Source of the DNA: Acidobacteriota bacterium
Lineage (GTDB): Bacteria > Acidobacteriota > Vicinamibacteria > Vicinamibacterales > UBA8438
Assembly (NCBI GenBank): GCA_009861545.1
Contig: VXME01000061.1
Span: forward strand, 1 to 64,000
Direction of reading: 5' to 3'
DNA length: 64,000 bases
Shown here: positions 1-64,000 of the stretch, one piece after another
How positions within the stretch are numbered: position 1 is the stretch's first letter
How the letters are laid out: the number at the start of each line of letters is the position of its first letter
Program-made: the position numbers and the translations under genes
Notes under the pieces: model-generated
Seen by the model: only the letters and a program-made list of their open reading frames with translations
Told to the model about the DNA's origin: nothing
The model's database searches: none

Positions 1-284
1 ATGTCCGCGATCTTGAAATGCCCGTGGTATTCGACCGTCAGTTGCGTGGCGTGTCGGAATCGAGCCTTCTCCGGAAAGTAGTCAACCGTCGAATCGAAGC
101 GAGCGACCCGCTCCGATTGCAGGTTGGTGGCCGGTGCGTGCCCCGCGTAGATCGGATCCGCCGGCGCTGGTGGAGGTTCGGGCTCGAGACTGCACGCCGT
201 GCCCGCGAGGAGAGCGAGTGCGGTGACCAACAGCATGGCGCTACGAAACGAACGCAGCAGGCGACGGAGGGCGCCCGACGTCAT
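1..284 (-). CDS. ABC importer substrate-binding lipoprotein, 5' part only
   Basis: The reading frame opens at ATG 284 and runs off the left edge, giving 94 residues. It begins with a basic segment, a hydrophobic stretch and a Cys after LLAGTA, which fits a lipoprotein signal although the residue at -3 is not ideal. After a Pro/Ala-rich linker comes a stretch ending VDYFPEKARFRHATQLTVEYHG, shown here as VDYFPEK and TVEYHG. This is the N-terminal strand pattern of periplasmic binding proteins for iron-siderophore or cobalamin importers. The start lies 3 nt past the stop of the ABC ATPase gene, so the two are cotranscribed. The permease should lie beyond the window edge. Ligand unknown. Confidence 0.7.
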   Translation of the reverse strand, partial: MTSGALRRLLRSFRSAMLLVTALALLAGTACSLEPEPPPAPADPIYAGHAPATNLQSERVARFDSTVDYFPEKARFRHATQLTVEYHGHFKIAD

Positions 285-287
285 ACG

Positions 288-1349
288 TCAGATCCGATCC
301 TGTTCGACCTGGTGCTCGAGACGTGTGCGGAGCGCCTGGATCAGTTCCTCGAGGTTCGCATGCTGGTGCGACGCATCGTCGAAGTGCACATTCCACCGCA
401 TGCCGGCTGCGCCCCGGGTGACCTCTATTCGGACCCCGGGCTTTCCTCCGGCCGGTGCGGCATAGAAACCGTAACGTTCGAGCGCACGCTCGGTCCACGT
501 CACGCCCGACGCATCGCCCGTCGTCGTCACCGGCCAGTGCCGGGGATGGCGTACGCGAAACGAGCCGCTCTGCTCGTCGAACTCCACATCGGCGAAATTG
601 AAAGCGGCCTGAAAGGCGCCGCTCAGCACCAGCGTCTCGGGCATCGCGGTGTGAAGGGGTCGACCCTTCGGCATCAGCCAGATGCGGTCCGCGGTACGGA
701 GGGCCAGGTCGAGGTCGTGCGTCGAGAGAAGCACGGCACAGCCCCATTCGTGTGCGGCGTGGCGCAGGAGCTGCATGATCTCGATACGGCGGGGCAGGTC
801 GAGGAACCCGGTAATCTCGTCGAGGATCATCGCGGCCGGCTCTTGCGCCAGCGCGCGAGCGATCATGACTCGCTGCCGCTCTCCGTCGCTGAGCTCCACC
901 ACATGGCGCGCGCCCAGCTCGGTGGCGCCGACCGCTTCCAGCGCCTGCCCGACCATGTCGCGGTCGTGCGCCGCGAGCGTCCCGCCCCAATCGGTGTACG
1001 GCACCCGCCCGAAGGCGACCAGGTCATACGCCGTGAGCATCGGCACCTGAACGGGCTCGGTCAGCACGACCGCGAGGTGTCGCGCTCGGCTCGCCGGCGG
1101 CATGCCATGTACGTCGGCACCATCGAAACGCACCACGCCCTCGAGCGGAATCTGCAGTCCCGCCATCGTTCGCATGAGCGTGCTCTTTCCTGCGCCGTTC
1201 GGCCCGATCAGGCAGGCGAGCTCTCCGCCCCTGAGCGTTTCGTCGATCCGGCTCGAGACGGCCGTGCGCCGGCCGTTCACCGCGTAGCCCGGCACCACAC
1301 CATCAAGCTGTAGCAGGGGCGCGCCGGCAGCATATGCTGACCGCAACAC
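288..1349 (-). CDS. ABC transporter ATP-binding protein, FecE/BtuD type
   Basis: This 353-residue protein is the ATPase of an iron-siderophore or cobalamin class importer, acting at the inner face of the cytoplasmic membrane. Walker A GPNGAGKS is at residues 49-56, the signature is LSDGERQR, Walker B is MILDE and the H-loop is STHD. The ABC domain ends near residue 240. A further ~110-residue C-terminal part carries a strand-rich region and ends in a helix rich in Glu and Leu. FecE proteins usually stop near 255-270 residues, so this tail is an extra domain that I cannot name. It is followed immediately by the binding-protein gene. Substrate assignment is by family only. Confidence 0.85.
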   Translation of the reverse strand: MLRSAYAAGAPLLQLDGVVPGYAVNGRRTAVSSRIDETLRGGELACLIGPNGAGKSTLMRTMAGLQIPLEGVVRFDGADVHGMPPASRARHLAVVLTEPVQVPMLTAYDLVAFGRVPYTDWGGTLAAHDRDMVGQALEAVGATELGARHVVELSDGERQRVMIARALAQEPAAMILDEITGFLDLPRRIEIMQLLRHAAHEWGCAVLLSTHDLDLALRTADRIWLMPKGRPLHTAMPETLVLSGAFQAAFNFADVEFDEQSGSFRVRHPRHWPVTTTGDASGVTWTERALERYGFYAAPAGGKPGVRIEVTRGAAGMRWNVHFDDASHQHANLEELIQALRTRLEHQVEQDRI

Positions 1350-1438
1350 GGCAGGAGTTTACCGCCTCCGGCGCTTGATCCGGCGGCTCCTCCAACGAGT
1401 CGGCTCTCCGAGGCCGATGAGCGGCTTGGAAGGACCGC

Positions 1439-2878
1439 TCACCACAAGCCGAGCAGCCGCCACCACAGGCTTCCCGCGCCCAGCCAGATCACGATATTCA
1501 CCACGCTGATGAGCGCCCCCAGCCGCCACCAGTCGCCGATCTCCACGTTGCCCGATCCGAACAGGATCGGCGCCGGCGCCGTGCCGTAGTGGGTCATCGA
1601 CGCGAACAGGTTGCTGAAGAAGGCCAGCACGAGGGCGGCGAGGACGGGCGGCGTGCCGACCGCGATGGCCAGGGCCAGGAACGGGGCGTACATGGCGCTG
1701 ACGTGGGCGGTGTTCGAGGCGAAGAAGTAGTGGACGTAGAAGTAGATCAGGCTCAGGCCGAGGAAGGACGGCAGCCAGTGTCCCTCGCCCAGCACGCCCG
1801 AGACGCGCTCGGTGAACCAGGCCAGCAGGCCCAGCTCGCCGAGCTGGGTGGCCATCATCACGAGGACCGCGAACCAGATGAAGGTGTCCCAGCCGTTGCG
1901 CTCCTCCAGGATGTCCTGCCAGGCGAGGGCGCCGGTGGCGAGCATCGCGGCCACCCCGGCCAGCGCCGTCGCGGTGGCGCTGACCCCGAGCGTGCCGCCG
2001 AAAATCCACAGCGTGAGGAGGAAGACGAACACGGCCAGCAGGACCCACTCGTCCCGCGACATCGGTCCCATCTCCCGTAACCGCTGCCGGGCGAGCTCCG
2101 GGGCCTCCGGCGTGTGCGTGATCTCCGGCGGGTAGAGCCGGTAGATGAGGAACGGCACCACCAGCAGGCTGATCACCCCGGGAACGAACCCCGCCACGGC
2201 CCAGAGTGCCCAGGAGATCTCCACTCCCTGCTGCGCGGCCAGCGACGCCGCCAGCGGGTTGGCGGCCATCGCGGTGAGGAACATGGCGCTCGTGATCACC
2301 ACGCCCTGGTAGGAGGTGAACGTCAGGAAGCCGGCGATCCGCCGCTGGGTGCCGAGCGCGGCGTCACTGCCCAGCGAGACGCACAGCGACTTGAGGATCG
2401 GAAAGATGACGCCGCCGGCCCGGGCCGTGTTGCTCGGGATGGCCGGGGCCAGGACCAGGTCGGTGACGACGAAGCCGTAGGCCAGTCCGAGACTGCGTTT
2501 CCCCAGCAGGCGCATGAAGTGGTACGCGATGCGCGTGCCGAACCCGGTCTTGACGAACGCGGTGGCGATGAAGAACGCGGCCACCACCAGCCAGACCACC
2601 GTGCTGCCGAAGCCACCGGTCGCCTCCCCGATGGTGAGGGTGCCGGAGAGCACCGCGAAGGAGACCGATACGAACGCCAGCGCGCCCATCGGCATCGGGC
2701 GCAGGATGATGCCGACCATGGTGGCGACGAAGACGGCGAGGAGCTGCCACGCGCGCGGTTCGACGCCCTCCGGGGTCGGGACGAGCCAGAGCAGAGCCCC
2801 GACCAGAGCCACCGCTCCGAGCCTGGCGGCGTCCACGCGGACCGGGCGAGGGGATTGCCGTGGTGCTTCGTCAGCCAT
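1439..2878 (-). CDS. DASS-family (SLC13/CitT) anion:sodium symporter
   Basis: A 479-residue polytopic membrane protein of the divalent anion/sodium symporter family, which imports di- and tricarboxylates or exchanges 2-oxoglutarate and malate. About a dozen hydrophobic segments can be counted. The family motif SNTARAGG lies near residue 150, and a second conserved loop SNTAHVSAMY lies in the C-terminal half, as expected for the two inverted SNT repeats that bind sodium and carboxylate. Its start is 3 nt after the stop of the NHL-propeller gene, so the two form an operon. The exact anion cannot be read from the sequence. Confidence 0.88.
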   Translation of the reverse strand: MADEAPRQSPRPVRVDAARLGAVALVGALLWLVPTPEGVEPRAWQLLAVFVATMVGIILRPMPMGALAFVSVSFAVLSGTLTIGEATGGFGSTVVWLVVAAFFIATAFVKTGFGTRIAYHFMRLLGKRSLGLAYGFVVTDLVLAPAIPSNTARAGGVIFPILKSLCVSLGSDAALGTQRRIAGFLTFTSYQGVVITSAMFLTAMAANPLAASLAAQQGVEISWALWAVAGFVPGVISLLVVPFLIYRLYPPEITHTPEAPELARQRLREMGPMSRDEWVLLAVFVFLLTLWIFGGTLGVSATATALAGVAAMLATGALAWQDILEERNGWDTFIWFAVLVMMATQLGELGLLAWFTERVSGVLGEGHWLPSFLGLSLIYFYVHYFFASNTAHVSAMYAPFLALAIAVGTPPVLAALVLAFFSNLFASMTHYGTAPAPILFGSGNVEIGDWWRLGALISVVNIVIWLGAGSLWWRLLGLW

Positions 2879-2881
2879 GCG

Positions 2882-3958
2882 TCACCTGCGCCGCTTGACG
2901 TACTTCCGAATCCGCTGCGGGCCGACGTCGGCGGCGTAGACGTTGCCCTGCCGGTCGGCGGTGATGCCCGATGCGCCGGAGATGCGGCGCTCGTCCTGGA
3001 ACGCCACGTCGGGATCGGGAATGTAGGCGTGCACCGTCCCGTCGACGGCGCTGCCGATGTAGATGCCGCGCTTGAAGCCCGGGTTGTTGCTGGAGTTCGA
3101 GGTCGAGTCGGTGACGTACAGCACGTCGTCCTCGTCGATGAACATCCCGCTCGGGCGGCCGAACTGCTTCCACTCGGCTACGAAGGTCCCGTCCGGCTCG
3201 AAGATCTGAATCCGGCTGTTCGAGCGGTCGCCGACGAACACCCGCCCGCGGGTGTCCAGGGTGAGCGTGTGCGGCTGATCGAACTCGCCGGGCGCGTCGC
3301 CGGGACCGCCCCACGTCATCAGGAACGTGCCGTTCCGGTCGAACTTCACCACGCGGTTGTTCGGCCCGTGCCCGTCGGTGACGAAGATGTCGCCGTCGGC
3401 GTTGACCGCCACGTCGCTCGGCCGATCGAACGTGTCCTGCCCGTTGCCCGCGACACCCGCCTTGCCCAGCGTCATCAGGATCTCGCCGCTCGGGCTGAAC
3501 TTGAAGACCTGGTGCCCGCGGCCGCCGGCCGGCATCCCGAGCACGGTGTCGCTGCCGTTGTAGTCGGTCCCCCAGAGGTTGCCCTCCGGGTCGATGTGGA
3601 AGCCGTGGGGCGCCGCGAACACCCCCTCGCCCCAACTGTCCAGGAGTGCGCCCTCCGGGCTGAACTTGACGACCGGCGGGTCGTCGTCCCGGCCGACGCA
3701 GGTGGCCGCGCCGGGCGGCCGGTTGTTGAAGCAGCGGTGGAAGACCCAGATGTTGCCGTCCGCGTCGCGGTCGACGCCGATGGTCTCGCCCCACTTCCCG
3801 CCGTTCATGTGCGACGGCAGGCGGGGCCACTCGTCCACCAGGGTGTAGGGGTTCGGGAGCGATTGGGCTGCTGCTCCGGCCGGCACGCCCAGGAGGGCGA
3901 CGAGCACGAGACCGATCGTGGCCGTACGCACCGTCGATGCGGTTGTTGTGTCAGCCAT
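2882..3958 (-). CDS. Secreted NHL-repeat six-bladed beta-propeller protein
   Basis: 358 residues with an N-terminal signal peptide (hydrophobic core about residues 14-32, cleavage after AAAQ). The mature part is a chain of NHL repeats, recognisable by recurring patterns such as VVKFSPEG, PHGFHIDPEGNLW, PSDVAVNADGDIFV and GITADRQGNVYAADV. The fold is that of peptidyl-alpha-hydroxyglycine lyase-like propellers, but I see no basis to claim lyase activity. It is the first gene of a two-gene operon with the DASS transporter, which suggests a periplasmic binding or processing role for the transported compound. That link is inference. Confidence 0.8.
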   Translation of the reverse strand: MADTTTASTVRTATIGLVLVALLGVPAGAAAQSLPNPYTLVDEWPRLPSHMNGGKWGETIGVDRDADGNIWVFHRCFNNRPPGAATCVGRDDDPPVVKFSPEGALLDSWGEGVFAAPHGFHIDPEGNLWGTDYNGSDTVLGMPAGGRGHQVFKFSPSGEILMTLGKAGVAGNGQDTFDRPSDVAVNADGDIFVTDGHGPNNRVVKFDRNGTFLMTWGGPGDAPGEFDQPHTLTLDTRGRVFVGDRSNSRIQIFEPDGTFVAEWKQFGRPSGMFIDEDDVLYVTDSTSNSSNNPGFKRGIYIGSAVDGTVHAYIPDPDVAFQDERRISGASGITADRQGNVYAADVGPQRIRKYVKRRR

Positions 3959-4079
3959 GCTTCCTCATCCTTCATCACGCTTCGTCACGATGCGCGTCCT
4001 TCACCGCGCGCGTCGCAGGCAGCGCGGCCGACCGCTCCTGCGGGCCTCGCAGCCAGCGCGCACCCGGGCCTCGTCGTCG

Positions 4080-5402
4080 TCACAGCGATTCCAGAAACTC
4101 GAGCACCAGCCGGTTGACCTCGGCCCCCTGTTCCTGCTGCACCCAGTGCCCCGCCACGTCCAGCAGATGCAGGCCGCGCAGGTCGGTGCAGGCCTGTCCG
4201 TCCATCCGCTCCAGGGCGCCCGGCCGCTGGTGGATGCCCCAGTCCCGCGCGCCGGCGATGAACATCGACGGCTGGTCGATGGTCCGTCCGGCGAAAACCT
4301 GCAGGTCGGCGTTGATCCCGCCGCCGAAGATGGACGACACCGACTGCACGCTCCGGTACCACTGCAAGCCGCCCTGGAACCCCGTCCGCTCGTACTCGGC
4401 GCTGTAGACCCGCAGCTCGTCGTCCGGCAGCCACTCGCAGGCGGCGATCTCGGCCGCCGACGGCATGTGCTCGGCCACGGTCTCCGCCATCCCCTTGCCG
4501 AGGTCGAGGACGTAGTAGCGGGGTAGGCGCGCCAGCTCGGCGGCGGACCACTCGCGGAGCGGCTCCGGCCGGTTGCCGCTCCAGTCGCCGCTCTTCATGT
4601 GGTAGTAGGCGCGCAGAAAGTCGTGCACCCCCTGCGGAGCCCGCCACAGATCGTCGTTCGCTCCCCGCGTGGCGTAGAAGCGGCGGTAGTGGTGGCGCGG
4701 CGGAGCCAGGCTCGCCAGGCCGGCGTCGATGTCCGCCGCCGCGCCCGCCGGCCCGGCAGCGGCAGCCGCGTCGGCGGTGTCGAACGGCAGCGTCGCCGTT
4801 CCCCCGAACGGCGCGCTCATCAGCACGACGGAGCGGAACACGTCCGGCCGGGCGACCGCGCACCACGACGCGACGAGCGATCCGAAGTCGTGGCCGGCGA
4901 GGTGGACGTGGCGGTAGCCGAACGCCGCCACCAGGGACAGCATGTCGCGTATCTCGTTCAGCATGCGGAACGGGCGCAGATCGTCGTCGTAGTCCACGCC
5001 GGTGCCGTCGGTGCGGCCGTAGCCGCGCAGGTCCGGCGCCATGACGTGGTATCCGGCTTCCGCCAGCACCGGCATCAGCCGGCGCCAACTGTAGGCGAGC
5101 TCCGGAAACCCGTGCAGCAGGAGGACGCCCCCGCGCCCGCCCGCCTTCGATCCCGCTTCCAGCACGTGCATGCGCAGGCCGTTGACGTCGGCGACGAACC
5201 GCGAGCGGACGCCGGCCGGCAGCACGCCGTCTTCGTAGGGACCGATCTCGTTGGTCTGCGCCATCGCGCGAGTGTAGCGGCCGGCGCCAGCCCTGGTCGC
5301 GACGGTCCCCGAGACCTGGGTGCCGGGCGCGACGGCGGCCGTGGCGATTCCGGCGGCGGTGGCCTGCAGGAGTTGGCGTCGTGTGAGCGGCGAAGAAGGC
5401 AT
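4080..5402 (-). CDS. Alpha/beta hydrolase, epoxide hydrolase type, Tat-exported
   Basis: 440 residues. I chose ATG 5402 because it begins MPSSPLTRRQLLQATAAG, a twin-arginine-like leader; the frame is open further upstream, but that part has no recognisable content. The oxyanion-hole motif HGFPE is followed by GHDFGS, in which Asp replaces the Ser of esterases and is the nucleophile of soluble epoxide hydrolases. The late motif GHWVQQE supplies the catalytic His. A long cap region with several Tyr residues lies between, as in the family, where two Tyr activate the epoxide. It hydrolyses an epoxide to a diol; substrate unknown. It is divergent from the lipoprotein gene at 5551. Confidence 0.85.
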   Translation of the reverse strand: MPSSPLTRRQLLQATAAGIATAAVAPGTQVSGTVATRAGAGRYTRAMAQTNEIGPYEDGVLPAGVRSRFVADVNGLRMHVLEAGSKAGGRGGVLLLHGFPELAYSWRRLMPVLAEAGYHVMAPDLRGYGRTDGTGVDYDDDLRPFRMLNEIRDMLSLVAAFGYRHVHLAGHDFGSLVASWCAVARPDVFRSVVLMSAPFGGTATLPFDTADAAAAAGPAGAAADIDAGLASLAPPRHHYRRFYATRGANDDLWRAPQGVHDFLRAYYHMKSGDWSGNRPEPLREWSAAELARLPRYYVLDLGKGMAETVAEHMPSAAEIAACEWLPDDELRVYSAEYERTGFQGGLQWYRSVQSVSSIFGGGINADLQVFAGRTIDQPSMFIAGARDWGIHQRPGALERMDGQACTDLRGLHLLDVAGHWVQQEQGAEVNRLVLEFLESL

Positions 5403-5550
5403 CGGCCGGATTATGTCACCCCCGGGCCGGGTCTCGTCCGGATGGTCGTGGTGATATCGCGCCCGTGTGCGGCCAGCGGCGACCGACGCCCCCGCTCCAC
5501 GCGGGCGCGGGTGATATCCTGTCGCCATCTCGATCCGCGAGGAGGATGAA

Positions 5551-6630
5551 ATGGGCGCAGGGAAGCTGGCGGCAATCGGTCTGATCATGGTAGTCACGGT
5601 GGGCTGCGGCGCAACGGCTCCGGAACCCGAGCCGGAACCGGCGGCCGAAGCCGCACCGGAGCCGCCGCAGTTCGCGGTCACCGGCGAGCACCCCTGCGAT
5701 CCGGTCGGCGACGTGCAGTTCATCTGCGACATGGTCAGCCCCGAGGACATCGTGGTCGTCCCCGGCGCGGAGTGGGCCATCGTCTCCGGCGCCCGCGAGG
5801 GCGGCCGGCTCAACCTGGTCCACGTCGCCGACAAGGCCGCGACCGTGGTGTTCCCCACGCCGGACAGCGAGCAGCGGCTCGACGCCGAGGCCTATCCGGC
5901 GTGTCCCGGTCCGTTCGACCTCGCCAACCCGGACGTATCCCGGCTGCACGGGCTCTACCTCGAGCCAGGGGCGGACGACGTCCACAGCCTGCTCGTCGTC
6001 CACCACGGCCCGCGCGAGGCGATCGAGTTCTTCGAGGTGAATGCCGGGGATTCGCCGCCGAGCCTGGCCTGGGTGGGCTGCGTGGTGGCGCCCGACGGCG
6101 CCAACCTCAACTCGGTGGTCGCCCTGCCGGGCGGCGGCTTCGCCACGACGAACGCCGGGATCGGCGTCTGGGAGTGGCAGGCCGACAGCGGTTGGGAGGT
6201 GCTGCCCGAGAGCGAGGACACCGCCCCGAACGGCATCGAGGTGTCCGAGGACGGGCAGACCCTCTACATCGCCGGCTGGGCCGAGGAGAAGCTCACGCGC
6301 CTGTCGCGCGGCGTCACGCCGGTCGAGAAGGACGTCATCCCGCTTGGATTCCGTCCCGACAACCTGCGCAAGTCGCTCGACGGCTCGGTCATCTACGCCG
6401 CCGGCCACACCGACAGGGACGGCAACTCGATCACCCTGCCGCGGGAGCCGACTCTGGAGACGAGCAACGTGGCGGCCATCGACCCGGAGACCCTGGAGTT
6501 CGAACGGATCCTCGTGCAGCCCGCGATGAACGGGTTCATCTCGTCGACCACCGCGATCCCGATCGGGGACGAGCTGTGGCTGGGTTCGTACCGCGGCGAC
6601 CGGCTCGCCTGGCTGCCGATGCCCGAGTAG
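5551..6630 (+). CDS. Lipoprotein with SMP-30/arylesterase-like propeller
   Basis: 359 residues. A strong ribosome site (AGGAGG, 7 nt before ATG) fixes the start. Residues 1-19 form a lipoprotein-type signal ending GC, followed by an acidic Pro-Glu linker that would lift the domain off the membrane. The rest reads as a beta-propeller of the SMP-30/gluconolactonase/paraoxonase superfamily: LNSVVALPGGGFATTN, NGIEVSEDGQTLYIAGW and PDNLRKSLDGSVIYAAGH mark successive blades, with Asn/Asp at the positions that bind calcium in that superfamily. A lactonase or arylesterase role is plausible but not shown. Confidence 0.7.
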   Translation: MGAGKLAAIGLIMVVTVGCGATAPEPEPEPAAEAAPEPPQFAVTGEHPCDPVGDVQFICDMVSPEDIVVVPGAEWAIVSGAREGGRLNLVHVADKAATVVFPTPDSEQRLDAEAYPACPGPFDLANPDVSRLHGLYLEPGADDVHSLLVVHHGPREAIEFFEVNAGDSPPSLAWVGCVVAPDGANLNSVVALPGGGFATTNAGIGVWEWQADSGWEVLPESEDTAPNGIEVSEDGQTLYIAGWAEEKLTRLSRGVTPVEKDVIPLGFRPDNLRKSLDGSVIYAAGHTDRDGNSITLPREPTLETSNVAAIDPETLEFERILVQPAMNGFISSTTAIPIGDELWLGSYRGDRLAWLPMPE

Positions 6631-6717
6631 CATGTGGTACGGAATGCGCTCGTTCAGGCGGTGGACTGCTGCCGAAGCCAGTCCTGTCGGTTCTTGATCG
6701 CATTCATTCCCTGGACT

Positions 6718-8196
6718 CTATCCGAGGGGCTCGGCGAGCGCCCACCGTCCCGCTTCCAGTAGCCGATCCCGCCAGGCGAGCCTTTCGAGCCAGGCGTCGG
6801 GAATCCCGCGCAGGCCGTAGAGGGCGCCCGCAAGCTGGCCCGTCACCGCTGCCACTGTGTCGGCGTCGTCGGCCAGGTTGGCCGCGAGCAACACTGCGTT
6901 GCGGAAGTTCCCGGCACGCGCGACCGACCACAGGGCGGCCTCCAGGGTGTGCACGACGTATCCGCTGGAGCGGATCTCGTTCCTGGGGCGTCCGCGCCAA
7001 CTGCCGGCCAGGACCCGGGCAACAGCTTCCGCGCCCTCGAACGGTCTCCGGGCGAGGACCTCGGCTCGCGGCGTCCCGGCGATGCCGTCGGCCAGCAGCT
7101 CGGCGAACGCCCGGCAGGCGTCCACCGCTTCCGTAGCCCCGTGGGTCGTCCGGGATTGCTCGGCGGCGGTGGCCACCAGGCGCGGCCGGTCCCGCCAGAA
7201 CCGGAGGGCGACCGGGGAGAGCCGCATCAGCGAGCCGTTGCCCGCGCTCCCGGGATCCGTCGAGCCGGCGAGCGGATCGCCGGTCTGCAGGTACCGGTCG
7301 AGTGCCGCGCGCGTGGTGTTGCCGATGTCGAAGCAGTACCCGCGGCACGAGTAGTCGCCGTCCCGCCACCACCTGACGAAGCGGTCCATCAGGTCACGAG
7401 GGTCGAGCGCCTCGGAGGTCGCCAGACTCTCGGCCAGCGCCAGCGCCATGGCCGTGTCGTCGGTCCAGGAGCCGGGAGGCAGTTCGAACGGGCCGCAGCC
7501 TTCCATGTCCTCAACGCGCGGCTGCGCGTCGCGTCGGCGGAACTCGAGCGTCGTGCCGACCGCGTCGCCCACTGCCAGACCCAGGAAGGCGCCGAGCGCG
7601 CGGTCACGGATGCTCTTCGGATCCTTCCGTGGAGCCGCTGACGCCCGCGGTGCACACTGCGCCACGTGCTCTTCCTGTTCGTCGGTTTGGATCGCTCCGG
7701 GCCGGACCTCTCGTACCCGGCGGATCGTTTCGTCAGGGCGCTCGCCCAACTCCACCAACAGGCGGGCGGCGATGGTCCCGGCGCGCCCCAGACCGCCACG
7801 GCAGTGGACGAGCACGTCGAAGCCGAGGCGCAGCCGGTCCCGGAGCGCCTCGCCCGCGACCGCCCACCCGTCCTCGAAGCCCTGTGCCGGCGGGGAGTGC
7901 CCATCCTCGATCGGCAGGTGCCACCACTCCATGTGCCGGTCGCGGACCTTCCCCGGGAGGCCGCGCACCGATAGCCTTTCGAACTCGTGCTCCTCGATCA
8001 GGGTGACCACCGCGGTCGCTCCCCACCGCTGGATTGCATCCAGGTCGATTTCGAGGTCGCGCGCCCAGGCCCCGGACATCCCGTGGGGATCGTGCTTGCC
8101 GGGGCACAGGGTGATGCCGATCCGGCCGTAGCCGTCGCCCGGCGTCACCGCGGCGATGCGGATTGGGCTGTCTTCGCTGCTTTTCGGTGTTGGCAT
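6718..8196 (-). CDS. Dual-specificity phosphatase / ADP-ribosylglycohydrolase fusion
   Basis: 492 residues from ATG 8196, which follows a GGGAG site; a longer open frame upstream has no recognisable content. Residues about 40-180 form a CDKN3-like cysteine phosphatase with the P-loop HCRGGLGRAG (Cys132, Arg138). From about residue 197 an ADP-ribosylglycohydrolase domain follows: LGLAVGDAVG, SWTDDTAM, GNGSLMR and ADDADTVAA carry the Asp residues that bind the two magnesium ions in DraG/ARH enzymes. The protein could therefore remove both phosphate and ADP-ribose marks, probably in the cytoplasm since no signal is present. It is convergent with the lipoprotein gene and divergent from the HEPN gene. 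Targets unknown. Confidence 0.9.
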   Translation of the reverse strand: MPTPKSSEDSPIRIAAVTPGDGYGRIGITLCPGKHDPHGMSGAWARDLEIDLDAIQRWGATAVVTLIEEHEFERLSVRGLPGKVRDRHMEWWHLPIEDGHSPPAQGFEDGWAVAGEALRDRLRLGFDVLVHCRGGLGRAGTIAARLLVELGERPDETIRRVREVRPGAIQTDEQEEHVAQCAPRASAAPRKDPKSIRDRALGAFLGLAVGDAVGTTLEFRRRDAQPRVEDMEGCGPFELPPGSWTDDTAMALALAESLATSEALDPRDLMDRFVRWWRDGDYSCRGYCFDIGNTTRAALDRYLQTGDPLAGSTDPGSAGNGSLMRLSPVALRFWRDRPRLVATAAEQSRTTHGATEAVDACRAFAELLADGIAGTPRAEVLARRPFEGAEAVARVLAGSWRGRPRNEIRSSGYVVHTLEAALWSVARAGNFRNAVLLAANLADDADTVAAVTGQLAGALYGLRGIPDAWLERLAWRDRLLEAGRWALAEPLG

Positions 8197-8489
8197 GCAA
8201 GCGACTCCCTTCGAGGAGGATCGCCGGGGGGAACACTCCGGGAACACTCCCGCCATCGGCACCGGATGTTCGCCAGCGTCAGTGTAGTCCACGCAGGCTC
8301 TGCGTCGTACGCCGACAGTCGCTGACGAGGCTGTACCAACCGAGACTCGAGTTGCGAGGTCGGTCCGAAATTCGGAGATCCGCCGCTACGCGCGGGCGAG
8401 GCGCGGTTCGAACTGGAGACCGCGGGGTAGGATCGGTTCGGTCTGGGTTGGTGAACGGCATCGAAGGTAGCGAAGGGGGGTGCCCGACC

Positions 8490-9191
8490 ATGTCCGTCAA
8501 TGACGACGACCGCCTGCGTGGCGACAACGAGCGCCGCGTCGAGCGCATGAATGTCTGGATCGATTTGGCGGGCAGCACCCCGGACGACGACGATCACGCG
8601 CACATCCGATTCGTGTACTACTGGATCGCCTACGAAGCCGCTTACCAGAATGAGCATTCAAAGATTGAGGATGGGAAGGAGAGAGAGAAACTCCACCACA
8701 GGCTGGCGAAGCGCGATAGAGGGAGACTACAGGGGATCCTGCACGCGCAGAAGAAGAGTATCGTCAGCATTCTTGCGTTGCGGCAGGCACACCCTTCATT
8801 CTGGAACAGGTGGCGGGAAGATGCCGGTGTGAGGACACGCGAGGAGTGGGAGCGTGTTTTCGGAGAACGAGTTGGAGCGGCGGTAGAAGGTCTGGATGAA
8901 GCAATCCGTAGCGGCATCAAGAATCGCATCTCTGGAGCGCTCGACGGCCTGTTCAGAAACCTGAGTGTCGTCCGCCATCAGATCGTGCACGGAGGGAGCG
9001 CCGGACGCAGGAGTCGAGGACGAACTCAGGTTACCTTGGGCGCCAAGCTGCTGCAAGCGTTCATTCCCTGCTTTCGCGACAGCATCGAGTCCGACATCGA
9101 TCAGGATTGGGGCGAGCCGCCCTTCCCGCGCGTAGGGTCGGGACCGGATGAAGAGTGTCCGCCGCCGTGGCTGGAGCGGCGGTCTCAGTGA
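8490..9191 (+). CDS. Apea-like HEPN-domain protein, candidate RNase effector
   Basis: 233 residues from ATG 8490, preceded by a G-rich ribosome site. Two features mark an Apea-like HEPN domain. An early helix RFVYYWIAYEAAY (residues 40-52) resembles the conserved aromatic helix of that family. A late RHQIVH (Arg162 to His167) matches the Rx4H motif that forms the RNase site in HEPN toxins. The middle is charged and helical. HEPN proteins often act in abortive infection or toxin-antitoxin systems. The gene converges on the methyltransferase gene at 9185 with a 7-nt overlap of their 3' ends. I see no dedicated antitoxin next to it. Confidence 0.7.
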   Translation: MSVNDDDRLRGDNERRVERMNVWIDLAGSTPDDDDHAHIRFVYYWIAYEAAYQNEHSKIEDGKEREKLHHRLAKRDRGRLQGILHAQKKSIVSILALRQAHPSFWNRWREDAGVRTREEWERVFGERVGAAVEGLDEAIRSGIKNRISGALDGLFRNLSVVRHQIVHGGSAGRRSRGRTQVTLGAKLLQAFIPCFRDSIESDIDQDWGEPPFPRVGSGPDEECPPPWLERRSQ

Positions 9192-10030
9192 CCGACTAGC
9201 CTGGGTTCGAGTTGCTTCGCGGGTAGCCGGAGCACACGGGCTGCATCCCTCGCGAACGCCGTCAGTCGCCGACTCAGGATGCTCACTTCTCGAACGCGTT
9301 TTCTTTCCTGAAGCAGCCGAGCCGCCAGCACGATTTCCGCGTGGTACCTCGATTCTCCCCTGACACCGGTGTCGACGAGCGGCGGGCAGGTCATGCGCCA
9401 TGCACCGCGAAGATGGTGCTCCAGAAGCAGATCGAACCGTTGGCTGACCCGACTGCGAGGATTCCGGTGCAGCACGAACAGGAGTACGGCGGCGCGCTCG
9501 GCCATGGCCGCCATTCGTGGCACGACCGTTCTCGCCCGCCGCTCCAGGAAGTCGTCGAAGAAGGGATCGACGAGCAGCAGGTCACCCTCCCTGGCCGCAC
9601 AGATGATCCTCCCGAGCGCGTCATAGCCGTCATGGCGGTTGCAGCCCGAGTCGGGGGCGGTCCCGGGAAAGACGTCGTCCAGCATCCAGAGGCTGCATGC
9701 ACGCAGCCGATTCCGCCGCGCCGTGCAGGCGTCGCCGCTGAGCACTCGGACGTGACCCTTTCCGACTGCGTCTGCCGTCCGCCGGACCAGAAGGTCGCTG
9801 CCGTAGTAGCGCCCGTCATCGATTCCAGTCTGCGCCGTCCGCAGCGCGCATCCGGGCAGAGCGCGAACGCGTCTCGCGACCTCCGGGACGGGGCGTCCCC
9901 ACGGTTCGCCGCCGAACGGATCCAGGAAGCGAAGCGTCATGCCCAGCTCGCACTGCCAACGCACAAACTCCGCGAGGACACCGTGCTTGAGCAGGTCGCC
10001 CGCATTCCCCATGTCGTACGGCAGTGTCAT
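9185..10030 (-). CDS. RlmJ-like SAM methyltransferase homologue with unusual DPFF motif
   Basis: 281 residues. The N-terminus MGNAGDLLKHGVLAEFV matches the HAGNxADVLKH opening of RlmJ, the 23S rRNA adenine-N6 methyltransferase. It is followed by a motif I-like LRFLDPFGG and, later, LLLVDPFFDDF at the place of the catalytic (D/N)PP(Y/F/W) motif. Here the second Pro is Phe, so catalysis may be altered or lost. The C-terminal ~60 residues are basic and helical. The ATG overlaps the stop of the ATPase gene (ATGA, 10027-10030), so translation is coupled and the two proteins probably work together. It could be an RNA or DNA modification factor or a binding protein; not a housekeeping RlmJ given this context. 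Confidence 0.6.
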   Translation of the reverse strand: MTLPYDMGNAGDLLKHGVLAEFVRWQCELGMTLRFLDPFGGEPWGRPVPEVARRVRALPGCALRTAQTGIDDGRYYGSDLLVRRTADAVGKGHVRVLSGDACTARRNRLRACSLWMLDDVFPGTAPDSGCNRHDGYDALGRIICAAREGDLLLVDPFFDDFLERRARTVVPRMAAMAERAAVLLFVLHRNPRSRVSQRFDLLLEHHLRGAWRMTCPPLVDTGVRGESRYHAEIVLAARLLQERKRVREVSILSRRLTAFARDAARVLRLPAKQLEPRLVGH

Positions 10031-11529
10031 CGTGCAGGCCCTGCGTCGGAGGGCGCAAGCGGCAGCCCGTACTGTCGCAGGTCTGCACGGTGCATCACTC
10101 GTCGGGCGCCGCCGCGTGGGGCGTCGCCACCGTCATCGATTGTCTGCAGCGGATTCAGGTAGGCCAACAGATCGCCGCGGGTAACCGTGGGTTCATCGGC
10201 ATCCTCCTGGTCACGCCACGTGTGCGGCAGATGGCGTATCGAGAGTCGCGACGCCGCGGATTCACTCCCGCGACCGGCGTGGGCCACGAGCAGCGCGTCG
10301 TCACGAACACACCCTACTACCGACGGCGAGTGCGTGTTGATGATTACCTGGCGAAGAGGATTGTCGGCATCGACGGGTTCCTCGACGTCAACGGCCAGTT
10401 CGTCCAGCAACTCGATGACGGCCGAAATGCGGAGGGGATGCATTCCGTTCTCGGGTTCCTCCAGGCAGAGCAGCCGTCGGCTCCTCGGATCGGACTCCAT
10501 GACGGTGAGAGCGAGAAAGCGCAGCGTGCCGTCGGACAACGCGCTCGCAACGTGCTCGGTGTTCTGGAGATCCGTCATCACGATGCTCAGAAGCTGCCGC
10601 TTGTCGTCGACGTCCACAGCGATCCCTCGGACGTTCTCGACGAGTTCGGAGAGCCGGTTCGCGACCCGGGCGTAGACGTCCCGCTCTCCACCCGGGTGAT
10701 CGCGTTGCGCCGCCTGCGCAAGGTCGTACAGCGTCGCCGCCAGGTGGGCTCCACTCGGTCCCATGCTGCGCGGCGCCGTAAAGCCGTCCGGCGCCCGGAG
10801 AGCCGAAGGCTCCAGTTGCAGTTGCGTCCATCCGGCCATTTCCTGGCGCGCGAGTACCAATGTTCGGTGCTCGGCGGCATTGTTTACAGAAGACAACATC
10901 GTGCGGGGCAGATTCGCAGCAGGAACCCGACGTGGGCGCCCGCCCCCCAGGCCGGCTACGCTGTCGGCATGCAGTGAGACGACCGGTTCTTCGTTTCCTT
11001 CATTCTCCGTCGAAATATAGGGGCTGGTACGGCGGCCCTTGACCACCGAGTCCCGCCAGGCCTTCTTGTGCGGGAAGCCGAGCCGGCTCTTCGCTTTGGA
11101 ACGATTGATATGGACCATTCGTTCGCGGACGATCTCCAGAGCGCCCATCGTCCTGACGGCTGAATCCTGCCGGTATCGAAGCTCCAATTCGTACTGGAGG
11201 AACGTCATCGATGCCTTGGCCACCTGGCCGAGCTCGTCTTCGCCCTCCTCCGGTATCAGGAACTCCGCAGCGAGTCTCATCGTGTCGGTTACGTGGTCGC
11301 CCGCGCGCCGAAAGAGGCTCCACACGTCACCGCGCCGGGAATCTCCGCCTCGTACCGTCGACGCTGCTTCGACCAGGGGCTTGTCCGCCAGCGCGGCGAG
11401 AAAGGAGATCGCGTCGAATAGATTGGACTTGCCGACGCCGTTGGGCCCGGCAACGCAGGTGAACGGACCCAGCCGGACATCGATCCGGTCCAGATTCTTG
11501 AAGCCTTCTACCTGGAGACGCGTGAGCAC
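10027..11529 (-). CDS. RecF/OLD-like AAA ATPase (COG4637-type)
   Basis: 500 residues from GTG 11529. I prefer this start to an upstream in-frame one because the ATPase fold begins at once with LTRLQVEGFKNL. Walker A GPNGVGKS is at residues 28-35, an ABC-like signature is in LSDGTLRFLAL, Walker B is LLCLEEPENGMHP and the switch His is in INTHSP. No TOPRIM nuclease domain follows, unlike OLD proteins; the last ~60 residues are a short tail. Such ATPases are common cores of defence systems, where they sense or gate a partner effector. Here the coupled partner is the RlmJ-like gene. A perfect TATAAT lies 7 nt before the start codon. Confidence 0.8.
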   Translation of the reverse strand: MLTRLQVEGFKNLDRIDVRLGPFTCVAGPNGVGKSNLFDAISFLAALADKPLVEAASTVRGGDSRRGDVWSLFRRAGDHVTDTMRLAAEFLIPEEGEDELGQVAKASMTFLQYELELRYRQDSAVRTMGALEIVRERMVHINRSKAKSRLGFPHKKAWRDSVVKGRRTSPYISTENEGNEEPVVSLHADSVAGLGGGRPRRVPAANLPRTMLSSVNNAAEHRTLVLARQEMAGWTQLQLEPSALRAPDGFTAPRSMGPSGAHLAATLYDLAQAAQRDHPGGERDVYARVANRLSELVENVRGIAVDVDDKRQLLSIVMTDLQNTEHVASALSDGTLRFLALTVMESDPRSRRLLCLEEPENGMHPLRISAVIELLDELAVDVEEPVDADNPLRQVIINTHSPSVVGCVRDDALLVAHAGRGSESAASRLSIRHLPHTWRDQEDADEPTVTRGDLLAYLNPLQTIDDGGDAPRGGARRVMHRADLRQYGLPLAPSDAGPAR

Positions 11530-11536
11530 TTCGTCG

Positions 11537-11567
11537 ATTATAGGGCGTTCGCTAGTTCGCCTTTCAC
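11537..11567 (-). promoter_or_regulatory. Candidate promoter for the ATPase-methyltransferase pair
   Basis: On the minus strand a perfect TATAAT (11537-11542) has GTGAAA 19 nt upstream (11562-11567) as a 4/6 match to a -35 box. Only 7 nt separate the -10 box from the GTG start, so transcription would begin at or next to the start codon and give a leaderless message. The -35 spacing is long, so strength is uncertain. Confidence 0.4.
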
Positions 11568-11722
11568 CCGATGTAGTCCCGCGATTCACGTCGCCAGGAT
11601 CAGTGACACGGTGGCAGGACGTGCAGAATCCAGGCCCCTGCCGGCGGAGAACCAAGCGGATCGACACGCGACCCGTAGGGCCGGCCAGCGCGGGTTGGCG
11701 AACGACATCGACTCGGCCGCGG

Positions 11723-13807
11723 TCATCCCTCCTGGTCGGTGGCCGCTTCTCCCTCGACCATGAACCGCTCGAACCACGACCGCAGGTAGAGCTGCACCCG
11801 CAGGAAGTTCGTTGGCGGCAGGCTGCGGCTGTGCCAGCCGTCGGTCAGCCGGATCATCCCCGTCGGCACCTTGCGCAGCTTCAGCGCCCGGTAGTACTGC
11901 TCGGTCTGCTCCATCGGGGTGCGCAGGTCCCGCTCGCCGGTCATCAGCAGGGTCGGCGTGGTGACGTTGCCGACGTACATCAGCGTGGACCGCCGCAGGT
12001 GCTCCTCGGGGTCCTCCCAGGGGAGCTTCTCGAAGTTGCGGTACCAGCTCGAGCCGTCGGTCGTGCCGACGAAGCTCAGCCAGTTGGTGACCGGCGCCTT
12101 GACGACCGCGGCGGTGAAGCGCCCGGTGCGACCGACGATCCACGACGTCAGGACTCCGCCGCCGCTGCCGCCGTAGACGAACAGGTTTCGCTCGTCGATG
12201 TAGCCGCGCGAGACCACCTCGTCGACGCCGGCCATCAGGTCGTCGTAGTCCTTGCCGGGATAGGCGTTCTTGATCTCGTTGCCGAAGGCGCTGCCGTAGC
12301 CGCTGCTGCCGCGCGGGTTCGTGTAGAGCACCACGTAGCCGTTGGCGGCGTGGTCCTGGTTCTTGAAGTCGAAGCCGGCGTTGTACATCGCGTGCGGGCC
12401 GCCGTGGATGCGGAGGATGAGGGGGTGCTTCCGCTCCGGATCGAAGTCCGGCGGCTTGACGATCCAGCCCTGGATGTCCAGCCCGTCGGGCGACCGGTAC
12501 CAGATCTCCTCGACGTCTCCGAGGCGGACGTCGGCGAGCAGTCCGGCGTTCGTGCGGTGCAGCGTGCGCATCTGCGCCGGCGCGTCGACGTCGAAGGCGA
12601 CCAGGTCGCCGGGGGCGTGGTAGCCGGAGACGACGCCTACGGCGATGCCGTTGTCGCTGATCGACGAGACCGACAGCATGTGGTTGCCGTCGCTCACCGG
12701 GCGGACCTCGCCGTCGACCGACGCGAAGTGCAGGTTGCTGGTCCCTCTGAGCTGCGCGTTCAGGTACACGCCGCTGCCGTCGGGGGCCCAGCCCACGATG
12801 CCGGGACGCCGCCCCATCTCGGTGGCGATGACCCGGGCGCCCGAGCCGTCGGCGGCCATCACGTACAGACCCTCCTCGCGGTAGGTGTCGGTCGTGTGGT
12901 CCATGCCGGTGTAGGCGATGGCGCGGCCGTCGGGGGAGGGGACGCCATTGGCGTCCGGGCCGTCGCGGCCGGTCAGGGCGGCGATCTCGCGAGTCGCAAG
13001 GTCCACCCGGTACACCTCGGATTCCCGCCACGCGTACTCGGCATCCGGCTCGCGCAGGCCGGAGAAGACGATGCCCTTGCCGTCCGGGGTGAACCGCGGG
13101 TCGTCGTGGTGGAAGTCGCCGCCGGTCATCTGGCGCGGCGTTCCGCCGGCGGAGCCGACGACGAAGATGTGGCGATATCCGGCCGGCGTGTAGCCGGACC
13201 CGTCGCGCCGGTAGTTGAGCCGGGTGACGATCCGGGCCGGAGCCGTCCACTCGGCGCCCACCGGGGCCTTCGGCATGTCGATGACCCAGTCCGGGTCGGG
13301 CCCGGGCGGGACCACCGCGCGGAAGGCGATGGAGCCGCTGTCGGGCGCCCACCGAATCTGGGACGGCGGATTCTCCAGCCGCGTGATCCGGCTCTCCGCG
13401 CCCTCGGCGTCCATCCAGCGGACGAAGATCTGCGACCCCTGGGGCTCGACGGACCGCGTGAAGGCGATGCGGGTGCCGTCGGGCGACCAGCGGGCGCCGC
13501 CGCCCTCGGTGAGGAACCGGTTCCGGGAGCCGTCCGCGCCGACGACCCACAGCTCGGTGCGGATGCGATCGGCCATCGCGTCGACGAACCGCCGCTCGTA
13601 GACGACGGTCGCGCCGTCCGGCGAGATCTGCGGGTCGTTGACGGTCTCCCAGGAGAGATAGTCCTCGAGCTCCAGGTGGCGCTTGCCGGCGTCCTGGCCC
13701 GTCGCGGTTGCCGCTACGAGCAGGAGCGCGAGCAGTAACGCGCCACGGAACCGCCACGGGCCGTGCCGCTGCCGGTGTTCGGGTCGGAGCGTCCTCTCGA
13801 TCGTCAT
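11723..13807 (-). CDS. Secreted S9-family peptidase (prolyl oligopeptidase type)
   Basis: 694 residues from ATG 13807, chosen because AGGAAG sits 8 nt upstream; a GTG three codons earlier is possible. A signal peptide (hydrophobic core within residues 22-36) ends at ATATGQ. Residues 40-440 hold WD40/TolB-like propeller repeats of the PQISPDG and ARWSPDGTRIAF type that gate the active site. The C-terminal hydrolase has the nucleophile in YGGSGGGVL, the Asp in GERDLRTP and the His in DGWHSR, a complete Ser-Asp-His triad. It is expected to cleave short peptides in the periplasm as a dipeptidyl or acylaminoacyl peptidase. It shares the orientation of the cytochrome gene upstream. Confidence 0.92.
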   Translation of the reverse strand: MTIERTLRPEHRQRHGPWRFRGALLLALLLVAATATGQDAGKRHLELEDYLSWETVNDPQISPDGATVVYERRFVDAMADRIRTELWVVGADGSRNRFLTEGGGARWSPDGTRIAFTRSVEPQGSQIFVRWMDAEGAESRITRLENPPSQIRWAPDSGSIAFRAVVPPGPDPDWVIDMPKAPVGAEWTAPARIVTRLNYRRDGSGYTPAGYRHIFVVGSAGGTPRQMTGGDFHHDDPRFTPDGKGIVFSGLREPDAEYAWRESEVYRVDLATREIAALTGRDGPDANGVPSPDGRAIAYTGMDHTTDTYREEGLYVMAADGSGARVIATEMGRRPGIVGWAPDGSGVYLNAQLRGTSNLHFASVDGEVRPVSDGNHMLSVSSISDNGIAVGVVSGYHAPGDLVAFDVDAPAQMRTLHRTNAGLLADVRLGDVEEIWYRSPDGLDIQGWIVKPPDFDPERKHPLILRIHGGPHAMYNAGFDFKNQDHAANGYVVLYTNPRGSSGYGSAFGNEIKNAYPGKDYDDLMAGVDEVVSRGYIDERNLFVYGGSGGGVLTSWIVGRTGRFTAAVVKAPVTNWLSFVGTTDGSSWYRNFEKLPWEDPEEHLRRSTLMYVGNVTTPTLLMTGERDLRTPMEQTEQYYRALKLRKVPTGMIRLTDGWHSRSLPPTNFLRVQLYLRSWFERFMVEGEAATDQEG

Positions 13808-13900
13808 GGTTCTCACTTCCTGCCGCAGCGGTGGCGTTGCCCGCAGGGCGTTTCGGTTCGAGTCTGGCAGTCTGCGAAGGCGCTTCCGGAGCGCGGATGC

Positions 13901-14662
13901 CTACTGCCGCGGCCGAATCACGATACGTGCGAGGCTCTGTGAATCGGGTGGAAGCTCCTCATCACCGGCCGGCATCCCGCTGACCGAGAGCATGTAGGCG
14001 ATGACGTCGGCGTACTCCCCGTCGGTGAAGGAGGCCGGGTTGTCCTCGGGCATCGTCAATCGGGTGTACTCGTACAGGGAGGCCAGCGAACGCCCGTCCC
14101 ACTCGCGGAGGAATCTCGCCCGCGCCAGAGGGGGCGTGGAGCGCATGTCGGGATCGTCCGGCGCGCCGTTCAGGCGGCGGCCGTGACAGAAGCCGCACCC
14201 GCCGGAGTATGCCAGCCGGCCCCGCGCCGCCTGCGCCGCGGTGAAGACGCCGTCCCAGACCGACGCCACGGGCACTGCGTCCGCGGACGTGTCCGCCAGC
14301 GCGGCCGCCTCGCCGGCCGTCACCCCGCCGAAGTCGTTCGTCCAGGCGTTGCGGACGTAGGTGGCCAGCGCGGACGTCTCGGCCGCGGTCAGGGTGGGAA
14401 ACGGAGGCATGTTCCCGGAGCCCTCGCGCAGAACGCCGACGATTCGCGCCGCGTCCGAGAGGCGGTCGTTGCCGTTCAGGGCCGGAAAGGTCGGTGGGCT
14501 GCCGTCTCCCGCGGGCCCGTGGCACCGGGCGCAGCGCGCCTCGTAGAGCTGCTCCCCCTGCCCGAAGCGCGCCGCGTCGTCGACCTGCGCCGCGCCGGCG
14601 GTCGTGACGCACGCGATGAGAACACAGCCGAGTACCAGACCGCCGACCACGGAGTTCCGCAT
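13901..14662 (-). CDS. Secreted diheme cytochrome c
   Basis: 253 residues from ATG 14662 with GGGAG upstream. A signal peptide (residues 1-24, ending AGAA) sends it to the periplasm. The first heme site is CARCH (Cys44, Cys47, His48) with a possible axial Met85 in NMPPF. The second is CGFCH (Cys156, Cys159, His160) with a candidate Met in RLTMPEDNP. The two class I cytochrome domains are joined by a linker of about 30 residues. It lies downstream of a Tat flavoprotein and an Ig-like protein on the same strand, so the natural inference is that it accepts electrons from the flavoprotein. Confidence 0.88.
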   Translation of the reverse strand: MRNSVVGGLVLGCVLIACVTTAGAAQVDDAARFGQGEQLYEARCARCHGPAGDGSPPTFPALNGNDRLSDAARIVGVLREGSGNMPPFPTLTAAETSALATYVRNAWTNDFGGVTAGEAAALADTSADAVPVASVWDGVFTAAQAARGRLAYSGGCGFCHGRRLNGAPDDPDMRSTPPLARARFLREWDGRSLASLYEYTRLTMPEDNPASFTDGEYADVIAYMLSVSGMPAGDEELPPDSQSLARIVIRPRQ

Positions 14663-14696
14663 CGGACTGACTCCCTCGTCTTGTCGGCGCCGGCGA

Positions 14697-15410
14697 TCAG
14701 GACCAGATATCGGCATCCGAAAGCTCCACATCCTGCGACAACTCGGCGCGGATTGTCGTGTCGGCCTCCACCGCGCCGTCGAAGCGGAAGGGAACGTAGC
14801 CCTTCCCCGACACGAAAAGACGGTATTCGCCCGCCGGAATCCGCAGTCGAGCCACGCCGCGCTTGTCGGTGACGGTCCGATACGGATGCGCCACCACCCG
14901 CGCGCCTTCGACCGGGGACCGGCTCTCGGCGTCCCTCGCGACGACCGTCAGCAGGCATGCCGGTGCGGCTACGACCCGTACGTGGAACGAGGCGCTGCCG
15001 CCGGTGTTCGCGCCGCTCGCATCGTTTGCCGGCGCCACGGCCTTCCACGCGTACAGCCCCTCGACATCGGGGGCGTCCAGTTCAACCTGCGCGTGGTGGA
15101 GCGCGTCGGTGCCCGGCCACGGGTCGTCGCCGACGGTGGCCGTCGCCCGCTGCTTGCCGTCGTGGTCGTGCACCTCCACCGTCCAGCCGGCCGCACTGCG
15201 TTTGCCGGAGCAGGCGACCCCGAGTCTGACGGCGAAGCGCTTCCCGCACTCGATCGCCGGCGGCGTGTCCCAGACGACGACGCGCGTGGCGTGCGGCTCG
15301 GCGGCGGCAGCGCCGTCCGGCGGCGTCGGGCCGGCGCCGGGCGGCTCGCCGCCCAATGCGTCGACGCCACCCGCGCCGCTCGTGCGCGACGCATCGTCCT
15401 GCTGGATCAT
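14697..15410 (-). CDS. Beta-sandwich protein with carboxypeptidase-regulatory-like domain
   Basis: 237 residues, no signal peptide from ATG 15410. After a flexible Gly/Pro/Ala N-terminus, residues about 40-150 form a beta-rich domain. Residues 155-220 read as a carboxypeptidase regulatory-like fold: SRSPVEGARVVAHP, TDKRGVARLRIPAGEYRLFVSGKGY and then PFRFDGAVEADTTI, shown here as key strands. Such domains are usually outside the cytoplasm, so lack of a leader is odd; the upstream frame has no better start that I recognise. It sits 44 nt after the flavoprotein gene and 34 nt before the cytochrome start. It may be an accessory protein for that oxidoreductase. Confidence 0.55.
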   Translation of the reverse strand: MIQQDDASRTSGAGGVDALGGEPPGAGPTPPDGAAAAEPHATRVVVWDTPPAIECGKRFAVRLGVACSGKRSAAGWTVEVHDHDGKQRATATVGDDPWPGTDALHHAQVELDAPDVEGLYAWKAVAPANDASGANTGGSASFHVRVVAAPACLLTVVARDAESRSPVEGARVVAHPYRTVTDKRGVARLRIPAGEYRLFVSGKGYVPFRFDGAVEADTTIRAELSQDVELSDADIWS

Positions 15411-15454
15411 CGGCTATGGCACGTCCGGTCGGATCGACCTCGTTCGCGGCGCGA

Positions 15455-17551
15455 CTATCCCTGCTCCGGCGGTTTCTTCGCGGCATGCGTGCCGGCGATG
15501 TAGCCGTGGACGTGGCCCTTGCCGAGGCCGTGCTTGTTGAATCCGCCGACCGCCTCGCCGCCGGCGTAGAGGCCCGGAATCACCTCTCCCTGCATGTCCA
15601 CCACCTGCTGGCGGCCGTCGACCCGCAGGCCGCCGTAGGAGTCGTGCCAGATCACCATAATGGACAGGGCGAAGAACGGCGGCCTGTCGATGCGGAACAT
15701 CGGGGCATCCGCGTGGCGCTCGAATTCGGGATCGGCACCGGCGTCCACGCAATCGTTCCACTTGGCCACGGTTTCGGCCAGGTAACGGAGCGGCACCCGC
15801 TGGAACTCATGTCCGGCGGCAATCTTCTCGGCCAGCTCCTCGATGGTGTCGGCCTGGAAGAAGTAGCCGTTGTCCGCCACGTAGGGATGGCGGAGCTCCC
15901 AGCCGGTGCGCTCCACCGCCTCCTGGTCGAAGACGGCCCACAGCGGCCCGGAGTGGTAGTCCGGCGCCTTGGATCCCTCGTTCATGGCCAGTGCGGCGTC
16001 GAGGCCGTGGTCGTAGTCGTACGACTCCCGGACCCACTTCTTCTCGCAGTTGCGCCAGTCGAGCGGCTTGTGGTCGAGCCCCTGGCCGGGGGCGGCGCCG
16101 TCGCCGGGGTACCGGCTGCCGCCGGGCCGGGCGGGCAGACGGACCTCGTTGAAGAAGCGCTTGCCGACCTGGTTCACCGCGATGAACTCCTCGAAGCCGG
16201 CGCTGCCGACGTTGACGCCCGCTGCCTTGCGGAAACCGAACGTCGGGTGGCCGGGCATCATGGTCGTATAGGCGTCCTTGGTGCCTAGGCGTGTGGAGAT
16301 GTGGAACGTCGTGGGATACGACAGGTTCTGGTGCATGCCGGCCAGGTTGGCGCCCACCCGCAGGCCGGCGACCAGCGCGCTGGCGTCCTGGCCGTGGGGC
16401 CCCTGCAGGGCGACGCCGCTGGTCGGGAAGGCGGGCTCCCGCATGGCGGGGTAGAACATGCTGCGAACCTGGGGATTGCCGGCGTGGCCGCCGCTGGCCA
16501 GAATGACGCCCCGGCGGGCCCGGATAGTCACCGTCTCGCGCCGCTCGTCGACGTTGCCGTTCTGCCAGAAGCTCTGCAGCAGCTCGCCGGTCTCGGGGTG
16601 ATGCCGCGGCGAGTAGTGGGCCCTGATGCCCACCACCCGGCCCGCGAACGGCTCCTCGCGAACGAGGTCGGCGAACCGGCGGTGCAACATGAACTCGACG
16701 CCTTTCTCCCGCGCGGAGAACTCCAGGCAGCGGGAGAGGGCCGCGCCGTTGCTCACGGCGTTGGGCCCGACGACGCGGCGCGCGTCGTTCATCTGCTGCG
16801 GCGCGAACGCACTCGAGCGCTCGAGATCGGCGACGCCCGCATCCTCCGCGGTGATCGTGCCCGCCTTGATGTCCGTCTTGTCGCCGAGCATCAGGAAGCA
16901 GCGCGCCCCGCGCGCCCGCGACAGGCCGCCGCCGCCGTGCGTGCCGCTGACGCGCGTGAACCGGACGTAGTTGTCGATCATGAACTGCCGCGTGGCCGGG
17001 CAGTTCTCGGCCCACGCGCGGGCGAGCTCCCGCTCGTTGTAGCGGTAGGGGCTCTGGCCCTTGGGATCGACCACCGACCAGTCGGTGATGTCGGTGAACA
17101 GCAGCTCGACGCTGTCGTCGAGCTCTTCCGGCTCCTCGGCGGGATCGACCGTGATCAACCCCTCCTTGTCCTTCTCGCCCTTCCTGTCCCGCTGCTGGAC
17201 CGGGTCGCCGCCGCCGAGCGACACGAAGGCCCCGCTGTGCAGCATCCGGCCGCCGAGGTCGAAGTTCTGGTCGACCACCAGGACGCTGGCCCCGAGATCG
17301 CGCGCGCGAATGGCCGCGGTCAGGCCGGCGCAGCCGCCCCCCGCGATGACCACGTCCACTTCGTAGTCCCAGGCCGCGTCCTCGGCGCCCGAGGCCGATT
17401 CCTGCGCCTGCGCCGAGCCCGGCGCCAGCAGTGCGCCGGCACCCAGCCCCGCCACGGCCCCGGTCCTGACGAAGTCCCGCCGGCTGACACCGTGCTCGTT
17501 CTCTCGCTCGAGATGTGGATCGTCGCCGTCGCTGGTGCGCTTCTTCGCCAT
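15455..17551 (-). CDS. Tat-exported FAD-dependent oxidoreductase, fumarate-reductase flavoprotein family
   Basis: 698 residues. The leader SRRDFVRTGAVAGLGAGAL (from about residue 24) is a clear twin-arginine signal, so the folded flavoprotein is exported. The FAD site is VVIAGGGCAGLTAAIRARDLG with the acidic strand end VVDQNFDLGGR, and the closing motif GLYAGGEAVGGFNKHGLGKGHVHG has the His/Gly pattern of the FAD_binding_2 family (fumarate reductase, urocanate reductase, ketosteroid dehydrogenase). Substrate not assignable. It is first in a flavoprotein, Ig-like protein, diheme cytochrome row, which suggests a periplasmic dehydrogenase with its own electron acceptor. Confidence 0.88.
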   Translation of the reverse strand: MAKKRTSDGDDPHLERENEHGVSRRDFVRTGAVAGLGAGALLAPGSAQAQESASGAEDAAWDYEVDVVIAGGGCAGLTAAIRARDLGASVLVVDQNFDLGGRMLHSGAFVSLGGGDPVQQRDRKGEKDKEGLITVDPAEEPEELDDSVELLFTDITDWSVVDPKGQSPYRYNERELARAWAENCPATRQFMIDNYVRFTRVSGTHGGGGLSRARGARCFLMLGDKTDIKAGTITAEDAGVADLERSSAFAPQQMNDARRVVGPNAVSNGAALSRCLEFSAREKGVEFMLHRRFADLVREEPFAGRVVGIRAHYSPRHHPETGELLQSFWQNGNVDERRETVTIRARRGVILASGGHAGNPQVRSMFYPAMREPAFPTSGVALQGPHGQDASALVAGLRVGANLAGMHQNLSYPTTFHISTRLGTKDAYTTMMPGHPTFGFRKAAGVNVGSAGFEEFIAVNQVGKRFFNEVRLPARPGGSRYPGDGAAPGQGLDHKPLDWRNCEKKWVRESYDYDHGLDAALAMNEGSKAPDYHSGPLWAVFDQEAVERTGWELRHPYVADNGYFFQADTIEELAEKIAAGHEFQRVPLRYLAETVAKWNDCVDAGADPEFERHADAPMFRIDRPPFFALSIMVIWHDSYGGLRVDGRQQVVDMQGEVIPGLYAGGEAVGGFNKHGLGKGHVHGYIAGTHAAKKPPEQG

Positions 17552-17790
17552 CTCTGGTCTCCCCTCACATCGCCTTCGCGCGCTGCCTGCCGAAGACGCA
17601 CTACGCCGGTATGTCGAACGGGGCCGCGGCGTTGCCCCCCGGGGATCGCGATGCGGTCGGCGTCGCTCGGTCCCGGGGTATCGAGGACATGGTCCACGAC
17701 GTCAGCGGTTCACGATACCACCGGCCGGAGCAGCGCCGCCACGAAAAACGCGGGCGCTCTGTACTCGGCGGTTTCGCCCCGCTTCGGAGT

Positions 17791-18480
17791 CTAGTTGGCG
17801 TGGCGGACCAGTGTCTGACGCCAGAGCCCCACGGGCTCGCGGGCGCCGCCGGCGTCCTCGAAGACGATCGGACGCGTCTCGAGGCGCGAGCCGTAGAAAC
17901 GCTCGTTCGCGTCCACGTCCTGCCGGATGGTGCTGCCGTTGATCGTGATGCCGGCGAACACGCCCCGCGCCCGCGAGTAGCTGAGGATCTGGGCGCTCAA
18001 CTGGAGGTCGGTCGCCGCCGCGGCGTTGCGGCCCACCGGGCCGGCGGCCAAGCCGGCGTCGACGCCGATGGAGAACTGGTTGCTGACGAGGTTGTCGAGC
18101 CCCTCGGGGACCATGATGACCAGGATGATGTCGCTGCGCTGGACGCCGATCTGCAGCCCGAAGCTGCCGCCCGTGAGGGTGAGGAAGGCCGGGGCCGACC
18201 AACTGTCGCCGCTGCGTGCGCTCAGGACGCCCCTGCCGCGCATGCCGCCGAAGCCGAAACCGGCGCGCGTGGTTCCGGGAAACACCGCAATTCCCTGGGC
18301 GCGCTCCAGGATGGCGTCGGGGATGGCGCTGTCGTCGGCGGCCATGATCGCGTCGAGCACATCGGCCGCGCGCGTTATGCGCTCGGCCTCTTCCGCGCCA
18401 TCGTCCTGGGCCGCAGGGCGGGACGTCTGAAGTACGACGACCGCGATCATCAACGCCACGACGGTGAGGAACTTCTTCAT
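17791..18480 (-). CDS. Secreted SYLF-domain (Ysc84 family) lipid-binding protein
   Basis: 229 residues from ATG 18480; an ATG four codons upstream is also possible. Signal peptide MKKFLTVVALMIAVVVLQ with cleavage after PAAQ. The SYLF domain fills the rest: GIAVFPGTTRAGFGFGG, SWSAPAFLTLTGGSFGLQIG and ILVIMVPEGLDNL are the core family strands, and LSYSRARGVFAGITINGS is the closing signature. SYLF proteins bind phospholipids or phosphoinositides. In bacteria they are exported and of unknown role. Nearby is a membrane enzyme of the LtaS fold, but no operon link is evident. Confidence 0.85.
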   Translation of the reverse strand: MKKFLTVVALMIAVVVLQTSRPAAQDDGAEEAERITRAADVLDAIMAADDSAIPDAILERAQGIAVFPGTTRAGFGFGGMRGRGVLSARSGDSWSAPAFLTLTGGSFGLQIGVQRSDIILVIMVPEGLDNLVSNQFSIGVDAGLAAGPVGRNAAAATDLQLSAQILSYSRARGVFAGITINGSTIRQDVDANERFYGSRLETRPIVFEDAGGAREPVGLWRQTLVRHAN

Positions 18481-18548
18481 TACTCCAATCATACCCCGTG
18501 GAGCGAAGCCTCCTGGCCGCGACGACGGGAGGCTCGGGTTATCGTTGT

Positions 18549-20342
18549 CTACCAGGTCGGCAGCTCGGGGACCACGATGCCGGTCGGACTGTACTCGAGG
18601 GGTTCTCCCGGTTCCGCCGCCAGCAGACTCACCAGAAACGGATAGAGGGCTTCCATCCGGAACGACTTCGACGCGGGTTCCCAGGCGGTCCCGTGTCCGT
18701 TCGCGAAGCCCGCCGCCGCCAGCGGTCCCTCGAGAGCGGCGACGTCGGTCACGACATGCAGCGCGACGTCGTTGCCGCCGTGGCCCTCGGTGATGAACGG
18801 CGGCTGGTGGTCGCCGAAGATCAGGGCGACGAACCCTGGTTCTATGCGCTCTCGAAACGCTTCGAGCAGCAGCTCCCATTCGTAGGCGACGGTCACGAAG
18901 TAGTCACGCTGCCAGCCCTGGGGAATCGTCAGCGCAAGCTCCACGTAGTCGGGTCGGGTCTCGATGAACGAGGGTTGCGGTTGTTCCAGCTCCGCGACGT
19001 CTTCCGTGATGCGGGGCGGGGATTGCCAGGGGAAGTGCGTGGACACGGCGAAGAAGTGAAACAGGCGAGGCCGGGGATTCCGGTTCCAGTGGTTCTCGAA
19101 CGCGTGGTCCAGCGCCCACTGGTCCGGCACGTGGCCGAATCCGTAGACCCGGCCGTCGTAGGAGAAATCCCGCCGGATGACGACGTCGTCGTAACCGTAC
19201 AGGTCCTCCGCCCATGTGGCGCCCGGTTGCACCGCCAGCGTGTAGTAGCCGTGCCGCTGCAGGTAGGAAATCAGGTGGGGATAGCGGTCGGCCATGCGCT
19301 TCCAGGCCCAGTACATCGAGTGGCTGCCGATCCGGATCCCGCTCAGCGCCGACGCCGTGCTCATCCAGGACCCGCCGCCGTGCACCGGTGCGGTCGCGAA
19401 GCGCGTGAACAACGGGAGCCGCAGCGCGTTCAGCTCGCTTCGCACCCGGCGCATCAGCTCCCGCCGCGCAACCAGGTAGTCTTCGTCGGCCCACAGCGCC
19501 GCGCCGTACGACTCGACCTCGAAGAGATGGATGTCGGGTCGGCGCACCGGAGCCGTCTCGGCCAGGCGATCCGCCGCCTGCACGACGGAGCCGTTCAGCG
19601 TCTCGATGGTGGCCGCCACGGCCCGTGACCGCTCCCAGTTGTAGTACGCGTGCTTCGCCTGGAGCTGAACGATCGGATCGTCCCGCGGGACGCCGAACCA
19701 GAGGAGCGACAGCAGGCAGTAGGCGTTGGCCATCGTGTACCCGACGGCCGCGCGCCGCGCATCGAGAGCGGCGCCCCAGCGCCAGACGGCATCGAGATAG
19801 CGCGCCAGCAGCAGTCCGAACCCGGCGACCGCGGCCAGCAGGACGAAGAGAACCAGGACATCCGCCAGGCCCCAGGCGTCGCGCACGAAGATCCAGGCGC
19901 TGTCGAGCATGAGCACGTCGTCGACCAGGGTGCCCGGCCGGCCGAAGAGGTCGTGAATGAAGCCGCTGTAGGTCATGAACGCCAGGAGCCCGGCGTAGGC
20001 GAACCATGCGAGCGGCAGCGCGGTCCGGCGCCACCCGCCGGCGAAGCGGCTGGCGAGAACCAGTGACGAGAAGATGAGAATCCAGTCCGCGCTGACCCGA
20101 AAGATGTCCAGGTTGTGGCGCCGGACGAACAACTGCATGACGTACTCGTAGGTGCTGCGTCCGATCCCCGGCCATCCCCAGTCGTAGTCGCCGCGGGGAT
20201 GTCCCAGGGGAAAGAAGGGCCAGAAGTGGTTCTCGTCCGACACGAGGAGATAGAGGGGGACGAAGAGCAGCAGATTGAATGCCGGGAACCCGGCTGCGAC
20301 CAATGCGCCTGTCGGGATCCGTCGGTACATCCACGAGGGCAC
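18549..20342 (-). CDS. LtaS-like membrane sulfatase-superfamily enzyme
   Basis: 597 residues. The N-terminal half has about five membrane segments (first at residues 12-35, the last about 160-180). The C-terminal half is a sulfatase-fold domain outside the membrane: DIHLFEVES begins the first metal-binding strand, GGGSWMSTA supplies the Ser/Thr nucleophile, FFAVSTHFPW and LIFGDHQPP carry the His and Asp metal ligands, as in lipoteichoic acid synthase and phosphoglycerol transferases. In a Gram-negative lineage it more likely transfers phosphoglycerol or phosphoethanolamine to a periplasmic glycan or lipid. Substrate not visible. Confidence 0.82.
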   Translation of the reverse strand: MPSWMYRRIPTGALVAAGFPAFNLLLFVPLYLLVSDENHFWPFFPLGHPRGDYDWGWPGIGRSTYEYVMQLFVRRHNLDIFRVSADWILIFSSLVLASRFAGGWRRTALPLAWFAYAGLLAFMTYSGFIHDLFGRPGTLVDDVLMLDSAWIFVRDAWGLADVLVLFVLLAAVAGFGLLLARYLDAVWRWGAALDARRAAVGYTMANAYCLLSLLWFGVPRDDPIVQLQAKHAYYNWERSRAVAATIETLNGSVVQAADRLAETAPVRRPDIHLFEVESYGAALWADEDYLVARRELMRRVRSELNALRLPLFTRFATAPVHGGGSWMSTASALSGIRIGSHSMYWAWKRMADRYPHLISYLQRHGYYTLAVQPGATWAEDLYGYDDVVIRRDFSYDGRVYGFGHVPDQWALDHAFENHWNRNPRPRLFHFFAVSTHFPWQSPPRITEDVAELEQPQPSFIETRPDYVELALTIPQGWQRDYFVTVAYEWELLLEAFRERIEPGFVALIFGDHQPPFITEGHGGNDVALHVVTDVAALEGPLAAAGFANGHGTAWEPASKSFRMEALYPFLVSLLAAEPGEPLEYSPTGIVVPELPTW

Positions 20343-20571
20343 GCGGAGCGTCAGGTGGATTTCAGGAATGGACGGCCTCCCGCAAGCTGCAGTCGAAGCT
20401 CACGACTATACATCGCGGCGGTGAACCGTACGGACGACGCAGTGTCGGGATCCCGCTGGGTTTGACCCGCGGGTGCAGGCCGCCCGTCGCGGTTGCTTCT
20501 CGCTCAACTCGAGATGCCGTCCGCTTCGGCGAGCCGGGTGCCGGCGGGAGGCCCGCACACCGCCGTCCTCC

Positions 20572-22596
20572 TCATTCACTCTGCGCCGGGGCCTGCTCCC
20601 AGACGTAGGGCCGCCCGGTCACGTGCCGCTCGAACCAGTCGAGCTCGACGTTCATCTTGAAGAGCTGGTGCCGGAGCTCGCGCCAGCCGTGTCCCTCGCG
20701 CGGCGCGACGTAGAGGTGCGTGGGCACGTCGAGGCTCTTGAGCGCGCGATGCATCTCGACCGACTGCGGCATCGGCACGCGCAGGTCGTCCTCGCCGACG
20801 AGAAAGATCGTCGGCGTGGTCACGTTCGACACGTGCTTCAGCGGGGAGTGCTCCCAGTAGAGGTCCGTCGGGGCATCGACCTGCCAGGGCGTGCCGCCGA
20901 ACCACGGCGTCCGCTGGCTGCGCGTATCACTCTGCGCGTACATGGAGATCCAGTTGGCCGCGCCCGCTCCCGAGGCCGCCGCCTGGAAGCGGTTGGTGTA
21001 GGTGATCACCTTGTTCGTCATGTGACCGCCGCCGCTCCAGCCCATCTTCGCCATGCGCTCGCCGTCGACGAGGCCGGCCGCGATCAGGTGGTCGGCGCCC
21101 GCGATGACGTCCAGGTGGGCGTTCTTGAAGTAGCCGCCGACCATGTCCCGCAGGAACGCGTCGCCGTAGCCGGTGCTGCCGCGATAGTTGGGCTGCAGCA
21201 CGGCGTAGCCGAGCGCGGCCAGCACCTGGATGGAGTTGGGCGGCGCCCCGAAGCCGAACTTGTCGGAAGCCTGCGGCCCCCCATGGGTCTGGATGACCAG
21301 CGGATACCGCCGCCCCTCCTCGTAGTCGAGCGGGTAGAACAGCAGCCCTTCCACCGTGACCCCGTCGGCGGATGTCCACTGCGCCTGCTCCTGCCGCGGC
21401 AGCCGGAAGTCCTCGCGCAGGTGCTCGAAGACGCGAGTCACGCGCGTCGGCGTCGCGCCGGCGCCGGTCCCCATCAGCCAGACGTCGCCGGGGTTGTCCG
21501 GCTGGCGCAGCGTCAGGATGTGTCGGCCGGCCGCCGTCTCGAGCTTCCAGGACCCGATCGAGTGCCGGCCGTCGGTCAACTGCTCGGCCTGACCCGTCGC
21601 CGCATCCAGCCGGAACAACTCGCTGTGGACGCCCATGTTCACGACCGCGAAGACCGCATCCCCGTCGGCCGACCAGGCCGCGTCGCTGAGCTCGTAGGGC
21701 AGGTCGGGAGCCAGGACCCTGGCCGGGCCCCCGTCCGCCGGAGCAAGAAAGACGTTGCTGTTGTAGTACTTCTCGAACCGCTCGTTCGCGCGGGACAGAA
21801 ACAGCACCCGTGAGCCGTCCGGGGACATCTGCGCCCCGGATTCCGGCACGGCGTTGCTGGTCAGCCGGCGCGGGTCGCTCCCATCCGCTCCCATCACCCA
21901 GACCTCGCTCGCGTCGCGATACTCGAGCACCGGATTCGGAGCGCGATGCAAGGCGATCTGCATGCCGTCGCGCGAGAGGTCGTAGTCGACGATGGAGTAG
22001 TCGCCTCCGGTCACCCGTTCCGCTACGCCGGTCGCCACCGTGACCGTCCAGAGATGACGGTGCTGGAAGTTCTCCTCGAAGGCGTAGACGTCGTCCTTCT
22101 CGGCCTCGCGGGCCTGCTCCGCCGGCGACTTCTCGTCGGCGGCGAGAAAGTAGATGCTGTCGCCGTCGGGCGACCACGCGATGCTCGAGACCGCTGTCGG
22201 GTGATTGGTGAGCGGACGCGCCTCGCCCCCTTGATTGCTCAACAGGTGGATCTGGGTGGCATCCGCCGCGCCGCGCTCCGCCAGAAACGCCACCTCGTCG
22301 CCGTCCGGCGACCAGCGCGGGCTCGTCTCGCCCTCTTCTCCCTGGGTGAGCTGCACGGTGTTGCCGCCATCGGCGTCCGCCCGCCAGATATGGCTGATCG
22401 CCCGGTTCGTCTTCCAGTCTGCCTCGGCGAGCACGTACAGCACCTGACGGCCGTCGGGAGACAGTTGCGGATCGCTCAGGCGGGGCACCTCGAGCAGATC
22501 GACCAGCGTCATGGCTCGCTGTGCCTGCCCCTCCGCCGTGCCGCCGAGGATCAGGCATGCCACCGGGAGCGCCACAAGCATTCGCAGTCGCGTCAT
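20572..22596 (-). CDS. Secreted S9-family peptidase, second copy
   Basis: 674 residues with a signal peptide ending AEGQA at about residue 25. Propeller repeats (PQLSPDGRQVLYVL, PRWSPDGDEVAFLA, IAWSPDGDSIYFLA) fill residues 35-400. The hydrolase domain has the nucleophile in GWSGGGHMT, the Asp in GEDDLRVP and the His in REGHGW. It resembles the peptidase at 11723 in plan, but the two differ around the active site, so they look like separate family members rather than a recent duplication. Predicted role: periplasmic cleavage of oligopeptides. A 228-nt gap without recognisable content separates it from the LtaS-like gene. Confidence 0.92.
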   Translation of the reverse strand: MTRLRMLVALPVACLILGGTAEGQAQRAMTLVDLLEVPRLSDPQLSPDGRQVLYVLAEADWKTNRAISHIWRADADGGNTVQLTQGEEGETSPRWSPDGDEVAFLAERGAADATQIHLLSNQGGEARPLTNHPTAVSSIAWSPDGDSIYFLAADEKSPAEQAREAEKDDVYAFEENFQHRHLWTVTVATGVAERVTGGDYSIVDYDLSRDGMQIALHRAPNPVLEYRDASEVWVMGADGSDPRRLTSNAVPESGAQMSPDGSRVLFLSRANERFEKYYNSNVFLAPADGGPARVLAPDLPYELSDAAWSADGDAVFAVVNMGVHSELFRLDAATGQAEQLTDGRHSIGSWKLETAAGRHILTLRQPDNPGDVWLMGTGAGATPTRVTRVFEHLREDFRLPRQEQAQWTSADGVTVEGLLFYPLDYEEGRRYPLVIQTHGGPQASDKFGFGAPPNSIQVLAALGYAVLQPNYRGSTGYGDAFLRDMVGGYFKNAHLDVIAGADHLIAAGLVDGERMAKMGWSGGGHMTNKVITYTNRFQAAASGAGAANWISMYAQSDTRSQRTPWFGGTPWQVDAPTDLYWEHSPLKHVSNVTTPTIFLVGEDDLRVPMPQSVEMHRALKSLDVPTHLYVAPREGHGWRELRHQLFKMNVELDWFERHVTGRPYVWEQAPAQSE

Positions 22597-22661
22597 CTCG
22601 CACGTCCTTTCAGAACCACCGGCACGGCCTCGACCATGGACGATGATAGTCTGCCAACCGA

Positions 22662-23800
22662 ATGGGTGGCTTCGTTCAAGACATCAGGTTGGCGTTCCGC
22701 GGTCTGCTCGCGAACCGCGGGTTCTCCGTGGCGACCCTGCCGACGGTCGCCTGTTCGATGAGGCCGACGCGCAACGTGGGGCCGCTCCGGTCGTGGTCCT
22801 GGCTCACACCACGTGGCAGGAACGCTTCGGCGGCGACCTGTCGAGGTTCGCGTCCGTTCGCTGGTGGAGCAGATGACCGCGACCGTGCGTCCGGCGCTCC
22901 TGCTCCTGGTCGTCGGCGCGGGCCTGTTTCTGGCGATCGCCTGCGCCAACGTGACCAATCTGTTGCTCTCGCGCGTGGGCACTCGAGCGCGCGAATTTGC
23001 GACTCGCGCGGCGCTTGGCGCGGACCGCTTTCGCTTGCTGCGGCAGGTCGTTACCGAGAGCGTCGTGTTTTCGCTGGTCGGTGGAATCCTGGGCTTGTTC
23101 CTGGGGTGGGTGCTCGTTACCGCGGTTCATTCGTTCGCTCCCGAGGACTTCCCGCGTCGACATGTGGTTTGTCGCCGCGGGTGGCTTCGTCGCGGTCTTC
23201 GTCGGTTCGATCGCGGGGGTGCTCCCCGCGCTGCGACAGACCGGCGGCGATGTCGTCAGCGCGATGCAGGTCGGCGGTGCCCGCAGCATGGGTAACGCCG
23301 GTCGACGTTTGCGGGAGACCCTCGTGGTGGTCGAAGTCGCCCTGGCCATTGTCCTGCTCGTGGGTGGAGCGCTCTTCGCACGCAGTTTCCTCACGATCCT
23401 GCGTGTCGACGCCGGATTCGACGCCGCCAACGTTCTGGTCGCCGATATCCACGTCCCGGAGGGAAGTCACCGGACTCGGGGGGAGGAGCTCGCGGTGGCC
23501 GCGCTGGAGCGTCTTCGCGAGGCGCCGCGCGTGGTGGCAGCCGGCGCCGGCAACATGACGCCCCATGGCAGCCGCCTCTACAGCTCGGGATTTCGGCTTC
23601 CCGGCATGACGCGCGACGGAGAGCCGCTGGTCGCGACGGCGCTGCACTCGGTGATCACGCCGGGCTTTGTGGAGGCACTGAACGTGCGGCTGGTGGCGGG
23701 GCGCTTCCTGACCGAAGACACGACCTCGCCGAGCATCGCCATGCTGGTCAACGAGCGCGCCGCGGCCATCGCGCCGGCGGAGGTCCTGGTCTCGGAATAG
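22662..23800 (+). pseudogene. Decayed ADOP-type ABC permease
   Basis: Pieces of one FtsX/MacB-like permease appear in successive frames. MGGFVQDIRLAFRGLLANRG opens at 22662. Then PVVVLAHTTWQERFGGD, a conserved MacB_PCD segment, appears in a second frame near 22785-22840. Then RPALLLLVVGAGLFLAIAC and REFATRAALGA follow in a third frame from 22870. After a frameshift near 23155 comes VDMWFVAAGGF and the rest, ending at 23800. About 380 codons remain of a usual 800, so most of the periplasmic domain and the C-terminal membrane helices are gone. At least three lesions are present. No PadR gene precedes it. Confidence 0.88.
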
Positions 23801-23837
23801 TGGTCGCGCGAACCGTCGAGAGTGTCGGGAGGAGCCG

Positions 23838-24266
23838 ATGTTGAAGTGGAAGCTGATCGCCGCACTTGGTCTGTCATTCGGGGTCGCCGGCGTCGGCTGG
23901 GGACTGGCCCAGCAGCCGCGCGAGCCCGGCTTCTTCGAGCTGCGCATCTACACGACGCTGCCGGGGAAACGGGATGCGCTGGCGGCGCGGTTCGGGGACT
24001 ACACCACCGGGATCTACGAGCGGCACGGGATACGCAACGTCGGCTACTGGCTCGCGACCTCAGGCGATGACGCCGACCGCACGTTCGTGTACATGCGGGG
24101 GTATCCCTCGCGTCGCGCGCGGGACGAGCGACTCCCCCGGGCGCACGCCGACCCGGAGTTCGGCGAGATAGTGACCGCGGCGGAGCGCGACGCCGACACC
24201 AGGCTGATAGAGTCGGTGCGGTCCCTGGACCTCGTTCCGACGGACTACTCGGCCGTCAGGTGGTGA
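23838..24266 (+). CDS. Secreted NIPSNAP-family protein
   Basis: 142 residues with a good GGAGGAG ribosome site 4 nt before the ATG. A signal peptide (residues 1-25, ending LAQQ) precedes the NIPSNAP dimeric alpha/beta-barrel-like fold: FFELRIYTTLPGKRDAL at residues 33-49 is the family hallmark, followed by the second strand set VGYWLATSGDDADRTFVYMRGYPS. NIPSNAP proteins have no established enzymatic reaction. Export is common for this family in Acidobacteriota and Verrucomicrobiota. It lies 37 nt after the ruined permease and has no same-strand neighbour downstream. Confidence 0.85.
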   Translation: MLKWKLIAALGLSFGVAGVGWGLAQQPREPGFFELRIYTTLPGKRDALAARFGDYTTGIYERHGIRNVGYWLATSGDDADRTFVYMRGYPSRRARDERLPRAHADPEFGEIVTAAERDADTRLIESVRSLDLVPTDYSAVRW

Positions 24267-24400
24267 GGCCGCCCTGGCGTCGACGGTCGGCGCCGCCGTA
24301 CCTGCTCGGGACGGCTGGACTGTCGCACTATCGCGTCGAGCGCCTCGAGCGCGAGCCCACTTGGGCCGTCTGCGTTTGGCGTGGCGACCCGCCGCCCCGG

Positions 24401-24556
24401 CTACGGCACGATTTCGCGAACCGTGTCGCCGTTCTGGTCCAGAAACTGGATCCCGGCCTGACCGTCGGGCGAGACCGCCAGCACCAGTCGGTTCCGGCCC
24501 TCGGCGTCCATCAACTCGATGGTCGCGTTCCCGTCGATGTCGCGGCCTGCGAACAT
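24401..24556 (-). CDS. Very small strand-repeat protein or 3' remnant
   Basis: 51 residues from ATG 24556, 22 nt after the VOC gene stop. The sequence MFAGRDIDGNATIEL, then DAEGRNRLVLAVSPDG and IQFLDQNGDTVREIVP, shows two to three short beta-repeat units of the kind DxxGxxRxxLxVxxDGxAxIxFLDxxG found in longer hypothetical proteins. It may be the C-terminal leftover of such a gene, or a real tiny cotranscribed gene. No clear ribosome site. The stretch 24267-24400 before it contains nothing I can recognise. Confidence 0.35.
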   Translation of the reverse strand: MFAGRDIDGNATIELMDAEGRNRLVLAVSPDGQAGIQFLDQNGDTVREIVP

Positions 24557-24578
24557 GCGGTTCGCCGTTCCAGGCTGC

Positions 24579-24989
24579 CTACTCTGCAATGCGACCGAGA
24601 AACTGGTGAAAGTAGTAGCAGAGTCCGTCCGGCGCCACCACGAAGAAGACCTGGTACTTCTTCCCGTCGCGCTCGTCCACGCGCCAGTTGGGGGTCTTCA
24701 CGCCGTTGGCTTGCAGCTCGTCGCGGGCCCGGTGGATGTCGCCGACCAGAATGGCGGCCCCCTCCTGGCTCGGGTCGCCGCCGTTGACGGCGAATCCGAT
24801 GCGGACGCCGTCCCGCGCCATGATGACGGTCGGGCAGGGGGCTATGCGCCGCTCCACCTCGACGAGGCCGAACCTGGCCGCGTACCATTCCGCGGCCCGA
24901 TCGATGTCCTCGACCGGTAGCGCCAGAACGTCGTCGGCGAAGGGAAACGCCGCCTTGTAGAGCCCGAGGGAGGCCGCGTCGTCAGCCAT
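24579..24989 (-). CDS. VOC-superfamily (glyoxalase/bleomycin-resistance-like) protein
   Basis: 136 residues, cytoplasmic. The vicinal oxygen chelate fold is visible as VLALPVEDIDRAAEWYAARFG at the start and KYQVFFVVAPDGLCYYFHQF at the end, with GAAILVGDIHRARDEL opening the second beta-alpha-beta-beta-beta unit. The metal ligands are incomplete compared with glyoxalase I, so the reaction cannot be named. It starts 45 nt after the DUF1552 stop on the same strand and may be the last full gene of that operon. Confidence 0.8.
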   Translation of the reverse strand: MADDAASLGLYKAAFPFADDVLALPVEDIDRAAEWYAARFGLVEVERRIAPCPTVIMARDGVRIGFAVNGGDPSQEGAAILVGDIHRARDELQANGVKTPNWRVDERDGKKYQVFFVVAPDGLCYYFHQFLGRIAE

Positions 24990-25034
24990 CGGGACCGATT
25001 CGGTGACGCGGCGCGGCCTCTTCCGTGGGAGCCG

Positions 25035-26366
25035 TTACACCCCGGACAGCAGCGGCAGGTGCCCCGTGCTGTCGCCGAACTGCTCCACGCGCACGCCGAA
25101 CTTGGCCATCAGGCTGAGCGACAGGTTGGCGAGCGGGGTGCCCTTCGGATACACGAGGTGGCGATTCCCCTGCAGGCCGCGCTCGGGTCCGCCTACAACG
25201 ACCACCGGGACGTCGTAGTTGTTGTGGATGTTGCCGTCGCTCATGCCGCTGCCGTAGAGCACCACGGTGCCGTCGAGCAGCGTGCCGTCGCCGTCGGGGA
25301 TCGACTGCAGCCGGTCCAGGTAGTAGGCCAGCGCGTCGACGTGGTAGGTGTTCAGCTTCGTGAAGTCCTTCATCTTGTCGGGGTTGTTCCCGTGGTGCGA
25401 CATGGAGTGGTGCGCCTCGGGCAGCCCGATCTCGTTGTAGGACCGGTTGATGTTCTCGCGCGCCATCATGAACGAGGTGACGCGGGTGATGTCGGCCTGG
25501 AACGCGAGCACCTGCAGGTCGAACATCAGCTCGGCGTACTCGCGGAAGGTCTCCGGCACGCCCACGGGGCGCTCGGGGACCGCGAAGTCGGTGTTGGTCG
25601 ACTCGGCCCGCGCGATGCGCTGCTCGACGTCGCGGATGGAGTCGAGGTACTCGCCGAGCTTGGTGCGGTCGTGCCCGCCGAGCCGGCTCGACAGGGCCGC
25701 GATCTCGCGGGTCAGGCCGTCGAGGATGCTGCGGTCCTCTTCTACCCGCAACTGCCGTTCCTCGGCGGTGTCGCCGGTGCCGAAGAGCCGCTCGAACACG
25801 AACCGGGGGTTCGTCTCGGCCGGCAGCGGCATGGTCGGCGTCTTCCACGACAGCGAGTTCATGTAGGCGCAGGCGTAGCCGTGGTCGCAGGCGCCGACGA
25901 CGTCGTTGCGGTCGACGGAGACCTCCAGCGACGGCAGCTTCGAGTCGCGGCAGATCAGCTCCGCGATCATCTGGTCGACCGTCGTGCCCGCCTCCACGTC
26001 CGCGCCCTCGGTCTGCTTCGGGTGCACCGAGCTCATGAACGCGGGGGCGGCGCGCGGATGCTGGCCGCCGGTGTCGCCCTGGTCGGTCGCCGGGTAGTTG
26101 TCCAGCCCGCTCAGGATGAGCGTCCGCTTGCGGAACCGCTCCAGCGGCTGCAGGATGGGGGAGAACTCGAACCCGACGCCCTCGGTCGGCGGCGTCCAGT
26201 CCCACATGTTCATGCCGTTGCCGACGTAGACGGTCGCGAACCGCGGCGTCCCCGGGGCGCGGGCCGACATGGCCGGGACCATCGCGTCGAGGAGCGGCAG
26301 CGCGAGCGTCGCGCCCATGCCGCGCAGGAAGGTTCGTCTCGGCAGCGCCTGCTTCGTGATCAGCAT
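25035..26366 (-). CDS. DUF1552 protein, Tat-exported (locus 1)
   Basis: 443 residues. LPRRTFLRGMGATLALPLLD (residues 8-27) is a twin-arginine leader. The body is a typical DUF1552 protein of the alkaline-phosphatase/sulfatase-like superfamily related to DUF1501: TLILSGLDNY, GTTVDQMIAELI, YGSGMSDGNIHNNYDVPVVVVGG and a closing NLSLSLMAKFGV are family landmarks. Function unknown. DUF1552 genes are normally the direct downstream partner of DUF1592 genes; here the partner stops 1174 nt upstream, with an inserted block on the other strand between. The second locus at 51044-54935 keeps the normal 67-nt gap. Confidence 0.9.
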   Translation of the reverse strand: MLITKQALPRRTFLRGMGATLALPLLDAMVPAMSARAPGTPRFATVYVGNGMNMWDWTPPTEGVGFEFSPILQPLERFRKRTLILSGLDNYPATDQGDTGGQHPRAAPAFMSSVHPKQTEGADVEAGTTVDQMIAELICRDSKLPSLEVSVDRNDVVGACDHGYACAYMNSLSWKTPTMPLPAETNPRFVFERLFGTGDTAEERQLRVEEDRSILDGLTREIAALSSRLGGHDRTKLGEYLDSIRDVEQRIARAESTNTDFAVPERPVGVPETFREYAELMFDLQVLAFQADITRVTSFMMARENINRSYNEIGLPEAHHSMSHHGNNPDKMKDFTKLNTYHVDALAYYLDRLQSIPDGDGTLLDGTVVLYGSGMSDGNIHNNYDVPVVVVGGPERGLQGNRHLVYPKGTPLANLSLSLMAKFGVRVEQFGDSTGHLPLLSGV

Positions 26367-26398
26367 TGCGTCTCTCCCGTGGATCCTGCGTCAGATTA

Positions 26399-26520
26399 TC
26401 ACGGTCCCGCCCACAGGCGGGAGATCGGAACCGCATGGAGGCGGTCGCCGAAGCTCGCGCAGGTCTCACCGTCGTAGAGGACGACCCCGCCGGCGAACCG
26501 TGCGCCCGCGGCTCCGGCTG
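26399..26520 (-). pseudogene. C-terminal remnant of an AAA_14/DUF4143 ATPase
   Basis: Between the DUF1552 start and the DUF5674 gene, the minus strand reads ARFAGGVVLYDGETCASFGD followed by RLHAVPISRLWAGP and a stop at 26399. This is the usual ending of DUF4143 ATPases (GVVLYDGE...PFGDxLxAVPxxxLW). An in-frame stop lies just upstream of the fragment, so only about 40 codons survive. The complete DUF4143 gene at 60096 ends differently and is not its source. Confidence 0.6.
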
Positions 26521-26552
26521 ATTGCAAGGTTCATGGCCGGCTGATTGGAAGG
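26514..26552. repeat. Imperfect 16-bp tandem repeat at the insertion edge
   Basis: CCGGCTGATTGCAAGG (26514-26529) recurs as CCGGCTGATTGGAAGG (26537-26552), one mismatch, 23 nt apart. A GATTGG...CCAATC inverted pair overlaps the second copy. The repeat lies at the junction between the DUF4143 remnant and the segment leading to DUF5674. Nothing else is recognisable from 26553 to 26734. Confidence 0.6.
26533..26544. repeat. 12-bp direct repeat, left copy
   Basis: ATGGCCGGCTGA here is identical to 27525-27536, just before the DUF1592 stop. The two copies bracket the DUF5674 pair with 980 nt between them. This could be a recombination or insertion footprint; chance is possible because the word is GC-rich. 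Confidence 0.5.
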
Positions 26553-26734
26553 CTACGGCCCGGCCAATCGAAAGCCCACAGACCTCCGGCACGTTCGATC
26601 CTCCATGCAACAACAGGGGTGGCTTGACGATCGCTACGCCGTGTGGAATAAACGCCGGGGTTCGGCCCCGGGCGTTGGCCGGTTCTCCTGACCGGCACCG
26701 CGCGCGGAGCCAAGAGGCAAGGTGTGAGGACGGG

Positions 26735-27103
26735 GTGACCACGGGACGGATTGTTCGGGATCGCATCTCGCGTGCCGACCTGGCGCGCATGGCCGAGGAC
26801 CAGTTCGGGGACTGGATCAAGGCCGTGGTCGACGTGTCGCGCGGAACAATGGCGATCGGTGGGGATCTGCACGCGGACGACGAAGCGACGCTCCTCGCGG
26901 ATGGATCGCGCCAAGCGGATCTCTGGGGAATCAACCTCTATCCTGGAGAGAGCGGGTCCGACTGGATCGAGTTCGATTCGCTGATCAACCTGCGCCCGAG
27001 CCAGGGCAACCGTTCGCGGGACGTCGACGACGAAGAGATTCGGGCTCGCATCCGCGCGGTGGTCGAATCCCTGGTTCCACCGGAACGAGAGAACCCGTCG
27101 TGA
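26735..27103 (+). CDS. DUF5674 family protein
   Basis: 122 residues from GTG 26735, chosen because the family homology begins right after (ISRADLARMAEDQFGDWIKA). The core VVDVSRGTMAIGGDLHADDE, LLADGSRQADLWGINLYPG and FDSLINLRPSQGNRSRDVDD is highly characteristic of DUF5674. Function is unknown; small size, pairing with a second small gene through a GTGA overlap, and position in an accessory block suggest a toxin-antitoxin-like module. No signal peptide, so cytoplasmic. A GAGG a few nt upstream of GTG may serve as ribosome site. Confidence 0.8.
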   Translation: MTTGRIVRDRISRADLARMAEDQFGDWIKAVVDVSRGTMAIGGDLHADDEATLLADGSRQADLWGINLYPGESGSDWIEFDSLINLRPSQGNRSRDVDDEEIRARIRAVVESLVPPERENPS

Positions 27104-27456
27104 CCAGAGTCCTGCACAAGAAAGCTGCCGACGAGGGCTGGGTGCGGCTGGAGCTGGTCGAGCAGCTCGGGAACGTGGGCAGCGAGGTGGACCGTGCGAT
27201 CAAGGCTCACCAGACCGGCCGGGCCGCTCGGTTCGAAGGCGCTCTCGACCGGGCACTGGAACTGTTCGATCTGACCGCGGCCGACCCCCGCTGGCGGGGC
27301 CACCGTTGCCAGGAAATCCTGCGGGCACGCGAGGAGTTCTGCCGCCTGTTCTTCGACCCCGACGTACGGCCGGATTCGGCCAGTGGGCTCAGCCGCTATT
27401 TTCTCGGTTTCGCGTGGGCCGCCCGGGCCATGCACCATCGCCGCGAGTCCAACTGA
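27100..27456 (+). CDS. Small helical protein, partner of DUF5674
   Basis: 118 residues from GTG 27100, which overlaps the DUF5674 stop (GTGA), so the pair is translationally coupled. The protein is predicted mostly helical: RLELVEQLGNVGSEVDRAIKAH, ALDRALELFDLTAAD, RCQEILRAREEFCRLFFDPD and SRYFLGFAWAARAM form four amphipathic helices, reminiscent in plan of small HEPN or MazG-like bundles. I know of no assigned function. Similar sequences seem to accompany DUF5674, but I cannot verify this here. Confidence 0.65.
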   Translation: MTRVLHKKAADEGWVRLELVEQLGNVGSEVDRAIKAHQTGRAARFEGALDRALELFDLTAADPRWRGHRCQEILRAREEFCRLFFDPDVRPDSASGLSRYFLGFAWAARAMHHRRESN

Positions 27457-27524
27457 TCGCTCGAACTCCGATTCCTTCCTGGCGCCCGCGTGTTCTCGCT
27501 CTCGATTCCTTGCCAGCGCGCTCG

Positions 27525-27536
27525 ATGGCCGGCTGA
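27525..27536. repeat. 12-bp direct repeat, right copy
   Basis: Second copy of ATGGCCGGCTGA, 5 nt before the DUF1592 stop codon. See the left copy at 26533-26544. Confidence 0.5.
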
Positions 27537-27540
27537 ACGG

Positions 27541-30069
27541 TCAGTTCGTGCGGTCCTGCGCCGTCCGCATCCGGAACGGGGTGCTCTCGACGACGCCCCG
27601 CACCAGTGCCGCGAAGCGGTAGTCGTCGTCCTCCGCGTCGCGCATGATCTGCCGTACGGTGGGCATGTCGGTGGCTTCGAGGCCGCGGCCGAGGGCGTAC
27701 GTCAGCAGCCTGTCCACCGCCGTCGTCAGGAAGTCGTCGGCGTGGCTCAGCAGCAGGGCGCGGAGCTCGGCCGGACCGTCGAACGTGGTGCCGTCGGGGA
27801 ACGCCGCCGACGCGTCGATGGGCAGCCCCGAGGCGTAGATGTCGCGCCACTCGCCGATGGCGTCGAAGTTCTCGAGCGCGAAGCCCAACTGGTCCATCTG
27901 GGCGTGGCAGGCCGCGCAGACCGGGTTGGCGCGGTGCAGCGCCATCTGCTCGCGCATCGGAAGCACCTTGCGCGGGTCGCGCTCCTCGACGAGGTCGGGC
28001 ACGTCGGGCGGCGGCGGGGGCGGCGGCGTGCCCAGGAGGTTCTCCATGATCCACTTGCCGCGGATGACCGGCGACGTGCGGTTCGAGCGCGACGTGCCGG
28101 TGAGGATCGAGCCCTGCCCGAGCAACCCGCGGCGCACGCTGTCGGGCGGCAGGGCCACGCGCCGGAAGCGCTCGCCGTGAACACCCGGAATGCCGTAGTG
28201 TCGGGCGAGCCGCTCGTTGAGGAACGTGTAGTCGGCGTCGAGCAGGTCGAGCACGCTGCGGTTCTCGCGGATGATGCTCTCGAAGAACAGCTCGGTCTCC
28301 TGCTCGAAGGCCTGCCGCAGGTTGTCGTCGAAGTGGAACAGCAGCTCCGGGCTCGGCTGGAACCCCGCCACGTTGCGGATGTGCAGCCACTGGCCGGCGA
28401 AGTTGTCGACCAGAGCTTGCGAGCGCGGGTCGGCCAGCATCCTCTGCACCTGCCCCTGCAGCACGTCCGGGTCGCGCAGCTTCCCCGTGACGGCCAGATC
28501 CAGCAGCTCGTCGTCCGGGATGCTGCTCCAGAGGAAGAACGAGAGGCGCGAGGCCAGCTCCAGGTCGGATATGGGGTAGGGCGTACCGGGCTCGACGGAG
28601 GCCGGCTGGTCCTCGAAACGGAACAGGAAGCGCGGGCTGACCAGGATGCCGCGCACGGCCAACTCGATACCCGCCTCGAAGCCGCCCCGTGCCGCCCCGT
28701 CGCGGTACAGGCCGAGCGGGATCCGGAGGTCGGCGTCGGTCACCGGGCGCCGCCAGGCGCGCCGCGCCAGCGTCGAGATCACGGTGCGCGCGCAGGGCTC
28801 CTCCTCGGCCGCGGCAGCCGGCGTGCAGACGAGCAGCCTGCGGCGGCTGGGCGAGTCTCCTACGGTGGCGGTGTCGGGAAGCGGCCCGGTGACCGCCACG
28901 CTGGAGACGACCGGCTCGCCGTTCGGGGCCCGGTACGGGTCCCGGCGCAGGTCCGGATCGAACAGGTCCTCGACGTAGGCGGAGGTCTTGGCGGTGAAGT
29001 ACACCCGCACGAGGCGCGAGCCGGCGGACACCGGCGCCTCGAATCGCATGCTCTCCAGGATCAACCGGTTGCGCTCGTTGCCGCGCACGCCCGGCGGGCG
29101 CTGCACGATGCCGGTCCAGACCCGTTCGCCGTCGATGCTCACGTGGAGCTCGTGCGGCTCGCCGGTTACTCCTTCGAAACCGCCGGCGACGCCGCTCTCC
29201 TTCGGCCGCATCTGGAACTCGTATTCGCCGTCGGCGGGGAAGTAGTAGCGGAAGGCGGTGCCGCCGCGCGATCCGAACGGCAGCGCGTCGCTGATGCGCG
29301 TGCCCTGATCGCGGTCGGTCGGGACGAAGAAGGTCTCCGGCGCGGGCATCCCCCGCGGCCGGCCGAGCGCCGTCTCCGCGATCCGTGCGGCGGCGCCCAG
29401 GTAGCGCTCGGTGAGTGCCGACGACAGGGTCAGCGCATCGGCGTTGTTGTCGAAGCCGTACGCCGCGTTGTCGGCGGGCAGCAGCGCCGCATCGATGTCG
29501 ACCGCGAGCAGGTCGCGGATGGCATTGCGGTACTCCGTGCGGTTCAGGCGATGCAGGGTGGGCCGGCCGGGGTCGGGGCGGTCCAGCGCGGCGCGGTCCA
29601 GCGCGGTCTCCAGCCACGCCACCACGGTGTCGTAGGTCGCCGCGTCCGGGCGCGGCCGTCCGGCCGGGGGCATCGCGCCGGTCCGGAGCTTGCGGATAAC
29701 CGCTTCCCATACCTCCGGGTGCTCGCCCGCCCGGGTCATGTCGAGGACGTCGAGAGCGAGTCCGGCCGTCAGCGTGCGCTGGTTGTGGCAGGCGAAGCAG
29801 TAGCGCTGCAGGACGGCGCGGGGAGCCGGCTCGCCCGCCGTCGTGACGGTAGCTGAAGCTGGCCGGCGTCCGGCGCTCGGCGCCTGCCGCGCCTCGGCGG
29901 CCGGCGTCTGCGCCCCGGTGCTCCGTTCCGCAACGCTCCGGGACTGCGGCGCCGCGTGCAACGGGACGTCGTAGGCGATGGCGGCGAGACCGCCTGCCAG
30001 GCCCAGCACGAGCACCGGAGACAGTTGCCGGAGTCGACGCGTCGCCGCCGCCGCGTTCAGGCCCGTCAT
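27541..30069 (-). CDS. DUF1592-type secreted cytochrome protein (DUF1587/1592/1588/1585; locus 1)
   Basis: 842 residues from ATG 30069, which overlaps the ankyrin stop (ATGA). A hydrophobic leader (residues 17-40) exports it. A heme c site CFACH (Cys91, Cys94, His95) opens a PSCyt1-like domain, followed by the multi-domain arrangement of this family. PTLHRLNRTEYRNAIRDLL marks DUF1587; SRLSFFLWSSIPDDELL marks DUF1592; GLLGQGSILTGTSRSNRTSPV marks DUF1588; and a second CxxCH (CAACH in NPVCAACHAQMD) with LLTYALGRGLEATD marks DUF1585. The reaction is unknown; it probably handles electrons in the periplasm. Its usual DUF1552 partner is displaced by the inserted block. Confidence 0.9.
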   Translation of the reverse strand: MTGLNAAAATRRLRQLSPVLVLGLAGGLAAIAYDVPLHAAPQSRSVAERSTGAQTPAAEARQAPSAGRRPASATVTTAGEPAPRAVLQRYCFACHNQRTLTAGLALDVLDMTRAGEHPEVWEAVIRKLRTGAMPPAGRPRPDAATYDTVVAWLETALDRAALDRPDPGRPTLHRLNRTEYRNAIRDLLAVDIDAALLPADNAAYGFDNNADALTLSSALTERYLGAAARIAETALGRPRGMPAPETFFVPTDRDQGTRISDALPFGSRGGTAFRYYFPADGEYEFQMRPKESGVAGGFEGVTGEPHELHVSIDGERVWTGIVQRPPGVRGNERNRLILESMRFEAPVSAGSRLVRVYFTAKTSAYVEDLFDPDLRRDPYRAPNGEPVVSSVAVTGPLPDTATVGDSPSRRRLLVCTPAAAAEEEPCARTVISTLARRAWRRPVTDADLRIPLGLYRDGAARGGFEAGIELAVRGILVSPRFLFRFEDQPASVEPGTPYPISDLELASRLSFFLWSSIPDDELLDLAVTGKLRDPDVLQGQVQRMLADPRSQALVDNFAGQWLHIRNVAGFQPSPELLFHFDDNLRQAFEQETELFFESIIRENRSVLDLLDADYTFLNERLARHYGIPGVHGERFRRVALPPDSVRRGLLGQGSILTGTSRSNRTSPVIRGKWIMENLLGTPPPPPPPDVPDLVEERDPRKVLPMREQMALHRANPVCAACHAQMDQLGFALENFDAIGEWRDIYASGLPIDASAAFPDGTTFDGPAELRALLLSHADDFLTTAVDRLLTYALGRGLEATDMPTVRQIMRDAEDDDYRFAALVRGVVESTPFRMRTAQDRTN

Positions 30070-31652
30070 CGCTTCAGCAACTCCTCCGGTATGGCGGCCG
30101 CGCAGGGCGCCGGACACTCGATCTCACTGGCGCCGAGCTCCCGCAGCAGCACCGCGGTGTGGGGATGCGCGGCGAACGAGTTGCCGTACTCCACCCCGTC
30201 CGCGACCTGCAACGGCGTGCGGCCGTCCAGGGCCACCACGTCCAGCTCGGCCCCCTTGTCGAACAGGTACTGCACCACGCTGTTCGCGCCCCTGTACGCC
30301 GCCGCGTGCATCGCCGTCTCGCCGACGTCGTTGACGTCGTTGACGTCGGCGCCCAGCTCCTCGACGAGGAGTTGCACGGCTTCCAGCACCTGCGCCTCGC
30401 TGGCGCGGTCCTGGTTCGACGCCCAGGAAATGCCTGCCGCCGCCATCAGCGGCGTGATGTCGTCCTCGGTGTTGATGGTCGGGTCGGCGCCGTACTCCAG
30501 CAGCAGGCGCAGCACCTCGACGTCGGCGGACTTGGCGGCCAGCATGAACGCCGTGGCGCCGGTCATGTGCCGGCGGTACCGCGCCCCCGACCAGCGCGGT
30601 TCCTCCATCGAGTTGCGGCCGTTGACGTCCGCCCCGTAGGCCAGCAGCGAGCGCAGGACGCGCAGCCGGTCCAGGTTCACCACGATGAACTGGTCGCTGA
30701 TGTGCCAGTTCGCCACGTGCACCGCCGCCTGCAGCGGCCGGCCGAAGATGTTGCCGCGGACGATGCCCTCGGACTCGCGCTCGCTGTACCCGAGCTTGCG
30801 GATCACCAGCGGCATTGCTTCGGCACGCATGCCCTGCACGGTCAGCCGCGTGGAGCCGCCCTCGGCGTTGGGGTCGGCGCCCGCCGCGAGCAACAGGTCC
30901 ACGAGGTTCTCGTGCCCGTTCACCACCGCCACGAGCAGGGGAGTGGCGCCGTCGGGACGCGACTCGTTCACGTCGGCCCCCGCCGCGAGCAGGGCGCGGA
31001 CCGCGCCGATGCTGCCCTTGCGAACGGCGAACAGGAGCGGCGTCGCACCGCTGTTGGAGCGCGCGCGGATGTCGGCGCCGAGGGCAATCAGGGTCTCGAC
31101 GACCGGGACGTGGGCCTCTGCCCCCGCCCACATGAGGGCCGTCTGGCCGTTCCAGGTCTCCCGCGCGTTCACGTCGGCGCCGGTGTCCGCCAGCACCTGC
31201 ACGGCATCGACCTGTCCGGCCCGCGCCGCGAGCATGAGCGGCGTCTCGCCGGCGTTCACCGCCTGCCGGGGATCGTTCGGGTCGACCCCGGCGGCCAGCA
31301 ACTGCGCGATGACTTCCGCGTTGCCGTTGCGCGCGGCGAGGGCCAGTGGCGTCACGCCGAAGTCGTTCGCCGCCTGGACGTCGGCCCCGGCGCGAATCAG
31401 TGCCGCGGTCGTCTCGGGATCGTTCCGGTACGCCGCCCAGTGCAGGGCTGTCGCACCGTCACCCTGCGTCGCGTTGACGTCCGCGTCCTGCGCGAGGAGC
31501 GACCGCACGGTCGGCGTCTCGCCGCGTTGCACGGCGTCGGCGAGCAGGGCCTCCTGGGCCGCGGCACGGGGAGCCTGAAGGGCGACCCCGAGACCGACAG
31601 CAAGAAGCGAAGGCGCCAGCCGTCGGACGAGCGAGATTTCTGCCCGCATCAT
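30066..31652 (-). CDS. Secreted ankyrin-repeat protein (1)
   Basis: 528 residues with a signal peptide (residues 8-33, ending RAAAQ). The whole mature chain is ankyrin repeats, about twelve units of the DGATALHWAAYRNDPETTAALIRAGADV type, with a less regular insert around residues 270-330 (ESEGIVRGNIFGRPLQ). It is first in an operon with the DUF1592 gene, coupled by ATGA. Ankyrin repeats bind proteins; in the periplasm it may act as scaffold or inhibitor for its DUF1592 neighbour. A TAGTAT -10-like box lies about 24 nt before the start. Confidence 0.9.
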   Translation of the reverse strand: MMRAEISLVRRLAPSLLAVGLGVALQAPRAAAQEALLADAVQRGETPTVRSLLAQDADVNATQGDGATALHWAAYRNDPETTAALIRAGADVQAANDFGVTPLALAARNGNAEVIAQLLAAGVDPNDPRQAVNAGETPLMLAARAGQVDAVQVLADTGADVNARETWNGQTALMWAGAEAHVPVVETLIALGADIRARSNSGATPLLFAVRKGSIGAVRALLAAGADVNESRPDGATPLLVAVVNGHENLVDLLLAAGADPNAEGGSTRLTVQGMRAEAMPLVIRKLGYSERESEGIVRGNIFGRPLQAAVHVANWHISDQFIVVNLDRLRVLRSLLAYGADVNGRNSMEEPRWSGARYRRHMTGATAFMLAAKSADVEVLRLLLEYGADPTINTEDDITPLMAAAGISWASNQDRASEAQVLEAVQLLVEELGADVNDVNDVGETAMHAAAYRGANSVVQYLFDKGAELDVVALDGRTPLQVADGVEYGNSFAAHPHTAVLLRELGASEIECPAPCAAAIPEELLKR

Positions 31653-31792
31653 GCTTGTCCCTGATGGTCGCCCATACTACTACGCGCGGCCCGCTTCCGG
31701 CATCGCGATTGCACCCAATCGGTGCTACGATGCGGCTGGCCAGCCGTGCGGCTTCCGGCCGGCCGCCGTCGTTCCTGAAGGGAGGGGCGGCC

Positions 31793-32383
31793 ATGCTCGT
31801 GAAGCAGATGGAGCAGCGTTTCGACAACGTCGAGGGTCGGGTCGACAGGATCGAGCAGATTCTGCCAACCCTGGTAACGAAGGGCGACCTGCAGGCGGCA
31901 GTCGAGCCGCTGGCGACGAAAGCGGAGCTGCGGGCGGCCATCGATGCCGCAGTCGAGCCGCTGGCGACGAAGGCGGAGCTGCGGGTGGCCATCGATGCCG
32001 CAGTCGAGCCGCTGGCGACGAAGGCGGAGCTGCGGGCGGCCATCGATGCCGCGGTCGAGCCGCTGGCGACGAAGGCGGAGTTGCGGGCGGCCATCGATGC
32101 TGCGGTCGAGCCGCTGGCGACGAAGGCGGAGTTGCGGGCGGCCATCGATGCTGCAGTCGAGCCGCTGGCGACGAAGGCGGAGTTGCGGGCGGCCATCGAT
32201 GCCGCAGTCGAGCCGCTGGCGACGAAGGTGGAACTCCGGGATCTGCGGACGGGAGTCCTGGCGCGCGTCACGGAGTCGGAGGAGCGCATTCGAACCCACT
32301 TCGACGTGGTCACGGAGAGCCTGCGGGACGACATCAAGCTGATCGCCACCGCATTTGAATCGCTCGCCCGGCGTGATCCGTAG
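31793..32383 (+). CDS. Coiled-coil protein with 17-residue tandem repeats
   Basis: 196 residues from ATG 31793, preceded by GGGAGGGG. The N-terminus MLVKQMEQRFDNVEGRVDRI is a coiled coil. Residues 36-149 are six and a half copies of AVEPLATKAELRAAIDA, and the C-terminus (RVTESEERIRTHFDVVTE, then SLRDDIKLIATAFESL) is again a coiled coil. No membrane segment or signal is visible, so cytoplasmic. Similar coiled-coil proteins with N-terminal membrane helices occur at 38873 and 55094. Function unknown; it could be a structural rod or an oligomerisation scaffold. It is divergent from the ankyrin operon. Confidence 0.75.
   Translation: MLVKQMEQRFDNVEGRVDRIEQILPTLVTKGDLQAAVEPLATKAELRAAIDAAVEPLATKAELRVAIDAAVEPLATKAELRAAIDAAVEPLATKAELRAAIDAAVEPLATKAELRAAIDAAVEPLATKAELRAAIDAAVEPLATKVELRDLRTGVLARVTESEERIRTHFDVVTESLRDDIKLIATAFESLARRDP
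31898..32239 (+). repeat. 51-bp in-frame tandem repeat array
   Basis: Six complete 51-bp units start at 31898 and a partial seventh starts at 32204. Each encodes 17 residues. Units differ by only a few bases (for example one Ala to Val change in unit 2), so they arose recently by slippage or unequal exchange. There are no spacers, so this is not a CRISPR array. Confidence 0.95.
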
Positions 32384-32436
32384 CCGGCTGGAGAGGCCGC
32401 TGTCGGAGGACGACCGGCACCGCGGATTTCCGTCCG

Positions 32437-32559
32437 GCCGGGGTCCACGCGACCGTGCCGCCGCGCGATGCGATCCACGCTGCCGTCATGCTCCGCACGG
32501 AGGTGCGGACGATCGTCAGCTACGATCGGCACTTCGATGAACGCCCCGGCATAAGTTCG
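32437..32559 (+). pseudogene. C-terminal remnant of a VapC-like PIN toxin
   Basis: The frame containing GTG 32455 reads HATVPPRDAIHAAVMLR, then TIVSYDRHFDERPGI. This is the usual end of PIN-domain toxins (LSxRDAxHAAVMxxxGxxxIxSxDxxFDxxPG), with the two acidic residues of the last active-site cluster present in SYDRHFD. The N-terminal ~100 residues are missing, so it cannot be active. The frame has no stop and runs on in phase into the exonuclease III gene. Confidence 0.7.
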
Positions 32560-32595
32560 CGTCACGCCCGGCGACGCGCCGATCCAGGTCACGTC

Positions 32596-33369
32596 ATGAC
32601 GATCGCCACGTGGAACGTCAACGGATTGCGGGCCCGGCTGGATTTCGTGCGGCACTGGCTGGATGCGCGCCGGCCCGACCTGGTCGGCATCCAGGAATTG
32701 AAGCTGACGGACGACGAGTTCCCGCGGCAGGCGTTCGAGGACGCCGGCTACCGCGCCGAGCCATACGGCCAGAAGGCGTGGAACGGTGTGGCGATCCTGT
32801 CGCGCGAACCGGTCCGCGTCGTGTGTCGCGGGTTGCCGGGGCAGGAGGAACTGGGCGCGCGGCTCCTCACCGCCCAGGCCGGCGACCTGTCCTTCACGAC
32901 CGTCTACTGCCCGAACGGCAAGTCGGTCGACCACGCCGACTACCCCCGCAAGCTGGCCTGGTTCGAGAGTCTGCGGCGCCACTTCGGCGAGCAACACGAT
33001 CCGCGGCGGCCGACCGTGCTGTGCGGCGACTTCAACGTCGTGCCGGCCGCGATCGACAGTTGGGACGAGGCGGCGCTTCACGGGAGCATCCATCACACCG
33101 ACGCCGAGCGGGCGCGCGTCCGCGGACTGCTCGACTGGGGGTTCACCGACCTGTTTCGCCATCACCTGCCGGATACGCGGGCGTTCTCCTGGTGGGACTA
33201 CCGCGGCGGCGCCTTCCACCGCAACCTCGGCCTGCGCATCGACGTGCTGCTGGGCACGGCGGGCGTGGTGTCCCGCCTGCGGCGGGTCGAGATCGACCGC
33301 GACTACCGCAAGAAGAAGGACGGGCTGATCGCATCCGATCACGCCCCGGTCATCGCCGAGCTGGCGTGA
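32596..33369 (+). CDS. xthA: Exodeoxyribonuclease III
   Basis: 257 residues from ATG 32596, where the family fold begins at once (MTIATWNVNGLRARLDF). It removes nucleotides 3' to 5' and incises abasic sites in base excision repair. The magnesium ligand Glu is in GIQELKLT, the catalytic Asp-Asn pair in CGDFNVVP, and the His of the active site in ASDHAPVIAEL. Length matches the family. The PIN remnant upstream is in phase but is not expected to be part of the protein. The helicase gene starts 60 nt downstream. Confidence 0.95.
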   Translation: MTIATWNVNGLRARLDFVRHWLDARRPDLVGIQELKLTDDEFPRQAFEDAGYRAEPYGQKAWNGVAILSREPVRVVCRGLPGQEELGARLLTAQAGDLSFTTVYCPNGKSVDHADYPRKLAWFESLRRHFGEQHDPRRPTVLCGDFNVVPAAIDSWDEAALHGSIHHTDAERARVRGLLDWGFTDLFRHHLPDTRAFSWWDYRGGAFHRNLGLRIDVLLGTAGVVSRLRRVEIDRDYRKKKDGLIASDHAPVIAELA

Positions 33370-33429
33370 GTGTGCGCGCGGCGCCGGCGCGCTGGCGGCA
33401 ACGGACGCCGACGCGCGACAATCTCCGGC

Positions 33430-35976
33430 ATGGCCGCACCCCTGTTCGACCTGCTGCCGGCCGGCGAGGCGTCCAGCGACGATCTGCTGGACCGCTTTCT
33501 CGACTACGTCGACCGGTTGGGCCTGACGCTGTATCCCGCCCAGGAGGAGGCGATCCTGGCGCTCCTCGAGGATCGGCACGTCATCCTGAACACCCCGACC
33601 GGCTCGGGCAAGTCGCTGGCCGCGTTCGCGCTGCACTTCGCGTCGCTCGCCCGCGGTCGGCGCTCGGTCTACACGTGTCCCATCAAGGCGCTGGTCAACG
33701 AGAAGTGGATGGCGCTGTGTCGCGAGTTCGGCCCCGACAACGTGGGCCTGGCCACCGGCGACGCCACCGTCAACCGCGACGCCCCGCTGCTGTGCTGCAC
33801 GGCCGAGATCCTGGCCAACATGGCGCTGCGCGAAGGAGAGCACGCGCCGGTGGACGACGTGGTGATGGACGAGTTCCACTGGTACGCCGACCGGGACCGC
33901 GGCGTGGCCTGGCAGGCGCCGCTGCTGACCTTGCCGCAGACGCGTTTCCTGCTGATGTCGGCGACGCTGGGCGACGTGACGTTTTTCGAGCAGGAGCTCA
34001 CCCGGCGCACCGGCCGGGAGACGGTGACCGTCACGTCGAGCGAGCGGCCGGTGCCGCTGGAGTACGCCTACTCCGAGGACCCGCTCGCCCACGCCGTGGA
34101 ACGGTTGGTGGAGGCGGACCGCGTCCCGGTCTACGTCGTCCACTTCACCCAGAAGGACGCCGCGGCGAGCGCCCAGAGCTTCACCAGCCTGCAGATAGCG
34201 ACGCGTCCCGAGAAGCAGGCGCTGGGCGCCGCCATCGCGGACGTGCGCTTCTCGACGCCCTACGGTCCCCGCGTCCGCACCTGGTTGAAGCACGGCATCG
34301 GTATCCACCACGCGGGCCTGCTGCCGCGCTACCGCGTGCTCGCCGAGCAGCTCGCCCAGCGGGGCCTGCTGAAGGTCATCTGCGGCACCGACACGCTGGG
34401 GGTCGGCGTCAACGTTCCCATCCGCACCGTGCTTTTCAGCCGCCTGTCGAAGTACGACGGCGAGAAGACGGCGGTGCTCTCGGCCCGCGACTTCCACCAG
34501 ATCGCGGGCCGCGCCGGGCGCAAGGGCTTCGACGAGCGCGGCTACGTGGTGGCGCAGGCCCCCGAGCACGTCATCGAGAACCGGCGGCTGGCCGCGAAGG
34601 CGAAGGCCGGGAAGAAGGTCGTCCGCCGCCAGCCGCCGCGCAACTTCGCTCCCTGGGACCGGGCCACGTTCGAGCGGCTCGTCCGCGCCCGACCGGAACG
34701 GCTCAAGTCACGCTTCGCCGTCTCGCACGGGATGCTGCTCAACGTGCTGTCGCGCCGCGGCGACGGCTGCCTCGCGATGCGGCGGCTCGTACGCGACAGC
34801 CACGAATCCGACGCCGCGAAGCGTGCGCACCGGCGCCGCGGCTGGCAGCTCTTCCGGTCGCTGGTGGCGCGCGGGGTCGTCGAGATCGTGCCGCGCACGC
34901 CCGACGGTTCACGGGTGCGGGTGAACGTCGACCTGCAGGACGACTTCTCGATGGACCAGGCGCTGTCGCTCTATCTCATCGAGGCGATCCCGTTGCTCGA
35001 TCCCGACGTCGAGTCCCACGGGCTCGATCTGCTCACCCTGGTCGAGAGCATCCTGGAGAACCCGGACGCCATCCTGCGCCGGCAGCTCGACAAGCTGAAG
35101 GGCGAGGCGGTGGCCGAGATGAAGGCGGAGGGCCTCGACTACGAGGAGCGCATGGAAGAGCTGGAGAAGCTCGAGCATCCCAAGCCGCTCGCCGACTTCG
35201 TCTACGAGACCTTCAACGACTTCGCCGACCGGCACCCGTGGGTCGGCGAGGAGAACGTGCGGCCCAAATCCATTGCGCGGGAGATGTTCGAGACCTTCCT
35301 CTCGTTCTCCGACTACGTCCGCGAGTACGGCCTCGAACGGATGGAGGGGTTGCTGCTGCGGCACCTCTCCAGCGTCTACAAGGTGCTCCGGCAGACCGTG
35401 CCGGACGGGACGAAGACCGACGAGGTCGTGGAGATGGAGCTGTATCTGCGGGACCTGGTGCGCCGGGTGGATTCGAGTCTGCTCGAGGAATGGGAGCGGA
35501 TGCGCGATCCCGACTTCCAGTCGGTGCCCACGGACGAGTCCGAACCGGCCGTCCCCGGCCGTGACGAGCCGGCCGACGTCACGCGCGACGAGCGCGCCTT
35601 CACCGCCGCGATCCGTACGCGGGTGTTCGCCCTGTTGCGCGCCTGGTCGATCGGCGACGACGCGGCGGCGCTGGAGATACTCGATTCGGAGAACGACCGG
35701 GACGGGCGTTCCTGGACCGCCGAGCGGCTGGCGGGGGCGCGGGAAGCGTTCACGGCTGAGAACGGCGGCCTGCGCCTGGACCCCGAGGGCCGCAACCGCC
35801 GGCACACCTACACGCAGCCCTCCGATGACGGCGCCACGTGGCGGGTCGAACAGATGCTCGTGGACACCGAGGGACACAACGACTGGGTGGCGGAGATCGA
35901 GGTGGACCTGGCCGCCTCGCGCGCCGCCGCCGAGCCGGTCATCCGGTTGCTGCGGTTGGAGAGTCTGACCTCGTAG
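33430..35976 (+). CDS. Ski2-like DEAD/DEAH-box helicase with DUF3516 C-terminus
   Basis: 848 residues from ATG 33430 (a longer in-frame start 20 codons upstream has no homology content). Motif I TPTGSGKS is at residues 58-65, followed by [10 protein letters not shown] (Ia), DEFHWY (II), MSATLGD (III), [22 protein letters not shown] (V) and [10 protein letters not shown] (VI). The Ski2/Brr2-like helicase core ends near residue 400, and the rest matches the DUF3516 type C-terminal part, with helical acidic segments ([16 protein letters not shown]). It probably unwinds structured RNA or DNA. Paired with exonuclease III, a nucleic-acid repair or turnover role is reasonable. Confidence 0.92.
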
Positions 35977-36100
35977 TGGCGCGCCCCGGCGTCGGGATAC
36001 CGCCCGGTCGGGATCCGTGCGCGCCCCGGTTTTGAACGTCGAATGGAATCGATGCGGTGGGTTCGAGTCCGGTGAAGCGCACCGTTAGAATGGAACCATC

Positions 36101-38272
36101 ATGCCTGGACTATTCCGATTTCGGACGTTCACCGTCTTCGTCGCCTTCGCCATCGCGCTGCTGGCCGTCCCGGATGCGTCCGCCCAGCGCCTGACCGGCA
36201 CCGAGAACGGCGAGTGGCGCTACCTCGGCGGCGACGCCGGGCACACCCGCTCGTCGGCCCTGGACCAGATCGACGGCGGCAACTTCTCCGACCTGGAGGT
36301 GGCCTGGATCTGGCGGGGGGACAACTTCGGGCCCAACATCGACTACTTCAACCGCTCCACGCCGATCTACGTCGACGGCGTCGTCTACACCGTGTCCTCG
36401 CCCCGCCGGCAGGTGGTGGCTATCGACCCAGGCACGGGCGAGACGCTCTGGACGTTCCGCGAGCCGGAGTCGGTCCGCCACCTGCGCTCGCCCCGGCAGG
36501 CCTATGGCAAGGGGGTGGCCTACGCGGAGGTCAACGGCCGCGGGGTGATCTTCGTCACCAGCCCCGCCTTCTTCCTCTGGGCGCTCGACGCCGAGACCGG
36601 CCGTCCGCTGGAGAACTGGGGCAGCCCGATCCCGCTCGACGGCTTCCCGCAGTCCGGCGGCCTCGACCTGATTCCGCCGCTCGTCGAGGACTGGGGACGC
36701 TGGCTGGACCGCGCCGCCAGCTACGACCCGGGCTACGGCATCCCCCGCGAGCTGGGCATGGTCACGAGCTCCGCACCGCCTATCGTCGTCAACGGGGTGG
36801 TCGTGGTGCTCGTCGGGCACCAGCCGAGCTACGGGCAGACCCGCATCGAGAACGTCCCCGGCGACGTCATGGGCTTCGACGCCGCCACCGGCGAGTTCCT
36901 CTGGAAGTTCCACATGATCCCGCGTCCCGGCGAGTTCGGGCACGAGACGTGGCACAACGACGCCTGGCAGTGGTCGGGCGACATGTCGACGTGGGCGCCG
37001 GCTTCCGCCGACCCGGAGCTCGGGCTGGTGTACCTGGTGACGAACGCGTCGACCGTGCAGAGCTACGCCGGCCACCGGCCGGGCGACAACCTGTTCGGCG
37101 GCTGCGTCCTCGCGCTCGACGTCAGGACGGGGGAGCGGCGCTGGCACTTCCAGATCCACCGCAGCGATCAGTGGAACTACGACCTGCCGACCGCGCCCAT
37201 CCTGATGGACCTGACGGTGGACGGCGAGCGCATCCCGGCGCTGATCCAGAACACGAAGCAGGGGCTCGTCTTCGCTTTCAACCGGGAGACCGGCGAGCCG
37301 ATCTGGCCCATCGAGGACCGGGAGGTCATCCAGACGGAGGTGCCCGGCAACTACACGTCGCCCCGGCAGCCGTACCCGACCCGGCCCGAGCCGCTCGATC
37401 CCATCGTCCGGGACGGGCTGACCGAGGAGTTCGTCATCGACTTCACCCCGGAGCTCAAGCAGCGGGCGCTGGATATCCTGAGCCACTACCGCATCGGCGG
37501 GCTCTACGTCCCGGCGCTCCCGGAGAATCACACGAACGACTTCTTCAACAACGTGGGCTGCCGCGGCGGCGGCAACATCATTCCGCACCCGCCGGTCGCG
37601 GACCCTGCCACCGGCCTGATGTTCAACTCGCACCGCCGGACGTGCAGCGCCCCGTCGTTCATGCGACCCACCGGCGGCGTCGATCAGGACAACCCCGACT
37701 ACGCGCGGCCCGGCCCCGGGGGCGCCACGCCCAATTCGACGCCCACGACCGGCACGACGGTCGTCGCGTGGCTGCCGGGCGGCTTCCGTCGGCCCACCCC
37801 CGAACAGGAGTCGTTCGTCTCGGTGACGGGTCTGCCCACCATCGACGGCCTGCGTCTCTACAAGCCGATGGACAACCAGCTCTCCGCCGTGCAGATGAAC
37901 ACCGGCGAGCGGGCGTGGTCGCTGCCGGTGGGCGAAACGCCGCAGGTCATCCGCAACAACCCGCGGCTGGCGGGGCTCGACGTCCCGAACTCGGGGGGCG
38001 CCGGCTTCTCCATCCAGATGGTCACCGGCGACCTGCTGGTGCAGACCCGCGCGCTCAGCGAGGGGACGCGGCAGATCGTGCCGGACGCCCCGCTGCTGCT
38101 GCACGGCCGCGACAAGCGCACCGGCGAGGTCCTCGGCAGCGTCGAGCTCCCGGCGCCCGGGCAGTACGGCATGATGACCTACCTGCACGAGGGGAAGCAG
38201 TACATCGTCGTGCAGATCGGCAGCATCCAGACCGGCTTCCCCGGCTCGCTTGTGGCCTACGCCCTGCCGTAG
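36101..38272 (+). CDS. Secreted quinoprotein (PQQ-type beta-propeller dehydrogenase) 1
   Basis: 723 residues with a signal peptide ending DASAQ at about residue 29. The mature part is an eight-bladed propeller of PQQ-dehydrogenase type: VVAIDPGTGETLWTFRE, GFDAATGEFLWKFHM, LALDVRTGERRWHFQ and FAFNRETGEPIWPIE are W-docking blade ends. It resembles membrane glucose dehydrogenase and pyrroloquinoline alcohol dehydrogenases but has no heme site or membrane anchor, so electrons must pass to a separate carrier. A TAGAAT box lies 9 nt before the ATG. Substrate, probably an alcohol or sugar, is not assignable. Confidence 0.88.
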   Translation: MPGLFRFRTFTVFVAFAIALLAVPDASAQRLTGTENGEWRYLGGDAGHTRSSALDQIDGGNFSDLEVAWIWRGDNFGPNIDYFNRSTPIYVDGVVYTVSSPRRQVVAIDPGTGETLWTFREPESVRHLRSPRQAYGKGVAYAEVNGRGVIFVTSPAFFLWALDAETGRPLENWGSPIPLDGFPQSGGLDLIPPLVEDWGRWLDRAASYDPGYGIPRELGMVTSSAPPIVVNGVVVVLVGHQPSYGQTRIENVPGDVMGFDAATGEFLWKFHMIPRPGEFGHETWHNDAWQWSGDMSTWAPASADPELGLVYLVTNASTVQSYAGHRPGDNLFGGCVLALDVRTGERRWHFQIHRSDQWNYDLPTAPILMDLTVDGERIPALIQNTKQGLVFAFNRETGEPIWPIEDREVIQTEVPGNYTSPRQPYPTRPEPLDPIVRDGLTEEFVIDFTPELKQRALDILSHYRIGGLYVPALPENHTNDFFNNVGCRGGGNIIPHPPVADPATGLMFNSHRRTCSAPSFMRPTGGVDQDNPDYARPGPGGATPNSTPTTGTTVVAWLPGGFRRPTPEQESFVSVTGLPTIDGLRLYKPMDNQLSAVQMNTGERAWSLPVGETPQVIRNNPRLAGLDVPNSGGAGFSIQMVTGDLLVQTRALSEGTRQIVPDAPLLLHGRDKRTGEVLGSVELPAPGQYGMMTYLHEGKQYIVVQIGSIQTGFPGSLVAYALP

Positions 38273-38279
38273 ATTGACA

Positions 38280-38687
38280 TCTGTCAACCCGATGCACCCG
38301 GCAGTCTCCAGTGCATGGGCCAGGCCGTCGGCGCGGGCTTCGAGTTTGCCGAGCCAATTGAACCGACGCAACGCATCACGGTGCGTGGCATTCCGGGTCC
38401 GCAGCGGAACATCGCTGTCCAACCGGTCGGTGATCGGGCACTCCGCATTGCCAGTGGCCGGGGCCGCGATTTCCTGCCGTTGGCAATTCGGAATACCCGA
38501 TCCGTGATCGCCTGGACCGCAATCTTCCGCTGATAGCGGCACCCTCGTCGTTGCGGAGCCGGAACTCCCTGCCGCCATCGACTGGAAGCTCGATCGCCTC
38601 CCACCGCTCCTGTTGCCCGGCAGCCGGCACTGCGACGACTGTCGCAAGGACGCCAAGCACGGCCATCGCTGTAATGATCACTCTCAC
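38280..38687 (-). pseudogene. Small secreted protein broken over three frames
   Basis: The minus strand opens at 38687 with a clean signal peptide (MRVIITAMAVLGVLATVVAV, then PAAGQQ) and RWEAIELPVDGG. It then continues logically only by shifting frame twice: QRKIAVQAITDRVFRIANGR near 38500-38560, and ECPITDRLDSDVPL, THRDALRRFNWLGKLEA and DGLAHALETAGCIGLTDVN in a third frame down to 38270. All three pieces read well as protein, and none of the frames does so on its own. Two frameshifts therefore seem to have broken one gene of about 135 codons. Family unknown. Confidence 0.5.
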
Positions 38688-38691
38688 GGCG

Positions 38692-38850
38692 CTACGCCGT
38701 CTCAGGGAGCCGGAAGACGCAGAGCACGTTGCCTCGCGGCGGCTGCCGGATTTCCGGCGTGACCATCCGATTCGCCTTCAGCCGGGAGACGGGCGAAGCC
38801 GATGGTGACAGGGGCCTGCTGGTGCAAACCCGCGCGCTCAGTTCATGGTT
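38692..38850. pseudogene. Scrambled quinoprotein gene fragments
   Basis: On the minus strand 38692-38769 reads RMVTPEIRQPPRGNVLCVFRL and stop, nearly identical to the C-terminus of the quinoprotein at 39243. On the plus strand 38765-38850 reads RFAFSRETGEADG and GLLVQTRALS, matching two separate segments of the quinoprotein at 36101. Two different quinoprotein genes have therefore left pieces here in opposite orientation. The whole stretch 38273-38872 holds this debris and the broken secreted-protein gene. Confidence 0.65.
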
Positions 38851-38872
38851 GTCGCACGCGGTAAGATGAGAC

Positions 38873-39178
38873 ATGGACGCCACCGCCTGGACAGTCGTCG
38901 GGGCCGCCATCGCGATCCTCGTCGCGATCGGCACGGCGTTTCGGAGCCTCCGAAGCGAGATGCGGTTGTTCCGAGAGCACGTGGACAACCGGATTGATTC
39001 CCAGGGCAAGGACCTCCGCGAGCGCATCGACGCCCAGGGCAAGGACCTCCGCGAGCGCATCGACGCCCAGGGTAAGGAGACGGGCGAACAGATCGGCCAG
39101 TTGCGCGAGCGGATGGCGAAACTCGAAGGCCTGCTCGAAGGTCTGCGCGAGGCCGTCACCGGCAAGCGGGCAGCGTAG
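38873..39178 (+). CDS. Small membrane-anchored coiled-coil protein
   Basis: 101 residues. One membrane helix (VVGAAIAILVAIGTAF, residues 8-23) is followed by a coiled coil containing two copies of DLRERIDAQGK (33-bp repeat, 39011-39076) and an ending GQLRERMAKLEGLLEGLREA. The plan recurs in the 65-residue protein at 55094 and, without the membrane helix, in the repeat protein at 31793. A TAAGAT box ends 5 nt before the ATG and there is no obvious ribosome site. Function unknown. Confidence 0.7.
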   Translation: MDATAWTVVGAAIAILVAIGTAFRSLRSEMRLFREHVDNRIDSQGKDLRERIDAQGKDLRERIDAQGKETGEQIGQLRERMAKLEGLLEGLREAVTGKRAA

Positions 39179-39242
39179 CTGCGTCAACGACCAGTTTGTC
39201 CCGCCGAGGTCGTAATCGGCGGACCGACGGGCGCCGTCCGTC

Positions 39243-40991
39243 TCACTGCAGCCGGAAGACCCACAGCATGTTGCCGCGCGGCGGCTGCCGGATCTCCGGC
39301 GTGACCATCCGGTAGTTGACCCCGCCCCCGGCCGCGATGGCGACGTACTGCACGCCGTCGTGCAGGTAGCTCACCGGGAAGCCGCCGGCGCTGGAATTGA
39401 GGATCCGCTCCCAGAGGATGTCGCCGGTTGCCGCGTCGAACGCCCGGAAGCGGCGCGCGTCGTCGGTCACGAACACCAGCCCGCCGCCGGTGGTCAGCAC
39501 CGAGCCGCCGATGCCGGCCCGCTGGCGATGCACCCACCGCGTCCCGCCGGTGGCCAGGTCCATTGCCGTGAGCATGCCGACCTGCCCGTCGACGTCCGGC
39601 GCCACCTCGCGGGTGGCCCGCGCCGACCCGTGGTGGAAGCCCGGGCGGTCGCGGAACTCGTTCAGCGTCAGGGTCATGCAGACGTTGTTGGTGGGCGCGT
39701 ACAGGGCGTTGGTGCCGGGGTGGTAGGCGGTCGCGTTCCAGTTGATGCCGCCGGTCAGGCTCGGGCAGACGAAGACCGGCTCGCCGACCTGCGGAAACTT
39801 CAGCTCCTCGTTGAGGAGCACGCGGCGGCTCTCGGCGTCGACGTCGGCGACCACGTTCTGGCGGTTCGTCGGCTCGGCCCAGAGGAATGCCCCGGTGGCG
39901 GCGTCGAGCGCCCAGACGATGCCGGTCTTGCCAGGGATGCCGGTCACGATCTTGCGCCGCGAGCCGGGGATGATCCCGCCGTTCAGCCACTCGACCGCGT
40001 CGGGGTCCGGCGACACCTCGGTCTCGACCACGAGCCGGGCGTACGGATGGTCGAGGTCCCATTCGTCGTTGGGGGTGTGCTGGAAGTACCACACGATCTC
40101 ACCCGTGTCGGCGTCGATCGCGAGGGTGGAGTTCGTGTAGAGAACGTCGCCGTCGCCGGTGCCGCGCTGCACCGAGCCCCATGGAATAGGCACCCCGACG
40201 CCGGCGTAGATCAGGTTCAGCTCCGGGTCGTAGCTGGGGGCGTTCCACGAGGATCCGCCCCGCCGCAGCTCGTCGGGAATGTCGCCCCAGGAGTCGTAGC
40301 CGAACTCGCCTTCGCGGGGAATGGTGTACGTGCGCCACACCTCCTCCCCGGTCTCGGCGTCGTGGGCCGAGATCCAGCAGCGCGTGTTGAGGTAGTAGCA
40401 GCCCGACATGCCGGCCACCACCCGGCCCTTGATGACCTGCGGTCCCCCGGAGTAGTGCTGGCCGACCTCCCAGTCGCCGACCGTGACGTCCCACACGACT
40501 TCGCCGGTGCGCGCGTCGAGCGCCACCAGGTGGGCGTCGTGGGTGCCGATGAACAGCTTGTCGTCGTAGAGCGTCCCGTTGCGGTTCGCGCAGGCGAGCG
40601 TTGCGGCGTGCGCGACCCGCGGCCGGCGATACTCCCACAGGCGGGTGCCGTCGCGCACGTCCAGCGCCTCGACGTAGTCGCACGCCTGCACCAGGAACAT
40701 GACGCCGTCATGCACGAGGGGCGTGGTTTCCTGCAGGCCCTCGGCCATCGTCCAGGCCCAGGCCAGGCGCAGGCCGCCCACGTTGGCGGTGTCGATCTGG
40801 TCGAGGGGGCTGTAGCCCCAGTGGTTATAGGTGCGCCGCCACATGGGCCAGTCGCCCGCCGGCGGGTCGACGAGCATCTGCCCGGTCACCGGGCTGTAGT
40901 CGTCGAGGGGGGACTGCGCCGAGGCGATCGCTCCGGTGAGCAGCAGGCAGGCCGCGATGAAGCCGGGGACGGTTCGGGGGAGCTGTCGCAT
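39243..40991 (-). CDS. Secreted quinoprotein (PQQ-type propeller) 2
   Basis: 582 residues from ATG 40991, chosen for its GAGGAGAGG ribosome region and signal peptide (residues 7-26, ending ASAQ). Blades such as VEALDVRDGTRLWEYRR, LVALDARTGEVVWDVTV and LAIDADTGEIVWYFQH show the PQQ propeller. The pair CDYVEAL and CYYLNTRCW contribute Cys residues, but no adjacent Cys-Cys ring is seen. The length and W motifs fit PQQ alcohol dehydrogenases; no heme c domain is present. It is divergent from the AbiEii-like operon. Substrate unknown. Confidence 0.88.
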   Translation of the reverse strand: MRQLPRTVPGFIAACLLLTGAIASAQSPLDDYSPVTGQMLVDPPAGDWPMWRRTYNHWGYSPLDQIDTANVGGLRLAWAWTMAEGLQETTPLVHDGVMFLVQACDYVEALDVRDGTRLWEYRRPRVAHAATLACANRNGTLYDDKLFIGTHDAHLVALDARTGEVVWDVTVGDWEVGQHYSGGPQVIKGRVVAGMSGCYYLNTRCWISAHDAETGEEVWRTYTIPREGEFGYDSWGDIPDELRRGGSSWNAPSYDPELNLIYAGVGVPIPWGSVQRGTGDGDVLYTNSTLAIDADTGEIVWYFQHTPNDEWDLDHPYARLVVETEVSPDPDAVEWLNGGIIPGSRRKIVTGIPGKTGIVWALDAATGAFLWAEPTNRQNVVADVDAESRRVLLNEELKFPQVGEPVFVCPSLTGGINWNATAYHPGTNALYAPTNNVCMTLTLNEFRDRPGFHHGSARATREVAPDVDGQVGMLTAMDLATGGTRWVHRQRAGIGGSVLTTGGGLVFVTDDARRFRAFDAATGDILWERILNSSAGGFPVSYLHDGVQYVAIAAGGGVNYRMVTPEIRQPPRGNMLWVFRLQ

Positions 40992-41220
40992 GGCCGGGTT
41001 CCTCTCCTCGGTGCGCCGCTTGTCGCGTTGGTGGAGTGTCGAATGCGCCCTGGGCGCGTCAGCACCGACGCGCGACGGTAGTGTAACCGGTACGAACTGC
41101 CGGCAACGCAATAGCCTTGAGCGTGGGAGAGCCGCCTCGATGCACAGATCGGCGGGACCGCGTGCACGGCACGATCGGGCTGCCCGCCCGTGGGTCGCCG
41201 GTATATGGTGTTGCACGCCT

Positions 41221-41682
41221 ATGACCATCGAAGAGTGGGCCAGGAACCAGCAGGAACGTCGCCAGCAGTTCGACGAAGAAGCGCGGGGCTGCAAGCTGAA
41301 GCCGCCCGAGGCCTTCAGTGACGAGCCCGCCCCCCCGGAGGCCCGCCGGAACCTCTGTCCCGATCTCGATCCGGCGCTCACCGGCCGCAGGAGCCATGCG
41401 GTCCGCTGGCGCATCGCGCGAAGCTGCTGCGGCTGGGCGGAGCCGCCGACGACCGAAGAGTGCTACGCCGCCTTCCACACCGACGCGCCCGACCAGCGCC
41501 AGAAGAGCATCATCTACATGTGGGGAACGGAAGCCACCTTCACGGAGCTGTTCGAAGCCTGGGCGCAGCACGCCTACACGTTCCGCGACCTCGTGCGTGC
41601 GCTGCACCTGGCTGCCTTCCCGTGGCCGGACCGGATCGCGGAAATCAATCAGTGGGCCGATCCCCATCACGTCGAGCGATAG
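41221..41682 (+). CDS. Uncharacterised protein, partner of the AbiEii-like gene
   Basis: 153 residues, cytoplasmic. I do not recognise a family. It begins with a charged helix (EEWARNQQERRQQFDEEARG), has a central part with several Cys (RSCCGWAEPP, ECYAAFH) and ends in amphipathic helices (LFEAWAQHAYTFRDLVRALH). It stops 12 nt before the nucleotidyltransferase gene and shares its strand, the usual place of the antitoxin in AbiE-type systems, but it is not an AbiEi-like winged-helix protein. A TATATG box lies 13 nt before the ATG. An antitoxin role is inference from position. Confidence 0.6.
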   Translation: MTIEEWARNQQERRQQFDEEARGCKLKPPEAFSDEPAPPEARRNLCPDLDPALTGRRSHAVRWRIARSCCGWAEPPTTEECYAAFHTDAPDQRQKSIIYMWGTEATFTELFEAWAQHAYTFRDLVRALHLAAFPWPDRIAEINQWADPHHVER

Positions 41683-41694
41683 CGGCACGCCAGC

Positions 41695-42615
41695 ATGGAC
41701 CGACTCACGCTCCCGCTGCCCGCCAGAGGCATCTGGTTGCGGGTAAGAAGTCTGCTGGAACCGGCGCGCGAGCGCCTCGGGCCGGAAGCAGGTCCCTGGA
41801 AGATCGGCGGTGGGACCGTGCTCGCGGCACGCTGGAACCACCGCGAGAGCACCGATCTCGACCTTACCGTCAACGCGGGCGCCGCGATCCCAGCCCTGTT
41901 CGCCGGACCCGACGATGATTTCGAGGCAGAGATCGGGCGGCGCGGTGGACACTCCATCGCCTTTGACCGCGACCGGTGCACCATCGGGTTCAGCACCGGC
42001 AAACTGGACCTGTGCGCTCTCGATCCCACGCCCGGTGAAGGCCATGCCGACGCGCTCGTCGATGGTGAGCCGGCTGTCGTCCTGAACAACGTCCAGATCC
42101 TCTGCGGCAAGCTCCGGCGGGCGAACCGCAGCCCCGTGCGTGACGTATTCGACATCGTAGTCGCCGAGAAACTCGACCCGCACGCCCTGGCGGTCGCTGC
42201 GAACACGAGAACCGCACGCGACATCGAGGCGATCGCCGCAGCCTGGAGAGCTTCCAACCCCGTCTTCGCGTACAACGCACCACTCGACATCAGCGGCGTT
42301 CAACCGGAGTTCGCGGGCTACCTGGCGAGTCTCGGGCACGCGGCTGCCGCGGCTTTGACCGGAGCGCTCTACGAACGGGTCAGGGTGTACACCGACGGGG
42401 ACATCGGGTTCGTGGAGACGAGAACCAGGAACGGGATCGAGAGGGAGTTCACGGTCGAGCCCGCTCGCATCGAAGGGGTTTTCGAGGCCAACGGCCTGAA
42501 CCAATACCTGCCGCAGACCGGCGTGCGGCCTGCCCACATCCGTGACCGCATGCGTGCCGCGTGCCGGGAACGCGCAGAGTTCGTGCACGACACAGGGTCC
42601 GGCGCGGCACGTTGA
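41695..42615 (+). CDS. AbiEii/AbiGii-like nucleotidyltransferase, candidate toxin
   Basis: 306 residues. The motif KIGGGTVLAARWNHREST (residues 36-53) followed by DLDL (Asp54, Asp56) is the GG-T...HRxSxDLDL signature of AbiEii toxins in the DNA polymerase beta nucleotidyltransferase superfamily. Later AVVLNNVQILCGKLRR and SPVRDVFDIVVAEKLDP match the conserved helical part with the Lys and the RD(x)FD motif. These enzymes modify tRNA or other targets and cause bacteriostasis until neutralised. The upstream 153-residue gene is the likely partner. A ~140-residue C-terminal region with strands is longer than in many family members. Confidence 0.82.
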   Translation: MDRLTLPLPARGIWLRVRSLLEPARERLGPEAGPWKIGGGTVLAARWNHRESTDLDLTVNAGAAIPALFAGPDDDFEAEIGRRGGHSIAFDRDRCTIGFSTGKLDLCALDPTPGEGHADALVDGEPAVVLNNVQILCGKLRRANRSPVRDVFDIVVAEKLDPHALAVAANTRTARDIEAIAAAWRASNPVFAYNAPLDISGVQPEFAGYLASLGHAAAAALTGALYERVRVYTDGDIGFVETRTRNGIEREFTVEPARIEGVFEANGLNQYLPQTGVRPAHIRDRMRAACRERAEFVHDTGSGAAR

Positions 42616-42708
42616 CCCGGTTGCAGGATCGGCTGCGCAGGCCACCGCCGTACTCAGCTCTGTGCAGGCACTCGGGACCCGTCGGGTACCCGCAGCGAGT
42701 CGGGCAGG

Positions 42709-43878
42709 TCAGACCCGCATGGCCGAGTAGACCGCCATGTGCGCGCTCACGATGCGCTGCAGCGCCTCCTGATTGGGCTCCCGCGACCACTCGCCGCGTT
42801 CCGACGTGCCCCCCAGGACGATGCCGTCGCGGCGCGGCTGCATGTGGATGCCGAGGAGCCCGCGGGTATCCCCGTCGGGCGGGTCGCCGCCGATGCCCCA
42901 GTCGACCTCCTCCTGGGGCACGAGCACGGTGAGCTGTCCCTTCGCCGGCAGCAGATCGTCGTCGTCGAAGAGGTCGCGTGCGCCCAGTCCGCTGCAGTTG
43001 ACGACCAGCGCCTCGCTCAACTCCACCAGCTCGCGCGGCTCGGCGAACTTGCGGATCTCGATACGCCCGCCGAAGTCGATGAAGTCGTGGACCAGCGCAT
43101 CCAGGTAGATGGACGGCTCGATGCGCAGTTGGTTGCTACGGATTGCGTAGCGGCTGGGAAAGGGATGCTCCCCAGGTTCCAGCGTGAGCTGGCCGGAGCG
43201 TAGATGGGCGGGAAGCAGCGGCTCCCGCTCCTCCTCGGCATCGTCCCCGGTGGTGCCCGGAGGCGTGTCGCTGAGCGCGTACCGGTCGATCCAGGACACG
43301 CCGAATCTCGTTCCCGCCAGCAACTGCAGCTCGCGGTAGGAGATCTCGACCGCTTCGCGGAACTGCGCGTCCCAGGCAGGTGTCCTGAGATCGTCCTCGA
43401 CCAGTCCCGCGGTGGGGGTGAAGCCCGCGAACGACATGTTCGAGGTCGTGTTCGGCGGCACCGACATCGCGTAGATGGTCACCGCGAACCCGCGCCGCTG
43501 CAGTTGGCGCGCGGCCGTAAGGCCCACCGCGCCGCACCCGATGACCGCCGCCCGGCGGCTGTCGTGGCCGAGGGCCATCTCGGCCGCCATCCGGCCCGTG
43601 CCCCACGAAAGCGACATGCCGGAGCCGCCGTGGCCGTAGTTGTGAATCACGGTCGTGTCGTCGAGCCGGTCGGCGCGCAACACGAAGCCGGTGGGGCGGT
43701 GCGGGCGCAGCCCGACGGTGGTCCGGATGATCCGGTCCCATTCGGCGCGCACGGGCGCGAGCCGCAGGGGCGGTCGCCGCATCGGCGTCGGCGGCGGCGT
43801 CGATCTCGCCGAGCAGCCGCCCAGGCCGGCGCCCACGAGGCCCATGCCGCCCAGCTTCAAGAGGGTTCTTCGGTCCAC
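42709..43878 (-). CDS. D-amino-acid-oxidase-like flavoprotein with circularly permuted motif order, Tat lipoprotein
   Basis: 389 residues from GTG 43878, with GGAGG 5 nt upstream. DRRTLLKLGGMGLVGAGLGGC is a twin-arginine lipoprotein leader (Cys22). Then residues 56-95 hold GLRPHRPTGFVL and VIHNYGHGGSGMSLSWG, the segment that in ordinary DAAO lies near the C-terminus and binds the FAD pyrophosphate. Only after that, at residues 110-130, comes the N-terminal-type dinucleotide motif AAVIGCGAVGLTAARQLQRR. The chain ends with VLGGTSERGEWSREPN plus a short helix, which in DAAO directly precedes GxRPxRP. The order of the fold is thus permuted. It may oxidise an amine or amino acid; substrate unknown. 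Confidence 0.8.
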   Translation of the reverse strand: MDRRTLLKLGGMGLVGAGLGGCSARSTPPPTPMRRPPLRLAPVRAEWDRIIRTTVGLRPHRPTGFVLRADRLDDTTVIHNYGHGGSGMSLSWGTGRMAAEMALGHDSRRAAVIGCGAVGLTAARQLQRRGFAVTIYAMSVPPNTTSNMSFAGFTPTAGLVEDDLRTPAWDAQFREAVEISYRELQLLAGTRFGVSWIDRYALSDTPPGTTGDDAEEEREPLLPAHLRSGQLTLEPGEHPFPSRYAIRSNQLRIEPSIYLDALVHDFIDFGGRIEIRKFAEPRELVELSEALVVNCSGLGARDLFDDDDLLPAKGQLTVLVPQEEVDWGIGGDPPDGDTRGLLGIHMQPRRDGIVLGGTSERGEWSREPNQEALQRIVSAHMAVYSAMRV

Positions 43879-44101
43879 CGTCGCCTCCGGGTCTCGTTCG
43901 TTCCGCTGGCCGGCATCGTGCCGCTGCACATCTTGGATCGTCCCTCCATCACGGGCAACTCTCTTCGGTCGGCGGGAGCTGCGGGATGCGGCAGGATGTT
44001 GGGGGCCGCCCAACTCTGTGGTTGAATGGAACGCTCACAAACGCCGTAGCCCGCGCGCTGCCGTAGCGCCGCGCTGCAGGAAAACGGAAGGGGAGGGCGC
44101 C

Positions 44102-46165
44102 ATGCCTCGACGTCATCGCTCGCTCGTCGCTACCGTCGCATCGGCGATCGCGGTTGCCGTGCTTGCCGGCGGTCTCGCCGGGCAGGAGCCCGAGCCGGGT
44201 CGCGGCTATCCTTCGACCGACTGGCCTTTCACCGGCGGCAACTGGTCCAGCTCGCGCTACTCGACGCTGGACGAGATCAACGCCGACACGCTCGATCGCC
44301 TCGGCGCCGCGTGGATGACGCCGCTCCCCGGCGGCGCGGCGTCGCGCTCGACCCCGGTGGTGCAGGACGGCGCCATCTACCTGACGGGCGGCGCCAACGT
44401 CTTCGCCTTCGATGCGCGTACGGGCGAGACCATCTGGCATTGGCAGCCGGACCCCGACGCCGGACGGGTCGTGTCGTGGCAGGGCGTCGTCGTGGCCGGC
44501 GACCTGGTCGTCTTCGGCACACGCAGCGGGGAAGTGCTCGCCCTCAGCCGCGACGCCGGCGAGCTGGTGTGGGCGACGCGTGTCGGGAGCCCGGAGCAGA
44601 CCCGGGGCGAGGTGGTGACGACCGCGCCGATGTATGCGCGCGGCAAGGTGTTCGTCGGCCTCGCGAACGGCGACATCGGCGGGCAGGGCCGGGTGCTGGC
44701 TCTCGATGCGGCGACGGGCGAGGTGGAGTGGATCTTCTACGTCGTGCCGCGCCCCGGCGAGTTCGGCCACGAGACCTGGCCGCAGGACAGCGACTCGTGG
44801 GAGTACGGCGGCGGCGGCGTCTGGCTGGTCGGCACCGTCGATCCCGACCTGGGCATGGTCTACTTCTCCACCGGCAACCCCGTGCCGATGTTCGGCGGCG
44901 AGCTGCGCGAGGGGGACAACCTGTTCACCGCCTCCGTGCTCGCGCTCGACATGGAGACCGGCGAGCGGCGCTGGCACTACCAGGTGGTGCGCCACGATGT
45001 CTGGGACGCCGACATCGCCACGCCGCTGCTGCTCTACGACACCACGGTAGACGGCGAGCCGGTGAAGGCGGTGGCCGCGATGCGCGCCGACGGTTACCTG
45101 TTCCTGTTCAACCGCGAGACCGGCGAGCATCTGCTGCCCGTCGAGGAGCGCGAGGTGCCGCAGGATCCGCACCAGCTCACGGTGCCGACCCAGCCGTTCC
45201 CGGTGCAGACCGAGACCATCCTCTTCGAGTGCTCGTACTGGCGCGACCGGGTGCCGCCGCCGTTCGAGCTCAGTTGCAGCAGCTACACGCCCCCGTCGGT
45301 CGACGAGCAGACGGTGGTGGCGCCGGGATTGCCGATTCCGCGGGTGCGGGTCACGCCGATGGCGTTCTCGCCGCAGACCGGCTACATCTACGCGCAGGGG
45401 CGCGCGCACGTCGGCCGCGCCCGCCGCTTCGCGGATCCGTTCGTCTGGAACACGTCCCAGTTCCACCTGACCCTGCCCGACGCGGTCGGCATCCTGGCCG
45501 CCGTCGACACCCGCACCGGCCGCGTCGTGTGGCGGAAGGAGATGCCGAGCGCGTTCCTCGGCGTCAGCGGTCCCCTCGTCACCGCGGGCGGCCTGCTGTT
45601 CCGCGGCTCGCCCGGCGGACAGGTGGAGGCCTACGACGTCCGGACCGGCGACCGCCGCTGGGCCTTCCGCACGAGCGAGGAGGGGTCGCGGCTGCGTGTC
45701 GGCCCGGCGTCGACCTACGAGCTGGACGGCACGCAGTACATCGCCGTCCCGATGGGCCCCGCGCTCTGGGCGTTCGCGCTCGACGGTACGGTGCCGGCCC
45801 GCGGCGAGCCCTCCCCGGATCCGCCGGTGGACGATCAGCCGGCCGGTCCCGCCCCGCGCGAGACCGACGAGATCGAGACCGCCACGCTGCTCGAGAACCC
45901 GCGCGGCGCGGTCGGCGGCCGGCGCTATGCGTTCGACGAGTACAACTTCAACCCGCTCCGCGCGCGGGTCAGCGCGGGCACGCGCGTCCGGTTCACCAAC
46001 AACGGCGAGATCCCCCACACCCCGGCCGCGCGCGACGGAAGCTGGAGCGCCGGCACGCTGAACCCGGGCCTGTGGGGTTTCGTCACGTTCGACGAGCCGG
46101 GGACGTTCCTCTACCACTGCGAGGAGCATCCCTGGATGGTGGGGGAGATCACCGTCGATCCGTGA
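44102..46165 (+). CDS. Secreted quinoprotein 3 fused to a cupredoxin domain
   Basis: 687 residues from ATG 44102 with AGGGGAGGG just upstream and a signal peptide (residues 7-27). Residues about 35-560 form a PQQ-type propeller (VFAFDARTGETIWHWQP, LALDMETGERRWHYQV, FLFNRETGEHLLPVE). After a Pro-rich linker, residues 600-687 are a plastocyanin-like cupredoxin: His639 in IPHTPA, and Cys673, His676 and Met679 in HCEEHPWM, the complete type 1 copper ligand set. The copper domain can take the electrons the quinone cofactor gains. The secreted ankyrin gene follows after 28 nt. Confidence 0.88.
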   Translation: MPRRHRSLVATVASAIAVAVLAGGLAGQEPEPGRGYPSTDWPFTGGNWSSSRYSTLDEINADTLDRLGAAWMTPLPGGAASRSTPVVQDGAIYLTGGANVFAFDARTGETIWHWQPDPDAGRVVSWQGVVVAGDLVVFGTRSGEVLALSRDAGELVWATRVGSPEQTRGEVVTTAPMYARGKVFVGLANGDIGGQGRVLALDAATGEVEWIFYVVPRPGEFGHETWPQDSDSWEYGGGGVWLVGTVDPDLGMVYFSTGNPVPMFGGELREGDNLFTASVLALDMETGERRWHYQVVRHDVWDADIATPLLLYDTTVDGEPVKAVAAMRADGYLFLFNRETGEHLLPVEEREVPQDPHQLTVPTQPFPVQTETILFECSYWRDRVPPPFELSCSSYTPPSVDEQTVVAPGLPIPRVRVTPMAFSPQTGYIYAQGRAHVGRARRFADPFVWNTSQFHLTLPDAVGILAAVDTRTGRVVWRKEMPSAFLGVSGPLVTAGGLLFRGSPGGQVEAYDVRTGDRRWAFRTSEEGSRLRVGPASTYELDGTQYIAVPMGPALWAFALDGTVPARGEPSPDPPVDDQPAGPAPRETDEIETATLLENPRGAVGGRRYAFDEYNFNPLRARVSAGTRVRFTNNGEIPHTPAARDGSWSAGTLNPGLWGFVTFDEPGTFLYHCEEHPWMVGEITVDP

Positions 46166-46193
46166 GCCACCGGCCCGTGGAGGAGGAGAGAAC

Positions 46194-47627
46194 GTGCATG
46201 CGAGAGAGTTGGTCGGATCGGGGCTCTTGGCGGCGCTGCTGCTGGTCGTGGTTGGTCCCGTCGCCGCGCAGGACACGCGGTTGCTCGACGCGGCCCGGGC
46301 GGCGGACTCGACACGGGTGATCGCGCTGCTCGATCAGGGCGACTCCGCGGATGCCCGGCAGGCGGACGGCGCCACCGCTCTGCACTGGGCCGCCCACTGG
46401 GACGATGCAGCGATGGCGGACGCCCTTATCGGGGCCGGCGCCGACGTCGACGCGGCGAACGACTTTGGCGCCACGCCGCTCTGGCTGGCCTGCCGCAACG
46501 GCAGCGAGGCGATGGTCGCGACCCTGCTGGCGGCCGGCGCCGATGCGAACGCCGCGCTGCCCTCCGGCGAGACGGCGTTGATGACGGCATCCCGCACCGG
46601 GTCCGCCGAGGCGGTGCGCCTCCTCGTGTCCCACGGGGCGGACCTGGATGCCCGCGAGCACACGCGGGGGCAGACGGCGCTGATGTGGGCGGTGGCCCAG
46701 CAGCATCCCGACGTCGTGGAAGCGCTGGTCGCGCTCGGGGCGGACGTCCAGGCACGCTCGGCCCCGCAGCCCCGCCGCATCCACACGCGGACGGCCGGAT
46801 TCAACCCGAGCGGGGTCATCGATACCGTGCTGGGCAGCAACACGCCCATCCTGTTCGCGGCCCGGCAGGGCAACCTCGAAGCCGCCAGGCATCTCGTGGC
46901 CGCCGGCGCCGACGTGAACGACACCGCGGCAACCGGCACGAGCGCACTCGTCGTCGCGGCGCACAGCGGCCATAGGGCGCTCGCCCTCTTCCTGCTCGAG
47001 CAGGGCGCGGACCCGAAAGCGGCCGAAGCCGGCTACACCGCACTGCACGCCGCCACCCTGCGCGGCGACGAGACGCTCGCGACAGCGCTGCTGGCGCGCG
47101 GCGCCGACCCGAACGCACCGGTCGTCCGCGGCAGCCAGGGCCGCCGCAACAGTCCCGACTACGTGCTCGACCACGATGTGGTCGGCGCCACCGCCTTCTG
47201 GCTGGCCGCCCACTTCGCCGAGCCCGGCATCATGCGGGTGCTGGCCGACCGTGGTGCCGACCCGCGGATCGTCATGGAGGACGGCACGACGCCGCTGATG
47301 GCCGCCGTAGCCGCTCGCCGCCGCCGGGAACCGGGACTGGCGGCGAACCCCGCAGAGGACGAACGTCTCGTGCTGGAAGCGGCAAGGGTGGCGATCGACG
47401 CGGGGGTCGAGATCAACGCGGCGGACGCGGACGGGAACACGGCGCTGCACACCGCTGCTGCGAGACGCCTCGACACCGTGGTCCAGTCTTTGGTCGACAG
47501 CGGCGCCGATCTGGATGCCCTGAACGATCAGGGGCAGACGCCGCTGGCGCGAGCCCGCGGGCGCGGGGGCGACGACAACAGCACCGTCGAGCTGCTGCGC
47601 CGGCTCGCGACCTTGGGCTCGCCTTGA
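46194..47627 (+). CDS. Secreted ankyrin-repeat protein (2)
   Basis: 477 residues from GTG 46194 with AGGAGGAG 8 nt upstream. A signal peptide (residues 5-24, ending PVAAQ) leads into about eleven ankyrin repeats (DGATALHWAAHWDDAAMADALIGAGADVDAAN type). An irregular segment lies at residues 190-220 (SAPQPRRIHTRTAGFNPSG), as in the ankyrin protein at 30066, which it resembles in plan. It follows the quinoprotein-cupredoxin gene on the same strand, so the pair is probably cotranscribed. A periplasmic protein-binding role is inferred. Confidence 0.9.
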   Translation: MHARELVGSGLLAALLLVVVGPVAAQDTRLLDAARAADSTRVIALLDQGDSADARQADGATALHWAAHWDDAAMADALIGAGADVDAANDFGATPLWLACRNGSEAMVATLLAAGADANAALPSGETALMTASRTGSAEAVRLLVSHGADLDAREHTRGQTALMWAVAQQHPDVVEALVALGADVQARSAPQPRRIHTRTAGFNPSGVIDTVLGSNTPILFAARQGNLEAARHLVAAGADVNDTAATGTSALVVAAHSGHRALALFLLEQGADPKAAEAGYTALHAATLRGDETLATALLARGADPNAPVVRGSQGRRNSPDYVLDHDVVGATAFWLAAHFAEPGIMRVLADRGADPRIVMEDGTTPLMAAVAARRRREPGLAANPAEDERLVLEAARVAIDAGVEINAADADGNTALHTAAARRLDTVVQSLVDSGADLDALNDQGQTPLARARGRGGDDNSTVELLRRLATLGSP

Positions 47628-47791
47628 GAGTTCGCTGGCGCGAAACGCCTGGGCCAGTGGCGCGACCCTGAGCAGCCGTCGTCCTCTCGGCTCGTTGAGG
47701 TTACAGCCCTCGGTGCTGTCGGTGTCGGCCCTGTTCGGGGCCGCGCCGGATCAAGTACGGATCCTCGCTTGCCTGGATCGCCTTGCAGCTC

Positions 47792-47825
47792 TTGCGCGCG
47801 CTCTCCCGAGTTCGTAACATTGTTA
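47792..47825 (+). promoter_or_regulatory. Promoter with palindromic operator upstream of PadR
   Basis: TTGCGC (47792-47797), 17 nt, TAACAT (47815-47820) make a plausible sigma-70-type promoter. The -10 box is half of a perfect 11-nt palindrome TAACATTGTTA (47815-47825), 24 nt before the PadR start. A dimeric PadR repressor bound there would block its own promoter, the usual control of such PadR-permease pairs. Sequence seen; repression inferred. Confidence 0.55.
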
Positions 47826-47849
47826 TGAGCTGGACGGAGGAACCCCCCG

Positions 47850-48182
47850 ATGCCGAGAAGTCGCCTGGGAGAGCTGGAGGAGCAGGTCCTGCTGACGGTT
47901 CTGCGACTCGGTGGCGAGAGCTACGCGGTGCCGGTAGCGAGGGAGCTCGGCCGGTTGACTGCTCGCGAGGTCTCGCCCGCGACGGCCTACATGGTCCTTC
48001 GGCGCCTGGAGGGCCGCGGGCTTCTGGTCTCGTCGGTGGGGACGCCGGCTCCGGAACGAGGCGGCCGACCGCGGCGCTTCTACCGCGTGGTCGACGAGCA
48101 GGCCCTGCCGGCCCTCCGGGAGTCGCGGAACGCGATGCTTGCGCTGTGGGACGGCCTCGAGGCCAGGCTGGGTCCGTCATGA
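47850..48182 (+). CDS. PadR-family transcriptional regulator
   Basis: 110 residues from ATG 47850 with GGAGGAA upstream. The winged helix-turn-helix is LGELEEQVLLTVLRLG, then SPATAYMVLRRLEGRGLL for the recognition helix, and GGRPRRFYRVVDEQAL for the wing. A short helical tail would pair two subunits. Its stop overlaps the start of the ADOP permease (ATGA, 48179-48182), so the two are coupled. PadR genes directly before ADOP genes are characteristic of Acidobacteriota. It probably represses this operon through the palindrome at 47815. Confidence 0.9.
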   Translation: MPRSRLGELEEQVLLTVLRLGGESYAVPVARELGRLTAREVSPATAYMVLRRLEGRGLLVSSVGTPAPERGGRPRRFYRVVDEQALPALRESRNAMLALWDGLEARLGPS

Positions 48183-50908
48183 CTGCCCGCGATCGTGCCC
48201 CGTTCCTGCTCCGGCTGGCGGTTCGCCTCCTCCCCGCCGAGGTGCGGGCGGACGTGCTCGGCGACCTGCTCGAGCACTGGTCACAGGACGTCGGCCGCCG
48301 CCCCCGGGCGGCTCGGTGTCTGTGGCTGATGCGACAGCCCGTCGCGGCGCTGCTCGCCCGGCTGCGATTCGGACACGATGAAGAGGGCTCGATCTCCCTG
48401 GCATCGTGGGGCGAACTCGGCATCTCGCGGCTCGACCTCAAGCTCGGGATCCGGATGCTCGTGAAGCACCCGGGGCTCACGCTGGTGGTGGTCTTCGCCC
48501 TCGGGATCGGCATCCCGGCGAGCCTGACCCCCCATCATCTCATCGACGCCGTCCTCGACGAGTCTCCTCCCTTCGATCAGGGCGACCAGGTCGTCGGCGT
48601 GGTGGGTTTCAACCAGGAGCCCGGCAGACAGGAGCTGCTGCGTCTCGGCGACTACGAGTCCCTGCGGACGCGCCTCATCTCGTTCGCATTCGTCGGGGCC
48701 GCGCTGCTCCGGCAGGTGAACGTGATCTCGGACGACGGTCGGGCGGAGGGTGCACGGGGGGCGGAGATGAGCGCGTCATCGTTCGCGTTGACGAGAGTGC
48801 CGCCCGCGCTCGGACGCGCGCTCACGGCGGCGGACGAGGTGGTCGGGGCGCCCGAGGTCGTGGTGGTCGGCTACGACTACTGGCGGTCCCGGCTCGGCTC
48901 CCGTCCCGACGTCATCGGCTCCACGCTCCGGATCGGCGGTGTCCCCACGACGGTCGTGGGCGTGATGCCCCAGGGCTTCGCGATGCCGAGTCGGGAGCAG
49001 CTCTGGCTGCCCCTGCGACGGCGAGCCATCGACTACGCCGACGGCCTGGGTCCCGCGGTGTGGATGTACGGCCGCCTGGAGGAAGGGACGTCGAGAGGCG
49101 AGGCGCGCGCGGAGCTCGCGGCCATCGGCATCCGTCACGATGTGCCGGACTATCGCGGACTGGTTCGGGCCGATGCGGTGGCGTTCTCGGGACTGAGCAT
49201 CGGGACGCCGACGGGCGTGCTGGCGGCGTTTCTCCTCATCGCCCAGGGCGTGCCGCTCGTCCTGCTGCTGATCGCGTGCGGCAACGTCGCGATCCTGCTG
49301 CTCGCACGGACGGCGAACCGTTCGAGCGAGTTCGCGCTGCGGACCGCGCTCGGCGCCAGCCGGCCTCGCATCGTCGCGCAACTCTTCGTCGAGACGCTCG
49401 TCCTGGCCCTTCTCGCGACCGGCGTCGGCCTGCTGGGCCTCCACCTGATCGTGGAGCGTGTGACGCCCAACCTCGATCTTCCGTTCTGGGTGGATCTGGG
49501 CGTGACCCCCGAGGTCGCGATGGAGGCGCTCGCGCTCGGCGTCGCGAGCGCGGTGTTCGCCGGCGTCCTGCCGGCGCTGCGGGCCACCGGGTCCTCGCCT
49601 CAGCGCACCCTGCAGGAGGCGGGGGGCGGCCTGGGCGGCTTCCGCTTCGGCCGTGTCACGGGCGCCCTGATCATCGCCGAGGTGGGGCTGGGCGTCGGCG
49701 CCCTGTTCGCGGCGGGGATGACGTATCGCATGTTCAGCGCGATCGACCAGGAGACGAGCGTGGCGATGCAGACGAGCCGCGTGCTGGTCGCGTCGATCGA
49801 CGTCCCGTCCTCAGGGCAGCCGGGAGAGGGCCGCGACGGCGCCGACGAGACCAGGATCGCGCGCATCGCATCGATGCAGGAGGCGCTCGCGCGCGAGTTG
49901 GCGGCCCGGCCCGGGGTCAGGAGCTGGGCGTTCTCGGACGCTACCCCCGGAGACGGACGAGCGGAGAGACGAGGACGAGTCGAGGGAGACGGAGCCCCTC
50001 CGGACTTCCCGGGACTCCCGGTGGTCACGTCCCGGGTCGAGCCGGGCTTCTTCGGCACGCTCGGCATCGAGCCCCTCTACGGGCGGACGTTCGACCGGGG
50101 AGATGTCCCTTTCGAGGTCGGTCAGACACCGACCCGGGTTCTCGTGAACACGAAGTTCCTCGACCGCCGGGGCATCGAGTACCGCAGCGCCGTGGGGCGA
50201 ACGATGCGCATCTCGGACCCGGGAGAGGCGCCCACCGGCCCGTGGATGGAGATCGTCGGCGTGGTGCCCGACCTGGAGGCGAGCCTCGGGCAGGCTATCT
50301 TCGACGGCACGCCGATGGCCTACCTGCCCGCCGTCCCCGGAGGCGTGCATCCACTCACGCTGGTCATCGATCTCGGCGCCAACCCGACGGCCTTCGCGCC
50401 CGTGCTGCGCAGACTGCTCGTGGACGCGGACCCGACCGCGATCCTCGGCGACGTCGTCGCCTTGGACGCGCTCCCGAACACGGCGGCCCTGGTGCAGCGG
50501 ACGGCATCCGGGATCCTCGTGGGTCTCTCCCTGATCGCCATCGTCCTTTCGACCGCGGCCCTGTACGCGCTCATGTCGTTCACGGTCGCCCGGCGCACCC
50601 GGGAGATCGGCGTGCGCATCGCCCTCGGCGGGAGATCGAGCCGGATCGTCGCGTCGATCGCGCGTCGATCGCTCCTCCAACTCCTGTTCGGGGTCATGCT
50701 CGGGACCGGGTTCTGGGCCCTCGTCTTCACGCGGCTCGGCGCGATCGGCGCGTTCCAGGGCGAGCTCGGGGTCGCAGTGCAGTCCTGGCCGTACGTGCTG
50801 TCGATGACGGCCGCGATCGTCGTGACGACCGGCCTGTTGGCCTGCCTCGCGCCCACGCTGAGAGGGCTCAGAATCCGCCCGCTGGAGGCGCTGCGGGTCG
50901 ACGCGTAG
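48179..50908 (+). CDS. ADOP-type MacB/FtsX-like ABC permease
   Basis: 909 residues. An N-terminal amphipathic prefix (FLLRLAVRLLPAEVRADVLGDLLEHW) is followed by one membrane helix (HPGLTLVVVFALGIG), a MacB-type periplasmic domain (APEVVVVGYDYWRSRLGS), the FtsX core (LLLIACGNVAILLLARTANR, RTALGASRPRIVAQL) and a second periplasmic and FtsX repeat ending RGLRIRPLEALRVD. This duplicated plan without its own ATPase defines the acidobacterial duplicated orphan permeases. It is intact, unlike the copy at 22662. Role in the literature is unclear; export of peptides or lipoproteins is possible. Confidence 0.92.
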   Translation: MTARDRAPFLLRLAVRLLPAEVRADVLGDLLEHWSQDVGRRPRAARCLWLMRQPVAALLARLRFGHDEEGSISLASWGELGISRLDLKLGIRMLVKHPGLTLVVVFALGIGIPASLTPHHLIDAVLDESPPFDQGDQVVGVVGFNQEPGRQELLRLGDYESLRTRLISFAFVGAALLRQVNVISDDGRAEGARGAEMSASSFALTRVPPALGRALTAADEVVGAPEVVVVGYDYWRSRLGSRPDVIGSTLRIGGVPTTVVGVMPQGFAMPSREQLWLPLRRRAIDYADGLGPAVWMYGRLEEGTSRGEARAELAAIGIRHDVPDYRGLVRADAVAFSGLSIGTPTGVLAAFLLIAQGVPLVLLLIACGNVAILLLARTANRSSEFALRTALGASRPRIVAQLFVETLVLALLATGVGLLGLHLIVERVTPNLDLPFWVDLGVTPEVAMEALALGVASAVFAGVLPALRATGSSPQRTLQEAGGGLGGFRFGRVTGALIIAEVGLGVGALFAAGMTYRMFSAIDQETSVAMQTSRVLVASIDVPSSGQPGEGRDGADETRIARIASMQEALARELAARPGVRSWAFSDATPGDGRAERRGRVEGDGAPPDFPGLPVVTSRVEPGFFGTLGIEPLYGRTFDRGDVPFEVGQTPTRVLVNTKFLDRRGIEYRSAVGRTMRISDPGEAPTGPWMEIVGVVPDLEASLGQAIFDGTPMAYLPAVPGGVHPLTLVIDLGANPTAFAPVLRRLLVDADPTAILGDVVALDALPNTAALVQRTASGILVGLSLIAIVLSTAALYALMSFTVARRTREIGVRIALGGRSSRIVASIARRSLLQLLFGVMLGTGFWALVFTRLGAIGAFQGELGVAVQSWPYVLSMTAAIVVTTGLLACLAPTLRGLRIRPLEALRVDA

Positions 50909-51043
50909 CCTGCAGGGTGGGCCTATCGTGGCGGGGTCGACGGTGCACACCGCCGCATCGAGACGCGGGGGCGCGGTCCTCAACGGGAACTGCCCGTGGC
51001 AAGCGATCGCTACGGCCGCCGCCGCGGCGGTCGGGGCCGCGGT

Positions 51044-52378
51044 CTACACGCCCGTCAGACGCTCCACGCTGAGCCGACCGTCGCTCTTCCCCAGCCGCTC
51101 GACGGGAACCCCCAGCTTGTCCATCAGGGTCACCAGCAGGTTCGGCATCAGCGGGTCGCCCTGGTAGCGGATGTGGCGTCCGCCCTCGAGCTGTCCCGCG
51201 CATCCCCCGAGCAGCAGAACCGGCAGATTGAGCGGGCTGTGCGCGTTGCTGTCGGACATGCCGCAGCCGTAGAGGAGCAGCATGTTGTCGAGCAGCGATC
51301 CGTCGCCGTCCGGTGTCGAGCGGAGCTTCGCCAGGTAGTCGGCGAACATCGACGCGTGATACGCGTTGATCTTGGACATCGACGCGATCTTCTCGGGGTT
51401 GTACTCGTGGTGTGAGAGCGGGTGGTGCGCGTCGGCGATGCCGATCTCGGTGTAGGTCCGCGAGCTCACCTCGCGCCCCAGCATGAACGAGGTCACGCGG
51501 GTCAGGTCCGTCTGGTGGGCCAGCACCTGCAGGTCGAACATCAGCGCGACGTGGTCGGCGAACGTGGCGGGAATGCCCTCCGGCTGGGCCAACTCCGGCA
51601 GGTCGAAGTCCTGCCGCTGCTCGGCCCGCTCGATGCGCCGTTCGATGTCGCGCACGCCCTCGAGGTACTCGTCGACCTTGAGGCTGTCGGCCGGCCCGAC
51701 CTCGCGCTTGAGGTCGGCGACCTTGCCGGTCACGGAGTCGAGGATCGAGCGGTCGCGCGCCATGCGGGCGCGGCGGACGGCGGGATCGGTGCTCCCGCTG
51801 TCGCCGAACATCTGCTCGAACACCACGCGCGGGTTGTTCTCCATCGGCAGCGGCGTGGTCCGGCTGCGCCAGCAGATGGTGTTGGTGTAAACGCAGCTGT
51901 GGTTGCCGCTGCACTGGCCGGCGTTGGCCCGGCTGTCGATGGCGAGCTGGAGCGACCCCAGCTCGGTGTGCCGGCCGTACTCCCGGGCCAGGAGCTGGTC
52001 CATGGAGATATCGGCCACCGGCGCCGTCTCGCCGGCGACGCCCGCCGCCCCGGTCAGGAAGGTCGTCGACGCCCCGGCGTGGGCCGGGGTCCAGTAGCCC
52101 CGGAGGCCCGAGACCACCGTCATCTGGTCCCTGAACGCCGCCAGCGGATGGAGGATCGGGGTGAGCTCGAACCCCTTCCCTTCCTCGGCCGGTGTCCAGT
52201 ACTCCATCGCGATGCCGTTGGGCACGTAGACGACGCCGAAGCGCCGGGTGGGCGCGGCCGCGGTTCGCGACAACGCCGACGCGGCGGGGACCATGGCGTC
52301 CAGCAGGGGCAGGGCCACCGCGGCGCCCAGCCCGCGCAGCACGGTTCGGCGGGGCAGCGACATCTTGGTGATGGTCAT
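51044..52378 (-). CDS. DUF1552 protein, Tat-exported (locus 2)
   Basis: 444 residues. The leader LPRRTVLRGLGAAVALPLLD has the twin-arginine pattern. Family landmarks match those of the protein at 25035: VSGLRGYWTP, DISMDQLLAREYG, LYGCGMSDSNAHSPLNLPVLLLGG and NLLVTLMDKLGV. The repeated conserved HHPLSHHEYNPEK contains a His cluster that may bind metal. It starts 67 nt after the stop of the DUF1592 gene on the same strand, the normal arrangement for the pair. Function unknown. Confidence 0.9.
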   Translation of the reverse strand: MTITKMSLPRRTVLRGLGAAVALPLLDAMVPAASALSRTAAAPTRRFGVVYVPNGIAMEYWTPAEEGKGFELTPILHPLAAFRDQMTVVSGLRGYWTPAHAGASTTFLTGAAGVAGETAPVADISMDQLLAREYGRHTELGSLQLAIDSRANAGQCSGNHSCVYTNTICWRSRTTPLPMENNPRVVFEQMFGDSGSTDPAVRRARMARDRSILDSVTGKVADLKREVGPADSLKVDEYLEGVRDIERRIERAEQRQDFDLPELAQPEGIPATFADHVALMFDLQVLAHQTDLTRVTSFMLGREVSSRTYTEIGIADAHHPLSHHEYNPEKIASMSKINAYHASMFADYLAKLRSTPDGDGSLLDNMLLLYGCGMSDSNAHSPLNLPVLLLGGCAGQLEGGRHIRYQGDPLMPNLLVTLMDKLGVPVERLGKSDGRLSVERLTGV

Positions 52379-52445
52379 GATGGGAACCTTGTTCGTCGTA
52401 GTGGAACGATAGCCTACACCGCGCTACGGCGCAGTCTCCTGGACG

Positions 52446-54935
52446 CTACCGGCCGTCGGGGGGCAACCCCCCGGCCACCAGCGCCGGCTCGTCGGTTCGC
52501 GCGCGGCGCCACTGGAACGGCGCGCTCTTCACGATGCCGAGCACGATCGAGGACCAACGATAGTCGTCGTCCGCGGCAGCGTGCAGAATCCGGCGCACCG
52601 CGGGACGGTCGGTGTACTCGAGTCCGCGGCCGAGCGCATAGGCCAGCAGCTTCTCGGTGACGGTGGCGGCGAAGTCCTCGCCCCGGTTCAGCAGCACGCG
52701 CCGCAGGCCCGCCGGCCCCTCGAACGCGACCCCGCTGGGCATCGTCGCCGACGCGTCTATCGGCTGGCCGGCCTCGCTGGTATCGCGCCAGATGCCGATC
52801 GCATCGAAGTTCTCGAGGGCGAAGCCGAGCGGATCCATCGGCGCGTGACAGCCCGCGCAGGCCGGGTTGGCGCGATGCCGTTCGAGCCGCTCGCGCACCG
52901 ACGCCGGCTCGCCCCCCTCGCCGCGGTCCGGCAGCCCCGGCACGTTCGGCGGCGGCTCGGGCGGCGGCGCCCCCAGGATGGTCTCGAGCAGCCACTTCCC
53001 GCGCACCACCGGCGACGTCCGGTTGGGATAGGAGGTCACCATCAGGAGGCCGCCGTGGCCGAGGAGGCCGCCGCGCGGATGGTCGGGGTCGAGCGTCACC
53101 CGCCGGAAGCGGTCGCCGTAGATCCCGCGGATGCCGTAGTGCCGGGCCAGGCGTTCGTTGACGAACGTGTAGTTCGCGCTCAGCAGCTCGAGGAGGCTCC
53201 GGTCCTCGCGGATCGTGCTCTCGACGAACAACTCGGTCTCGCGCCGGAACGCCTCGCGCAGGTTCTCGTCGAACTCGGGATAGTCGGCCGACTCGCGCTC
53301 CTGCGACTCGAGGTTGCGCAGGCGCAGCCACTGGCTCGCGAAGTTGTCGACGAGGGCCTTCGAGCGGGCGTCGGCGAGCAGGCGGCGCGTCTGCCGCTCC
53401 AGCTCCGCCGGGTCGCCGAGGCGCCCGTCGGTCGCGGCCTCCAGCAGCTCGTCGTCGGGGATGCTGCTCCACAGGAAGAACGACAGCCGGGACGCCAGCT
53501 CCAGGTCGCCGAGGCGGTAGGGCGTCCCCGGCGCGGCGTCCTCCGGATCGCGCTCGATGCGGAACAGGAACTCGGGGTCGACCAGCATCCGCTCCAGCGC
53601 GAACTGGATGCCGTCGTCGAAGCCGCCGTCACGCCGCCCGGCGCGGAAGAAGTCGAGCAGCCCCTCGACGTCCCCGTCGTCGACGGGCCGGCGGTACGCC
53701 CGGCGGGCCAGCTTGCCGAGAATGCGGCCGGCGCAGGCTTCCTCCTCTTCGGCCGTGGCCACCCCGTCAGGCCGGCAGACGAAGATCTCGCGGCGGCTCG
53801 GCGTGTCGCCGGGACCTTCGACGGTGTAAGGGCCGCCGATCGCGACCTGCTCGACCGCCGCGTCCTCGTCGTACCGCTCGTCGACGAAGCGGCCGTAGCC
53901 CCGGTTGCGCGGCTGCAGCACCCCTTCCAGCTCGGCCGCCCGCCTCACGAACGAGACGCCCACCGTCCGCTGGCCCGCCTTCGCCGGGAAGCGGACCTCC
54001 AGGTGGGCGTCGCCGGTGTTCATGTAGTACTCCCACTCGGGGTCCCCGACGATGTTCCCCGAGAAGCTCAGCGGGGCCATCTGCCCCACCGAGTCGGCGT
54101 CGCCGACCGCGAACCGCTCGACGCGGGCGCCGTCCACGCGCACGTCCAGCTCCTGGGGCGCCGCGTAGCCGATGATGTAGTCCGAGAAGTTCCGGTGGAG
54201 GCGGACCCGTATCGTGTACTCGCCGTCGACGGGGAAGTAGTGCCGAATCGCGACGCCGCCGCGCGAGCCGAACGACAGCAGGTCGTCCTGCCGCTCGTCC
54301 TGCACCAGGCCGGGATGCACCCGGTAGGTCGCGACGGTGGGACCGATGGGCGCTATGCCGACGGCGAGGCGGCTGATCCGGCGCGCGGCCGAGAGGTACC
54401 GTCCCACCAGGTCCGGCGAGATCGAGAGCACGTCGCCGTTGTTGTCGAAGCCGTGCTCGTAGGTGTCGTCGGCCGGCAACAGCTCGGCGACGTCGACGTC
54501 GACCGCGAGCAGGTCGCGGACCGCGGCGTGATACTCGGCCCGGTTCAGGCGATGGAACGTCTCGCCGCGGCCGGGGTCGGGACGGGCCAGGGCCACAGCG
54601 TCGATGGCCGTCTCCAGCCAGGCGGCAACGGTGCGGTACGTTTCCTCGGCCGGTCGCGGGTTGCCCGCGGGCGGCATCGTCCGCGCGCGCAACTTGACGA
54701 TGACCTTCTCCCAGGTCTCGGCGTCGGCGCCGACGTCCGCGAGATCGTGCGTGTCGAGGGTCAGATCGGCCGTGCGCAGCCGGTCGTTGTGGCAGCGCAC
54801 GCAGAACCGGTCGAGCGTTGCTCGAACCGAGTCTGCGGACGCAGCGACCGCGGGCTCCGGGGCCTGGGCGATTGCGATGTGCGTGCCGCCGGAGGCGGCG
54901 AGCACGCCGATCAGGATCACGAGGACTCGGACCAT
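52446..54935 (-). CDS. DUF1592-type secreted cytochrome protein (locus 2)
   Basis: 829 residues from ATG 54935, which has GGAG 8 nt upstream; ATGs at 54956 and 54968 are alternatives. Signal peptide VRVLVILIGVLAASGG. A heme c site CVRCH (Cys45, Cys48, His49) is followed by TFHRLNRAEYHAAVRDLL (DUF1587), SRLSFFLWSSIPDDELL (DUF1592), NRTSPVVRGKWLLETILG (DUF1588), a second CAGCH, and LLAYALGRGLEYTD (DUF1585). It is a paralogue of the protein at 27541 with the same domain order but lacks an ankyrin gene in front. Presumed periplasmic redox role; substrate unknown. Confidence 0.9.
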   Translation of the reverse strand: MVRVLVILIGVLAASGGTHIAIAQAPEPAVAASADSVRATLDRFCVRCHNDRLRTADLTLDTHDLADVGADAETWEKVIVKLRARTMPPAGNPRPAEETYRTVAAWLETAIDAVALARPDPGRGETFHRLNRAEYHAAVRDLLAVDVDVAELLPADDTYEHGFDNNGDVLSISPDLVGRYLSAARRISRLAVGIAPIGPTVATYRVHPGLVQDERQDDLLSFGSRGGVAIRHYFPVDGEYTIRVRLHRNFSDYIIGYAAPQELDVRVDGARVERFAVGDADSVGQMAPLSFSGNIVGDPEWEYYMNTGDAHLEVRFPAKAGQRTVGVSFVRRAAELEGVLQPRNRGYGRFVDERYDEDAAVEQVAIGGPYTVEGPGDTPSRREIFVCRPDGVATAEEEEACAGRILGKLARRAYRRPVDDGDVEGLLDFFRAGRRDGGFDDGIQFALERMLVDPEFLFRIERDPEDAAPGTPYRLGDLELASRLSFFLWSSIPDDELLEAATDGRLGDPAELERQTRRLLADARSKALVDNFASQWLRLRNLESQERESADYPEFDENLREAFRRETELFVESTIREDRSLLELLSANYTFVNERLARHYGIRGIYGDRFRRVTLDPDHPRGGLLGHGGLLMVTSYPNRTSPVVRGKWLLETILGAPPPEPPPNVPGLPDRGEGGEPASVRERLERHRANPACAGCHAPMDPLGFALENFDAIGIWRDTSEAGQPIDASATMPSGVAFEGPAGLRRVLLNRGEDFAATVTEKLLAYALGRGLEYTDRPAVRRILHAAADDDYRWSSIVLGIVKSAPFQWRRARTDEPALVAGGLPPDGR

Positions 54936-55093
54936 GGAACCGGCTCCAGTCACCATCGACGCTTCCATGCCGCGATCATACCGCCGAACGTCTGTGCTGG
55001 TGCCGTCTCCCTGACTCTTTCGAGGGGGAAGGCAATCGTCGGGTCTGGCCGGTCGGGTGGAGTGCGACTCTGGTTGCGCCGCCGGTTGTCGTG

Positions 55094-55291
55094 CTAAGGC
55101 GTCGGGGGTGTCACCGTGCCGGGCTTCACGAACGCTGCGATCAGCGTGTCGACCTTGCCTTCGAGCCGGGCGAGGCGCTCGCCCTGTCCGCGGACGTGGT
55201 CGTCGAGACGGGCGATCCGGGTGTCCATGCGGATGAACAGGCTGGCGATGGCTACTCCGACCGCGATGACGGACCATGCCTCGGGCGTCAT
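55094..55291 (-). CDS. Tiny membrane coiled-coil protein
   Basis: 65 residues from ATG 55291; a TTG two codons upstream is also open. A membrane helix (VIAVGVAIASLFI) is followed by a short coiled coil (RIARLDDHVRGQGERLARLEGKVDTLIA) and a Pro-rich end. It has the same plan as the 101-residue protein at 38873. There is no good ribosome site. It is divergent from the PSCyt1 gene at 55444. Function unknown. Confidence 0.6.
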   Translation of the reverse strand: MTPEAWSVIAVGVAIASLFIRMDTRIARLDDHVRGQGERLARLEGKVDTLIAAFVKPGTVTPPTP

Positions 55292-55404
55292 GTGCAAATG
55301 TTATCACTATAGAACGAACGCTGTCAGTCTCCCGTCAGACCCGCATACGAACTGCCCAAGGCCCGGGAGATCCGTCGCCCCGCCGGCGGGGTGTGATCGG
55401 GAGC

Positions 55405-55433
55405 TTGGTCCGCAAACAGGCCTGCGGTACACT
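55405..55433 (+). promoter_or_regulatory. Candidate promoter of the PSCyt1/DUF1549/DUF1553 operon
   Basis: TTGGTC (55405-55410), 17 nt, TACACT (55428-55433) fits a sigma-70-type promoter. Transcription would start about 55440, only a few bases before ATG 55444, so the message may be leaderless; no ribosome site is visible before the ATG. Confidence 0.45.
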
Positions 55434-55443
55434 GCCGCCGTCA

Positions 55444-58400
55444 ATGATGCACACACATTTCCGGGCGCTGGACGCCACGATCCGGGTCGGCTTGCTGCTC
55501 GCTTTGGGCGCTCTTCTCGTGCTGGCCGCGGGCGCCGCCGCCCCGGCGCGCGGGCAGGAGTTCCCGCCGGAGGACCTAGAGCACTTCGAGTCGAGGATCC
55601 GCCCGGTGCTCGCCGAGCGCTGCTACCAGTGCCACGGCGCCGATGCCGAGCGCATCTTCGGCGGACTGGTGCTGGTGGACGCCGCCGGGGTCCGCGCGGG
55701 CGGCGACAGCGGCGCCGTCGTCGTGCCCGGCGCGCCGGACGACAGCCTGTTGATCGACGTCATCCGCTACGACGGACCGATCAGGATGCCGCCCGACGGC
55801 CGGCTGCCGGCCGCGGTGGTCGCCGACTTCGAGCGCTGGGTGGCCCGCGGCGCGGTGGACCCGCGCGTTTCCGACGTCCCGGTCGTCGCGGCCCGGTCCG
55901 ACAGCGGGGCCGCCTACGACTTCGGTCCGGGCCGCGAGCACTGGGCGTACCGGCCGATGGCCCGTCCCGAGCCGCCCGCCGTCGGCGACCCGGCCTGGGC
56001 GCGCAACGCGATCGACCGGTTCGTCCTGGCCCGGCTGGAGGCGGAGGGGCTGACCCCGGTCGCCTCCGCCGGCAAGCGGCAACTGCTGCGGCGGGTCACG
56101 TTCGACCTGACGGGCCTGCCGCCGACCCCGGCCGAGGTCGACGCGTTCCTCGCCGACGAGCGTCCCGACGCCTACGAGCGGGTGGTCGAGCGGCTGCTGG
56201 CGTCGCCCCGCTACGGCGAGCGCTGGGGACGGCACTGGCTCGACGTCGCCCGCTACGCCGACTCGAACGGGCTGGACGAGAACATCGCGCACCCGAACGC
56301 GTTCCGCTACCGCGACTGGGTCATCGACGCGTTCAACGCCGACAAGCCCTACGACCGGTTCGTGCAGGAGCAGATTGCCGGCGACCTGCTGCCGGCGGCC
56401 GGCGACGAGGAGCGGTTCTCGAGTCTCGCCGCGACCGGATTCCTGACCCTCGGCGCGAAGGTGCTGGCCGAGCAGGACGTCGACAAGATGGTCATCGACA
56501 TCGTCGACGAGCAGGTGAACGTCATCGGCCGGTCGTTCCTCGCCGAGCCCGTCGGCTGCGCCCGCTGCCACGACCACAAGTTCGACCCGATTCCCACCGC
56601 CGACTACTACGCGCTGGCCGGCATCCTGCGCTCGACCAGGACGATGGTGGGCGAAAACCGCGTCGGCCGGTGGGTCGAGCGGCCGCTGGCCGACGAGGAG
56701 ACCGTCGCCCGCTACGAGGCGGCGCAGGAGCTGGTCGAAGCGGCGCAGGAGGCGGTCGACGATCTCGTCGACGCGCAGAACGAGGATCTGCGGCGGCCGC
56801 GGCGGCAGGCCCTGGCCGCCTATCTCCTCGCGGCGGAGGAAGCCTACCCGGCGTGGGGCGACGACGAGGAGAGCCAGCGCCGGGGGAACGAGGAGATCGC
56901 CGGGATCGCAAGCCGCGAGGGCCTCGAGGCCGCGGTGCTCGAGCGCTGGGTCCGGGCCTTCTTCCGCTATCGCGAGGGTCCGCCGGTGCAGGGCGACGGC
57001 CCCAACCCGAGCGTCGTCTTCCAGATCTGGAACGCCTACGCGGCGGCCCCGCCGGAGCGCTATCAGGAAGTCACCGACGAGTTGCGGGCGCTGATCGCCT
57101 CCGAGAAGGTCCTCATCGCGCCCCTGACCCGGAGCCTGGTTCGGGGGCCCGCGCCGCGGAGCCTGGAAGAGGTCGCGTGGCGGTACTCGAGCCTGTTCGC
57201 GGTGATCGAGATCGCCTGGGACCAGCACCTCCAGCGGCTGGGCCTCGAGGACGAGGAAGCGCTCACGCCGGCCGACTTCAGGCTCCCGCGCGAACAGGAG
57301 GAGCTGCGCCGGCTCGTCTACGACGGGCGGCTGTGCATCCTCTGCCTCGACCAGGAGGCGGAGGAGGCCCTCTACCCGCCCGACGCGGTCGCCGAGGTCG
57401 CCCGGCTGCGGACCGTCGTCGAGGAGCGCGAGGCGGCCTCGCCGCCCGAGCCGCCTTACGCGATGTCGGTCGAGGAGGGCGAGATCGTCGATCTCCCCGT
57501 CCACATCCGCGGCAGCCACCTGAACCTGGCCGACACCCCGCAACCGCGCGGGTTCCTGCGCGTCACCGATCACATCGTGCCGCCGCCGCCGATTCCGGCC
57601 GACGCGAGCGGGCGGCTCGAGCTGGCCCGCTGGATCACACACCCCGAGCACCCGCTCACGGCGCGGGTCATGGCCAATCGCATCTGGCACTGGCACTTCG
57701 GGCGCGGCCTCGTCGACACGCCGAGCAACTTCGGCGCCACGGGCTCGGTCCCCACGCATCCGGAGCTGCTCGACTGGCTGGCGCGGCGCTTCGTCGACGG
57801 CGGGTGGTCGGTCAAGGCGCTGCACCGCGAGATCCTGCTCTCCAGCACCTACCGGCTCGGCGCCGGCTACGACGCGGCGAACGCGGCGGTCGATCCCGGC
57901 AACCGGCTGCACTGGCGGATGAACCGCCGGCGGCTCGAGGTCGAGCCGATCCGCGACGCGCTGCTGCAGGTGGCGGGCACCCTCGACCTGACGATGGGCG
58001 GCCGCGTGGAAGAGTACAACCAGCGCGGCTACGTCTTCAGCGAGGGCAACACGTTCGGGCGGTTCGCCTTCTACGGGGCCCCGCGCCGCTCGGTCTACAT
58101 GCCGGTGGTGCGCAACGCCATCTACGAGATATTCGCCGGCTTCGACTTCGGCAACGCCAGCGACTCGGTCGGCGCCCGTCCGGCGACGGTGGTGCCGTCC
58201 CAGGCGCTGCTGATGATGAACAGCGCGTTCGTCGAGGAGCGGGCGGGCGAGTTCGCCGGGCGGCTGCTGGCGATGCAAGTGGAGAGCGACGCGGCGCGGG
58301 TCGAGCGGGCGTTCGTCGAGGCCTACGGCCGGCCGGCCGCCGACGTGGAGATCGAGGAGAGCCTGGCCTTCCTGGCCGCCATGCGCGAGACCGCGCCCGG

Positions 58401-58482
58401 CGGCGGGGACGCCGACCGCTTCGCGTGGACGCGCCTGTGCCACGTCATCCTCGGCGCGAGCGAGTTCATCTACGTCGATTGA
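55444..58482 (+). CDS. PSCyt1-DUF1549-DUF1553 secreted cytochrome protein
   Basis: 1012 residues from ATG 55444 (a second ATG follows directly). After a signal peptide (residues 12-37) a planctomycete-type cytochrome domain opens with CYQCH (Cys60, Cys63, His64). DUF1549 (PSCyt2) follows: FVLARLEAEGLTP, VTFDLTGLPPTPAEVDAFL and RWGRHWLDVARYADSNG, with a second heme-like CARCHDHKFDPI. DUF1553 (PSD1) closes: HPLTARVMANRIWHWHFGRG and FGATGSVPTHPELLDWLA. A charged helical insert lies between. Such genes pair with DUF1501 genes, as here, and are thought to act on complex substrates in the periplasm. No reaction is established. Confidence 0.92.
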   Translation: MMHTHFRALDATIRVGLLLALGALLVLAAGAAAPARGQEFPPEDLEHFESRIRPVLAERCYQCHGADAERIFGGLVLVDAAGVRAGGDSGAVVVPGAPDDSLLIDVIRYDGPIRMPPDGRLPAAVVADFERWVARGAVDPRVSDVPVVAARSDSGAAYDFGPGREHWAYRPMARPEPPAVGDPAWARNAIDRFVLARLEAEGLTPVASAGKRQLLRRVTFDLTGLPPTPAEVDAFLADERPDAYERVVERLLASPRYGERWGRHWLDVARYADSNGLDENIAHPNAFRYRDWVIDAFNADKPYDRFVQEQIAGDLLPAAGDEERFSSLAATGFLTLGAKVLAEQDVDKMVIDIVDEQVNVIGRSFLAEPVGCARCHDHKFDPIPTADYYALAGILRSTRTMVGENRVGRWVERPLADEETVARYEAAQELVEAAQEAVDDLVDAQNEDLRRPRRQALAAYLLAAEEAYPAWGDDEESQRRGNEEIAGIASREGLEAAVLERWVRAFFRYREGPPVQGDGPNPSVVFQIWNAYAAAPPERYQEVTDELRALIASEKVLIAPLTRSLVRGPAPRSLEEVAWRYSSLFAVIEIAWDQHLQRLGLEDEEALTPADFRLPREQEELRRLVYDGRLCILCLDQEAEEALYPPDAVAEVARLRTVVEEREAASPPEPPYAMSVEEGEIVDLPVHIRGSHLNLADTPQPRGFLRVTDHIVPPPPIPADASGRLELARWITHPEHPLTARVMANRIWHWHFGRGLVDTPSNFGATGSVPTHPELLDWLARRFVDGGWSVKALHREILLSSTYRLGAGYDAANAAVDPGNRLHWRMNRRRLEVEPIRDALLQVAGTLDLTMGGRVEEYNQRGYVFSEGNTFGRFAFYGAPRRSVYMPVVRNAIYEIFAGFDFGNASDSVGARPATVVPSQALLMMNSAFVEERAGEFAGRLLAMQVESDAARVERAFVEAYGRPAADVEIEESLAFLAAMRETAPGGGDADRFAWTRLCHVILGASEFIYVD

Positions 58483-58545
58483 CGCGATCAGCGAGAGCGG
58501 GGCAGGGCCCGCCGGGACAGTCGGGCCCCACACCGGGAGAAAACG

Positions 58546-59970
58546 ATGCGCCATCCCCACTACCAGGCACCGCCGGTGACCCGCCGGGACATGCTCAAGG
58601 CCTGCGGCTGCGGCTTCGGAGGACTGGCCCTGTCATCGCTGCTCCAGCGGGACGTGCTGGCCGCGCAGGACAACCCGCTGGCCCCGAGGGCGCCCCACTT
58701 CGCGCCCCGCGCCAAGCGCATCATCTTCCTGCACATGCACGGCGGCCCGTCGCAGCACGACCTGTTCGAGTACAAGCCGCTGTTGATTCGCGACGACAAC
58801 AGGCCGCTGCCGTTCGCCAAGCCCGACGTGCAGTTCAACGAGACCGGCAACCTGTTCAAGAGCCCCTGGGAGTTCAAGCAGCACGGGCAGTCGGGCCACT
58901 GGGTGAGCGAGCTGCTGCCCCACTTGGCCGGGGTCGCCGACGACCTCTGCTTCGTGCGCTCGATGTACGGCACCAACGCCGCCCACGGCGGGGCCATCCT
59001 CGCGATGAACACGGGCAGCGACCGCTTCGTGCGGCCCTCGATGGGGTCGTGGATCTCGTACGGGCTCGGGACCGAGAACGAGAATCTTCCCGCCTTCATG
59101 ACCATCTGCCCGTCGTACCAGCACGGCGGCGTGCAGAACTACTCGGCCGCGTTCCTGCCCGCCGCCTACAACGGCACCGCGATCGGCAACACGCGGATGA
59201 ACACCGCCGAGGCGACCATCGACTTCCTCGAGAACCAGGCGGTCAGCCCCGCCGTGCAGCGGGCCGAGGTCGACCTGCTCCAGCGCTGGCAGCGCCGGCA
59301 GCTCGAAGCGACCGGGCCCGATCTCGCCCTCGAGGGCCGCATCGAGTCGTACGAGCTCGCGTTCCGCATGCAGACCGAGGCGCCCGAGGTGATGAGCGTC
59401 GAGGGCGAGTCCGAGGCTACCCGGCGCCTCTACGGCCTCGACGACCCGGTGGCCGGCGACTTCGGGCTGCGCTGCCTCCTCGCCCGGCGGTTCTCCGAGT
59501 CGGGGGTGCGCTTCGTGCAGGCCACTCACGGGCCCGACACGAAGTGGGACCACCATTCCGGGCTGATCACGGGGCTGCCCCGGAGCTGCGCCGAGATCGA
59601 CCGGCCGGTGGCCGGGCTGATCACCGACCTCAAGCAGCGGGGCCTCCTCGACGAGACCCTGGTGCTGTGGGGCGGCGAGTTCGGGCGCACGCCCGGGGCG
59701 GAAGCGGGGGCCCGCAACGGCCGCGACCACAACCCCCACGGCTACACCATGTTCATGGCCGGGGGTGGCGTGAAGGGCGGCCACAGCCACGGCCGCACCG
59801 ACGACTACGGCTACTACGCCATCGAGAACAAGGTCCACATCCACGACCTGCACGCGACCATCCTGCACCTGCTCGGCCTCGACCACGAGCGCCTGACCTA
59901 CCGGAGCCAGGGACGCGACTTCCGGCTCACCGACGTGGCCGGCGTCGTCGTGGAGGACATCCTGGCCTGA
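58546..59970 (+). CDS. DUF1501 protein, Tat-exported
   Basis: 474 residues. TRRDMLKACGCGFGGLAL (residues 12-29) is the twin-arginine leader. DUF1501 belongs to the alkaline phosphatase/sulfatase superfamily; the motifs IIFLHMHGGPSQHDLFEYKP, AHGGAILAMNTG, THGPDTKWDHH and GGEFGRTPGAE carry His, Asp and Glu at metal-ligand positions. It starts 63 nt after the PSD1-type gene and forms its standard two-gene partner. Function unproven. Confidence 0.92.
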   Translation: MRHPHYQAPPVTRRDMLKACGCGFGGLALSSLLQRDVLAAQDNPLAPRAPHFAPRAKRIIFLHMHGGPSQHDLFEYKPLLIRDDNRPLPFAKPDVQFNETGNLFKSPWEFKQHGQSGHWVSELLPHLAGVADDLCFVRSMYGTNAAHGGAILAMNTGSDRFVRPSMGSWISYGLGTENENLPAFMTICPSYQHGGVQNYSAAFLPAAYNGTAIGNTRMNTAEATIDFLENQAVSPAVQRAEVDLLQRWQRRQLEATGPDLALEGRIESYELAFRMQTEAPEVMSVEGESEATRRLYGLDDPVAGDFGLRCLLARRFSESGVRFVQATHGPDTKWDHHSGLITGLPRSCAEIDRPVAGLITDLKQRGLLDETLVLWGGEFGRTPGAEAGARNGRDHNPHGYTMFMAGGGVKGGHSHGRTDDYGYYAIENKVHIHDLHATILHLLGLDHERLTYRSQGRDFRLTDVAGVVVEDILA

Positions 59971-60095
59971 TGGCGCGGACGCGCGTGTTCGGCCCCGTCC
60001 GGCCGAGCGGTGCTGGCGGCGGGCGCAATAGCGCTACGGCTCGCCCTCGAAGAAGGGCGGCCAATTCCCCCTGAAATGCCATAATTGCTCTCATT

Positions 60096-61241
60096 GTGGC
60101 GATAGAGAGGGAATTTTTACGGCCGCCTTCGGGACACTTCTTCCTGTTCGGCCCGCGCGGAACCGGCAAGAGCACCTGGCTGCAGGCCACGTTCCCGAAC
60201 GCCGCCCGGATCGATCTGCTCGCGCCGGCCCAGCAGCGGCTGTACGCGGCGCGGCCGGAGCGGCTGCGGGAGCTGGCCGCGGCGCCCGGCGTGGCCGACC
60301 TCGTGATCGACGAGGTGCAGCGGGTTCCCGAGCTGCTGACCGTCGTTCACCAGTTGACGGAGGAGTCCGGCCGCCCGCGTTTCGTGCTCACCGGATCGAG
60401 CGCGCGCAAGCTCAAGCGCAGCGGAGTCGATCTGCTCGCCGGTCGCGCGGTCGTGCGATCGATGCATCCGTTCATGGCCGCGCTCGGCCCGCGCTTCGAC
60501 TTGGCGGCGGCCCTCGACCAGGGGTTGTTGCCCTTGATCTGGGACGCCGGCGATCCTGCGGATACGCTGAGCGCCTACGCGGGGCTCTACGTCCAGCAGG
60601 AGGTCCAGACGGAGGGGCTGGTGCGCGACCTGGGCGCGTTCCACCGGTTCCTCGAAGCCATCAGCTTCTCGCACTCGGCCGTGCTCAACACCAGCGACGT
60701 GGCGCGAGAGTGCGCGGTGCGGCGCAAGACGGTGGAGGGGTTCATCGAGATCGTCGAGGACCTGCTGCTGGCGTTCCGGCTCCCGGTCTTCACCCGCCGC
60801 GCGCGCCGGCAGGTCACCGCGCACCCGAAGTTCTACTTCGCCGACGCCGGCGTGTTTCGCTCCCTGCGGCCGGCGGGACCGTTGGACCGGCCGCAGGAGG
60901 CCAGTGGCGCGGCGCTGGAGGGGCTGGTCGCGCAGCACCTGCGGGCGTGGATCGACTATTCGGGAGCCGCCGCCACGCTCGCGTTCTGGCGCACGCGGGC
61001 CGGCAGCGAGGTCGACTTCGTGCTCTACGGCCGCGACGTCTTCTGGGCTCTCGAGGTCAAGCACGCTGCGCGCATCCGGCCGGCGGATCTCAGGTCTCTG
61101 AAGAGCTTCGCCCGCGACTATCCGGAAGCGCAGCCCCGGCTGGCCTACCTCGGCGACGAACGCCTGCGGATCGACGGCATCCTGTGCGTGCCGGTGACCG
61201 AGCTGCTGCACGGCATCGTTCCGGGGAAGCCGCTGCCCTGA
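60096..61241 (+). CDS. AAA_14/DUF4143 ATPase
   Basis: 381 residues from GTG 60096. The AAA_14 domain shows Walker A GPRGTGKST (residues 19-27), Walker B LVIDEVQRVPELL and the sensor FVLTGSSARKL. The C-terminal DUF4143 domain has the PD-(D/E)XK-like core AFWRTRAGSEVDFVLYGRD and ALEVKHAARI, with the E-V-D and E-x-K residues present. These proteins occur widely as single accessory genes; their role is unclear, with possible links to toxin systems or defence. A CATAAT box ends 10 nt before the GTG and no ribosome site is visible. Confidence 0.88.
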   Translation: MAIEREFLRPPSGHFFLFGPRGTGKSTWLQATFPNAARIDLLAPAQQRLYAARPERLRELAAAPGVADLVIDEVQRVPELLTVVHQLTEESGRPRFVLTGSSARKLKRSGVDLLAGRAVVRSMHPFMAALGPRFDLAAALDQGLLPLIWDAGDPADTLSAYAGLYVQQEVQTEGLVRDLGAFHRFLEAISFSHSAVLNTSDVARECAVRRKTVEGFIEIVEDLLLAFRLPVFTRRARRQVTAHPKFYFADAGVFRSLRPAGPLDRPQEASGAALEGLVAQHLRAWIDYSGAAATLAFWRTRAGSEVDFVLYGRDVFWALEVKHAARIRPADLRSLKSFARDYPEAQPRLAYLGDERLRIDGILCVPVTELLHGIVPGKPLP

Positions 61242-61327
61242 TGGCGGCAGCCGGCGGCGTGGTATCGTCGGGCGAATCCGATGCTGGCGCCGGCCGCGCC
61301 GGGCCAATACAGGCGGAGGCGACGCCC

Positions 61328-62926
61328 ATGAGATGTAATCCGGGACTCTTCCGCGGCTCGTTCCGATGGCGGGCGATCGCGCCGCCGGCGGCCCTGGCCT
61401 TCCTGCTCGCCGCGCTCCCCCTGGCCGCGCAGCCGGCGAGCGAGGCCGCACCGGCGCCGGCCGACCGCCCGAACATCCTGTTCCTGTTCGCGGACGATCA
61501 GCGCGCGGACACGATCGGCGCCTCGGGCAACGAGTGGATCGACACTCCGAACCTCGACCGACTGGCCGCCGAGGGCCTGAGCTTCGAGCGCAACTACGTG
61601 TTCGGCTCCAACAGCGGCGCGGTGTGCGTGCCGAGCCGGGCGATGGTGCTGACCGGCAGGAGCTGGATGCGCTCGCCGAACGACATGCGGGGCGTCCCGA
61701 CCCTGCCGCGCGAGCTGGAGGCGGTGGGCTACCGCACCTTCATCACCGGGAAGTGGCACAACGGCGAAGAGGCGCTGCTGCGCAGCTTCGATCATGGCAC
61801 GGCGGTGTACCTGGGCGGCATGGCCGATCACACGCAGGTGGAGGTGCAGGACATCGAAGACGGCAGGCTGGTCCGCCGGCGCGTCGGGCGGGAGTTCTCG
61901 AGCGAGCTGTTCGCCGACGCGGTGATCGCGTTTCTGGACGAGCAGGCGCGTCTGGAGGAACAGGCACCGCTGCGGGAGCAGGCGCGCGCCGCCGGGCAGT
62001 CCGGGTCGCAGCCGGAGCAGCCGTTCTTCGCCTACGTGCCGTTCATGGCGCCCCACGATCCGCGTCAGCCGCCGCCCGAGTACCGCGAGCGCTACTACCG
62101 CCGCAACCTGCCGCTGCCGGCCAACTTCATGCCGCAGCACCCGTTCGACCACGGCGCCCTGATCCTGCGCGACGAGAACCTGGGCGCCTGGCCGCGCACG
62201 CCGGAGATCATCCGCGATCAGTTGGCCGAGTACTACGGCCTCATCACCCACCTGGACGAGCAGGTGGGGCGGATTCTCCAGGCACTGGAGGAGAACGGTC
62301 AGGCCGACAACACCGTGGTCGTCTACGCCGCCGACCACGGGCTGGCGATGGGCAGCCACGGGTTGCTCGGCAAGCAGAACCTGTACGAGCACTCGATGCG
62401 TTGCCCGCTGATCATCCGCGGGCCGGGCATCCCACAAGGCTCGACGGATGCCTTCACCTACCTCTACGACCTGTTCCCGACCCTGCTCGGACTGGCTTCC
62501 GCACAGACGCCGCCCGGCATCGACGGCCGGGACCTGGGGGCACTGTGGTCGGGCGAGGGCGAGACGGCCTGGCGCCAGAGCCTGTTCCTGCCGTACCGGG
62601 ACCTGATGCGCTCGGTGCGCGACGAGCGGTACAAGCTGATCGTCTATCCCAAGGTGAACCACCGGCAGTTGTTCGACCTCGCCGACGATCCCGACGAGCT
62701 GCGCAACCTCGCGGCCGACCCCGCGCACGGGCAGACCCTGGCCCGCATGGAAGCGTTGCTCGAAGGCTGGAGAGCCGCGCTGGCCGATCCCGTGCCGCTC
62801 GAAGCCTCCGACCCGTTGCCGCTCCGGCGCGATCTCACCGGGCAGGCGCGCGAGCCGGACCGCTGGCAGCCACGGTGGATCGTGGACAAGTACTTCGATC
62901 CACCGGCCTCGACCGATCCCAGGTAG
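61328..62926 (+). CDS. Secreted sulfatase (formylglycine type)
   Basis: 532 residues from ATG 61328 with a signal peptide (residues 16-35, ending LAAQP). NILFLFADDQRADT gives the first calcium ligands. VCVPSRAMVLTGR has the C-x-P-S-R motif, in which Cys100 is converted to formylglycine; YRTFITGKWHNG, VPFMAPHDPR and VVYAADHGLAMGSHG supply the Lys, His and Asp of the active site. It hydrolyses sulfate esters, probably from polysaccharides. No maturase gene is in the window. Length is typical. Confidence 0.92.
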   Translation: MRCNPGLFRGSFRWRAIAPPAALAFLLAALPLAAQPASEAAPAPADRPNILFLFADDQRADTIGASGNEWIDTPNLDRLAAEGLSFERNYVFGSNSGAVCVPSRAMVLTGRSWMRSPNDMRGVPTLPRELEAVGYRTFITGKWHNGEEALLRSFDHGTAVYLGGMADHTQVEVQDIEDGRLVRRRVGREFSSELFADAVIAFLDEQARLEEQAPLREQARAAGQSGSQPEQPFFAYVPFMAPHDPRQPPPEYRERYYRRNLPLPANFMPQHPFDHGALILRDENLGAWPRTPEIIRDQLAEYYGLITHLDEQVGRILQALEENGQADNTVVVYAADHGLAMGSHGLLGKQNLYEHSMRCPLIIRGPGIPQGSTDAFTYLYDLFPTLLGLASAQTPPGIDGRDLGALWSGEGETAWRQSLFLPYRDLMRSVRDERYKLIVYPKVNHRQLFDLADDPDELRNLAADPAHGQTLARMEALLEGWRAALADPVPLEASDPLPLRRDLTGQAREPDRWQPRWIVDKYFDPPASTDPR

Positions 62927-62985
62927 CACGGTCGTGGACATCGCCCTCGCTCAGCGTGCCCGAAGCGCGCGTTCATCGGGGCCGG

Positions 62986-63159
62986 TCAATTCGTTCCTTT
63001 CCAAAACTTGACCAGCTCAGCAGCGAGCCTTTCAGCTCCCTTCTTTGTCAGGACAAACTTAACGATTATCGACACTCTCAAATTCGCCCGAGCTGGCTGC
63101 TTGTTCGCCTGAGCCTGCTCAAACCAGTTTCCGTTGCTGTAAGTTTGATGGGGAAATCC
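62986..63159 (-). pseudogene. AT-richer remnant of an unknown gene
   Basis: The gap 62927-63256 is poorer in GC than its neighbours. On its minus strand a 57-codon open stretch without a start reads GFPHQTYSNGNWFEQAQANK, then RVSIIVKFVLTKKGAERLAA and ELVKFWKGTN before a stop at 62986. The amino-acid flow looks like real protein, with a Lys content unlike the resident genes. I cannot name the family. It may be the end of a transferred gene. Confidence 0.35.
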
Positions 63160-63256
63160 CTATCCATGGGATACGACGGTGTCAAGATGTCGGCATCACA
63201 GACCCTTGTTCGACGCGAGTGCGATCTTTGGAACACGGGGGTGGCGGCGGAGGCGC

Positions 63257-63583
63257 TCATGCTTCGATACTGAGTCTCCCCCGTTGTTCCGAACGGGACT
63301 CTCGAATGACGATGTTGACGTCGCGTCCCAGTGCCGTCAGCAGGCGCAGCAGGCGCTCCATGGAGTACTCCCGAAAACTGCCCCGCAGCAGGCGTGACAC
63401 ATCGGGTTGCGACAGCCCGAGTAGCTTCGCGGCTTCGACCTGCTTGAGGCCGCGCCGGCGAATGATCTCGTCGATGCGGGTGACGAGTTGCGCCTTGAGC
63501 AGGTGCGCTTCGGCGTCCGGGAGCTCCAGGTCTGCGAAGACGTTGCCGCCACCGCGTTCGATCTCGTCCTTGTCGGCAGTCAT
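63257..63583 (-). CDS. XRE-type HigA-like antitoxin
   Basis: 108 residues from ATG 63583 with GGAGG upstream. The helix-turn-helix is RRGLKQVEAAKLLGLSQPDVS, preceded by LLKAQLVTRIDEIIR and followed by the HigA-typical RLLRLLTALGRDVNIVI. It would bind and neutralise a RelE/HigB-type toxin and repress their operon. The toxin gene lies directly upstream but is truncated, so this antitoxin appears to be an orphan. Confidence 0.85.
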   Translation of the reverse strand: MTADKDEIERGGGNVFADLELPDAEAHLLKAQLVTRIDEIIRRRGLKQVEAAKLLGLSQPDVSRLLRGSFREYSMERLLRLLTALGRDVNIVIRESRSEQRGRLSIEA

Positions 63584-63587
63584 CGAT

Positions 63588-63848
63588 CTACCCTCCACCA
63601 TAATTCTCGTCGTGGTGTTGCTGCGCGGCTTCGAGCCTGCGTCTGACCAGGTCGATCTCCTGCTTCGGCGTTGCGATTCCCCGCTTGGCCTTCTTTTGGA
63701 AGACGTGCAGGACGTAGACAGCGAACTTGAATCGGACCGTGTACACCACACGGAAAGTGTCACCATCATGGCGCGAGGAGATCTCCTGGCTGCGCAGGTC
63801 AAGGCTCGAGAACTCATCCCGGCCGCGCCGGCCTCGGTCAGAGACTTC
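63588..63848 (-). pseudogene. 5'-truncated HigB-like (Gp49/DUF891) toxin
   Basis: A stop at 63588, 4 nt before the antitoxin start, closes a frame reading RHDGDTFRVVYTVRFKFAVY, then VLHVFQKKAKRGIATPKQEI and DLVRRRLEAAQQ. This is the C-terminal half of phage Gp49-like HigB toxins. Upstream the frame is open only to 63849, where a stop occurs, and no ATG is present. The N-terminal ~45 residues are missing, replaced by the end of an ADOP gene. Probably inactive unless an internal GTG gives a short product. Confidence 0.75.
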
Positions 63849-64000
63849 TCATCGGCACGATGGCGGCAGCGCGGCCCGCCGGAATGAGGGCGGCGACCAG
63901 CGCGCACGCGGCGAGTGCGCCGGCGGCGACGGCAAGGGATAGCGGATCCCAGAAGGACACGCCATGGAGCTGGCTTGCCATGACCCGGACGGCGCCGACG
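63838..64000 (-). CDS. ADOP-type permease, 3' end only
   Basis: The minus strand from the right edge reads ASQLHGVSFWDPLSLAVAAG, then ALAACALVAALIPAGRAA and VPMRSL before a stop at 63838. This is the last membrane helix and the conserved PARRAxxxxPMxxLR ending of FtsX/ADOP permeases. Most of the gene lies beyond the window. Its last 11 nt overlap the open frame of the truncated toxin, so the toxin lost its 5' end exactly at this junction. Confidence 0.75.
   Translation of the reverse strand, partial: VGAVRVMASQLHGVSFWDPLSLAVAAGALAACALVAALIPAGRAAAIVPMRSL

Follow-up and report, generated by a model that had tools for sequence, protein, structure and literature searches.

Introduction

D-amino acid oxidase (DAAO, EC 1.4.3.3) is a model flavoenzyme, and both in DAAO and in D-aspartate oxidase (DASPO, EC 1.4.3.1; structures 6rkf, 1kif, 2du8 and 1c0k) the GxGxxG Rossmann motif comes first in the chain and the HNYGHGG motif last. 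A sequence-only reading of the DNA described here had assumed this order for ordinary members of the family, and we confirmed it in bacterial DAAO-like proteins from Acidobacteriota, Streptomyces, Nocardia and Tsukamurella. More distant members of the superfamily include PF01266 enzymes such as glycine oxidase ThiO, as well as the Proteus L-amino acid deaminase (5hxw, 5fjm), which is membrane-anchored, has an FAD-dependent amino-acid-oxidising fold and keeps the normal chain order. Circular permutation is well known in other proteins. According to a survey of amino-acid oxidases (PMC4699246), the role of DAAO in bacteria is largely unknown; the survey makes no mention of permutation.

Here we describe a gene in the window (the whole 64,000-nucleotide stretch of acidobacterial DNA that was analysed) whose product shares with DAAO and DASPO the fold over residues 106-386, the FAD motifs and the carboxylate-binding arginine, but which, judging from its sequence and a structural model, has a rotated chain, a twin-arginine (Tat) lipoprotein leader and a histidine in place of Tyr228. 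With the bacterial normal-order proteins it has the domain and motifs in common, HNYGHGG included, at about 30-40% identity, but in these proteins the chain opens with GxGxxG and closes with HNYGHGG. Since the window protein has neither the DAAO chain order nor the tyrosine, it is not a DAAO in the strict sense. We put the probability that it and its relatives are natural circular permutants of the DAAO fold, all within one permuted family, at about 0.85, the fold and the permutation themselves being near certain. The sequence-only reading knew of no account of such a permutation, and we likewise found no description in the open-access literature of a natural circular permutant of the DAAO fold; as far as that literature shows, the permutation is new in this classical flavoenzyme family.

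Results

DAAO motifs occur in rotated order

The gene, which encodes a circularly permuted DAAO-fold flavoprotein of 389 amino acids, occupies positions 42709..43878 on the minus strand, which also carries all the features of the gene given below, and is supported by its ORF, its Pfam and phmmer matches and its orthologues. Its stop codon lies at 42711-42709, and the GTG at 43878 is the likely start codon because orthologues have ATG there (MDRRTLLK...). The protein opens with a twin-arginine leader, VDRRTLLKLGG..., and a lipobox ending in C22 (residues 1-22, 43813..43878), in which R3, R4 and C22 are conserved. This is followed by a segment corresponding to ordinary DAAO's C-terminus (residues 44-103, 43570..43749), recognised by phmmer, by the rotated match and in an AlphaFold2 model, where it forms strands 50-60, 66-72 and 75-81 and a helix, 84-102. 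It holds the GLRPHRP motif (residues 56-62), whose R58 (43705..43707) is equivalent to human DAAO R283 in the alignment after rotation, and the FAD-site motif HNYGHGGSGMSLSWG (residues 79-93, 43600..43644), which is C-terminal in ordinary DAAO and was identified by sequence and phmmer.

The remainder of the chain (residues 104-389, 42712..43569) is a core that VIA-align equates with DAAO residues 1 to about 269. It begins with the Rossmann GxGxxG motif, here GCGAVG (residues 114-119, 43522..43539; sequence and Pfam), which is N-terminal in ordinary DAAO, and continues with TTSNMSFAGF, a loop on the FAD/substrate side (residues 144-153, 43420..43449) in which S149 covaries with M88. H345 (42844..42846) takes the position of human DAAO Y228 in the alignment after rotation, and LGGTSERGEW (residues 355-364, 42787..42816; sequence) is followed in the AlphaFold2 model by a last helix, 370-385, where the present chain ends. 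The rotated order proposed by the sequence-only reading, with the leader, GLRPHRP, the HNYGHGG-type motif and GCGAVG in succession and LGGTSERGEW last, can be seen directly in the ORF; the HNYGHGG-type motif was correctly recognised and ordered in that reading, but had been said to start at residue 80 rather than 79. The arrangement of the motifs is far beyond chance.

Out-of-order database matches merge when the chain is rotated

When the protein was compared with all PDB chains using phmmer, DAAO and DASPO came out on top, each through two out-of-order stretches. For human DASPO (6rkf), residues 105-382 of the query matched 10-269 of the chain, and residues 51-101 matched 280-333. We therefore made a copy rotated in silico, consisting of residues 102-389 followed by 43-101. 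This matched 6rkf as a single colinear domain (5-346 to 11-332) scoring 76.9 bits, as against 43.6 + 26.2 for the unrotated chain. The Pfam DAO profile (PF01266; cut-off 27.9) behaved in the same way, rising from 114.2 bits over profile positions 2-292 in split pieces for the native order to 126.7 bits over 2-353 of 353 in one piece for the rotated one.

Two colinear blocks are swapped, the old termini are joined and the new termini lie at one loop: the chain now starts in the loop just before the GxRPxRP strand of DAAO and ends with the helix just before that strand. The old C- and N-terminus of DAAO are linked by a short, nearly invariant linker, with 22 residues lying between W92, which belongs to the Trp-Gly pair of the HNYGHGG motif, and GxGxxG in 125 of 143 permuted relatives.

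The predicted structure has the DAAO fold

The sequence-only reading had suggested structure prediction and structural alignment as a check. An AlphaFold2 model of the window protein, built with 61 sequences (pLDDT 90.8, pTM 0.87), gave back the DAAO/DASPO fold at a Z of about 22. In VIA-align, model residues 106-386 matched 6rkf 2-264 in order, with a Z of 22.4 and an rmsd of 2.6 across 254 residues; DAAO chains scored about 21.7 and the next families at most 17.3, with ThiO and other PF01266 enzymes at about 17 and the Proteus deaminase at about 16, and Foldseek was concordant. Residues 44-103 were left out of this match because the aligner is sequential, as expected for a permutant, and in the model residues 50-102 are predicted to fold into three strands plus one helix, as the C-terminus of DAAO does. 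We also considered glycine oxidase ThiO as an assignment, and rejected it on a TIGR02352 score of 45.1 bits against an NCBIfam cut-off of 250.8.

In DAAO, the GHGGxG and TTSN loops both contact FAD. When 143 permuted sequences (effective number 90) were put through a mean-field coupling analysis, the strongest coupled pair overall, at 12.3 standard deviations, was 88-149, which connects these two loops. Met88 pairs with Ser149 and non-Met88 with Ala149, nearly without exception. Residues 88 and 149 each change eight times on the tree and nine times as a joint state; with the well-supported branches alone, significance is out of reach of the sign test. Packing of the HNYGHGG segment on the FAD site is favoured by indirect signs: the segment has a pLDDT of 95-99, the pTM is 0.87 and the strongest coupling falls at 88-149.

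The predicted substrate-binding arginine is invariant while its partner varies

Relatives were collected from public genomes, 80 loci being kept out of 536 relatives and more added through genome and plasmid searches, and every ORF was scored with profiles in both chain orders to sort permuted from normal proteins. This yielded 144 unique full-length permuted proteins versus 17 sequences preferring the normal order, which became 14 once three, being duplicates or a broken gene, were removed. The comparison of motif order among homologues proposed in the sequence-only reading thus finds the rotated order recurring in 144 distinct proteins.

Every one of the 158 sequences compared keeps R58. Its human equivalent, R283, binds the substrate carboxylate, with Y228 as partner, and we used this numbering to place R58 and H345 on the alignment. 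The GHGG loop and FAD motifs are nearly invariant as well. A tyrosine stands at the Y228 position in 11 of 14 normal-order proteins, in all six of the leaderless permuted group and in 27 of 28 of an intermediate permuted group; the position is variable in an alphaproteobacterial permuted group. In the group that includes the window protein it is tyrosine in only 1 of 89, histidine in 61 and Gly or Ser in most others, and the W52 equivalent is Phe in 67 of the 89. The window protein itself has H345 in place of the active-site tyrosine, which makes its substrate uncertain and amino-acid oxidase activity less certain than the fold.

From its motifs, the protein is a candidate for FAD binding and D-amino acid oxidation. 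The permuted family as a whole is likely to oxidise, through its flavin, a compound resembling an amino or imino acid, and oxidation of amino acids as such is reasonably probable for it, while for the window protein the chance of the latter appears to be even. A nearly even chance attaches to the rival view that the window-type branch, while keeping the permuted DAAO fold, no longer acts on amino acids and has been repurposed as an exported flavoenzyme that takes some other substrate, be it an amine, an imino acid or a carboxylate. The loss of the tyrosine and the change at W52 just described speak for it, as does the absence of amino-acid-related neighbour genes; it has to contend with the invariant carboxylate-binding arginine and nearly invariant GHGG loop and FAD motifs, and with sister branches that retain the tyrosine, one of which accompanies a 2-keto-acid decarboxylase gene.

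That gene, encoding a thiamine-diphosphate enzyme, follows a leaderless permuted gene in rhizobia and in Nonomuraea (permuted genes P0003, P0004 and L214:3923-5017 at loci L212, L213 and L214). In two rhizobia, a gene for a berberine-bridge-type FAD oxidoreductase precedes the permuted gene, on the side opposite the decarboxylase. The leaderless permuted gene and the decarboxylase, together with the berberine-bridge-type gene where present, probably form a small pathway; a 2-keto-acid decarboxylase neighbour fits amino-acid oxidation, in which an amino acid would give a keto acid and this in turn an aldehyde. The exported permuted copies have no conserved neighbours in 80 loci, so that these branches give no indication of the substrate. 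Kozakia has a cytochrome c gene directly downstream of its copy; a downstream cytochrome c gene occurs in only 4 of about 141 cases.

Beside the window gene lie genes for an AbiEii-like nucleotidyltransferase-family protein (window 41695-42615, plus strand; Pfam PF08843, 27 bits) and a PQQ-type beta-propeller protein with a C-terminal stretch resembling cupredoxin (44105-46165, plus strand), relatives of which turned up in just 6 of the 81 loci compared.

Tat leaders, predicted export and the probable origin of the permutation

Ahead of the domain, 137 of the 144 permuted proteins carry a twin-arginine motif and a hydrophobic stretch, usually with a lipobox. The seven exceptions comprise four leaderless relatives, two proteins without a readable start and one with a hydrophobic N-terminus that is not of Tat type (L235:1471-2745). 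In contrast, none of the normal-order proteins has a convincing leader, the one RR match lying upstream of the likely start, and their GxGxxG mostly falls 6-13 residues from the nearest Met (30-49 in three). The window protein has the twin-arginine motif, the hydrophobic stretch and the lipobox cysteine expected of a Tat lipoprotein, and would be exported.

Both trees were made from rotated sequences with a comparison set made up solely of bacterial normal-order proteins, and were rooted by assumption between the permuted and normal-order sets. With respect to the normal-order set, the permuted proteins form one clade in the first tree (SH-aLRT 100) and again in a more careful one (bootstrap 100, SH-aLRT 99). 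Since all permuted relatives found fall in this clade, a single permutation event is likely. Together with the merging of the out-of-order PDB matches on rotation and the confident model, this conserved family bears out the sequence-only proposal of a true circular permutation. Tandem-duplication intermediates with two HNYGHGG segments were absent from the collected sequence set.

Four leaderless proteins and L161 are sister to all other permuted proteins (100/98). The leaderless members make permutation and lipid anchor separable, and export is not required for the permutation. The lipoprotein anchor that the sequence-only reading placed beside the permuted segment is seen in the sequence as a leader with a lipobox, though the leaderless permuted proteins do without it.

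How the permuted branch arose can be read in two ways, each of which we rate at somewhat under even odds. The first is that a single ancient permutation founded a bacterial subfamily by taking the N-terminus off the Rossmann strand, which opened Tat export and lipid anchoring to a flavoenzyme otherwise known to be cytosolic or peroxisomal, and that a large branch to which the window gene belongs later altered its active site to suit a new substrate outside the cytoplasm. In the second, the permutation arose neutrally, when the gene happened to be duplicated and truncated, and had nothing to do with export; the Tat leader was then a later addition for unrelated reasons. The mostly leaderless sister branch fits the latter, as does L161, which has a Tat leader within that branch and suggests that leaders may have come or gone more than once; the prevalence of leaders among permuted proteins and the absence of a convincing one among the normal-order proteins weigh against it, and the leaderless branch could equally reflect loss, the tree giving no direction.

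The enzyme may work as follows. FAD would be loaded in the cytoplasm, and the folded enzyme would pass through Tat and be tethered to a membrane; with the permutation, the new N-terminus would no longer lead into the Rossmann strand, and a signal and anchor could be added there with the FAD site left undisturbed. R58 would hold a small substrate resembling an amino or imino acid by its carboxylate, a hydride would pass from substrate to FAD, and the electrons would go on to oxygen or to the respiratory chain, the latter being a candidate acceptor because the neighbour of the permuted gene is, in a few members, a gene for cytochrome c. In the window branch, where the second carboxylate-binding residue has been swapped from Tyr to His, the substrate has probably changed. 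With so large a permuted family it becomes possible to ask whether the order of the chain affects folding and the loading of FAD, and whether an N-terminal export signal was easier to add once the chain was permuted.

Authenticity and distribution of the permuted form

That the rotated order is a misassembly, or two gene fragments joined by chance, is an idea to which the window contig's place in a 174-contig assembly lends something, but its probability is negligible given 144 distinct sequences with the same order, among them single-chromosome assemblies (L023, L097) and complete plasmids, and N-terminal segments that differ among close orthologues mostly by synonymous codons. The artificial joining that would have undone the sequence-only proposal is excluded by this recurrence in independent assemblies.

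The rotated form is spread over several bacterial phyla. The window protein was matched in 33 of 60 near relatives at E 0.001, in some through short Rossmann stretches only, and the permuted profile matched 18 of 199 Acidobacteriota (two of these normal-order), 43 of 200 in the phylum to which a Gemmatimonadetes-labelled genome belongs and 18 of 349 in that of a Pseudohongiella genome. Permuted copies occur in Niveispirillum cyanobacteriorum, Kozakia baliensis, Bradyrhizobium elkanii, Rhizobium ruizarguesonis, Nonomuraea gerenzanensis and, in broken form, Mesorhizobium onobrychidis. Searches of viral contigs and of phage records returned no relative of the permuted protein. The window's own genome gave no full-length match to a normal-order DAAO, and none was found in Pseudomonadota at E 1e-25 with one acidobacterial query, a result that says little about that phylum. 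Where the permuted relatives are annotated, it is only as FAD-dependent oxidoreductases, as the sequence-only reading had noted, and caution is warranted with such genes, which normal-order profiles match just piecewise.

Several members merit separate mention. The Mesorhizobium onobrychidis gene (L216:3920-4983) is annotated as two overlapping ORFs that break exactly inside the GAGVMG Rossmann motif, and may represent a frameshift, a sequencing error or a real split. The non-Tat protein L235:1471-2745 is a very divergent permuted relative from a 1.9 Mb genome, on a long branch of unsure placement. The record labelled Acidimicrobiia (L062, G201) falls in the same phylum set as the Acidobacteriota genomes, and its organism name is probably wrong. 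Finally, 27 of the 144 permuted proteins (for example at L018, L043, L056 and L061), the window protein not among them, carry a conserved extra C-terminal tail with an end like P-x-L-E-x-F-F-G-L-x-S.
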